35,335 nt of DNA, from positions 1-35,335 of the forward strand of contig PNNC01000157.1 of assembly GCA_013824015.1 (NCBI GenBank), written 5' to 3'. Under the pieces are notes generated by a model, which saw only the letters and a program-made list of their open reading frames with translations, did not search any database and was not told the origin of the DNA. The stretch is from Polaromonas sp. (lineage in GTDB: Bacteria > Pseudomonadota > Gammaproteobacteria > Burkholderiales > Burkholderiaceae_C). Shown here one piece after another: positions 1-35,335 of this stretch (the stretch's first letter is position 1; the number at the start of each line of letters is the position of its first letter). Position numbers and translations under genes: made by a program.

Positions 1-1568
1 AAGCCGAGCGCACTGAACGCGCGGAATTTGAACGCCTGAGCGCCGAAGCCGTCGCCCGCGGCGAGCCACCGCTGAAAAAACCCAAGCGCAAGGACCCGAC
101 CAATGCGCGCAACTTCAAGGCTGCCACACCTGGCGCCCTGATCCTGTGCCCGACCCGCGAGCTGGCCCAGCAGGTCTGCGCCGACGCGATCGACCTGGTG
201 CGCCATTGCCGCGGCCTGCGCATCGCCAACGTGGTGGGCGGCATTCCTTACCAGCTGCAAATCGCCAAGCTGCAAAACGCCGACCTCGTGGTCGCCACGC
301 CCGGCCGCCTGCTGGACCTGCAGCGCAGCATGCAGATCAAGCTGGACCAGGTGCAGTTCCTGGTGGTTGACGAAGCCGACCGCATGCTGGACCTCGGCTT
401 TGCCGACGACCTGACCGAAGTCAACCAGCTCACCATCGAGCGCAAGCAGACCATGATGTTCAGCGCCACTTTTGCGCCGCGCATCATGCAGCTGGCCACG
501 CGCGTGATGCGCCAGCCGCAGCGGGTCGAGATCGATTCGCCGCATGAAAAACATGCGTCGATCACGCAGTCCCTGCTGTGGGCCGACAACATGGCCCACA
601 AGCGCAAGCTGCTGGACCACTCGCTGCGCGACACCACCATGAACCAGTCCATCGTGTTCGCCTGCACCCAGGTCGAATGTGACGGCCTGGCCAACGACCT
701 GGTGCAGGAAGGCTTCAGCGCCGTGGCATTGCACGGCGCACTCGGCCAGGGCCTGCGCAACCGCCGCCTGATGGCTTTCCGTGACGGCCGCGTGCAGATC
801 CTGGTGGCGACCGATGTGGCCGCCCGCGGCCTGGACGTGCCCAGCATCACCCACGTGATCAACTACGGCCTGCCGATGAAAGCCGAAGACTATGTGCACC
901 GCATCGGCCGCACCGGCCGTGCCGGCCGCGAAGGCAAGGCGATCACGATCGCCGAGTTCCGCGACCGCCGCAAGATCCAGGACATCGAGCACTACACGCA
1001 GCAAAACCTCAAGCCCAGCGTGATCGCCGGCCTCGAGCCACAGCAGCGTTTCGCCCCGACCTCGGAGCGTCCGCGCGGCAATTTCGGCGGTGACCGCAAT
1101 GACCGTGGTCCGCGCAGCTTCGGCGGCGGCGGTGGCGGCCGTTTCGGCAACGACCGTGCACCTTCGGGCGGTTTTGGTGGCGGCGCTGGCGGCGGTTATG
1201 CCGGCAAGAAGCCTGCTTTCGGTGACCGCGGCGCTGACCGTGGTGGTTTTGGCGGCAACCGTGATGACCGTGGCGGTGCGCCTTTCCAGGGTCGCCCTGC
1301 GCCCCAGGGCAACAACTACGCAGACCGTTCCGGTTTCAACGACCGTGGCCCGCGCCGTGATGACCGCGGCGGCTTCGGCGGCGGCAACGGCAACAGCGGC
1401 GGTTTCGCCCAGCGCGATGACCGTGGTTTCGGTGGTGGCCGTTCGGACGGTTTTGCATCCGCACCGCGCGGTGATTTCGCCGACCGCAAGCCGGCATTCG
1501 CCAAGCCGGCCGGCAAGGTGTTTGTGCCGCGTGACGCCCACAAGCGTCCCACCCGTCCCGCACGCTGA
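1..1568 (+). CDS. DEAD-box ATP-dependent RNA helicase (5' end outside window)
   Basis: An RNA-dependent ATPase that unwinds short RNA duplexes in the cytoplasm. The reading frame is open from base 3, so the N-terminus with the Q motif and Walker A lies before the window. Visible helicase motifs in order are PTRELAQQ (150-173), TPGRLLD (about 297-317), DEAD (369-380), SAT (462-470), the ATDVAARGLDV block (about 810-842) and HRIGRTGRAGR (897-929). After about 1070 comes a low-complexity tail of roughly 150 residues rich in Gly, Arg, Asp and Phe (repeated DDRGGFGG-like units), probably an RNA-binding tail. A strong terminator follows. This is a RhlE-like betaproteobacterial helicase; the exact subfamily cannot be set without the N-terminus. 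Confidence 0.95.
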   Translation, partial: AERTERAEFERLSAEAVARGEPPLKKPKRKDPTNARNFKAATPGALILCPTRELAQQVCADAIDLVRHCRGLRIANVVGGIPYQLQIAKLQNADLVVATPGRLLDLQRSMQIKLDQVQFLVVDEADRMLDLGFADDLTEVNQLTIERKQTMMFSATFAPRIMQLATRVMRQPQRVEIDSPHEKHASITQSLLWADNMAHKRKLLDHSLRDTTMNQSIVFACTQVECDGLANDLVQEGFSAVALHGALGQGLRNRRLMAFRDGRVQILVATDVAARGLDVPSITHVINYGLPMKAEDYVHRIGRTGRAGREGKAITIAEFRDRRKIQDIEHYTQQNLKPSVIAGLEPQQRFAPTSERPRGNFGGDRNDRGPRSFGGGGGGRFGNDRAPSGGFGGGAGGGYAGKKPAFGDRGADRGGFGGNRDDRGGAPFQGRPAPQGNNYADRSGFNDRGPRRDDRGGFGGGNGNSGGFAQRDDRGFGGGRSDGFASAPRGDFADRKPAFAKPAGKVFVPRDAHKRPTRPAR

Positions 1569-1582
1569 TTCGTGCCGGCAAC

Positions 1583-1611
1583 AAAAAAGCCCGCAGCTTG
1601 CGGGCTTTTTT
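1583..1611 (+). terminator. Rho-independent terminator after the helicase gene
   Basis: A perfect inverted repeat with arms AAAAAAGCCCGC (1583-1594) and GCGGGCTTTTTT (1600-1611) encloses a 5-base loop, 14 bases after the helicase stop. A-run and T-run flank the stem, so it can act in both directions and may also stop the minus-strand operon that ends at 1644. Confidence 0.93.
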
Positions 1612-1643
1612 CATGGGCGCGTGATTCAGGCTGCTGGCAGGCC

Positions 1644-2537
1644 CTAGTCCATGCCGTTGCGGCTGGCCAGTTCAACAAACAGGCCTGAATGATCAAGGTC
1701 GCTGAGGCCGTGGCTGATGCCATCGGCGTACAGCTGTTCGAACAATGTGGTCACCGGCGCGTCGAAGCCGATTTCCTGGGCGGTGGCCAGCGCATTGCGC
1801 ATGTCCTTGAGCTGGATCGCCATGCGGGCGCGCGGCGCGAAGTCGCGCTCGACCATGCGCTCGCCATGCACCTGCAGGATGCGGCTGTCGGCAAAGCCGC
1901 CGGTGATCGCTTCGCGGACCTTGGCCATGTCGGCGCCACCTTTGGTCGCAAACAGCAGGGCTTCGGCCACCGCGCCTATGGTGATGCCGACAATCATCTG
2001 GTTGGCGAGTTTGGTGAGCTGGCCCGCGCCGTGTGAGCCGACGTGTGTTGCCCGTCCGAAGACCCGGAAGACGGGCAGGGCGCGTTCGAATTCCGCTTCC
2101 TTGCCGCCGGCCATGATCACCAGCGTGCCCTGGTCGGCGCCACCGGTGCCGCCCGAGACCGGCGCGTCGATGTGGGCGATGCCCATGGCGCCCAGCCGTG
2201 CCGCATGGTCGCGTGCTTCGCGCGGCTTGATCGACGCCATGTCGATGAACAGCGCGCCGGGTTTCATCGCAGCGGCCACGTCCTGTGCAAACAGCACCTG
2301 GTCCACCACCGCGCCGTTTTCCAGCATGCCGACCACGATGTCGGCGTCTTTCACCGCGGCTGCGGCCTGGCTGTGCACCACCGCGCCCAGCGCCACCAGA
2401 GAAGCGGCCTTGGCCGGGGTGCGGTTCCAGACCTGCAGGGCGTGTCCGGCTTCGCAGAGACGGCGGGCCATGGGCAGGCCCATGCTGCCGGTGCCGAGAA
2501 AGGCAATGCGGGGATTCGGTGTCGTGCTCGTACTCAT
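1644..2537 (-). CDS. 3-hydroxyisobutyrate dehydrogenase-like NAD(P)-dependent oxidoreductase
   Basis: A 297-aa beta-hydroxyacid dehydrogenase of the 3-hydroxyisobutyrate / tartronate semialdehyde reductase family, expected to interconvert a 3-hydroxy acid and its semialdehyde with NAD(P). The N-terminal Rossmann motif FLGTGSMGLPMA is at about residues 13-24. The substrate-binding signature DAPVSGGTGGA lies near the middle, and the catalytic lysine is in GQLTKLANQ, about 50 residues later. Length is normal. It is the last gene of the minus-strand run GntR, PhyH dioxygenase, SAF oxidoreductase and this gene, starting 56 bp after the previous stop. The true substrate cannot be read from the sequence; the context suggests it handles an aldehyde or hydroxy acid released upstream in the same pathway. 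Confidence 0.9.
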   Translation of the reverse strand: MSTSTTPNPRIAFLGTGSMGLPMARRLCEAGHALQVWNRTPAKAASLVALGAVVHSQAAAAVKDADIVVGMLENGAVVDQVLFAQDVAAAMKPGALFIDMASIKPREARDHAARLGAMGIAHIDAPVSGGTGGADQGTLVIMAGGKEAEFERALPVFRVFGRATHVGSHGAGQLTKLANQMIVGITIGAVAEALLFATKGGADMAKVREAITGGFADSRILQVHGERMVERDFAPRARMAIQLKDMRNALATAQEIGFDAPVTTLFEQLYADGISHGLSDLDHSGLFVELASRNGMD

Positions 2538-2593
2538 GAATGTCCAAAGATGGTGCGGCCACCATCATGCGGCACGCAGCAGTGCGAAGGCTG

Positions 2594-3952
2594 TCAGGCA
2601 GCTTTCTTCATGGCAGGAGAAAACATGTTCTCCATTTCATGGCGCACCTTCCAGGCGGCGGTGGAGGTGTCCATCGCCACATCGGCCCAGCTCAGGCTCT
2701 GGCCTTTCCTGACCGCACGCACGACCTTGATGTTGTGCGCCAGGCCCAGCGGCAGGCCGCCCATTTTGACCGAGGTGTCGGCCGGCAGCAGCTTGCCCCA
2801 GACCGTGTAACCCCCTTCGCCGTCGAGCATGTCACCGGGCTTCAGGTCGCGTTTGGCGGTGGCCACCACGTCGGCGTTCCAGCAGGTCGCCACACCGGTC
2901 GGCTCACCGCGCAAGGCCACGCTGGCCACCGACACGCCGACTTCGAGGCCGATCAGATGCCAGCGCTTGTACAGCGTGAAATAACGCCCGCTCGGGTCGG
3001 TATGTGCGTTGTATTCCTCAAAGCAGTTCTTGATGTAGTCGGTTTCGGCCTCGACCGTGACCCAGACACCCATGCGGATGTCGTAGGGAATCTTGCGGCC
3101 GTTGGCTTCCAGCGAGGAGATCACCTCGACCATGCCCTTGCGTTCGAGCACGCCGCCTTCGCTGATCGGGCGTGTCACATACGGAATGTCTTCCACGCTG
3201 GCCGGCGGATACAGCAGGCCGTTCGACGGCACGCTCAGTCCGGTGGCATTGGCCACCGCCGTCGATTCGATGGACGGCTTGGAACCGTCGAGGAAGCTGT
3301 TGAACATCTTGGGGTTGAGGCCGCCACGCTCGGCCTGTTCCGGCGTCAGGCCGTAGTTGCCCCAGACGGTGTCGGGCGTCGATTCGCAAAAATGCGGCAG
3401 CCATTTGTGGCCGCGGCCCGCCGCCACCACCGGGAAGCCGCAGGTACGCGCCCAGTCCACCAGGTCGCAGATCAGCGCCGGCTGGTCGCCAAAGGCCAGT
3501 GAATAGACCACACCGGCTTCGGCGGCCTTGCGCGCCAGCAGCGGGCCGCAAAAGGCATCGGCTTCCACCGTGACGTTGACCACGTGTTTGCCGTGTGCAA
3601 AGGCCTGCAGGCAGTGTTCGACCGCCGCCACCGGGTTGCCGGTGCACTCGACAATGATGTCGATCTGCGGATGGGTCACCACGGCATTCCAGTCGTCGGT
3701 GATCCAGGTTGCTCCTGTTTTGATAGCTGCCTGGGCAGATTCCGCATGGGCTGAGGCCGGATTCCACCCCACACGCGCGAGGTTGCTGCGGGCAGCGTCA
3801 GGTGACAGGTCAGCGATCGCGACCAGGTGCACGCCCGGCGTTTTCGGGATCTGCGCGAGGTACATGGAGCCGAACTTGCCTGCGCCGATCAGGCCGATGC
3901 GGATCGGTTGGTTGTCGGCCGCGCGTTGCTGGAGTTTTGTGTACAGGTTCAT
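2594..3952 (-). CDS. NAD(P)-dependent oxidoreductase with C-terminal SAF domain (homoserine-dehydrogenase-like)
   Basis: A 452-aa protein with an N-terminal Rossmann fold (IGLIGAGKFGSMYL, about residues 19-32) resembling homoserine dehydrogenase and Gfo/Idh enzymes, and a C-terminal SAF-like domain (around KRDLKPGDMLDGEGGY). This architecture is known as a predicted homoserine dehydrogenase with SAF domain; its substrate is not established as far as I know. An ATG seven codons upstream (3973) is possible, but the ATG at 3952 has GGAAG six bases before it and is preferred. That GGAAG lies inside the end of a 143-bp palindrome. Residues encoded by about 3708-3766 (ending AAIKTGAT) come from an interspersed repeat copy. 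It is probably co-transcribed with the dioxygenase gene upstream and the dehydrogenase gene downstream. Confidence 0.85.
   Translation of the reverse strand: MNLYTKLQQRAADNQPIRIGLIGAGKFGSMYLAQIPKTPGVHLVAIADLSPDAARSNLARVGWNPASAHAESAQAAIKTGATWITDDWNAVVTHPQIDIIVECTGNPVAAVEHCLQAFAHGKHVVNVTVEADAFCGPLLARKAAEAGVVYSLAFGDQPALICDLVDWARTCGFPVVAAGRGHKWLPHFCESTPDTVWGNYGLTPEQAERGGLNPKMFNSFLDGSKPSIESTAVANATGLSVPSNGLLYPPASVEDIPYVTRPISEGGVLERKGMVEVISSLEANGRKIPYDIRMGVWVTVEAETDYIKNCFEEYNAHTDPSGRYFTLYKRWHLIGLEVGVSVASVALRGEPTGVATCWNADVVATAKRDLKPGDMLDGEGGYTVWGKLLPADTSVKMGGLPLGLAHNIKVVRAVRKGQSLSWADVAMDTSTAAWKVRHEMENMFSPAMKKAA
3708..3766 (+). repeat. Interspersed ~57-bp repeat, copy A (inside the SAF oxidoreductase gene)
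   Basis: This copy contains the blocks GCT, TTTTGATAGCTGC, TCCGCATGGGCTGAGGCC and GGATT with the spacing seen in six other copies in the window. Read on the minus strand it encodes the 19-residue peptide that starts NPASA and ends AAIKTGAT in the host protein. Confidence 0.85.
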
Positions 3953-3953
3953 T

Positions 3954-4096
3954 GGGTACTTCCGTAAATCCATTTTTCGGGCGAATTGCGTCGTTGCGCG
4001 GTGCTCGCAATCCTCATGTACAGGAAGTACATTCCGGTTGCTGTGCTCCGGGCGCCTCGCACTTCATCCCGAAATTCTGAATTTCCGGAAGTACCC
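3954..4096. repeat. 143-bp imperfect palindrome between two operon genes
   Basis: The outer arms are GGGTACTTCCG (3954-3964) and its exact reverse complement CGGAAGTACCC (4086-4096). The next blocks also pair (TTTCGGG with CCCGAAA, and GCG with CGC), and the centre is ATGTAC-AGGAA-GTACAT (4016-4032). The symmetry centre of the outer arms and of the inner hairpin agree within one base. It lies between the dioxygenase stop and the SAF oxidoreductase start, and its left arm holds the GGAAG ribosome binding site of the latter. It looks like an interspersed palindromic element and could stabilise upstream mRNA or mask the downstream start. Confidence 0.85.
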
Positions 4097-4120
4097 GAGG
4101 CGCTCGCGTCGATTCGGTGT

Positions 4121-5002
4121 TCAGGCCGCCTTGCGCTCAGCCACGATTTCCTCCATCGATGTCTGCAGCGCGGTCGCCGGTACGCCGTCTTTCCAGGGCA
4201 GGGTGACCGGGTAGTCCTGCAGCAGGCAGTCGTCGGGCAGGCATTCGATCGGCGTGAAGTCGCGGTGTGCGATGTACTCGGGGCGTTTGTGGCGGCGGAT
4301 GTGGTTGCTGACCGCACACAGGCTCAGGTAAACGCTGACGCGGTTGAAGGGCGACAGGTTGCTGCCCGAGGCATGCACCAGGCAGGAATGGAACAGGATC
4401 ATGGAGCCAGCCGGGCCCTTGGGACTGACGATGCCGCCCTGCTTGCCGCCGGCGCGTTGCACCAGCTGGCGGATCAGGTCGTTGTCCACGGTCCACAGCG
4501 GGTAGCTGGTGGTGGTCAGGTCGTGTTTCGCGTCGACCACGCCCTTTTTGTGGCTGCCGGGGATAAACATCAACGGGCCGTTGTGTTCGTTGACGTCGTC
4601 GAGAAAAATCGCGACGTTCATCGCGCGTTCGGTCGGCATCAGGTCGTCGTTGAGCCAGGTGCCGTAGTCCTGATGCCACTGCCAGACGTCGCCTTCAAAC
4701 GCCATCTTGCCGTTGATCTTGAACTGGTGCATGTAGAGCTTCTCGCCGAGCAGGTCTTGCACCGGTTCGATCATGCGCGGATGCCGTCCCAGTTTGGCAA
4801 AGGGCTCGCTGTACATGTGCGCGGCGAAGTTGGTGCGCACCGCGTCCTTGCCTTTTTCGCGCACGTTGTAGTCTTCGCGCCGGCTGTACAGCTCGGGCAC
4901 CGCGTCGTTCAGCAGCTGCGTTTCTTCGGGTGTGAACAGGCCGGGGAAAAACAGGTAGCCGTCACGGTCGAATTGCGCGAGTTGCTCGGGGCTCAATTTC
5001 AT
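4121..5002 (-). CDS. Phytanoyl-CoA dioxygenase (PhyH) family protein, ectoine-hydroxylase-like
   Basis: A 293-aa non-haem Fe(II)/2-oxoglutarate-dependent dioxygenase. The iron triad is visible as HQD in WQWHQDYGTW (about residues 109-118) and the distal His in SCLVHASGSN (about residue 215); the Arg in NRVSVYLSL is placed to hold 2-oxoglutarate. The segment WHQDYGTWxxDDxMP resembles the WHSDFETWHxEDGMP signature of ectoine hydroxylase, so it belongs to that branch, but no ectoine genes are nearby. The start follows AGGAGA-like sequence (4999-5012 on the minus strand). It is the first catabolic gene after the GntR gene and probably starts the pathway by hydroxylating the substrate. Substrate unknown. 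Confidence 0.88.
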   Translation of the reverse strand: MKLSPEQLAQFDRDGYLFFPGLFTPEETQLLNDAVPELYSRREDYNVREKGKDAVRTNFAAHMYSEPFAKLGRHPRMIEPVQDLLGEKLYMHQFKINGKMAFEGDVWQWHQDYGTWLNDDLMPTERAMNVAIFLDDVNEHNGPLMFIPGSHKKGVVDAKHDLTTTSYPLWTVDNDLIRQLVQRAGGKQGGIVSPKGPAGSMILFHSCLVHASGSNLSPFNRVSVYLSLCAVSNHIRRHKRPEYIAHRDFTPIECLPDDCLLQDYPVTLPWKDGVPATALQTSMEEIVAERKAA

Positions 5003-5035
5003 TTTTTGTCTCCTGGGGTCGGGTGGGTCGGTGCG

Positions 5036-5728
5036 TCAGACAGCGTGGACATTGCCGGGCGCCGCCGGCTGAAGTGCGTGGTTCAGCAGGCCGGCCAGGT
5101 TGCGGCTGGCGTCTTCGCCGTGTTCGCGGATCAGGGTTTCGGCGGTGAGGGCATCACCCGCGGCGATGGCACGGGCAATGGCTTCGTGTTCGTCCCAGAT
5201 CGATTCGCGCATGGTGGACACCTGCAACACGGCCCCCATCGCGCGGCGGATGTGATGCCAGTGCAGTTGCGCGCTCTGGGCAATCAGGGGGTTGCCCGAG
5301 GCCGCGTAAATCGCGCCATGAAACTGCGCATCGGCGGCCATCATGGCCTTGACGTCGTTGCCGCGGGTTGCCGCGCGCCCGCGCGCGATCAGTTCGGGGT
5401 CGATCTGGAAGCGGGTTTGCGCCGCCAGGCGGGCGGCCAGCGCGTCGAGTGCGCTGCGCACCTGGTAAATCTGCATCAGCCAGGCCACATCCAGCGGCGC
5501 GACCAGCACGCCGCGTCCCGGCGCATCCAGCACAAAGCCGTCCTTCTTGAGCAAGCGCAAGGCCTGCAGCACCGGCTGGCGCGACACCGCGAGCTGCTCG
5601 GCAACATCTTCCTGCATGATGCGCGCGCCCGGTGCAAGCGACCCCTCACTGATCGCGTCAAGCAGGCAGCGGTAAACCTGATCGACCAGGTCGGGCGTGG
5701 ATTCGATTTTGACGAGTTGTGTCTTCAT
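5036..5728 (-). CDS. GntR-family transcriptional regulator, FadR/FCD subfamily
   Basis: A 230-aa regulator. The N-terminal winged helix is visible in LAPGARIMQEDVAEQLAVSR and continues to the wing LDAPGRGVLVAPLD; the rest is an all-helical FCD ligand-binding domain with the metal-type histidines spread through it (for example DAQFHGAIY and ALLNHALQ). The frame is open further upstream to 5902, but the ATG at 5728 fits family length and leaves a normal control region. It heads the minus-strand operon and probably represses it and the divergent hydrolase gene through the palindrome at 5732-5751. The likely effector is a substrate or intermediate of the dioxygenase pathway (inference). Confidence 0.9.
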   Translation of the reverse strand: MKTQLVKIESTPDLVDQVYRCLLDAISEGSLAPGARIMQEDVAEQLAVSRQPVLQALRLLKKDGFVLDAPGRGVLVAPLDVAWLMQIYQVRSALDALAARLAAQTRFQIDPELIARGRAATRGNDVKAMMAADAQFHGAIYAASGNPLIAQSAQLHWHHIRRAMGAVLQVSTMRESIWDEHEAIARAIAAGDALTAETLIREHGEDASRNLAGLLNHALQPAAPGNVHAV

Positions 5729-5731
5729 TCG

Positions 5732-5751
5732 GTACTCTGTATACAGAATAC
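5732..5751. promoter_or_regulatory. Palindromic GntR/FCD operator
   Basis: The core TCTGTATACAGA (5736-5747) is a perfect palindrome; with flanking GTA and TAC it is 20 bp with one mismatched pair. The GTATAC core is typical of FCD-type GntR sites (FadR/VanR class). It lies three bases before the gntR start and 100 bp before the divergent hydrolase start, so it fits autoregulation plus control of both sides. Confidence 0.8.
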
Positions 5752-5850
5752 TTTGACTGCTTGGCCTGGTCACAGCGGGTTTACCCGCGGGTCGGCAGGA
5801 TGCGGGCCGAATGTGCCACCATTCACGCAACCTTTTTTTCAGGAGCCCCC

Positions 5851-6717
5851 ATGAGCCATCCCGATCCCGCCTGGCTGGACCGCATGTACAACAATCGCGC
5901 ACTGGTGCCCGACCATGCCGACTATTTCAGCCGCTGGGAAGAACGTTCCGGGCAGGCGCGGCATTCGCAGCCCTGCACGCTGGACATCGCCTACGGCGCC
6001 AGCCCCGGCGAGAAACTTGATGTTTTTCCCGCGGCCCGGACGGCGGCCGGTGGCGCACCGGTGCTGGTGTTCATCCACGGCGGTTACTGGCGCTCGCTGG
6101 ACAAGTCGGAGCATTCCTTTCTTGCGCCGGCCTTCACCGAGGCGGGTGCCTGCGTGGTCATGCCCAACTACGATTTGTGCCCCGCAGTGACGATTCCCGA
6201 CATCGCGCTGCAGATGGTCCGTGCCCTGGCCTGGACCTGGCGCAACATCACGCGCTTCGGCGGCGACCCGGCGCGCATCACCGTGGCCGGCCATTCGGCC
6301 GGCGGCCATCTGGCGGCCATGCTGCTGGCCTGCGAATGGAAAAAACACGCCCCCGATCTGCCGGCCGACCTCGTCAAGAACGCGCTGTCGATCTCTGGCC
6401 TGTACGAACTCGACTCGGTGATGCACACGCCCTTCCTGACGGACTCGCTGCGCCTGACGCCGAAACAGGTCGCACAGGCCAGCCCGGCCTGGTTTCCCGC
6501 GCCCCAGCGCGGCGTGCTTTACACCGTGGCTGGGGCCGATGAAAGCGAAGAGTTCCTGCGCCACAACGCGCTGATCGAACAGGCCTGGGGGCCCAAGGCC
6601 GTGCCGGTGCGCGAAGCCCTGCTGGGCCTGAACCATTTCAGCATTGTCGAAGCGCTGGTGCAGCCCGGCCACCGGCTGCACCAGTTGGCCCTGCAACTGC
6701 TGGCCGCCACCGCCTGA
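5851..6717 (+). CDS. Alpha/beta hydrolase, kynurenine-formamidase-like
   Basis: A 288-aa esterase-fold enzyme. It has the oxyanion-hole motif HGGYW (about residue 75), the nucleophile elbow GHSAGGH (Ser near residue 149), a candidate acid in AGADESEEF and the catalytic His in LNHFSIVE near the C-terminus. HGGYW with this spacing is characteristic of AFMID-type arylformamidases and related esterases. A good ribosome site AGGAG (5841-5845) supports the ATG at 5851. It is divergent from the GntR operon and shares its operator, so it may hydrolyse an amide or ester linked to that pathway. Tryptophan degradation is not supported: no kynureninase or tryptophan dioxygenase gene is present here. Confidence 0.88.
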   Translation: MSHPDPAWLDRMYNNRALVPDHADYFSRWEERSGQARHSQPCTLDIAYGASPGEKLDVFPAARTAAGGAPVLVFIHGGYWRSLDKSEHSFLAPAFTEAGACVVMPNYDLCPAVTIPDIALQMVRALAWTWRNITRFGGDPARITVAGHSAGGHLAAMLLACEWKKHAPDLPADLVKNALSISGLYELDSVMHTPFLTDSLRLTPKQVAQASPAWFPAPQRGVLYTVAGADESEEFLRHNALIEQAWGPKAVPVREALLGLNHFSIVEALVQPGHRLHQLALQLLAATA

Positions 6718-6894
6718 CGCCCGCCGGTGCCGCCAGGCGATCGGGCAACTGGAGGTGGCTGGCAACCAGAGCAATTCACTCCTGCCGCCGCTGGCAAACA
6801 GCGGACCTCCATGGTGCCTCGCAGCCTGAAAACCGGAGTCCGCATGACGTTGCGGTCGTCTTCATCGACCTCAATTCACTTGCTCGTGACCCAC

Positions 6895-6928
6895 AAAAAA
6901 GGCGATGCCCGCAGACATCGCCTTTTTT
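6895..6928. terminator. Bidirectional Rho-independent terminator
   Basis: Arms AAAAAAGGCGATG (6895-6907) and CATCGCCTTTTTT (6916-6928) with an 8-base loop lie between the converging hydrolase and glutamate dehydrogenase genes. The rest of 6718-6947 shows nothing further. Confidence 0.93.
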
Positions 6929-6947
6929 GGAGGGAGCGGCTGCCCGC

Positions 6948-8264
6948 TCAGGGGTACAGGCCGCGCAGTTCGCGTGTGTGCAGGATGCGCTTGCAGGCGA
7001 CGATGAAGGTGGCGGTGCGCAGGCTGACCTTGTGGTCTTGCGACACCTGCCAGACACCGGCGAAGGCTTCTTTCATGATGCGCACCAGGCGGGCGTTGAT
7101 TTCGGCCTCGTCCCAGAAGAAGCTGGAAAAATCCTGCACCCATTCGAAGTAGCTGACGGTCACGCCGCCGGCGTTGGCGATCACGTCGGGCAGCACCAGG
7201 ATGTTGCGCTCCTGCAGGATGTCGTCGGCTTCCGGGGTGGTCGGGCCGTTGGCGCCCTCGATGACCATGCGGGCCTTGATGCGGCCGGCGTTGTGCCGGG
7301 TGATCTGCTGCTCCAGCGCGGCCGGGATCAGGATCTCGCACTCGACGTCCCAGAACTTGTCGTCTGCCAGGACTTCGGCGCCGGCAAAGCCGCCGACGCT
7401 GCCGGTCTCGGCCACGTGTTTGAGCAGCGAGGGCACGTCCAGGCCGGCTTCGCGGTAAATCGTGCCGCCGTGGTCCTGCACCGCGACAATGCGTGCGCCG
7501 GCCTCGGCAAACAGCTTGCCGGCGACGCCGCCCACATTGCCGAAGCCCTGCACTGCGACGCGGGCCTTGCTGATGTCCAGCCCGATGTGGCTGGCGGCTT
7601 CGGCGCCGACGGTGAACACGCCGCGGCCGGTGGCTTCGCGCCGGCCCAGCGAGCCGCCCAGGTCCACCGGCTTGCCGGTCACCACGCCGGTCGAGGTCGA
7701 GCCGGTGTTCATCGAGTAGGTGTCCATCATCCAGGCCATGATCTGCTCGTTGGTGTTGACGTCGGGCGCCGGGATGTCCTTGTTCGGGCCGATGATGATG
7801 CCGATCTCGCTGGTGTAGCGGCGGGTCATGCGCTCGAGTTCACCGCGCGAGAGTTTTTTCGGGTCCACGCGGATGCCGCCCTTGGCGCCGCCATAGGGCA
7901 CGTTGACCGCAGCATTCTTGATCGACATCCAGGCCGACAGCGCCATCACCTCGGACAGGGTCACGTCCTGGTGGAAGCGCACACCGCCCTTGCCGGGCCC
8001 GCGCGAGACGTTGTGCTGCACGCGGTAGCCCTCGAAGTGCGCCACCGTGCCGTCGTCCATGTGGATGGGCACATCGACGATCAGGATGCGCTTGGGGCGC
8101 TTGAGGGTTTCGGCCCAGCGTGCCAGGTTGCCCAGGTGCGGGATCACCCGGTCCACCTGCTGCAGGTAGTTGCCCCAGGGGCCGAGCTGGTCGGCCTGCA
8201 GGTAGGAGGGCAGGGGATGCACGGGCGCTGGGGCGACGGCGGCGGGGCTGGACGTGGACGACAT
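6948..8264 (-). CDS. gdhA: Glu/Leu/Phe/Val dehydrogenase family, glutamate dehydrogenase
   Basis: A 438-aa amino-acid dehydrogenase, most likely glutamate dehydrogenase (glutamate + NAD(P)+ to 2-oxoglutarate + ammonia). The N-terminal catalytic domain shows the substrate region [20 protein letters not shown], the catalytic Lys in PYGGAKGGI and the conserved PAPDVNT; the Rossmann domain has VQGFGNVGG. Length and layout match the RocG/GudB-like, usually NAD-dependent, type. The ATG at 8264 is chosen because AGGAG sits seven bases before it; a TTG two codons earlier is less likely. It is third in a minus-strand set after marR and a tautomerase gene and has its own upstream palindrome (8343-8367). 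Confidence 0.93.
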
Positions 8265-8342
8265 GGACAAACTCCTGGTGAAGATGCGATGTCCGACAGC
8301 TTAGGCCGATGGCTCCGGCCTGTCCAAGGCCGGCTTGCTGCA

Positions 8343-8367
8343 ATGTTATGCAGTTAATGCATAACAT
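8343..8367. promoter_or_regulatory. Perfect inverted repeat upstream of glutamate dehydrogenase
   Basis: ATGTTATGCA (8343-8352), a 5-base spacer and TGCATAACAT (8358-8367) form perfect 10-bp arms, 79-103 bp before the gdhA start and just after the tautomerase stop. There is no T-run, so an operator for an unlinked regulator is more likely than a terminator. Confidence 0.7.
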
Positions 8368-8372
8368 GGGTT

Positions 8373-8771
8373 TCAGGGCTTGGCCTTGATGTAGCGGTAT
8401 TCCTGGGTCAGCCCGCCGAAACCGTAGGCTTCGGCCCGCACGTCCTGCACATGGATGTAACTTTCCTGATGCAGCGGCGCCAGCAGCTTGTCGAAGGCGG
8501 CGAAACATTCGGCGATGTACTGCGCCTTCTCGTCCTTGGTGTTGGTGCCGTCCACCACCTTGATGTCGAAGTAAAAGCTGTTTTTTCCCTGGGCGGCGAG
8601 GGTGCTGCCGCCGACCACCCACTGCTCGGGCGGCACGTACGTCAGCGTGATGGCGGTCAGCTCGCGCTTCTTGCGCAGGATGCGGGTGGTGAGTTCCAGC
8701 AGGGTTTCGGCGACCGCCTGGGTCAGGGCAGGGCTGGCAGGCTGGCTGATCTTGACGTTGAGGATGGGCAT
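8373..8771 (-). CDS. Tautomerase-superfamily protein
   Basis: A 132-aa protein beginning MPILNVKIS, giving Pro1 after Met removal; Pro1 is the catalytic base of the 4-oxalocrotonate tautomerase superfamily. At twice the 62-aa canonical subunit it resembles the fused, roughly 130-aa members such as the cis-CaaD and malonate semialdehyde decarboxylase types. The ATG at 8771 is favoured over an upstream ATG at 8834 because AAGGAG is correctly placed and Pro1 is created. It lies downstream of marR on the same strand, with an operator copy at 8794-8808 between them, so it is probably a target of that regulator. Substrate unknown. Confidence 0.85.
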   Translation of the reverse strand: MPILNVKISQPASPALTQAVAETLLELTTRILRKKRELTAITLTYVPPEQWVVGGSTLAAQGKNSFYFDIKVVDGTNTKDEKAQYIAECFAAFDKLLAPLHQESYIHVQDVRAEAYGFGGLTQEYRYIKAKP

Positions 8772-8793
8772 GGAAGGCTCCTTGTGAAAGTGA

Positions 8794-8808
8794 TTAGCTA
8801 TGCAACTA
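8794..8808. promoter_or_regulatory. MarR-type operator, copy 1 (before the tautomerase gene)
   Basis: TTAGCTATGCAACTA is an imperfect palindrome identical to the site at 9271-9285. It lies 23 bp upstream of the tautomerase start, in the gap after marR. Confidence 0.75.
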
Positions 8809-8830
8809 TTAAGGCAAAAAAAAGCAATGC

Positions 8831-9247
8831 TCATTTGAGGGCTGAGCAGACGCCGCGGACCTTGCTGACGGTGTCGGTGAAGTTCTCCTTTCCGATCTGG
8901 CGCTGGATGCGCTGGGTGACCTGACTGCTGGCTGCGTTGAGGTCGGCCTGGATGCGCTGCGCCGCCGCCGTCGGAAACACCGACCAGTGGCGGGCATCGT
9001 GCGCCGCGTCGCGCCGCTCGACCAGGCCCAGCGTCTGCAGGCCGTCCAGCAGCCGGGTGGCGGTGGGGCGCGCGATGGTGAGTTCGGTCGCCAGTTCATG
9101 CTGCGACAGCCCGGGCCGGGCCAGCACCAGGCGCAGCAAAAAGCCCTGCGGCGGTGTCAGGCCGAAGGGTTTGAAAGCCGCGGCCCATTCACGCTCGACC
9201 ACCCGCGCCAGCGCGGTGGTGTTGAAGTAGAGGCAGTGGTCGAACAT
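8831..9247 (-). CDS. MarR-family transcriptional regulator
   Basis: A 138-aa winged-helix regulator. The recognition region is LSQHELATELTIARPTATRLLDGLQTLGLVERR, followed by the short wing ARHWSVFPT and a C-terminal dimerisation helix. It probably represses itself and the tautomerase gene through the paired sites at 8794-8808 and 9271-9285. Its best promoter is TTGCAT, 17 bp, TATCAT (minus strand, 9282 to 9254), which would start transcription at or next to the ATG, implying a leaderless message; no Shine-Dalgarno sequence is seen. Confidence 0.9.
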   Translation of the reverse strand: MFDHCLYFNTTALARVVEREWAAAFKPFGLTPPQGFLLRLVLARPGLSQHELATELTIARPTATRLLDGLQTLGLVERRDAAHDARHWSVFPTAAAQRIQADLNAASSQVTQRIQRQIGKENFTDTVSKVRGVCSALK

Positions 9248-9253
9248 GGCGCG

Positions 9254-9285
9254 ATGATAGCCGGAGTTGGTTAGCTATGCAACTA
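9254..9285 (-). promoter_or_regulatory. marR promoter with overlapping operator, copy 2
   Basis: On the minus strand, -35 TTGCAT (9282-9277) and -10 TATCAT (9259-9254) are 17 bp apart. The operator TTAGCTATGCAACTA (9271-9285) covers the -35 box and matches the copy before the tautomerase gene exactly. The -10 ends six bases before the ATG at 9247. Confidence 0.7.
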
Positions 9286-9291
9286 ATAATG

Positions 9292-9309
9292 AAAACCCCG
9301 AACAGGGGT
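9292..9309 (-). terminator. Terminator of the ABC exporter gene
   Basis: On the minus strand, ACCCC and GGGGT (9305-9309 and 9295-9299) pair around a 5-base loop and run into TTTT, 12 bases past the ABC gene stop. The stem is short, so strength is moderate. Confidence 0.6.
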
Positions 9310-9320
9310 GTCCGGATGTT

Positions 9321-11108
9321 TCAGTCCATGAACTGCAGCGCCGCCAGCCGGGCGTACACGCCGTTGGCGGCAACCAGCTGGTCGTGGGTGCCTTGCTCGA
9401 CCAGCTTGCCGTGGTCCAGCACGATGATGCGGTCGGCCTGCTGCACCGTCGCCAGCCGGTGCGCGATGACCAGTGTGGTGCGGCCCTTCATGGCGGTTTC
9501 GAGCGCGGCCTGCACCGTGCGTTCGCTTTCGGCGTCGAGCGCGCTGGTGGCCTCGTCGAGCAGCAGCAGTGGCGCGTTTTTCAGCATGGCGCGGGCAATC
9601 GCGATGCGCTGGCGCTGGCCGCCCGACAGGCGCACGCCGCGCTCGCCGAGAAAGGTGTCGTAGCCCTCGGGCAGGGTCATGATGAAGTCGTGCGCAAACG
9701 CGGCCTGCGCGGCGGCTTTGGTTTCCTCGTCGCTGGCGCCGGGCTTGCCGTAACGGATGTTCTCCAGCGCGCTGGTTGAAAAAATCACCGCGTCCTGCGG
9801 CACGATGCCGATGCGCTGGCGCAGGTCTTGCAGCGCCAGTTCGCGCGTTGGCACGCCGTCCAGCGAGATGCGGCCCGAGCCCGGGTCGTAAAAACGCAGC
9901 AGCAACTGGAACACCGTGCTTTTGCCGGCGCCGCTGGGCCCGACGATGGCCACGGTTTCACCGGGCGCCACCGCCAGCGAAAAATTGCTGAGCGCCGCCT
10001 GCAGCGGACGGGACGGGTAGTGGAAGTCCACCGCTTCGAATTTGATAGCACTGCCGGACCGCAGGACAGGGGCTGCAGCCGGATTTGATGGTGAGGTGAC
10101 GGGCGAACGCGTTTCCAGCAACTCCATCAGGCGTTCGGTCGCGCCGGCGGCGCGCAGCAGGTCGCCATACACCTCGCCGAGCACCGCGGTGGCGCCGGCC
10201 AGGATGATCACATAGACCACGGTCTGGCCCAGGTGGCCGGCCGTGATGTCGCCACGCATCACCGCCTGGGTGCCCTGGTACAGGCCCCAGAGCAGCGCGC
10301 CCGAAGTCGCGATGATGATGAAGGCGATCAGCACCGAGCGTGCCCGGGTGCGCCGCACCGCGGTGTCGAAAGCGTCCTGGGTCGAGGCGTCGAAACGCGC
10401 CGACTCGCGCGCTTCGGCGGTGTAACTCTGCACCACCGGAATCGCGTTGAGCACCTCGGCGGCGATCGCGCTGGAGTCGGCCACCCGGTCCTGGCTGGCG
10501 CGCGAGAGTTTGCGCACGCGCCGGCCGAACCAGACCGAGGGCAGCACGATCAGCACCAGCACGCCCAGCACCTGGAACATCAGGTAGGGGTTGGTATAGA
10601 CCAGCATGCCGAGCGCGCCCACGCCCATGACCGCATTGCGCAGGCCCATGCTCAGCGACGAACCGACGACGGTCTGCACCAGCGTGGTGTCGCCGGTCAG
10701 GCGCGACAGCACCTCGCCGGTCTGGGTGGTTTCAAAAAACTCCGGGCTTTGCCGCACCACATGGCCATACACCGCATTGCGCAGGTCGGCGGTCACGCGT
10801 TCGCCCAGCCAGCTCACCATGTAGAAGCGGCCCGCCGAAAAAAGGCCCAGCGCCGCCGCCACGCCGAACAGCTCGAAGAAGTGGGTGCGCAGCGCCATCA
10901 GTTGCTGGCCCTTGTCGGACGCGCTCAGGCCGCCGTCGATCAGGCTGCGCAGCGCCAGCGGGAACACCAGCGTGGCGACCGCCGCCATCACCAGGAAAAA
11001 CATGGCCAGCAGGATGCGGCCACGGTAGGGGCGCAGAAAGGGCAGCAGGCCGGACAGTGAGCGCGGCGCGCCCTTGGCCGGCTGCGCGGTGGAGGATGAA
11101 GTAACCAT
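9321..11108 (-). CDS. ABC exporter, fused permease and ATPase (MsbA-like half transporter)
   Basis: A 595-aa inner-membrane half transporter that would work as a homodimer. The N-terminal permease domain has about six hydrophobic helices (residues 30-310). The ATPase domain has Walker A GPSGAGKS (near 395), signature LSGGQRQR, Walker B LLLLDEATSALD and H-loop VIAHRL. The domain linker contains a peptide derived from an interspersed repeat (SNPAAA to SAIKFEA, bases 10034-10092). It is divergent from a MarR gene that leads an Emr efflux operon and shares that 78-bp control region, so drug or lipid export under MarR control is plausible. Substrate cannot be inferred. Confidence 0.92.
   Translation of the reverse strand: MVTSSSTAQPAKGAPRSLSGLLPFLRPYRGRILLAMFFLVMAAVATLVFPLALRSLIDGGLSASDKGQQLMALRTHFFELFGVAAALGLFSAGRFYMVSWLGERVTADLRNAVYGHVVRQSPEFFETTQTGEVLSRLTGDTTLVQTVVGSSLSMGLRNAVMGVGALGMLVYTNPYLMFQVLGVLVLIVLPSVWFGRRVRKLSRASQDRVADSSAIAAEVLNAIPVVQSYTAEARESARFDASTQDAFDTAVRRTRARSVLIAFIIIATSGALLWGLYQGTQAVMRGDITAGHLGQTVVYVIILAGATAVLGEVYGDLLRAAGATERLMELLETRSPVTSPSNPAAAPVLRSGSAIKFEAVDFHYPSRPLQAALSNFSLAVAPGETVAIVGPSGAGKSTVFQLLLRFYDPGSGRISLDGVPTRELALQDLRQRIGIVPQDAVIFSTSALENIRYGKPGASDEETKAAAQAAFAHDFIMTLPEGYDTFLGERGVRLSGGQRQRIAIARAMLKNAPLLLLDEATSALDAESERTVQAALETAMKGRTTLVIAHRLATVQQADRIIVLDHGKLVEQGTHDQLVAANGVYARLAALQFMD
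10034..10092 (+). repeat. Interspersed ~57-bp repeat, copy B (inside the ABC exporter gene)
   Basis: It carries TTTGATAGC, then GGGGCTGCAGCC and GGATTTGAT at family spacing. On the minus strand it encodes the linker peptide beginning NPAAA and ending SAIKFEAV, in the same frame as copies A and C. Confidence 0.8.
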
Positions 11109-11150
11109 GGACTGAGTTTAACGACAAACATTGGCGCTGCAACCACAGGC

Positions 11151-11179
11151 TTGACAATCATTGTCTAGACAAGTAATAT
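11151..11179 (+). promoter_or_regulatory. Sigma70 promoter with palindromic MarR operator
   Basis: -35 TTGACA (11151-11156) and -10 TAATAT (11174-11179) are exactly 17 bp apart. The spacer holds the perfect palindrome TTGTCTAGACAA (11161-11172), and ACAATCATTGT (11154-11164) forms an overlapping one. The transcript would start at about 11186, at the marR ATG (11187). Bound repressor would block RNA polymerase; the divergent ABC gene starts 78 bp away and may respond too. Confidence 0.85.
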
Positions 11180-11186
11180 TGCGGCC

Positions 11187-11717
11187 ATGGTCACCCTACG
11201 CACTTCCGATCCTGTTGCCGACGCGATCTCCTGTCCCATGGTCGAGTTCTACCGGGCAGAGGGTTACACCCCTGACGAAAGCATCGGCTACCTGATGCGC
11301 CGCATCCTGTCGCTGATCGCCCAGGGTGTGGAACGTGAACTCGAGCCCACCGGCCTGACCAATGCGCAATGGGTGCCGCTGCTCAAGCTGCATATGGGCA
11401 AGGGTTCGACGGCCGCCGAGCTGGCGCGCGAATGCGAGCTGGATGCCGGCTCCATGACACGCCTGCTCGACCGGCTCGAGGCCAAGGACTTGTGCCGCCG
11501 CAGCCGTTCCTCGGAAGACCGGCGCGTCGTCAAGCTCGAACTGACCGAAGCAGGCCGCGCCGCGGCCAAAGAAATCCCCGCGATCCTGAGCCGCGTGCAA
11601 AACGCCCACCTCGCCGGTTTCACGGTGGAGGAGTGGCAGGTCCTGAAAGGCTATTTGCGCCGCATTCTCGACACCGCGCAGACCCTGCAAGCCTCCCTCG
11701 AAAAAAATGAAAAATAA
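11187..11717 (+). CDS. MarR-family regulator of an Emr-type efflux operon
   Basis: A 176-aa MarR protein. The winged helix is STAAELARECELDAGSMTRLLDRLEAKDLCRRSRSSEDRRVVKLELT (split here by helix, recognition helix and wing), with dimerisation helices at both ends. The gene is equivalent in position to emrR. The ATG at 11187 coincides with the predicted transcription start, so translation may be leaderless; an internal ATG at 11238 has no better ribosome site. Its 3' end overlaps the outer-membrane factor gene by 11 bp, implying coupling. It likely represses the whole efflux operon and itself until a hydrophobic or phenolic ligand binds. Confidence 0.92.
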   Translation: MVTLRTSDPVADAISCPMVEFYRAEGYTPDESIGYLMRRILSLIAQGVERELEPTGLTNAQWVPLLKLHMGKGSTAAELARECELDAGSMTRLLDRLEAKDLCRRSRSSEDRRVVKLELTEAGRAAAKEIPAILSRVQNAHLAGFTVEEWQVLKGYLRRILDTAQTLQASLEKNEK

Positions 11718-13320
11718 CAGCACACCTTCGATCTTTCCCGACGCCTGCGCCGACGGCCGGGAATCCGCGCCCGCCGGCCTGCCGCTGTGGCACGCGTCCT
11801 TTCGCATGGCCCTGGTCACGACCGCCGGCCTGGTCGCCGCCGGCCTGATGGCGACGGGCCTGGCCGGCTGCGCCGACATGTCGGGCATCCAGTCGCAAGC
11901 CAGCCTGCGCGAACCCGCATCGCTGGGCCTGCCCACTGCCGCGGCCGCGGCGACGCCGGTGAGCGCCGACTGGTGGCGCGCGTTTGGCGACGAGCAGCTC
12001 AACACGCTGGTGGCCCAGGCCTTGCAGAACAATCCCAACCTGAAGGTCGCGCAGGCGCGGCTGGCGCGCGCCCAGGCGGTGACCGAGGTGGCCGACGCCG
12101 CCAAGCTGCCGCAGATCAGCGGCGGGCTGGACCTGACGCGCCAGAAGTACACCGCCAATGGCGCTGTGCCGGCGCCGCTGGCCGGCTCCATCCGCGAAAG
12201 CGGCACGCTGCAGCTCAGCGGCAGCTGGGAGCTCGACTTCTTTGGCAAGTACAGCGCGGCGCTGGCGTCCGCGCTGGGCAGCGTGCGTGCCGCGCAGGCT
12301 GACACCGAGGCTGCGCGGGTGCTGCTGGCCAGCAATGTCGCGCGTGGCTACTTCCAGATCGCGCGGCTGAACGAACAGTTGCAGGTCGCGCAGCGCACAC
12401 TCGCGCAGCGCCAGGAGACCCTGGGCCTGGTGAACGACCGCGTCAACGCCGGCCTGGACACCCAGCTCGAGCTGCGCCAGAGCGAAGGCGGGCTGCCCGA
12501 AGCGCGGCTGCAGATCGAAAGCCTGCAGGAGCAACTGGCGCTGGCCCGGAATGCGCTGGGCGCCCTGGTGGGGCAGCCCAATCAGGCGGTAGCCCTTGTT
12601 CCGCCTGCATTGTCAGCTATCAAAACAGAAGCAATGGCGGCTTCGCTTCCGGCCGACCTGCTGGGCCGGCGCGCCGACATCAGCGCCGCGCGCTGGCGCG
12701 TGGAGGCCGCGTCCAGGGATGTGGCCAATGCGAAGACCCAGTTTTATCCCAACATCAACCTCGTCGCATTCGCCGGTTTCTCCAGCATCGGCCTGTCCCG
12801 GCTGCTCGACGCCGGCAGCCAGCAGTGGGGCGTGGGCCCGGCGCTGCGTTTGCCGATTTTTGACGCCGGCCGGCTGCGCGCCAACCTGCGCGGCAAAAGC
12901 GCCGACCTCGACGCCGCGGTGGAAAGTTACAACGCCGCCGTGATCGACGCGGTGCGCGATGTGGCCGACCAGGTCGCGTCCAGCCAGGCCATCACCCGTC
13001 AGCAGACCGAGCAGCGCGCCGCGCAGACCGCCGCCGAAGGTGCGTATGAGATCGCGGTGCAGCGTTACAAGGCGGGTCTGGGCAACTACCTGTATGTGCT
13101 GACCGCCGAAACCAGCGTGCTGGCGCAGCGCCGCCAGGCGGTGGACCTGGCCGCACGCGCGCTCGACACCCGGGTCGGCCTGATGCGCGCACTCGGCGGC
13201 GGCTACAGCGCCGACGCCGCCACCGGCGCGCTCGATGCTCCTGAAAAAAGAGCAGACAAGCCAGACGTGACAGGGGCTGGAGGCCTTTTTTCCTCCAATT
13301 CCGCGGTACCCAGCCGCTGA
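11707..13320 (+). CDS. NodT-family outer-membrane efflux lipoprotein (TolC-like factor)
   Basis: A 537-aa outer-membrane channel for tripartite efflux. A hydrophobic stretch ends in the lipobox LAGC (Cys near residue 55), so it is probably a lipoprotein; the n-region before it is unusually long, and ATG 11806 would give a shorter signal but lacks basic residues. Two OEP repeats follow, with family features such as DWWRAFGDEQLN, GRRADI and the periodic AxxxQ coiled-coil segments. Repeat copy C is inside the gene (N292 to about residue 310, ending SAIKTEAM) and copy D supplies much of the last 30 residues. It overlaps marR by 11 bp and precedes emrA and emrB. Confidence 0.92.
   Translation: MKNNSTPSIFPDACADGRESAPAGLPLWHASFRMALVTTAGLVAAGLMATGLAGCADMSGIQSQASLREPASLGLPTAAAAATPVSADWWRAFGDEQLNTLVAQALQNNPNLKVAQARLARAQAVTEVADAAKLPQISGGLDLTRQKYTANGAVPAPLAGSIRESGTLQLSGSWELDFFGKYSAALASALGSVRAAQADTEAARVLLASNVARGYFQIARLNEQLQVAQRTLAQRQETLGLVNDRVNAGLDTQLELRQSEGGLPEARLQIESLQEQLALARNALGALVGQPNQAVALVPPALSAIKTEAMAASLPADLLGRRADISAARWRVEAASRDVANAKTQFYPNINLVAFAGFSSIGLSRLLDAGSQQWGVGPALRLPIFDAGRLRANLRGKSADLDAAVESYNAAVIDAVRDVADQVASSQAITRQQTEQRAAQTAAEGAYEIAVQRYKAGLGNYLYVLTAETSVLAQRRQAVDLAARALDTRVGLMRALGGGYSADAATGALDAPEKRADKPDVTGAGGLFSSNSAVPSR
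12580..12638 (-). repeat. Interspersed ~57-bp repeat, copy C (inside the outer-membrane factor gene)
   Basis: On the minus strand it reads GCTTCTGTTTTGATAGCTG, then GGGCTACCGCCTGATT at family spacing, very like copy A. On the plus strand the host gene reads it as the peptide NQAVA to SAIKTEAM, the same frame used in copies A and B. Confidence 0.85.
13236..13293 (+). repeat. Interspersed ~57-bp repeat, copy D (3' end of the outer-membrane factor gene)
   Basis: GCTCCTG, a changed centre, then GACAGGGGCTGGAGGCC and a T-run match the family. It is in the opposite orientation to the gene from copies A to C and encodes the tail APEKRAD to GAGGLFS, close to the stop codon, so it appears to have replaced or extended the C-terminus. 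Confidence 0.7.
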
Positions 13321-13376
13321 GCGACCCGATCTGACGCGGCCCTCCCAACGACAACATAAAACACACAACAGTCATC

Positions 13377-14681
13377 ATGAACACGACCCCTGCAGACACT
13401 TCCTCCGTCAACGCCGCCAAACCAGGCAACCCGAAGCGCAAGAAGGCGCTGACGACACTCGCCGCCGTGGTGGTGGTCGCCGGTCTCGGCTGGGCCGCTT
13501 ACGAATTCCTGGTCGCCAGCCACTACGAATCCACCGACAACGCCTATGTGCAGGGCAATGTGATCCAGATCACGCCGCAGATCGGCGGCACCGTGATCGC
13601 CGTGCTGGCCGATGACACCGACTTCGTGAAAGCCGGCCAGCCGCTGGTGCAGCTCGATCCGGCCGATGCGAAAGTTGCGCTGGACCAGGCCGAGGCCGCG
13701 CTGGCCCAGGCGGTGCGCCAGGTGCGCACGCTGTATGCGAACAACGGTTCGCTGGCCGCGCAGGTCACCCTGCGTGAATCCGACGTGGCGCGTGCGCAGA
13801 GCGAGATCGCGCGCGCCAACGATGACCTGAACCGGCGCCAGGCGCTGACCGGCAATGGCGCGGTGTCGCGTGAAGAACTCGGCCATGCCCAGACGCAACT
13901 GGCCAATGCGAAAAGCGCGATGGCCGCAGCGCAAGCCGGCGTCGCCGCCGCACGCGAGCAGCTCGCCAGCAACCAGGCGCTGACCGAGGGCACCAGCGTC
14001 GAGCTGCACCCCAGCGTGCAGGTCGCCGCTGCGAAGGTGCGCGAGGCCTGGCTGGCCACGCAGCGTGTCGCGATGCCGGCGCCTGTCGATGGTTATGTCG
14101 CCAAACGCACGGTGCAGCTGGGCCAGCGCGTGGCCGCCGGCACACCGATGATGTCCATCATCCCGCTCAAGCAGGTCTGGGTCGATGCCAACTTCAAGGA
14201 AGTGCAGTTGCGCAACATCCGCATCGGCCAGCCGGTCAAGCTGGTGGCCGACCTCTACGGCAAGAAGGTCGAATACACCGGCAGCGTGGCCGGCCTCGGT
14301 GTCGGCACCGGCGCGGCCTTTGCGCTGCTGCCGGCGCAAAACGCCACCGGCAACTGGATCAAGGTGGTGCAGCGGGTGCCGGTGCGTATCACGCTCAACG
14401 CCGAAGAGATTGCGAAAAACCCGCTGCGGGTCGGCCTGTCGATGGACGCCGAGGTGGATATCCGCAACCGTGACGGCAAGACCCTGGCCGATGCGCCCGG
14501 CGCTGCCGCTTCGCAGGCACAGGCCCTGCCGGCGCCCGACAACGGCGCCGAGGCCGCGGTGCGCCGCGTGATTGCGGCCAACCTCGGCCGCGCGCGCGCC
14601 GTCAGCCACACTGCCGCGGCCACCGCCGTGCCGGCGCCCGCCGCGCTGGCCTCTGCTGCACCTGCTTCCCGCGCGAACTGA
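13377..14681 (+). CDS. emrA: EmrA-like membrane-fusion protein of an efflux system
   Basis: A 434-aa periplasmic adaptor anchored in the inner membrane by one helix (about residues 24-44). The first lipoyl half (TDNAYVQGNVIQITPQIGGTV is the EmrA hallmark) is followed by a long alpha-hairpin of Ala/Gln/Glu-rich heptads (about 95-215), the second half-lipoyl and the barrel region. A low-complexity Ala/Pro tail of about 60 residues ends the protein and is longer than usual. It bridges EmrB and the outer-membrane factor. No clear Shine-Dalgarno precedes the ATG. Confidence 0.93.
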   Translation: MNTTPADTSSVNAAKPGNPKRKKALTTLAAVVVVAGLGWAAYEFLVASHYESTDNAYVQGNVIQITPQIGGTVIAVLADDTDFVKAGQPLVQLDPADAKVALDQAEAALAQAVRQVRTLYANNGSLAAQVTLRESDVARAQSEIARANDDLNRRQALTGNGAVSREELGHAQTQLANAKSAMAAAQAGVAAAREQLASNQALTEGTSVELHPSVQVAAAKVREAWLATQRVAMPAPVDGYVAKRTVQLGQRVAAGTPMMSIIPLKQVWVDANFKEVQLRNIRIGQPVKLVADLYGKKVEYTGSVAGLGVGTGAAFALLPAQNATGNWIKVVQRVPVRITLNAEEIAKNPLRVGLSMDAEVDIRNRDGKTLADAPGAAASQAQALPAPDNGAEAAVRRVIAANLGRARAVSHTAAATAVPAPAALASAAPASRAN

Positions 14682-14683
14682 GC

Positions 14684-16246
14684 ATGGCCAGCGCCGCCAA
14701 CCACGTGGCGCACGCGCCGCTTGAAGGGTCCGCACGCACCTGGGGCACGATTGCCCTGTCGGCGGCGACCTTCATGAATGTGCTGGACACCTCGATTGCC
14801 AACGTGTCGCTGCCGGCGATTGCCGGCGACCTCGGTGTCAGCCCGAACCAGGGCACCTGGGTCATCACCAGTTTTGCGGTGGCCAATGCGATTGCGGTGC
14901 CGCTGACCGGCTGGCTGTCGCAACGTTTCGGCCAGGTGCGGCTGTTTGTCGGCAGTGTCATCCTGTTTGTGATCGCTTCGTGGCTGTGCGGGCTGGCGCC
15001 CAACATGGCCAGCCTGATTGCGCTGCGCGCGCTGCAGGGTTTTGTCGCCGGGCCGATGATCCCGCTGTCGCAGTCGCTGCTGCTGGCCAGTTACCCGCGT
15101 GCGCTGGCGGGGCTGGCGATGGCGATGTGGGCCATGACCACGCTGGTCGCGCCGGTGATGGGGCCCTTGCTGGGCGGCTGGATCACCGACAACTTTTCCT
15201 GGCCGTGGATCTTCTACATCAACATTCCGGTCGGCATCATCGCCGCCGTGGCCTCGTGGGCGCTTTACCGCAAGCGCGAAAGTGTGGTCCGCAAGTTGCC
15301 GATCGACGTGGTCGGGCTGTCGCTGCTGGTGGTGTGGATTGCCGCGCTGCAGATGATGCTGGACCTCGGCAAGGAGCACGACTGGTTCCATTCGCCGCTG
15401 ATCATCGGCCTGGCGGTGATCGCGGTGGTCGGGTTTGCCTTCTTCCTGATCTGGGAGCTGACCGACGAACACCCGGTGGTGGATTTGCGCCTGTTTGCGC
15501 GGCGCAATTTCTGGGCCGGCACGGTCTCCACCTCGATTGCCTACGGCCTGTTTTTTGGCAATGTGGTGCTGTTGCCGCTGTGGCTGCAGCAGTTCATGGG
15601 TTACACCGCGACCGATGCCGGCATGGTCATGGCGCCGGTCGGCCTGCTGGCGCTGGTGTTGTCACCGCTGGTCGGCAAGACCGTCGCCAGTGTGGACCCG
15701 CGCAAATACGTCACCTTTGCCTTCCTGGTGTTTGCGCTGGTGCTGTGGATGCGTTCGCACTTCAACACCCAGGCCGATTTCGCCACCATCCTGATCCCGA
15801 CCATCATCCAGGGCGTGGCCATGGCGTTTTTCTTCATCCCGCTGGCGACCATCACGATGTCCGGCCTGACGCCCGATCGCATGCCGGCGGCTTCGGGGCT
15901 GACCAACTTCGTGCGTATCACCGCGGGCGCCATGGGTACCTCGATCGCGACCACGCTGTGGGAAAGCCGCGCCGCGCTGCACCATGCGCAACTCGCCGAA
16001 ACCATCAACCCCGGCAGCCCGGCCGCGCAGGCCGCGTTGTCCGGCCTGACCGCATCGGGCATGACGGCCGAACAGGCGCTGGCCCAGGTCAATCGCCTGG
16101 TGGACCAGCAGGCCTTCATGCTGGCGGCCAATGACATCTTCTGGGTGTCCGCCGTGCTGTTCCTGTGCCTGATTCCGCTGGTCTGGCTGACGCGGCCGCA
16201 AAAAGCCAGCAGCGATACGCTGGACGCGGCGGCCGGCGCGCACTGA
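14684..16246 (+). CDS. emrB: EmrB/QacA-type MFS drug exporter (DHA2, 14 helices)
   Basis: A 520-aa proton-driven drug exporter of the inner membrane. Motif D1 with LDTSIANVSLPAI lies in helix 1 (about residues 34-46), motif A in GWLSQRFGQVR, and motif C in helix 5 (APVMGPLLGGWI); about 14 hydrophobic helices follow the DHA2 plan. The start is two bases after the emrA stop, so the pair is translated together. With emrA and the outer-membrane factor it completes a tripartite pump for hydrophobic compounds; the natural substrate is unknown. Confidence 0.94.
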   Translation: MASAANHVAHAPLEGSARTWGTIALSAATFMNVLDTSIANVSLPAIAGDLGVSPNQGTWVITSFAVANAIAVPLTGWLSQRFGQVRLFVGSVILFVIASWLCGLAPNMASLIALRALQGFVAGPMIPLSQSLLLASYPRALAGLAMAMWAMTTLVAPVMGPLLGGWITDNFSWPWIFYINIPVGIIAAVASWALYRKRESVVRKLPIDVVGLSLLVVWIAALQMMLDLGKEHDWFHSPLIIGLAVIAVVGFAFFLIWELTDEHPVVDLRLFARRNFWAGTVSTSIAYGLFFGNVVLLPLWLQQFMGYTATDAGMVMAPVGLLALVLSPLVGKTVASVDPRKYVTFAFLVFALVLWMRSHFNTQADFATILIPTIIQGVAMAFFFIPLATITMSGLTPDRMPAASGLTNFVRITAGAMGTSIATTLWESRAALHHAQLAETINPGSPAAQAALSGLTASGMTAEQALAQVNRLVDQQAFMLAANDIFWVSAVLFLCLIPLVWLTRPQKASSDTLDAAAGAH

Positions 16247-16270
16247 GACGCGGCAAGAAAGACCAAACTA

Positions 16271-16362
16271 TTGTCATTGCGGGCCTGACCCGCCATCCAC
16301 GGCCACATCAATGCGTTCATGGTCGTTGCCGCATGGATCCCGGATCAGGTCCGGGATGACAA
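16271..16362. repeat. Small interspersed element with terminal inverted repeats and two hairpins
   Basis: The ends are TTGTCATTGCGGG (16271-16283) and CCGGGATGACAA (16351-16362), near inverted copies. Inside are hairpins GCGGG/CCCGC (16279-16293) and ATCCCGGA/TCCGGGAT (16337-16357). This is a common proteobacterial intergenic repeat type. It lies between converging emrB and lysR and can serve as their terminator. It also supplies the last six codons and the stop of lysR. Confidence 0.75.
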
Positions 16363-17253
16363 GTCCCCCGCGGCCTTCTTCGCCTTCGCCGTCGTTTTCC
16401 GGGGCGCCGCCTTGCCCGCAGCCGCCGCACGCAGCCCGGCCAGCGCCGGCGTCAGCACCGCCATGTCGGCATCGGCGGCATACACCGCATAGGCCGGGTG
16501 TAGAAATTCCGGCGCACCGGCGACGCGGTGCAGCCGGCCTTGCTGGATGTGGGGCCGCACCACGTTCTGCCGGAAGTAACCGGCGCCGCCCACCGCCAGC
16601 AAATACTCCAGGCCCAGCGGGCCCAGGCTGGACGACAGGCCGACGCTGGACAACTCGGGAAACGCCAGGCTGTGCTGCGCGGCGAATTCACTGCCCCAGT
16701 CCACATACACATAGTCGGCCGCCTGCGGCGGCTGGCGCGTCGCGGCGGTGCTGACCAGCACCAGTTTTTCCTCGATCAGCAGCTCGACGCGCAGGCCGGG
16801 GCGCTGGCGCGGCGCGTAGGCGATGACGATGTCCAGGGTGCCGTGCGCCACCCGTTCGAGCAGGTCCTCGGCCACGCCGACCTCGGTGCGCAGCGCCAGG
16901 TCTGGCGCCTGGGCGCGCATCCACAGCAGCCAGTCCAGCAGCAGCGGTTGCCACAGGCTGATCTCGCAGCCGACCGTGACCAGCGCGCGCCGCCCCGGCG
17001 GCACCGCCATCTGCTGGCGCGCGCGTTCCCAGACCTGCACCAGCGTCATCGCATGCCGCACAAACTGCTCGCCGGCCGGCGTGAGGGAGGCGCCAGCCTT
17101 GTTGCGCACAAAAAGCTGCCGTCCCAGCAGGTCTTCCAGCGTCTTCACGCGCGCGCTGACGGCGGTCTGGGTCACATGCAGGCGTTCGGCCGCCTGCACA
17201 AAGCTGTGGCAGGCGACGATCTCGAGGAAGGTGCGGGCGAGGTTGATGTCCAT
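16345..17253 (-). CDS. LysR-family transcriptional regulator
   Basis: A 302-aa LysR regulator. The N-terminal helix-turn-helix is in SFVQAAERLHVTQTAVSARVKTLE (about residues 17-40), followed by the linker helix and a periplasmic-binding-protein-like effector domain. The C-terminus is a Lys/Ala-rich tail, and its last residues DLSSRT and stop come from the repeat element at 16271-16362, so the original end may have been different. It is divergent from the 74-aa gene at 17412, with an inverted repeat in the shared region, and is likely to regulate that gene and itself. The effector is unknown. Confidence 0.92.
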   Translation of the reverse strand: MDINLARTFLEIVACHSFVQAAERLHVTQTAVSARVKTLEDLLGRQLFVRNKAGASLTPAGEQFVRHAMTLVQVWERARQQMAVPPGRRALVTVGCEISLWQPLLLDWLLWMRAQAPDLALRTEVGVAEDLLERVAHGTLDIVIAYAPRQRPGLRVELLIEEKLVLVSTAATRQPPQAADYVYVDWGSEFAAQHSLAFPELSSVGLSSSLGPLGLEYLLAVGGAGYFRQNVVRPHIQQGRLHRVAGAPEFLHPAYAVYAADADMAVLTPALAGLRAAAAGKAAPRKTTAKAKKAAGDLSSRT

Positions 17254-17311
17254 ACGCTGTCTCCGTTTTTTTAGGTGGATCTATCCAGCACTTTTTATGC
17301 ACTCAAACGCA

Positions 17312-17351
17312 ATATAAGTCGTTTTACTTTTATACTGGTTAACCCTATATT
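17312..17351 (+). promoter_or_regulatory. LysR-type site and promoter of the 74-aa gene
   Basis: ATATAAGT (17312-17319) and ACTTTTAT (17326-17333) form an inverted repeat with one mismatch. A promoter TTTACT (17323-17328), 17 bp, TATATT (17346-17351) overlaps it. The region is AT-rich against a GC-rich background and lies between the divergent lysR and the small gene. Confidence 0.6.
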
Positions 17352-17411
17352 CAAGACATGACCCCTGTCCGGCAGCCTTCTTCTGCCGTCATGTCAGTTC
17401 AAGGAAACACC

Positions 17412-17636
17412 ATGACTTCTGCTACCTTTTTCCCTGGTTCCACCCCTTCGTCCAGCACCGGCAAGCGTTCCGCACCGGCCGCTGCGCTGGTCAACAAGGC
17501 TGTGGCGGGTGCCCAGGCCGCCTTCAAGGCGCCCCGCGCCGTGATCAGCGCCGTCGCCGCTTACCCGTGGATGACGCAAGCCATGCTGGCCGGCATGAGC
17601 CCGCGCGCCCGCCGCCTGCTGCGCGCCGACTACTGA
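17412..17636 (+). CDS. Small basic/hydrophobic protein, function unknown
   Basis: A 74-aa protein. The ATG at 17412 has AAGGAAA eight bases upstream and is preferred over ATG 17358. The N-terminal 25 residues are Ser/Thr/Pro-rich; the middle is an Ala/Val/Lys amphipathic stretch (AALVNKAVAGAQAAFKAPRAVISAV, split into two helices in effect), then AYPWMTQAMLAGMSPRARRLLRADY. I do not recognise a family. Codon use resembles the neighbours and there is a promoter and regulator next to it, so it is likely a real gene. The end RRLLRAD is echoed in decayed form at about 18917-18935. Confidence 0.65.
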   Translation: MTSATFFPGSTPSSSTGKRSAPAAALVNKAVAGAQAAFKAPRAVISAVAAYPWMTQAMLAGMSPRARRLLRADY

Positions 17637-17652
17637 GCCGCTGCGCCTCTTG

Positions 17653-17694
17653 CTGTTGTAGATCAAGGGGCGCCGTCCCGTGCCGGCGCACACT
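17653..17694 (+). promoter_or_regulatory. FNR/CRP-like promoter module, copy 1
   Basis: CTGTTGTAGATCAAGG (17653-17668) followed at fixed distance by GGCGCACACT (17685-17694). The ATCAA half matches FNR/ANR half-sites and the left half is weaker. The -10 is poor. It lies in the 285-bp gap before the CDF gene, whose leader of about 220 bases also has a hairpin GATGCC/GGCATC (17743-17759). Confidence 0.5.
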
Positions 17695-17921
17695 GGCCTG
17701 AAGTGCCGGGCACGCCTTTTGGCGCTGTGGGCCGCCCGGCCTGATGCCGGGCTGGCATCGCCTCAGGGGTGGGCCAGCCCATGAATTTTTCCCGCGGCAG
17801 CCGGTGCATGGCGCGCGCGACCCGTGCAGCCAGCTTGCAAAAAAGGCGGCTGCCTTGCTTTCCTGTGCTGGCTTTGGCGTGGGCCCGGCCCCACACTGCG
17901 CAGATTCACAGGAAAGATCCC

Positions 17922-18854
17922 ATGGCAAAAAACGCCGGCTCCCTCAAGGCTGTTCTCTACGCGCTGGGCGCGAACGGCGGCATTGCGCTGGCCAAGGCCG
18001 CGGCCGCCTTCTTCACCGGCAGCGGGGCGATGCTCGCCGAAGCCCTGCACAGCTTTGCCGATTGCGCCAACCAGGTCCTGTTGCTCGTCGGCATGCGGCA
18101 GGCCAAGCAAGCCCCGACACCGGACCACCCCATGGGTTACGGCCGCGTCGTGTACTTCTGGTCCCTGATGGTCGGCGTTCTCCTGTTCAGCATCGGCGGG
18201 CTGTTTTCGGTCTGGCATGGCAGCGTGTCGCTGCTGCACCCCGAGCCCGTGAAGTACCTGTTGCCGTCGCTGGGCGTGCTGCTGGTGGCGATGGTCCTCG
18301 AAACCGTGAGCCTGCGCGGCGCCTTGCAGGCGCTGGCGCCCGAACGCGGGGACAAAAGCCTGTGGCGCTGGTTCCGTGAAACGCGGCAATCGGAACTGCT
18401 GGTGATTGCCGGTGAGGACATCGCGGCCCTCGCCGGCCTGAGCCTGGCCTTTGTTGCGCTGTTGCTGACCGCCCTCACGGGCAACCCGATGTTTGATGCG
18501 CTGGGCTCGATCGCGGTCGGGCTGCTGCTGATCGGCGTCTCGTTCGCCGTCACCATCGAGGTCAAAAGCCTGATCACCGGCGAGTCCGCGTCGCCCGAGA
18601 TGCGCACCGCCATCGCTGAGTTTGTCGCCGCCCAGCCGGAGGTCGAGCGCATCGTCAATCTGATCACCTTCCAGCTCGGTGACGAGGTCGCCGTCGCGGT
18701 CAAGGCCAAAATGGTCGCGATGCCCAGCGCCGATGCGCTGGTTGCTGCCATCGATGAGGTGGAAGAGCGGATGCAGGCCCGTTTTCCGGGGCTGCGCTGG
18801 TCCTTCTTCGAACCCGACGCAGGCAGACCCAAAGCGCCATCGCCTGGCCTGTGA
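17922..18854 (+). CDS. Cation diffusion facilitator (CDF) family metal transporter
   Basis: A 310-aa inner-membrane antiporter that exports Zn2+ or a similar divalent cation in exchange for protons. Six hydrophobic helices are seen; the metal-site motif HSFAD (about residues 42-46) is in helix 2 and a second acidic pair GEDIAALAG is in helix 5. A cytoplasmic C-terminal domain (ZT-dimer-like, about 215-300) follows. Its form is closest to the ZnT9/SLC30A9-like branch. The ATG at 17922 has AGGAAAG at good spacing; the upstream in-frame ATG at 17769 is not supported. It stands alone, with the FNR-like module upstream. Confidence 0.9.
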   Translation: MAKNAGSLKAVLYALGANGGIALAKAAAAFFTGSGAMLAEALHSFADCANQVLLLVGMRQAKQAPTPDHPMGYGRVVYFWSLMVGVLLFSIGGLFSVWHGSVSLLHPEPVKYLLPSLGVLLVAMVLETVSLRGALQALAPERGDKSLWRWFRETRQSELLVIAGEDIAALAGLSLAFVALLLTALTGNPMFDALGSIAVGLLLIGVSFAVTIEVKSLITGESASPEMRTAIAEFVAAQPEVERIVNLITFQLGDEVAVAVKAKMVAMPSADALVAAIDEVEERMQARFPGLRWSFFEPDAGRPKAPSPGL

Positions 18855-18958
18855 CAGCTTGCTTTCCCCTTCCGGCCACATGCCAGCCGGCCGTGCGGTG
18901 GGGGTGGGGAATCACCGCGGCCTGCTGCGCGCCGGCGATGGGGTCCAGACGCCTTCTC

Positions 18959-19000
18959 CTGTTGTAGATCAAGGTCGGAGGACCGGGGGCGGCGCAGAAT
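18959..19000 (+). promoter_or_regulatory. FNR/CRP-like promoter module, copy 2
   Basis: CTGTTGTAGATCAAGG (18959-18974) and GGCGCAGAAT (18991-19000) repeat the module at 17653 with the same internal spacing. CAGAAT at 18995-19000 is a fair -10, which puts the site near -41.5, the class II activator position, for the SDR gene at 19092. Confidence 0.6.
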
Positions 19001-19091
19001 TTCACTGTAGCGCCTGACGGCGTCCATTCCGGGCGTTGCTGAAGGCTGCGGGCCGTCGGCGCCAGGCCGACCCATCACAGGAAGAAACAAC

Positions 19092-19841
19092 ATGCTGAAA
19101 AACAAGGTGGCCCTGGTCACGGGCGCGTCATCGGGAATAGGCCGCGCGGTGGCGCTGGCCTGGGCCCGCGAAGGCGCCAGGGTGGTGGTATCGGACGTGA
19201 ATCTTGCCGGCGGCGAGGAAACCGCCGCGCTGGTGCGCGCCCAGGGCGGCGACGCGCTGTTTGTGGCTGCCGACGTCGGCAAGCCTGCAGACGCCGAGGC
19301 CCTGGTGGCGCAGACGCTGGCCCGCTACGGCCGCCTCGACATTGCCTGCAACAACGCCGGCATCGGCGGCCCGCAGGCAGCCACCGCCGACTACCCGCTG
19401 GACGGCTGGGCCGAGGTCATCAACATCAACCTGTCGGGCGTGTTCTACGGCATGAAGTACCAGATCCCGGCGATGCTCAAAAGCGGCGGCGGCAGCATCA
19501 TCAACATGGCTTCCATCCTCGGCGCCGTCGGTTTTGCCGGCGCACCGGCCTACACCGCGGCCAAACACGGCGTGTTGGGCCTGACGCAGGCCGCGGCGCT
19601 CGAGTACAGCGCCCAGGGCGTGCGTATCAATGCGGTCGGTCCCGGCTTCATCCACACCCCGATGATCAGCGGCCTGGAACAGGACGCGGCCATCCAGGCC
19701 ATGCTGGTCGGCGCCCACCCGATTGGCCGGCTCGGCCAGCCCGGGGAGGTGGCCGAACTGGTGCTTTGGCTGTCGTCGGACAAGGCGTCTTTTGTGACCG
19801 GCAGCTACTACCCGGTGGACGGCGGCTACCTGGCGCGCTGA
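19092..19841 (+). CDS. Short-chain dehydrogenase/reductase (SDR)
   Basis: A 249-aa classical SDR. Cofactor motif TGASSGIG is at 10-17, NNAG near 89-92, catalytic Ser141 (in NMASILG), Tyr154 and Lys158 (YTAAK), and the C-terminal PVDGGYLAR end is typical. The Asp in VVVSDVN after the second strand favours NAD over NADP. AGGAAG precedes the ATG by eight bases. It is preceded by an FNR/CRP-like promoter module. The substrate cannot be deduced; the closest relatives are glucose/3-oxoacyl-type dehydrogenases. Confidence 0.92.
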   Translation: MLKNKVALVTGASSGIGRAVALAWAREGARVVVSDVNLAGGEETAALVRAQGGDALFVAADVGKPADAEALVAQTLARYGRLDIACNNAGIGGPQAATADYPLDGWAEVININLSGVFYGMKYQIPAMLKSGGGSIINMASILGAVGFAGAPAYTAAKHGVLGLTQAAALEYSAQGVRINAVGPGFIHTPMISGLEQDAAIQAMLVGAHPIGRLGQPGEVAELVLWLSSDKASFVTGSYYPVDGGYLAR

Positions 19842-20014
19842 GCGCGCGCCGCTCGCTTCGGGCCGGGCGTGCCAGCGCAGGTCGTGCGCGCCCGGTGACC
19901 GGCGCTGTCGATGCCGTCCTACAAGCGCGCTGTGCCGGGCCGGCGAGAGTGGGTCATGCCCGTGTTGATGCACCTCCTTGCCCCCTTCGATCGCCGTTGC
20001 GGCGCAGCCGCCCG

Positions 20015-21136
20015 ATGAGCCGCCCCCTTCCTGACGGTACGCTGGACCTCACCGGTCGCTGGCTGCTGGCCAACCGCGACCATGCCTTCATCTGCATGGA
20101 CACCGCCGGCATCATCACCGCCTGGCTGGGTGCCGCCGAGGAAATCCTGGGCTACAGCGCCGACGAGGCCATCGGCCACAACCTGGCGGCGATTTTCACG
20201 CCCGAAGACCAGGTGCGCGGCTTCGACAAGTACGAACTCGCGGTGGCCAGCGTGGACAGCCGCTCCGAAGACGACCGCTGGCATGTACGCAAGGACGGCA
20301 CCCGCATCTGGGCCACCGGGACAGTGTGTGCGGTGCGCGACGACGCTGGCAAGCTGGTCGGCTTCGTCAAGATACTGCGCGACCGCACCGACCTGCGCAC
20401 CCAGCTCGAGTCGCTGGAAAGCGCCGTCACCGCGCAGCGTGAGTCGCGCGAGCGCACCCACCAGTTCCTCAAGACCCTGGGCCACGAGTTGCGCAACCCG
20501 CTGGCGCCGCTGAGCACCGCCACCCACATCATCCGGCGGCTGGCGCCCGATCCGCGGGTCGACGGTGCGCTGCAGATCATCGCGCGCCAGGTCGCGGCAT
20601 TGACGCGGCTGGCTGACGACCTGATGGACGTGACGCGGCTGGAGACCGGCAAGGTCGAGCCGCAGCTTCAGCGCATGGACCTGTGCCGCTTCCTCCAGGA
20701 GGCGGTGCTCAGCCTGCAGGAAACCGCCGCCGACCGCCGGCTGGACCTGGTCACGCTGTTCCCGGCCAGCGCGCTCGATGTCAACATGGACGAGAGCCTG
20801 ATGCAGCGTCTGGTGCTGAACCTGCTCGGCAATGCGATCAAGTACACGCCCGAGGGCGGCACCATCTGGGTCAAGGTGGTGCAGGAAGGCACGGAGATTG
20901 TATTTCGCGTCGAGGACACCGGCATCGGCATTGCGCCCGACATCCTGCCGCGCATCTTCGAGCTGTTCACGCAGGAGCGCTCCGCCAGCGACCGGGTCCC
21001 GGGCGGCCTCGGCGTGGGTCTGGCCATGGTGCGCGAGATCGCCGAACTGCATGGCGGCAGTGTGCAGGCCCGCAGCGCCGGCGAGGGCCGCGGCTCGGAG
21101 TTCACCGTGCGGCTGCCGGCGATTGCGCCGAACTAG
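20015..21136 (+). CDS. PAS-domain sensor histidine kinase
   Basis: A 373-aa soluble kinase. A PAS domain (about residues 15-130, AFICMDTAGIITAWLGAAEEILGY with PAC-like end VGFVKILRDRTDL) is followed by a short coiled coil, HisKA with the phospho-acceptor His157 (HELRNPLAPL) and a HATPase domain with N box (NLLGNAIKYTPEGG), G1 (DTGIGI) and G2 (GLGVGLAMV). No transmembrane segment is present, so it senses a cytoplasmic signal such as redox state or a small ligand. There is no partner response regulator in this window. The ATG at 20015 lacks a clear ribosome site; a start further upstream adds low-complexity sequence and is less likely. Confidence 0.9.
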   Translation: MSRPLPDGTLDLTGRWLLANRDHAFICMDTAGIITAWLGAAEEILGYSADEAIGHNLAAIFTPEDQVRGFDKYELAVASVDSRSEDDRWHVRKDGTRIWATGTVCAVRDDAGKLVGFVKILRDRTDLRTQLESLESAVTAQRESRERTHQFLKTLGHELRNPLAPLSTATHIIRRLAPDPRVDGALQIIARQVAALTRLADDLMDVTRLETGKVEPQLQRMDLCRFLQEAVLSLQETAADRRLDLVTLFPASALDVNMDESLMQRLVLNLLGNAIKYTPEGGTIWVKVVQEGTEIVFRVEDTGIGIAPDILPRIFELFTQERSASDRVPGGLGVGLAMVREIAELHGGSVQARSAGEGRGSEFTVRLPAIAPN

Positions 21137-21156
21137 TTGAGCCGGCAAGCCCGGAT

Positions 21157-21213
21157 GCTCACTATTTGATAGCGGTATAGGCACGGCTGACATGGGCTGA
21201 AGGCCAAAATGAT
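21157..21213 (+). repeat. Interspersed ~57-bp repeat, copy E (intergenic, before eutB)
   Basis: GCTCACTATTTGATAGCGG, then GACATGGGCTGAAGGCC at family spacing. It lies just after the kinase stop and 145 bp before the eutB start. Confidence 0.85.
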
Positions 21214-21358
21214 GGCCAGGCTGGGCTGAAAACTGCCCGGCGTGGTTTTTTCGGCAGGCGGCGGCACGGGCATGCCGCTTGCTCCTACGATGGAAGCCTT
21301 GGCGCGCGGGCCGGCGTTGTTGCCGGCTTTGTTTGCGCCTTCACCCGGAACCCCAGCG

Positions 21359-22741
21359 ATGTACCGAATGCCGGTCGGCCCCGAAACCCATGTGTTCCAG
21401 GACCTTGCCACGCTGATGGCGCGCGCCTCGCCGCTGCGCAGTGGCGATGTGCTGGCCGGGCTGGCCGCAACATCGGCGGCGCAGCGGGTGGCCGCGCAGT
21501 GTGCGCTGGCCGATGTGCCGCTGAAGGACTTTCTCAGTCAAGCCGTGGTGCCCTACGAGACCGATGAAGTCACGCGGCTGATCATCGACACACACGACGC
21601 GGCCGCCTTTGCGCCGGTCGCGCACCTGACGGTCGGCGGGCTGCGCGACTGGCTGCTGGCCGACAGCACCGACACTGCCACCCTGTCTGCGCTGGCGCCG
21701 GGCCTGACACCCGAAATGGCCGCCGCGGTCAGCAAGATCATGCGGCTGCAGGATTTGATGATCGTGGCTTCCAAGTGCAGCGTGGTCACGCGTTTTCGCA
21801 ACACCATCGGTTTGCCGGGACGCTTTTCGGTGCGCCTGCAGCCGAATCACCCGACCGATGACCTGCGCGGCATTGCGGCCAGCATCCTCGACGGCCTGCT
21901 GCTGGGTGCGGGCGACGCGATGATAGGCATCAACCCGGCCACCGACAGCCCCGACAGCGCGCATGCCTTGTTGTGCCTGCTCGACGAGGTGCGCAGCAAA
22001 CTGGCGATCCCCACGCAGAGTTGCGTGCTCGCACATGTGACCACCACGCTGGCGCTGATGGCGCGTGGCACACCGGTGGACCTGGTGTTCCAGTCGATCG
22101 CCGGGACCGAGGGCGCCAACCGCAGCTTCGGCATCGACCTGGCGCTGCTCAGCGAGGCACACGACGCGGCGCAGTCGCTGGCGCGCGGCACGGTCGGCAA
22201 CAACCTGATGTATTTCGAAACCGGGCAGGGCAGCGCGCTGTCGGCCGGCCAGCACCACGGCGTGGACCAGCAGACCATCGAGGCGCGCGCCTATGCGGTG
22301 GCGCGGCACTTCAAGCCTTTCCTCGTCAACACCGTGGTCGGTTTCATCGGGCCCGAATATTTGTACGACGGCAAGCAGATCACGCGCGCGGCGCTGGAAG
22401 ACCAGTTCTGCGGCAAGCTGCTGGGCCTGCCCATGGGCTGCGATGTCTGCTACACCAACCACGCCGAGGCCGACCAGGACGACATGGACGCGCTGCTGGC
22501 GCTGCTGGTCGCCTCGGGCGTCAACTTTGTCATGGGGGTGCCCGGCGCCGACGACATCATGCTGGGCTACCAGAGCACCTCCTTCCACGACGCGCTGGCG
22601 ATGCGCGAGCTGCTCGGCAAACGGCCGGCGCCCGAGTTCGAGCTGTGGCTGGCGGCGCAGGGCCTGAGCAATGCGCAGGGCAGGGTGCGGCCCGAGGCTG
22701 TGCCCGGGCCGCTGCGGCAACTGCTGGGCCGGCCGTCATGA
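21359..22741 (+). CDS. eutB: Ethanolamine ammonia-lyase, large (heavy) subunit
   Basis: The catalytic subunit of adenosylcobalamin-dependent ethanolamine ammonia-lyase (ethanolamine to acetaldehyde + ammonia), 460 aa from the ATG at 21359. Family blocks are LRSGDVLAGLAA near the N-terminus, FSVRLQPNHPTDDL, CVLAHVTTTLALM, FETGQGSALSAG (substrate-binding Glu) and NTVVGFIGPEYLYDGKQI. Length matches known EutB. A longer in-frame start at 21242 would add 39 residues without family similarity. It overlaps eutC by ATGA. No reactivase (eutA), permease or microcompartment genes are present in the window. Confidence 0.95.
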   Translation: MYRMPVGPETHVFQDLATLMARASPLRSGDVLAGLAATSAAQRVAAQCALADVPLKDFLSQAVVPYETDEVTRLIIDTHDAAAFAPVAHLTVGGLRDWLLADSTDTATLSALAPGLTPEMAAAVSKIMRLQDLMIVASKCSVVTRFRNTIGLPGRFSVRLQPNHPTDDLRGIAASILDGLLLGAGDAMIGINPATDSPDSAHALLCLLDEVRSKLAIPTQSCVLAHVTTTLALMARGTPVDLVFQSIAGTEGANRSFGIDLALLSEAHDAAQSLARGTVGNNLMYFETGQGSALSAGQHHGVDQQTIEARAYAVARHFKPFLVNTVVGFIGPEYLYDGKQITRAALEDQFCGKLLGLPMGCDVCYTNHAEADQDDMDALLALLVASGVNFVMGVPGADDIMLGYQSTSFHDALAMRELLGKRPAPEFELWLAAQGLSNAQGRVRPEAVPGPLRQLLGRPS

Positions 22742-23523
22742 GCAACAACACGCCGCCCGCCAAGCCTGCTGACACCTCGGCCGTGAGCGAGATGTGGGCC
22801 GCGCTGCGCCCGCTGACCGCCGCGCGCATCGGCCTGCCGCGCACCGGCGCATCGCTCACCACCGCGGCGCTGCTGGACTTCCGGCTCGCGCATGCGCGGG
22901 CGCGCGACGCCGTCGGCGCAGCGCTGGACAGCGAGGCCTTGCTGACCGCCCTGGCAGCGCTGCCGCAACCCGCGCTGGTCTGCCGCAGCGCGGCCACCGA
23001 CAGGCGCACTTACCTGATGCGGCCCGACCTCGGGCGCCAGCTGGATGACGCGTCGCGGGTCCGGTTGCAGTCCAGCCCCGCGCCGGGCGCGCTGGCCATC
23101 GTGCTGGCCGACGGCCTGTCGGCGCAGGCCACCCAGACCCACGCCCTGCCGCTGCTGCAGGCCCTGCTGCCGCTGCTGGCGGCGCAGGGCTGGACGCTGG
23201 CGCCGATGGTGGTTCTGCACAACGGCCGCGTCGCCGCCGGTGACGCCGCGGCGCGTGCGCTGCAGGCCAGCGCGGTGCTGGTGCTGATCGGCGAGCGGCC
23301 GGGCTTGTCTTCGCCCGACAGCCTGGGCGCCTACCTGACCTGGGCGCCCGGTCCTGCCAGCTCCGACGCCGATCGCAACTGCGTGTCCAACATCCGGCCG
23401 CAAGGGCTGGCGCCGGAAATGGCTGCGAAAAAAATCGCCTGGCTGCTGGACCAGATGCGCAGGCAACAACGCTCCGGGGTTGCGCTCAAGGACCTGACCG
23501 GGCAACTGCCGGCGCCTGGGTAG
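22738..23523 (+). CDS. eutC: Ethanolamine ammonia-lyase, small (light) subunit
   Basis: The 261-aa partner of EutB that helps bind the cobalamin cofactor. Recognised by LTAARIGLPRTGASLTT, DFRLAHARARDAV, VLADGLSAQATQTHA, VLIGERPGLSSPDSLGAYL and the cysteine-containing RNCVSNIRPQGL near the C-terminus. The ATG overlaps the eutB stop (ATGA), so the two chains are made together. The downstream azoR gene converges with a 13-bp gap and no terminator is visible. Confidence 0.94.
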   Translation: MSNNTPPAKPADTSAVSEMWAALRPLTAARIGLPRTGASLTTAALLDFRLAHARARDAVGAALDSEALLTALAALPQPALVCRSAATDRRTYLMRPDLGRQLDDASRVRLQSSPAPGALAIVLADGLSAQATQTHALPLLQALLPLLAAQGWTLAPMVVLHNGRVAAGDAAARALQASAVLVLIGERPGLSSPDSLGAYLTWAPGPASSDADRNCVSNIRPQGLAPEMAAKKIAWLLDQMRRQQRSGVALKDLTGQLPAPG

Positions 23524-23536
23524 CGGCGCGGCCAGC

Positions 23537-24220
23537 TCACGCCGTTTCGCAGGCCGCGTCCGCCCATTGCGCCACCAGCGCGTCGATGCGGCGCAGCGCC
23601 CGCGCGGTCGATTGCGCCAGCGCCTCGCCGCCTTCTTCCTCGTGTTCGATCGCGACCAGGTGTACGTCGGTGATGCCGATAAACCCCAGCACGTCGCGCA
23701 GCGCGGTGTCGGCATGGTTCATGGCGGCCTGCGCGCCGCCGGCATCGAAGCCGTGGGCGCCGCGTGCGGTCAGGATCACGGCGCGGCGCGGCCTGTCGGC
23801 CAGCAGTCCGATATAGGGGTCGGGGCGGGCCGGGTCCACATCGAAGGTCAGTGCGATACGCACGATGCCGTCGACCCAGGCCTTCAGCGTCGAAGGCATC
23901 CCGAAGTTGTACATCGGCATGCCGATCACCACGAGGTCTGCGTCCTGCAGCTCACGCGCCAGCGTGTCGCTTTCCTTCAGGGTCGCATGTTGTGCGGGCG
24001 ACCGCTGCGCCGCCGGTGTGAAGGCAGCCGGAATCCATTCGTGCTGCACCGGCGTGGGTGGCGTGATGCCGAGGTCGCGGTACACCACCGCGTCGCCGGG
24101 GTGGGCCTGCAGCCAGCGGGTGACAAAAGCGTGGCTCAGGCGGCGGCTGTGCGAACCATGGGGATGTTCGCCGGCGCGGCCTGGCCGCGCGCTGGAGTCG
24201 ATGTGCAATAAACGGCGCAT
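23537..24220 (-). CDS. azoR: FMN-dependent NADH-azoreductase / quinone reductase
   Basis: A 227-aa flavodoxin-fold oxidoreductase that reduces quinones and azo compounds with NADH, using FMN. Family features are the N-terminal phosphate loop LLHIDSSARPG with HSRRLSHAF, the PMYNFGMPSTLKAWVDGIVR block and ILTARGAHGF. The start at 24220 gives normal length; an ATG at 24271 would add 17 residues. It is divergent from a LysR gene, so quinone or thiol-reactive stress response is the probable role. Confidence 0.92.
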   Translation of the reverse strand: MRRLLHIDSSARPGRAGEHPHGSHSRRLSHAFVTRWLQAHPGDAVVYRDLGITPPTPVQHEWIPAAFTPAAQRSPAQHATLKESDTLARELQDADLVVIGMPMYNFGMPSTLKAWVDGIVRIALTFDVDPARPDPYIGLLADRPRRAVILTARGAHGFDAGGAQAAMNHADTALRDVLGFIGITDVHLVAIEHEEEGGEALAQSTARALRRIDALVAQWADAACETA

Positions 24221-24271
24221 GGGAATTCTTTCAGGTGAATTGAAGTCATGTGGGAAGGGACCGGTCGACAT

Positions 24272-24284
24272 GCAATTTAATTGC
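24272..24284. promoter_or_regulatory. Palindrome in the azoR/lysR control region
   Basis: GCAATTTAATTGC is a perfect 13-bp palindrome between the divergent azoR and lysR genes (starts 24220 and 24343) and is a fair candidate for the LysR operator. Confidence 0.6.
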
Positions 24285-24342
24285 TGCTACGCTTGCACAC
24301 AACTGATCATTCCTTGCTGATTGCAGAAAGTTTTTCTCATCC

Positions 24343-25242
24343 ATGACCGCCCGCGCCCTGCCACCGCTGTCTGCGCTGCGTGCCTTCGAGGCGGCGGCCC
24401 GGCACCGCAGCGCCAGGCGCGCGGCCGACGAACTGTCGGTCACCGCCACCGCCATCAGCCACCAGTTGCGCACACTGGAAGACTGGCTGGGCGTGCCGCT
24501 GTTTTTGCGCAAGCCCAGACAGCTTGAACTGACCGCCGCCGGGCGTGAGTTGCTGGGCGACGTCGGCAACGCCTTCGATGTCATGGCCGGCGCCGTCGCC
24601 CGCCTGCGCGCCGTGCCGCAGCGCCGGCATGTGACGCTGTCGACCACGCCGGCCGTGGCCTCTCGCTGGCTGCTGCCGCATGTGGGCCGCCTGCGCGAAC
24701 AGCACCCCGGGCTGGACCTGCACATCCACGTCACGCACGAGCCGGTGGCGCTGGACGGGCACAGTGCCGACATCGCCATCCGTTATGGCAGCGGGCGCTG
24801 GCCGGGGCTGGTGGCGCACAAGCTGTTCGACAACCATTTCATTCCCGCCTGCAGCCCAACGCTCAAACTCAGGCGGGTGCAGGACCTGCCGCGCCACGGT
24901 CTGCTGCACTTCCTGTCGTGTCACGCCAGGAGCGCGCCCATCGGTTGGGTGGACTGGCAAAAGCTGGCCAATGTGCGCGGGCTGGACCCGTGTGTCGGCT
25001 CGGTGTTTTCGGACGAAACCCACACCGTGTCCGCCGCGCTCGCCGGCCAGGGCGTGGCGCTGATGAGCCAGGCCCTGATCGCCGACGAGCTCAAGCAGGG
25101 CACGCTGGTGAGCCCGTTCGGCCCCGCGCTCAAGGGCCAGCCCTTTCACCTGGTGTATCCCGAAGCCCGGCGCAACGAGCCGGCGATCGGGGCGGTGCGG
25201 GACTGGGTGCTGCAGTTGCTGCCGATGTTGCCGGCGCCGTGA
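24343..25242 (+). CDS. LysR-family regulator, GcvA-like
   Basis: A 299-aa LysR protein of the GcvA/AmpR-like branch. It begins LPPLSALRAFEAAARH, with the helix-turn-helix RRAADELSVTATAISHQLRTLE, then the effector domain with STTPAVASRWLLPHVGRL and SADIAIRYGSGRWPG, characteristic of this branch. It is divergent from azoR and likely its activator through the palindrome between them. Confidence 0.93.
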   Translation: MTARALPPLSALRAFEAAARHRSARRAADELSVTATAISHQLRTLEDWLGVPLFLRKPRQLELTAAGRELLGDVGNAFDVMAGAVARLRAVPQRRHVTLSTTPAVASRWLLPHVGRLREQHPGLDLHIHVTHEPVALDGHSADIAIRYGSGRWPGLVAHKLFDNHFIPACSPTLKLRRVQDLPRHGLLHFLSCHARSAPIGWVDWQKLANVRGLDPCVGSVFSDETHTVSAALAGQGVALMSQALIADELKQGTLVSPFGPALKGQPFHLVYPEARRNEPAIGAVRDWVLQLLPMLPAP

Positions 25243-25258
25243 TCTGCAGTTGCCGGAT

Positions 25259-25312
25259 GCTACTGATTTGATAGCTGCTCAGGACCGTCCGGCATGGGCT
25301 GGGGGCCAACAA
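25259..25312 (+). repeat. Interspersed ~57-bp repeat, copy F (intergenic)
   Basis: GCTACTGATTTGATAGCTGC, then CCGGCATGGGCTGGGGGCC at family spacing. It starts 17 bp after the lysR stop and is close to the family consensus. Confidence 0.88.
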
Positions 25313-25365
25313 TGTCCTGAAACGCCAGCGGGCGGTGGCAGCGCCGACACCCCTGCCGGCTGCAG

Positions 25366-25384
25366 TTATAAATGGACCAGTCCA
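25366..25384 (+). promoter_or_regulatory. -10 box and operator-like palindrome before the aspartate dehydrogenase gene
   Basis: TTATAA (25366-25371) is a good -10. TGGAC-CA-GTCCA (25373-25384) follows directly, over the expected transcription start. An ATG at 25372 lies in it, but the ATG at 25399 is the better protein start. Confidence 0.55.
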
Positions 25385-25398
25385 CTTTCCAGCCCACC

Positions 25399-26217
25399 AT
25401 GACGTCCACTTTTCCAGCCACCCCGCGCATCGCCATCCTCGGCCTGGGCGCCATCGGCCGCAACCTGCTGGCCAGCATCCAGTCATCCCTGCTGCCCGGC
25501 GCGCAGGTGGCGGCGCTGGTGCGCGCCGGATCGGACACGGCCGCTGAACAGGTGCCGGGTGTCGACATCTTCACCGACATCGACGCGCTGCTGCACTGGA
25601 AGCCGGATCTGGCCATCGAGTGCGCGGGGCATGAGGTCGTGCGGTCGGTCGCACCGCTGCTGCTGGCCGCCGGTGTCGACGTGATGCTCGTGTCCCTGGG
25701 CGCGTTGGGCGACGCGGCGCTGCGCGAGTCGCTCGCGGCTGCGGCGCGCGCCGGCCGCGCACGGCTGATCACTGTTTCCGGCGCCATCGGCGGGCTCGAT
25801 GCACTGGCTGCGGCGCGTGGCGCCGGCATCAGCTCGGTCGTTTACACCGGGCGCAAGCCGCCGCAGGCCTGGCGGGGCACGCCGGCAGAACGCGTGTGCG
25901 ACCTCCACGCCGTTCGCGAAGCGACGCTGGTGTTCGAGGGCTCGGCCGCCGACGCGGCGCGCCTGTACCCCCAAAATGCCAACGTCACCGCCGCCGTTGC
26001 GCTCGCCGGCGTCGGGTTCGACCACACCGCGGTGCGCCTGATGGCCGATCCTTCCGTCACCCGGAACGTGCACGAGCTGGACGTCGAAGGCGACTTCGGC
26101 CGCTTCGTCATTCGCCTCGAGAACCGCGCCTTGCCTGCCAATGCGAAGACGTCCTGGCTGGCCGCGCTGAGCATCGAAGCCGAATTGCGCGCCTACCTGG
26201 CGGCGCCACGCCGCTAA
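25399..26217 (+). CDS. nadX: L-aspartate dehydrogenase-like protein
   Basis: A 272-aa NAD(P)-dependent enzyme of the NadX family (L-aspartate to oxaloacetate or iminoaspartate + ammonia). The Rossmann motif AILGLGAIGRNLL is at about 11-23; the family marks SGAIGGLDAL, NANVTAAVALAG and DPSVTRNVHELDVEGDFG with the catalytic His are present, and length is normal. No nadA or nadC is nearby, so catabolic use or aspartate synthesis is as likely as NAD synthesis. The start is ambiguous (25372 or 25399); 25399 fits family length. Confidence 0.85.
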   Translation: MTSTFPATPRIAILGLGAIGRNLLASIQSSLLPGAQVAALVRAGSDTAAEQVPGVDIFTDIDALLHWKPDLAIECAGHEVVRSVAPLLLAAGVDVMLVSLGALGDAALRESLAAAARAGRARLITVSGAIGGLDALAAARGAGISSVVYTGRKPPQAWRGTPAERVCDLHAVREATLVFEGSAADAARLYPQNANVTAAVALAGVGFDHTAVRLMADPSVTRNVHELDVEGDFGRFVIRLENRALPANAKTSWLAALSIEAELRAYLAAPRR

Positions 26218-26292
26218 GACCATGGCGGCTTGGTATGCTTGGCCCTGGAGATGTCCCCGCACATTGCACGGGGTGCCCGCCAGGGAGCCCGC

Positions 26293-26742
26293 ATGACCAC
26301 CATGCAAGCCACTTTTTCCGCCATCATGCTGCTGAACATGGTCTGGTTCGGCATGGCGTTTTATTTCTTCTCGATCCGTCCCGTGATCGTCGCCAAGCTG
26401 CTGGTGCCGCGCGGCGAGCGCGACTCGCTGCTGTTCGGCACGGTGACGTATGCGCTGCGCTTTCTGGGCGGCATGAACTTCGCGCTGGCCTTGCTGTCGC
26501 TGGTGCTGCTGGTCAACCCGGTCGGCTTCACGCCGGTGCAGCAGGGCTGGCTGGCGCTGGTGCTGGCGGTGGCGCATGCCAGCCAGTGCAGCTTCAACAT
26601 GCCGCTGATACTCCGGCAGCGCGGCATGCCCGGCGCCACCCGGCTCGGCCTGCACGGGCCGATGCGTTTGATCTTCGCGGTGGACTGCGTGATGACGGTC
26701 GCCAACACCGCGCTGTGGCTGCTGCTGTGGCAAGTGGCCTGA
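26293..26742 (+). CDS. Small integral membrane protein, function unknown
   Basis: A 149-aa protein with four predicted hydrophobic helices: about residues 8-25 (AIMLLNMVWFGMAFYFFS), 50-73, 80-95 and 125-145. A basic loop (LRQRGMPGATRLG) lies between the last two. AGGGAG at 26282-26287 supports the ATG at 26293. I do not recognise a family. It follows the aspartate dehydrogenase gene by 75 bp on the same strand and may be co-transcribed, and is followed by a terminator. Confidence 0.75.
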   Translation: MTTMQATFSAIMLLNMVWFGMAFYFFSIRPVIVAKLLVPRGERDSLLFGTVTYALRFLGGMNFALALLSLVLLVNPVGFTPVQQGWLALVLAVAHASQCSFNMPLILRQRGMPGATRLGLHGPMRLIFAVDCVMTVANTALWLLLWQVA

Positions 26743-26748
26743 AATAGA

Positions 26749-26860
26749 GCCCCCACGCTCGCCACTGCGTGTGCTGCGCTGCCCCCCGAGGGGGTGCTTT
26801 TTTCCTTGGGGCGGCCCTGCGGAAAAACAGGCCCCCACGTTTGCCACTGCGTGTGCCGCG
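26749..26860. repeat. Direct repeat pair of 30 bp, 82 bp apart
   Basis: GCCCCCACGCTCGCCACTGC at 26749 and GCCCCCACGTTTGCCACTGC at 26831 begin 30-bp copies (26749-26778 and 26831-26860) differing at three positions. They resemble a Comamonadaceae intergenic repeat linked to C-run/G-run hairpins. Function unknown; the unit contains the terminator at 26780. Confidence 0.7.
26780..26803 (+). terminator. Rho-independent terminator after the membrane-protein gene
   Basis: CCCCC (26782-26786), loop CGA and GGGGG (26790-26794), then TGC and TTTTTT, about 40 bp past the stop at 26742. Confidence 0.75.
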
Positions 26861-26885
26861 ACGGTGTCTGCCGGGGCGGTGACTT

Positions 26886-26942
26886 GCTACTGAATTGATA
26901 GCGGATGGCCCTTGTCGGACAAGGGCTAGCGGCCGATTTTTC
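26886..26942 (+). repeat. Interspersed ~57-bp repeat, copy G (intergenic)
   Basis: GCTACTGAATTGATAGCGG, then GGACAAGGGCTAGCGGCC and a T-run. It lies between the direct repeats and the Bug pseudogene stop. Confidence 0.85.
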
Positions 26943-26983
26943 TTTTGGTTGTGTTCAGGAAGCGCTGCACCCGAGGCGACGCA

Positions 26984-27322
26984 TCAATCGGCGACAAAGC
27001 CACTGGCCTTGATGACACGGCCCCAGCGGACGGATTCCGCTTCCATGTTTTTCAGGAAACGGTCGCCGCAGATGCCCGGCGTGACGGTCAAACCGGCCGT
27101 GCTCATGCGCGCCTGCACGTCGGGCGACGCGGCAAACTGCTGGTGCGCCTCGGTCAGGCGCTGGATGATGGGCGCCGGCACACCCGTGGGCGCGGACAGG
27201 CCGAACCAGACGGTGGTGGCGAGCTGCGGCAAGCCGATCTCGGCGACCGTCGGCACGTCCGGCAGCTGCGCTGAGCGCTGGGTGCCGGTGGTCGCAAAGG
27301 CGATCAGCTTGCCGGCCTTGAT
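26984..27322 (-). pseudogene. Bug/TctC tripartite-tricarboxylate receptor, C-terminal fragment
   Basis: About 112 residues of the C-terminal part of a Bug-family periplasmic solute-binding protein: HIKAGKLIAF, LPDVPTVAEIGLP, VWFGLSAPTGVPAPII and a normal C-terminus ending GFVAD. A full Bug protein is about 320 aa, so two thirds including the signal peptide is gone. Similarity stops abruptly near 27320, where the sequence becomes the sigma-factor fragment in the opposite direction. The frame has no internal stops, so the loss is probably recent. No product is expected. Confidence 0.88.
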
Positions 27323-27859
27323 GTGCGCCTGTCGACCGATGAGCGCGCGGCCTTTTTGTTGCGTCAGGTGTTTGACCACGATTACGCCGAGGTGGCGGCG
27401 CTGCTGGGCAAGACCGAAGCGGCCTGCCGTCAACTGGTGCACCGCGCGGCCGAACGCGTGAAGCAGGAGCGCCCGCGTTTCGAGGTACCGAAAGCAGCGC
27501 ACCGCCGCCTGCTCGCGCAGTTTTTGCAGGCGGCGCGCAGCGGCCAGCGTGGCGACATGCAGGCGCTGCTCGCGGACGATGTGCAACTGGTGGGTGACGG
27601 CGGCGGCAAGGTGCAGTCCTTCGGCAAGATCCTGCAGGGCGCGTACCGCATCGCCAACCTCTACTGGGCGCTGTGGCGGCGCCTGCCCGAGCAGGTGGTG
27701 TACCGCATGGCCAGTATCAATGGCGAGCCGGGCCTGTTGCGTTATGTGGATGGCCAGCTCGAGTCGGCCCAGGCCTTTGTGACCGACGGCGAGCGCATCG
27801 TCGCCATTTACGTGGTGCGCAACCCGGACAAGCTGGCCGGCATCGCGCCGCTGTCCTGA
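27323..27859 (+). pseudogene. ECF41 (SigJ-like) sigma factor, 5'-truncated
   Basis: About 178 residues of the C-terminal part of an ECF41 sigma factor. It begins at region 4 (LSTDERAAFLLRQVFDHDYA, helix-turn-helix, HRAAERV) and continues into the SnoaL-like C-terminal regulatory domain with the family signatures DGGGKV and NPDKL near the end. Region 2, which binds the -10 and core polymerase, is missing, so it cannot work as a sigma factor. The frame is open from a GTG at 27323, but no ribosome site is seen. The break coincides with the end of the Bug fragment. ECF41 genes usually stand next to carboxymuconolactone decarboxylase, oxidoreductase or epimerase genes, and one follows here. Confidence 0.88.
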
Positions 27860-27866
27860 GGCGGGC

Positions 27867-27893
27867 TGTCACAAACGCGGAAGCTGGCGCGTC
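27867..27893 (+). promoter_or_regulatory. ECF41-type promoter of the carboxymuconolactone decarboxylase gene
   Basis: TGTCACA (27867-27873), exactly 16 bp, CGTC (27890-27893). This equals the ECF41 promoter consensus as I recall it from work on that group. It lies 57 bp before the downstream ATG and eight bases after the truncated sigma gene. Confidence 0.75.
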
Positions 27894-27949
27894 TTGTTGT
27901 CATGAGGGCCGCACGGTGTGGCTCTCAGCACACTTCAAGAGGCCCTGCC

Positions 27950-28402
27950 ATGACACAAGCGATCCGTCTTCCTTACTTCCAGCTCGCCCCCAAAGCCTTC
28001 GACCTGCTCTACAAGTTGTCGGGCGCCGTCCGCAAGGACCTGCTGGGCGCACGCCTGGTCGATCTTGTTTTTCTGCGCGTGTCGCAGATCAACGGCTGCG
28101 CCTACTGCATCGACATGCACTGGCGCGACCTGATCCGGCTCGAGGTGGAGCCGCGTCATCTCAATGCCGTGGCCGGCTGGCGCGAAGCGCCGTTTTTCAC
28201 CGAGCGCGAGCGGGCGGCGCTGCGCTGGGCCGAGATCGTGACGGCCATTCCCCATGCCGATGCCAGCGACGCCGAGTTTGCGGCCTTGAGGACGCAGTTC
28301 AGCGATGAAGAGATCGCCGACCTGAGTTTTGCGATTGCCGCCATCAACGCCTGGAACCTGCTCAACGTCAGCCTGCGCAACCCCCTGACCGAGAAACCGT
28401 GA
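27950..28402 (+). CDS. Carboxymuconolactone decarboxylase / AhpD-like family protein
   Basis: A 150-aa AhpD-fold protein. The redox/proton-relay motif CAYCIDMH (CxxC followed by His) is at about residues 46-53, as in AhpD-type peroxidase partners, and RWAEIVTAI with the following helices fits the family. AAGAGG (27937-27942) supports the ATG at 27950; an upstream in-frame ATG at 27902 is less likely. It is the classic target gene of ECF41 sigma factors and has a matching promoter, but the adjacent sigma factor is truncated, so its expression in this strain is uncertain. Confidence 0.9.
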   Translation: MTQAIRLPYFQLAPKAFDLLYKLSGAVRKDLLGARLVDLVFLRVSQINGCAYCIDMHWRDLIRLEVEPRHLNAVAGWREAPFFTERERAALRWAEIVTAIPHADASDAEFAALRTQFSDEEIADLSFAIAAINAWNLLNVSLRNPLTEKP

Positions 28403-28420
28403 TACGGGTTTGAAGGCCGC

Positions 28421-28543
28421 TAAATGCTCATTTAAATGAGCATTTAATTAAAATGCTTAATGAAATGATCAATGTTTCTTGACAATTTCATTCAAAATGC
28501 ACAATATGTAGTGCATATATGTAAATTGACTATTTAATTAAGC
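28421..28543. promoter_or_regulatory. hipBA operator and promoter region
   Basis: A perfect 26-bp palindrome (28421-28446; TAAATGCTCATTT and its reverse complement) starts an AT-rich region. Related half-sites ATGCTTAAT (28453-28461) and ATTAAGCAT (28535-28543) lie further on in opposite directions. TTGACA (28479-28484), 17 bp, CAATAT (28502-28507) is the likely promoter. HipB normally binds several such sites to repress the operon. Confidence 0.75.
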
Positions 28544-28870
28544 ATGACCACGCTCGCTGATATTGGACATCTTCTGCGCCAGACCCGCAAGGCGCAAGGC
28601 ATCAGCGCTTCCGCGCTGGCCGCGCAGGCGGGTATTTCGCGCAACACCCTCGGTGCGCTGGAGGCGGGGCGCGGCAATGTCGAGCTCAACACCTTGCTGG
28701 CACTGCTGGACAGCCTGGGGCTGGCGCTGCAGTTTGTGCCGCTGCAGGTGGCCGACCTGACACGTGTGGGGACCGGCACCCGCACCACCGGGCTGCAGGA
28801 CGAAGTCAGCCGCCTGATGCCGGCTGCACGCGTGCTGCAGCCCGGCGCTGCCCCGGAGCGGCGCCCATGA
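28544..28870 (+). CDS. hipB: HipB-like antitoxin, XRE-family DNA-binding protein
   Basis: A 108-aa antitoxin with one Cro/C1-type helix-turn-helix (IGHLLRQTRKAQGISASALAAQAGISRNTLGALEAG, split across helices 1 to 4, about residues 5-45). The flexible C-terminus is probably where HipA is contacted. The stop overlaps the hipA ATG (ATGA). It should bind the palindromes upstream and repress its own operon with HipA. The start has no strong ribosome site. Confidence 0.88.
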   Translation: MTTLADIGHLLRQTRKAQGISASALAAQAGISRNTLGALEAGRGNVELNTLLALLDSLGLALQFVPLQVADLTRVGTGTRTTGLQDEVSRLMPAARVLQPGAAPERRP

Positions 28871-30237
28871 GTGTGGTCCGGTCGCTGCGCATCCGCCTGG
28901 GCGCGACCCAGGTGGGTTCGCTGTTCGGGCTGGACGATGGCCGGGTCTACTTCCGTTTTGACGATGCCTATGCCAAGAACCCGTCGCGGCCGGTGTTGTC
29001 GCAGCTGTATGTGGTGGCGCCAGCGCTGGGGGGCGATGCGCAGACTGCCGCCCAGGCGGTGGCCAGCGCCGAAGCCGCCACCGTGGCGCAGTTGCTGGAC
29101 CCGGGCCTGGACGTGAACCGCGGCGACGGCAAGTTCGGCCTGCCGCCGTTTTTCCAGAACCTGCTGCCGGAAGGCCCGTTGCGCAAGCAGCTGATCGGCG
29201 ACCTGGGGCTGGCGGTGGATGACGAACTGGGACTGCTGGCCGCTTGTGGCGGCGACCTGCCCGGTGATGTCTGGGCCGACGCCGAAACCCTGGACGATGC
29301 CGCACTGGGCCGGTTGATCGGCCAGAGCCGCGACAGTTATGAAATGAGCTCGGGCCAGGTGCCGACGCCGCAGCAGACCTCGATCTCCGGCATGCAGCCC
29401 AAGGTGGCGCTGGTGCTGGATGGGCCCGGGCGTTATGTGATGCGTTCACGCCAGATGGCGGGCCGGCACTTCATCGGCAAACTGCCGACCAGCGAGTTCG
29501 AGCACCTGCCCGAGGTGGAGTACAGCGCGCTCAGGCTGGCGGCGGCGGCCGGTGTCGAGGTCTGCGACTTTTCGCTGGAACCGCTGTCGGTGATTGCCGA
29601 CCGGTTGCCGTATGCGATGCAGCAGGACGGCCGCAACTTCCTGCTGGTCTCGCGTTTCGACCGCGATGTGGACAGCGCCACGCACCGCCTGCATATCGAG
29701 GACTTTGCCCAGGTCACAGGCACACCGTCGGCCGGCAAATACGCGGGCACCTATGCGGCCATCGGCCTGCTGCTCAAGCGGCGCTCCAGCCGCGGCGAGG
29801 CGGATGTGGACGAACTGCTGCGCCGCATCAAGGTGTCGGAGCTGCTGGGCAACTACGACGCGCACCTGAAAAACTTCAGCCTGATGTATCCGCTGGGCGA
29901 GCCCGGGCCGCGGCTGTCGCCGGCCTACGACATCGTGGCCTACGGCATCTACATCAGCGGTTCGGGGCACGGCCTGCCGTTTTTGCCGGGCCCGGAAAAA
30001 CGCACCCTGCTCACGCCGCGGACGCTGCGCGAGCTGGCCAATGCCTGGGACATTCCGGAAAAGCGCCTGCGCGAGGCGGTCACCCGCTGCGTGGACCAGG
30101 CCATGACGTCCTGGCCGGCGCTGCTGAAGGAACTGCCGCTGTCGGACCCCCATCGCGCCCGGCTGGCGCAGTACATCCAGCGCAATGCCGATGTCCAGTC
30201 CTGGCGCAAGCGCCACCCGGATGCGCCGTGGTTTTGA
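28867..30237 (+). CDS. hipA: HipA-family Ser/Thr kinase toxin
   Basis: A 456-aa type II toxin kinase; E. coli HipA phosphorylates glutamyl-tRNA synthetase and stalls translation. The Gly-rich loop SISGMQPK (about residue 170, containing the autophosphorylated Ser), HIEDFAQ (about 275), catalytic GNYDAHLKN (about 330) and the metal-binding PAYDIV (about 351) are all intact, so it should be active. It overlaps hipB by 4 bp. The gene converges on kdpE with only 20 bp between them and no terminator, so transcripts may run into each other. Confidence 0.92.
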   Translation: MSVVRSLRIRLGATQVGSLFGLDDGRVYFRFDDAYAKNPSRPVLSQLYVVAPALGGDAQTAAQAVASAEAATVAQLLDPGLDVNRGDGKFGLPPFFQNLLPEGPLRKQLIGDLGLAVDDELGLLAACGGDLPGDVWADAETLDDAALGRLIGQSRDSYEMSSGQVPTPQQTSISGMQPKVALVLDGPGRYVMRSRQMAGRHFIGKLPTSEFEHLPEVEYSALRLAAAAGVEVCDFSLEPLSVIADRLPYAMQQDGRNFLLVSRFDRDVDSATHRLHIEDFAQVTGTPSAGKYAGTYAAIGLLLKRRSSRGEADVDELLRRIKVSELLGNYDAHLKNFSLMYPLGEPGPRLSPAYDIVAYGIYISGSGHGLPFLPGPEKRTLLTPRTLRELANAWDIPEKRLREAVTRCVDQAMTSWPALLKELPLSDPHRARLAQYIQRNADVQSWRKRHPDAPWF

Positions 30238-30257
30238 CGCAGCCCCCCGGGTAAAGC

Positions 30258-30965
30258 TCAGGCAATCAGCAGGCGGTAACCGACCGCCGTTTCTGTCAGC
30301 AGATGCTGGGGCTGTGCCGGGTTGGCTTCCAGCTTTTGCCGCAAATGGCCCATGTAGATGCGCAGGTAGTGGTTCTGTGCGGAATGGGCGGGCCCCCACA
30401 CTTCCCGCAGCAACTGACGGTGCGTGAGAACCCGCCCGGCGTTAGCCATCAATACCGTCAGCAGGCGGTATTCGATGGGTGTGAGATGAACTTCCGCACC
30501 CTGGCGGCGCACCAGCCTGGCCTGCCGGTCCACCTCCACCTCGCCAAAGCGAAACACCGGGTCGCCATCGTCGGCGGCGCTGCCGTCGGCGGTGGCAGCG
30601 CGCGGCCGGCGCAGGTTGGCGCGCACCCGGGCCAGCAGTTCGCCCACGCCAAACGGTTTGGTCAGGTAGTCGTCGGCGCCGGCATCCAGCGCGGCGATCT
30701 TGTCGGCTTCGTCGGCGCGCGCCGACAGCACGATGATGGGCACGCCCGACCAGCCGCGTACATCCCGGATCAGATCGAGGCCGTCGCCATCGGGCAGCCC
30801 GAGGTCCAGCACCAGCAGATCGGGCTTGCGCGTGCCGGCCTCAGTCAGGCCGCGCTGAAGGGTTTCAGCTTCGAACACCTGCCAGCCCTCGGCTTCGAGC
30901 GCGCTGCGCACAAAACGGCGGATCTGGGGTTCGTCTTCGATGACAACAACAACGGGGTGGGACAT
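30258..30965 (-). CDS. kdpE: KdpE response regulator of the high-affinity K+ transport system
   Basis: A 235-aa OmpR/PhoB-type regulator. The receiver domain has the acidic pair (IEDE), phospho-acceptor Asp in LLVLDLGLPDGDG (about residue 53), Thr/Ser near LSARADE and Lys in YLTKPFG. The winged-helix domain has VHLTPIEYRLL and GYRLLIA. It activates kdpFABC when K+ is low. It starts nine bases after the kdpD stop, with the pair co-transcribed at the end of the kdp operon. Confidence 0.95.
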   Translation of the reverse strand: MSHPVVVVIEDEPQIRRFVRSALEAEGWQVFEAETLQRGLTEAGTRKPDLLVLDLGLPDGDGLDLIRDVRGWSGVPIIVLSARADEADKIAALDAGADDYLTKPFGVGELLARVRANLRRPRAATADGSAADDGDPVFRFGEVEVDRQARLVRRQGAEVHLTPIEYRLLTVLMANAGRVLTHRQLLREVWGPAHSAQNHYLRIYMGHLRQKLEANPAQPQHLLTETAVGYRLLIA

Positions 30966-30974
30966 GCGGACAGT

Positions 30975-33680
30975 TTATTCGGGCAGCCCGGCCGGTGGCG
31001 AGCGCCGCGGCAGGGTGATCGTGAACAAGGCGCCGCCGCCTGGCGCGTTGGCGGCCGTGATCTGACCGCGGTGCGCATCCACGATGGCCTTGCAGATGGC
31101 CAGGCCCAGGCCGACACCCGGGGTGGCGGACTCCGCCTCGCCGCGGGTGAATTTTTCGAAAAGTCCGGCTTCACGGCCCCGGATCGACGCCGGCAAGCCG
31201 GCCCCATGATCCCGCACGCCGAGCACCAGGCTGTCGGCCGTGACATGGGCGGCGATCTCCAGTGGTGGCGAGCCGTACTTGGCGGCGTTTTCCAGCAGGT
31301 TCACCAGCACCCGTTCCACCAGCACCGCGTCAAACTCCACCAGTGGCAAATCCGGCGGCAGCCCGGTGATCACGGCCGTGCCGTGAAGTGCGGGCTGCGC
31401 CGCACGAATGGCCGAGCCCACCACTTCCTCGACCGATTGCCATTCGCTGTGCAGGCTGACGCCGCCGTTTTGCAGGCGCGCCATGTCCAGCAGGTTGGTC
31501 ACCAGGGCGCTGAGCTGGCGTGCCTGCTGCGTCATCGCCTGGGCCATGTCGGCCTGCGGACCGCCCAGCGGCGGCGTGGAGCGCTGCAACGATTCGGCCA
31601 GTCCGATCAGCGCCGTCAGCGGGGTGCGCACGTCGTGCGAGATGGCAGCCAGCAGGGTGTTGCGCAGGCGCTCCGATTCCATCTGCACCACCGCCTGCTG
31701 GGCAATGTCAACATAGTGCACACGCTCCAGCGCAATGGCGATTTGCCGCGCCAGCGTGTCGAGTTGCTGCATCTGCTCCGGGATCAGCAGCCAGCGCGGC
31801 TGCGCGGGCCGCAGCGCCAGCACACCCCTGATCCGCATGGGCGCCTTCAGCGGGATGTAGTGCCAGGCCTGCGCCGACAGGGTCGAGGTGGCCAGGCCGG
31901 CCGCCTGAAGATTGCGGAAGGACCAGTCGGCGACGCTGGCATCGAAGTCCGCAGGTGGCTGCGCCGGCAACACCAGCTGGTCGCCGGCATCGGTGATGAG
32001 CACCAGCGCTTGACCGCCGAAGTTGCGTTGCACGGCCGCTTCGCCCAGCTCGGCCACCTGGGACGCCAGCAAGGCGCCCGACAGCTCGCGTGTCAGCTCA
32101 AACAGCGATTGCGCCCGGCGTTCGCGGCTGGACGAGATCCTTGCCTGGAACCGCAAACCGGCCGTCAGTTGCCCGGTCAGCAGCCCCACCACCAGCATCA
32201 CCGCAAAAGTCACCAGGTACTGAACGTCGCTGACGGCAAAGGACAGGCGCGGCGCGACGAAGAAGTAGTCAAAGGCTGCCACGTTGAGAAAGGCCGCCAG
32301 CGCCGCCGGACCGCGTCCGAACTTCAGCGCCACGCCCACCGTGCCCAGCAGAAACAGCATCACGATGTTGGCCAGGTCAAAGAAGCGCAGCAGCGGTGTG
32401 GCCAGCACGGTGATGGCCACGCTGCTGGCGATGGTCCAGAGGTAGGGCGGCAGGCTGCCGTGAAGGGAGGCCGGGTTGTCTTCCACGGCACGTGTCGCCG
32501 CCGCCGCGGGGGCGAAGCGCCTGGCGCTTTCGGCATGGCCCACTTCCACGATGTCCAGTGTGGGCGCCAGCGTCGCCAGCCGGCGCGTCATGCTGCGGTG
32601 TCGCCACCAGGCGCTGAAACCGGGCGAGCGGGGCCGCCCGACGACCAGGGTCGCGCAGTTCAGCCGCTGCGCCTGCGCGACCAGCTCCGCCGCAGCGTCC
32701 GCGCCTGCCAGCACGGCCGTGGCGGCGCCCAGCTCCTGGGCGAGCTTGATCACCGCAAGCGTCCGGTCGCGCCTGCTGCCGTCCAGCCTCTGCAGCCGGG
32801 GTGTTTCCACGTAGGCCGCATGCCAGCGCACATTGAGCTGGCCGGCCAGCCGGGCGGCGGTGCGCACGGTCTGCTCGGCGCCTTCGCGCGGGCCGATACA
32901 GGCGAGGATGGCGCCTTCGGTGTTCCACACCGGGGCAATCGACTTTTCGATGCGGTAGCTGCGCACATCGTCCTCGACGTGTTCGGCGGTGCGCCGCAGG
33001 GCGATCTCGCGCAGGGCGATCAGGTTGCCCTTGCGGAAGAAGTTCTGCGCCGCGCGTTCGGCCTGCTGCGGCAGATAGACCTTGCCAGCCTGGAGTCTGG
33101 CGATCAGTTCATCCGGGGTCACGTCGACCAGAATGATTTCGTCGGCCGCATCCAGCACCGTGTCCGGAACGGTTTCGTTGACACGGATGCCGGTGATGGC
33201 CCCCACCGTGCCGTTGAGGCTTTCCAGATGCTGGACATTGAGCGCCGACCAGACATCGATGCCCGCTTCCAGCAACTCCTGCACGTCCTGCCAGCGTTTG
33301 GGATGGCGCGAACCTTCGACATTGCTGTGTGCCAGCTCGTCCACCAGCAGCACGGCCGGTTTGCGCGCGAGGGCCGCATCGAGGTCGAACTCCGGCAGGG
33401 TGCGGCCGCGGTAGTCCACCTGGCGCAGCGGCAGTTGCTCCAGCCCGGCCAGCAGTTCCGCTGTTTCACTGCGGCCATGGGTTTCAACCACCCCGACCAC
33501 GAGGTCGCGCCCGGCTTTGCGCTCGCGCTGGGCGGCACCCAGCATCGCAAATGTCTTTCCGACGCCCGCACTGGCGCCGAAATAAATGCGCAATTTTCCG
33601 CGGCGCGCGCGTGCTTCATGCGCCCGGAGCTGGTCCAGGAGCTGGTCCGGGTCGGGCCGGGAATCCGGAGAGTTAGCCAT
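30975..33680 (-). CDS. kdpD: KdpD sensor histidine kinase
   Basis: A 901-aa membrane kinase that senses K+ limitation or osmotic state. Order: N-terminal KdpD domain with Walker A FGASAGVGKT (about 34-43) and VDELAHSN (about 117-124); USP-like domain (about 250-380); four hydrophobic helices (about 400-505); a GAF-like domain (about 525-660); HisKA with His682 in SHDVRTPL; HATPase with NLLENAAKYG and GVGLGLAIC. Length matches the family. It lies between a 48-aa membrane peptide gene (68-bp gap) and kdpE. Confidence 0.96.
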   Translation of the reverse strand: MANSPDSRPDPDQLLDQLRAHEARARRGKLRIYFGASAGVGKTFAMLGAAQRERKAGRDLVVGVVETHGRSETAELLAGLEQLPLRQVDYRGRTLPEFDLDAALARKPAVLLVDELAHSNVEGSRHPKRWQDVQELLEAGIDVWSALNVQHLESLNGTVGAITGIRVNETVPDTVLDAADEIILVDVTPDELIARLQAGKVYLPQQAERAAQNFFRKGNLIALREIALRRTAEHVEDDVRSYRIEKSIAPVWNTEGAILACIGPREGAEQTVRTAARLAGQLNVRWHAAYVETPRLQRLDGSRRDRTLAVIKLAQELGAATAVLAGADAAAELVAQAQRLNCATLVVGRPRSPGFSAWWRHRSMTRRLATLAPTLDIVEVGHAESARRFAPAAAATRAVEDNPASLHGSLPPYLWTIASSVAITVLATPLLRFFDLANIVMLFLLGTVGVALKFGRGPAALAAFLNVAAFDYFFVAPRLSFAVSDVQYLVTFAVMLVVGLLTGQLTAGLRFQARISSSRERRAQSLFELTRELSGALLASQVAELGEAAVQRNFGGQALVLITDAGDQLVLPAQPPADFDASVADWSFRNLQAAGLATSTLSAQAWHYIPLKAPMRIRGVLALRPAQPRWLLIPEQMQQLDTLARQIAIALERVHYVDIAQQAVVQMESERLRNTLLAAISHDVRTPLTALIGLAESLQRSTPPLGGPQADMAQAMTQQARQLSALVTNLLDMARLQNGGVSLHSEWQSVEEVVGSAIRAAQPALHGTAVITGLPPDLPLVEFDAVLVERVLVNLLENAAKYGSPPLEIAAHVTADSLVLGVRDHGAGLPASIRGREAGLFEKFTRGEAESATPGVGLGLAICKAIVDAHRGQITAANAPGGGALFTITLPRRSPPAGLPE

Positions 33681-33748
33681 GCAGTGCCGTTGTCATCGGT
33701 TGATCAGATGCCGCCTGGTGCAGGGTACCACTGGAGCTGGCTGCGCTT

Positions 33749-33895
33749 TCATGGGCCACGCCGCCGCAGCCGGTTGGCACGGCCGGTCGCGCGCCGCCGG
33801 GACAAATCTCCGCGCCAGACGATGAAGCCTGCCAACGCCAGAGGCAGCACAAAGGCCGCCAGAGCGCACAGAATCCTCAGCAGCTCAGAATCCAT
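33749..33895 (-). CDS. 48-aa single-helix membrane peptide in the kdp operon, function unknown
   Basis: ATG at 33895, TGA ending at 33749. The sequence starts MDSELLRIL, has one hydrophobic segment (about residues 9-27, with LPLALAGFIVW at its end) and a strongly basic tail (RRRATGRANRLRRRGP), which places the C-terminus in the cytoplasm. It overlaps the 113-aa gene by 11 bp, suggesting translational coupling, and precedes kdpD. It does not look like KdpF (which is shorter, hydrophobic throughout, and placed before kdpA). It may assist KdpD or the transporter. Unrecognised; reality inferred from overlap, position and topology. Confidence 0.6.
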   Translation of the reverse strand: MDSELLRILCALAAFVLPLALAGFIVWRGDLSRRRATGRANRLRRRGP

Positions 33896-34226
33896 GGGTC
33901 AACCCGTGGTCGGTCAAGTGGCGTTGCCACGAAGTCAGCGCGCCCACTTCGCCGCTCGGCAAAGCGTTCATCAGGAGGTGCATGACTTCGGGGACGCGGT
34001 GTGCCGGCAACTGGATCTCCAGCCGCACCAGGCTGTCATGCGGCCGCGGTACGCAGCGAACCACGCCCGCGTCGGGGCAAGCGGCCAGCAGGCGGCGCAC
34101 TGCGAAAGCCTCACTGCTGGGGACGGTGAAGTCGAGCACGACCAGCCTGCGGCTTTGCTCCCTCCCTGCGGATGGCGCGTCACAACGATAAGCACCAAAC
34201 GATTCGCGATAAGCGGCATAAGCCAT
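33885..34226 (-). CDS. 113-aa protein in the kdp operon, function unknown
   Basis: A soluble protein with no signal peptide or membrane helix. From residue 25 on, strands and helices alternate (RRLVVLDFTVP, AFAVRRLLAACP, VVRCVPRP, SLVRLEIQLPA, VPEVMHLLMNALP), which suggests a ferredoxin-like beta-alpha-beta fold as in ACT or similar regulatory domains; this is inference. AGGAG seven bases before supports the ATG at 34226 over 34244. It sits between kdpC and the 48-aa peptide, and a small inverted repeat GGTTC/GAACC (34246-34259) precedes its ribosome site. I cannot name a family. Confidence 0.75.
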   Translation of the reverse strand: MAYAAYRESFGAYRCDAPSAGREQSRRLVVLDFTVPSSEAFAVRRLLAACPDAGVVRCVPRPHDSLVRLEIQLPAHRVPEVMHLLMNALPSGEVGALTSWQRHLTDHGLTHGF

Positions 34227-34342
34227 GGATGTTCTCCTGATCAACGGTTCACTGGAACCTGAGAAGAATTCTGGGCGTGACGACGTAAAAACAGGAAACA
34301 GATCCGTCGGCGGGGTGTCAACAAGCCGTAAAGGCCGCCGGG

Positions 34343-34915
34343 TCAGCGCAGCCCATCCAGCGCCAGATTGAGCCTGAGCACATGCACCCGTGACTCACCG
34401 AGCACGCCGGCAATCGGCGGTTCAGTTTGCTGTTCCACCAGGGCCTGCACCTTCTCGCTCGCCAGGCCCCGCGCCCGGGCCACGCGCGCCACCTGGTAGC
34501 GCGCCGAAGCCGGGCTGATGTGCGGATCCAGCCCGCTGGCCGAGGCCGTGACCAGGTCCACCGGCACGGGCGCGGTGTTGCCGGGGTCGGCAGCCCTGAG
34601 CGCCTCGATGCGGCCCTTGACCGCCTCGACCAGCGCCGGGTTCAGCGGGCCCTGGTTGGAACCGCCGGAGGCTGCTGCGTTGTAAGGCATCGGCCCGGTG
34701 GCTGACGGACGGCCCCAGAAATGTTTGGGGTCGCTGAAGTTCTGGCCGATCAGCGCGGAGCCGACCGGCTTGCCGTCCCGCTCGATCAGGCTGCCGGCGG
34801 CCTGCGCCGGAAACAGCGCCTGCGCCACACCGGTCACCACCAGCGGGTAGGCCGCGCCGGTCACCAGCGTGAGGAAGAGGAACAGGACCAGGGCAGGGCG
34901 GAGAATGGTTTTCAT
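34343..34915 (-). CDS. kdpC: KdpC, subunit of the K+-transporting ATPase
   Basis: A 190-aa subunit with one N-terminal membrane helix (about 7-29) and a periplasmic domain. Family blocks: [65 protein letters not shown] and [21 protein letters not shown] precedes the ATG; the gap to kdpB is 20 bp. It stabilises the KdpA-KdpB complex. Confidence 0.96.
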
Positions 34916-34935
34916 GAGATTTCCTTGAGGACGCG

Positions 34936-35335
34936 TTAGGCGAGGTTCAGGGCCACCAGCAGCATGTCGATCAGCTTGATGCCGGCGAAGGGAACGACCA
35001 GGCCGCCCAGGCCGTAAATCAGCAGGTTGCGGCGCAGCAGCGCGGCCGCACCGACTGCGCGGTACTTGACGCCCTTGAGCGCTAGCGGGATCAGGAACAT
35101 GATGATCAACGCGTTGAAGATCACCGCCGACAGGATGGCCGAATTCGGGCTGCCCAGCTGCATCACGTTCAGTGCCGCCAGTTGCGGGTAGGTGGTCACA
35201 AAAATCGCCGGAATGATGGCGAAGTATTTGGCCACGTCGTTGGCAATCGAAAACGTGGTCAGCGAGCCGCGTGTCATCAGCAGCGCCTTGCCGGTCTCCA
35301 CCACCTCCAGCAGCTTGGTCGGGTTCGAGTCCAGG
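34936..35335 (-). CDS. kdpB: KdpB, P-type ATPase subunit of the K+ transporter (C-terminal part)
   Basis: The last ~133 residues of KdpB; the start lies beyond the window. The frame is open through 35334 and reads [43 protein letters not shown], then three more hydrophobic helices, matching the end of the membrane domain. The catalytic DKTGT segment is outside. It is the ATP-hydrolysing pump subunit, and kdpA (and perhaps kdpF) should be just upstream on the minus strand. Confidence 0.97.

Follow-up and report, generated by a model that had tools for sequence, protein, structure and literature searches.

A dispersed 58-bp motif with lineage dialects occupies pre-existing coding positions in Polaromonas genes

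A 58-bp motif dispersed through the genome of a Polaromonas sp. occupies pre-existing coding positions in three unrelated genes of the window (the whole stretch of DNA analysed, 35,335 nucleotides), as well as at 14 of the 29 further in-gene sites judged, with a net length change of no more than three residues. Repeats in genes are usually regarded as insertions, whereas about half of the copies judged here keep protein length. That some putative agent acting at the DNA level, in a motif-biased manner, introduces the motif into permissive stretches of coding sequence is in our estimate an evenly balanced proposition, and such a DNA-acting process may steer protein sequence.

Copies of the motif in the window and beyond

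Three copies in the window each lie within a long coding frame. Copy A (positions 3708 to 3766, minus strand) encodes residues 71-89 of an oxidoreductase (gene A, 2594 to 3973, minus strand; Pfam domains DRL_cat, NAD_binding_3, GFO_IDH_MocA and SAF). Copy B (10034 to 10092, minus strand) encodes residues 342-360 of an ABC exporter (gene B, 9321 to 11108, minus strand; ABC_membrane and ABC_tran), between its membrane and ATPase domains, and copy C (12580 to 12638, plus strand) encodes residues 292-310 of an outer-membrane efflux protein (gene C, 11707 to 13320, plus strand; OEP). A profile HMM built from 90 type 1 copies, none of them called in genes, matched the three copies with E-values of 6.8e-12 (43.9 bits), 1.4e-7 (30.1 bits) and 7.3e-11 (40.6 bits), respectively, in a search space of 513 kb that was itself chosen for holding the core word. 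The original prediction of a dispersed repeat, translated inside unrelated genes that all read one strand and frame of it, was borne out in its coordinates and peptides; the repeat itself stands, and its unit, put at ~57 bp, is better given as 58 bp, ungapped. Three further near-full copies found by the HMM, all on the minus strand and not called in genes, map to positions 21155 to 21212, 25257 to 25314 and 26884 to 26941, the last of which carries the terminal word GCTATCAAT and scores 43.1 bits with the HMM and 64.9 bits with model R1. A weak partial element (13251 to 13298, minus strand; HMM E 1e-4) overlaps the 3' end of gene C, and locus L203 has a copy at a similar offset. The window holds no Rfam match at gathering scores.

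In the Polaromonas genome the core word was matched 171 times (91 forward, 80 reverse) versus once in the reversed control, and reversed sequence yielded no hit at E<1 with the type 1 HMM and a single hit (E 0.61) with the type 2 model. Either strand carries the motif in excess, within genes and in the spaces between them, as holds for DNA uptake sequences. Counts obtained with model R1 saturate, as 91 or 150 candidates were scored per genome, and copy numbers are therefore lower bounds; 13 of the 36 congeners searched have between 0 and 9 matches to the model. Matches at E<=1 were found in 33 of 72,556 plasmids, with coverage of at least 80% of the query in one case, a Diaphorobacter plasmid on which the match lies where a TolC-family gene starts; 7 of 50,697 phages matched, none over 80%. 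Since this search would recover only 77-84 of the 194 copies of the source genome itself and used one dialect only, we claim no depletion.

The element is a fixed, ungapped unit whose two conserved blocks are spread over the 58 bp, with no short core of ~10 bp. A GCT...AGC frame around an 11-base core is invariant in source-genome copies, partly by construction as these were found by that word, and is retained in 32 of 37 copies from congener G024 and 25 of 31 from congener G012. The palindrome is weak: 73.9% of cells pair in the consensus register versus 34-43% in shifted registers and 74.3% in shuffles, no covariation was seen, block 1 stem included, and no terminal inverted repeats were seen in the consensus. 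A two-hairpin element, our first reading from the consensus strings, was dropped for want of covariation and because RNAalifold predicted three pairs only. Nor was mutual exclusion of the half-sites in a 17-bp end module upheld: both occur together in 6 source-genome copies versus 32.5 expected, but these copies were chosen via one half-site, and the counts in G024 (2 versus 4.8 expected) and G012 (1 versus 2.3) do not make exclusion clear.

Length, frame and fit of in-gene copies

The original prediction took copies A, B and C for in-frame insertions, to be refuted by distant orthologues with the same residues at these positions or by in-gene copies spread evenly over all frames. Results of this kind were obtained, the alignments being free of a repeat-sized gap at all three sites. 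Among 80 orthologues of gene A, 78 are equal in length at the site and two are one residue longer. Alignment rows spanning the sites have no gap in 24 of 24 cases for A, in 28 of 29 for B (the remaining row being one residue longer) and in 15 of 18 for C (three rows one residue longer). Gaps against solved structures do not exceed two residues, be it at site B in ABCB chains or at site C in 1yc9 and OprM. As orthologues, members of other genera and families and solved-structure homologues all lack a gap of ~19 residues, insertion at A, B and C is rejected.

Elsewhere in the genome the idea of in-frame insertion retains some ground. Of 29 other in-gene copies for which a word-free outgroup allowed length classes to be judged, five are insertion-like (11-18 extra residues), 14 show no length change (three residues at most) and ten are intermediate, which indicates that more than one mode operates. 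The insertion-like copies lie in segments of TrmJ (L004), GluQRS (L005), HemD (L039), DapE (L136) and a cytochrome P450 (L137), names that derive from NCBIfam matches to the segments, below full-length cut-offs. Segments of GcvP, RlmI and NAD synthase, all without length change, are also level with the NCBIfam profiles.

The single shared frame of A, B and C proved to be a small-sample effect. Coding frames hold 38 of the 194 copies examined, in five register classes. Type 1 copies in genes use the forward frames 7, 2 and 4 times and one reverse frame 8 times, with no departure from the stop-free-frame prediction (Monte Carlo p = 0.18), and three such copies would share a frame by chance in ~10% of cases; in-gene type 2 copies (7, 7 and 3 by frame) do depart from that prediction (p = 0.008). 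Genic copies were few in the samples from G024 and G012, at 1 of 35 and 3 of 32, one of these being gene C, which was fetched on purpose.

At each of the 38 in-gene copies, none of 4000 synonymous recodings by genome codon usage reached the observed score, although the sites were found by their high score in the source genome, which favours apparent fit. Scores exceed 15 bits at 27 of 29 aligned places of equal length (within three residues) in the copy-rich congener G033, and at 0 of 19, 0 of 11, 0 of 13 and 0 of 8 such places in G032, G013, G121 and G140, respectively. The level in random coding windows is -51.5 (sd 9.1), and copy-poor relatives fall below 15 bits at the in-gene sites, mostly near this random level; G032 stands well above it at a few places (-5, -5, -8), suggestive of decayed rather than virgin sites. 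Across 74 orthologues of gene A, the score at the site rises with the density of elements in flanking DNA (Spearman 0.67; Fisher 17/5/8/44, p = 6e-7), a correlation that partly reflects ancestry because species are not independent; a flank copy is absent from 5 of the 22 orthologues above 12 bits and present in 8 of the 52 that do not exceed this score. Conservation is lower in element segments (identity 0.61) than in their flanks (0.85, n = 30). In 18 ungapped pairs between the source genome and G033, a mean of 15.5 of 58 bases differ and G033 retains 42.1 bits, where two decay nulls that take no account of protein constraint would leave 8.0 and 28.4; the direction is the same in 18 of 18 pairs.

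Dialects and candidate explanations

Two congeners, G024 and G012, carry other dialects of the motif, and leave-one-out assignment placed 192 of 201 copies in the right dialect. In-gene copies follow the dialect of their lineage in a test comprising two genes and five gene-genome cases: gene C scores best under its own dialect in the source genome, G024 and G012, with a small margin between own and G024 dialects (44.9 versus 41.5), and gene B does so in the source genome and G024. No copy could be recognised in gene B of G012 (0.7, 3.9, -2.3). Gene C of G012 differs from that of G014 at five of six adjacent residues (EIRALA versus VVPAQE), which carry the local dialect.

These observations are consistent with a 58-bp motif, differentiated into lineage dialects, that a DNA-level process would maintain and spread in Polaromonas and its relatives. 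We infer that trans-acting recognition, together with recombination or conversion, would favour motif-bearing sequences, as is thought to happen with DNA uptake sequences. Permissive, variable protein segments would thereby be rewritten, a minority (5 of 29) looking like insertions, and the translated peptide would be a by-product. More tentatively, and on balance somewhat against the odds, we propose that a genome-wide motif of Comamonadaceae edits proteins without insertions: motif-biased recombination, possibly by way of an extended uptake signal whose dialect varies with species, would repeatedly rewrite permissive segments to the current dialect and leave housekeeping proteins with patches that are specific to the lineage and owe their sequence to DNA, not to what the protein does.

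In one rival account, gene conversion copies short tracts from one dispersed element to another, for instance when single strands of element DNA anneal to a gene of partial similarity, and would overwrite genes with no selection for the motif. We hold this to be rather unlikely: gap-free replacement and dialect matching agree with it, and the change in gene C of G012 is more tract-like than scattered point changes, but the similarity between element and target before conversion would be low, and the survival of the motif at ~27% nucleotide divergence in all 18 pairs with G033 suggests recurrent pressure. An improbable alternative is that the element is a cis-acting site (a protein-binding, transcription or mRNA signal) selected wherever it is present, genic or intergenic. 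The conserved GCT...AGC around the core is compatible with such a site, as is the distribution of copies outside genes, which are enriched between convergent gene pairs (43 of 144 versus 12 of 125 background gaps) and scarcer between divergent ones (12 of 144 versus 44 of 125). This avoidance of promoter-side spaces nevertheless argues against it, and the scarcity of matches (0-9) in 13 of 36 congeners indicates that the element is dispensable. In-frame insertion in the manner of the Rickettsia palindromic elements finds an echo in the 11-18 extra residues at five of the 29 other copies, but for A, B and C, where no spanning row shows a gap of more than one residue and neither the 80 orthologues of A nor the solved-structure homologues a gap of ~19, it is refuted and retains very little probability. 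Chance resemblance of linkers, to which the Ala/Pro-rich peptides and the choice of in-gene copies by score would lend themselves, is scarcely credible against the reversed controls (0 and 1 hits; 1 versus 171 core-word matches), the synonymous recodings that never reached the observed score and the scores below 15 bits at matching places in copy-poor relatives.

Both genes amenable to testing have a patch that follows the motif dialect. If motif-driven rewriting proves true, proteins would change from a cause other than adaptation, to an extent that could be measured in many species, for which motif-rich and motif-poor genomes of Polaromonas provide natural controls, and environmental bacteria would seem to have a recognition system that has so far been overlooked.

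Comparison with known dispersed elements

No description of the 58-bp element was found in the open-licence literature searched. REP and MITE elements are similarly short, dispersed and mostly outside genes; unlike them, the element lacks covariation in its block 1 stem, shows no terminal inverted repeats in its consensus and has a fixed ungapped length of 58 bp. REP elements have an associated RAYT transposase. The beta-proteobacterial repeat element, BRE, is reported as a dispersed repeat of Bordetella, Polaromonas and other Comamonadaceae with some copies within coding sequences, measuring ~90 bp with 69% GC in Bordetella, where some copies are in tandem, and numbering 29 copies in Polaromonas JS666 (PMC3110155), versus 9 matches to our model in the JS666 assembly (G032). 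BRE and the element are alike in dispersal, host group and occasional genic location; their descriptions differ in size, GC, tandem arrangement and copy number, and the two may yet be the same repeat.

Rickettsia palindromic elements are described as short repeats that lie in unrelated genes and are translated with them (PMC10969869, PMC3733652), a likeness to the present element, which at 58 bp is shorter than the ~150 bp given for them and only weakly palindromic. Unlike those repeats, many copies of the element replace rather than add residues, several frames are used and the host is a member of the Comamonadaceae.

DNA uptake sequences have lineage dialects, as does the element, but they are far more numerous than its copies; a 10-nucleotide DUS also contrasts with 58 bp in two conserved blocks, and some element copies, unlike DUS, look like plain insertions. 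The DUS of Neisseria and the USS of Pasteurellaceae are dispersed over either strand, both in intergenic sequence and where genes are permissive, and relatives have a gap or unrelated sequence opposite a new copy (PMC2397512); the element shares these features. In our best reading, the motif-biased process proposed above is closer to DNA uptake sequences than to the palindromic elements of Rickettsia.

The repeat, its types and its distribution

The three in-gene copies of the dispersed 58-bp repeat motif were confirmed at 3708-3766 (copy A, in a DRL/SAF oxidoreductase gene), 10034-10092 (copy B, in an ABC exporter gene) and 12580-12638 (copy C, in an outer-membrane factor gene), each within a long coding frame. 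The core word, GCTATCAAANNNNNNGC, has 171 exact matches (91 forward, 80 reverse) in the 3.80 Mb and 234 contigs of the same assembly, GCA_013824015.1, versus one for the reversed pattern. The copies divide into two types (106 and 64, with one left unassigned) according to how a 17-bp end module is oriented. A type 1 HMM built from 90 copies not called in genes matches copies A, B and C over nearly their full length (43.9, 30.1 and 40.6 bits); on the reversed sequence used as a control it returned no hits and the type 2 model one (E 0.61). Together, the two models recognize 194 distinct copies within 513 kb of sequence, gathered as flanks of approximately 1.5 kb per side of every listed copy, contig permitting. 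Sixty-seven copies not called in genes align without gaps over 58 columns. The GCT...AGC flanking the end module is invariant in our copies, partly by construction as the word was used to find them. Block 1 of the consensus is a weak palindrome with 73.9% of cells paired over both helices, versus 34-43% in shifted registers; since shuffles pair equally (74.3%), it is a palindrome without covariation. A second, weak element lies close to the end of gene C (13251-13298), at an offset similar to that seen in a congener (L203, 3022-3073).

Across 199 genomes, the core word is abundant and patchy within the family (0 to 213 per genome) and control-like in other families of the same order (0 to 7). 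Searching 61 genomes with an element model (R1) under stricter filters (E <= 0.01) yielded 0-9 matches in 13 of 36 congeners and at least 35 in the other 23, the largest counts being at least 91; 23 of the 24 genomes of other families had no match and G040 had one. A single plasmid match covers at least 80% of the consensus (L517, 3001-3055; Diaphorobacter plasmid NZ_CP049912.1); it lies where a TolC-family gene begins and not at the gene C site.

According to a codon-usage model, 38 of the 194 copies lie in coding frames. The single frame shared by copies A, B and C in the original prediction does not hold as a rule, as these in-gene copies occupy several. In the 58-bp register, those of type 1 are distributed as 7, 2 and 4 over the forward frames, with 8 more in a single reverse frame (4.6, 3.0, 5.1 and 5.3 expected from stop-free frames, plus 3.0 for the unused reverse frame; p = 0.18), and those of type 2 as 7, 7 and 3 over three frames (p = 0.008 against the same kind of expectation). 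In our genome, copies not called in genes favor convergent gaps (43/144, versus 12/125 background gaps) and avoid divergent ones (12/144, versus 44/125). At 26884-27859, a copy adjoins both a minus-strand fragment, which we take to resemble a Bug/TctC-type binding protein, and the abutting plus-strand C-terminal part of what is presumably a SigJ-like sigma factor; this looks like a rearranged spot. An 82-nt direct repeat (17609-17690 and 18915-18996; 72% identical, with TGTTGTAGATCAAGG common to both) is possibly of a different repeat family.

Protein length at the sites of the element

The proposal that the repeat had entered the three genes as an in-frame insertion of some 19 residues, in the manner of the Rickettsia palindromic elements, was checked by alignment with orthologs, and no such gap was found in relatives or solved structures. 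Residue number is identical at site A in 24 of 24 relatives and at site B in 28 of 29 (the exception has one extra residue), and of the 18 relatives spanning site C, 15 are equal and three have one extra residue. Among 80 named orthologs of gene A, the nearest from Polaromonas and others from genera such as Curvibacter, Hylemonella, Ramlibacter, Variovorax and Caenimonas, 78 match it in length at the site and two have a single additional residue. Our protein is shorter at site A than the solved oxidoreductase 3upl by three residues, and gaps do not exceed two residues between B and solved ABCB chains or between C and 1yc9 or OprM. These gap-free or near-gap-free alignments exclude a 19-residue insertion at all three sites.

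Orthologous segments of the 35 in-gene copies outside the window were sought in a copy-rich congener (G033), a copy-poor one (G032) and three genomes devoid of the core word (G013, G121, G140). A word-free outgroup was available for 29 copies; measured against it, protein length differs by a median of 11-18 residues in 5 of them, 4-9 in 10 and at most 3 in 14. NCBIfam profiles agree with these classes in the eight segments tried: the TrmJ, GluQRS and DapE segments exceed the best profile stretches by about 20-24 residues, the P450 segment by 20, and that of HemD by 5 (19 beyond the next stretch), while those of GcvP, RlmI and NAD synthase show no excess. In-gene copies thus range from insertion to pure replacement. 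The G033 ortholog (L319) of the gene at L057 1811-1880 has 48 residues at a place occupied by 20 in our genome, which suggests that another expansion, of a different kind, adjoins the element there.

Codon imprint, dialects and maintenance

In 4000 synonymous recodings of each of the 38 in-gene copies, none reached the observed score, sites having been selected by score with a bias that affects the weak ones. At places of equal length, the motif is kept (>15 bits) at 27/29 in G033 and at none in G032 (0/19), G013 (0/11), G121 (0/13) or G140 (0/8). A few G032 places score -5, -5 and -8 (random windows average -51.5, maximum -6.5), well above random, as though the motif there had decayed or had never become complete. 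The gene A codons GCT ATC AAA ACA GGA GCA recur among copy-rich Polaromonas, and GCT, ACA, GGA and GCA each account for 3-7% of usage for their residue in our genome; JS666 and other copy-poor Polaromonas have different, mostly GC-ending codons there, several encoding identical residues. All or most of the motif codons are also present in two Curvibacter, a Hylemonella and others, some of which (L405, L433, L435, L440, L464) have 12-19 kb of flanking sequence free of copies; this counts against a straightforward relation to copy number.

Two other genomes, G024 and G012, have consensus sequences that differ from ours, and leave-one-out assignment among these dialects (133 copies of ours, 37 of G024 and 31 of G012, the last set without its gene C copy) was correct for 192/201, the G024 and G012 copies having been found using models of our dialect. 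Under our, the G024 and the G012 dialects, respectively, gene C scores 44.9, 41.5 and 21.0 in our genome, 40.0, 58.5 and 21.7 in G024, and 42.8, 52.0 and 67.7 in G012; gene B scores 35.8, 15.9 and 15.5 in ours and 23.2, 30.0 and 24.5 in G024, with no recognizable copy in G012 gene B. Model searches detect the gene C copy at 37.2 bits in G012 and 34.9 bits in G024, where few sampled copies lie inside genes (3/32, one being gene C, and 1/35, respectively). In 18 ungapped pairs between our genome and G033, a mean of 15.5 of 58 bases differ and the G033 copies still score 42.1 bits, versus decay nulls of 8.0 (random positions) and 28.4 (random bases at changed positions), both means being exceeded in 18/18. 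These nulls were built without protein constraint, against which we set the lower conservation of residues in the element than in its flanks (0.61 versus 0.85, n = 30).

Comparison with known systems

The element thus combines same-length replacement, a synonymous imprint, absence from copy-poor relatives, a dialect match in two genes and persistence despite divergence. A process of recognition and recombination may favor the motif. The nearest named repeat found for these taxa is BRE, compared here by its published description (PMC3110155). Among known systems, DNA uptake sequences behave most alike: in PMC2397512, their new copies are described opposite unrelated sequence or gaps in relatives. 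We do not class the element with them, because it differs in length, in copy number and in being inserted at some sites, and the likeness to uptake sequences is one drawn from sequence.
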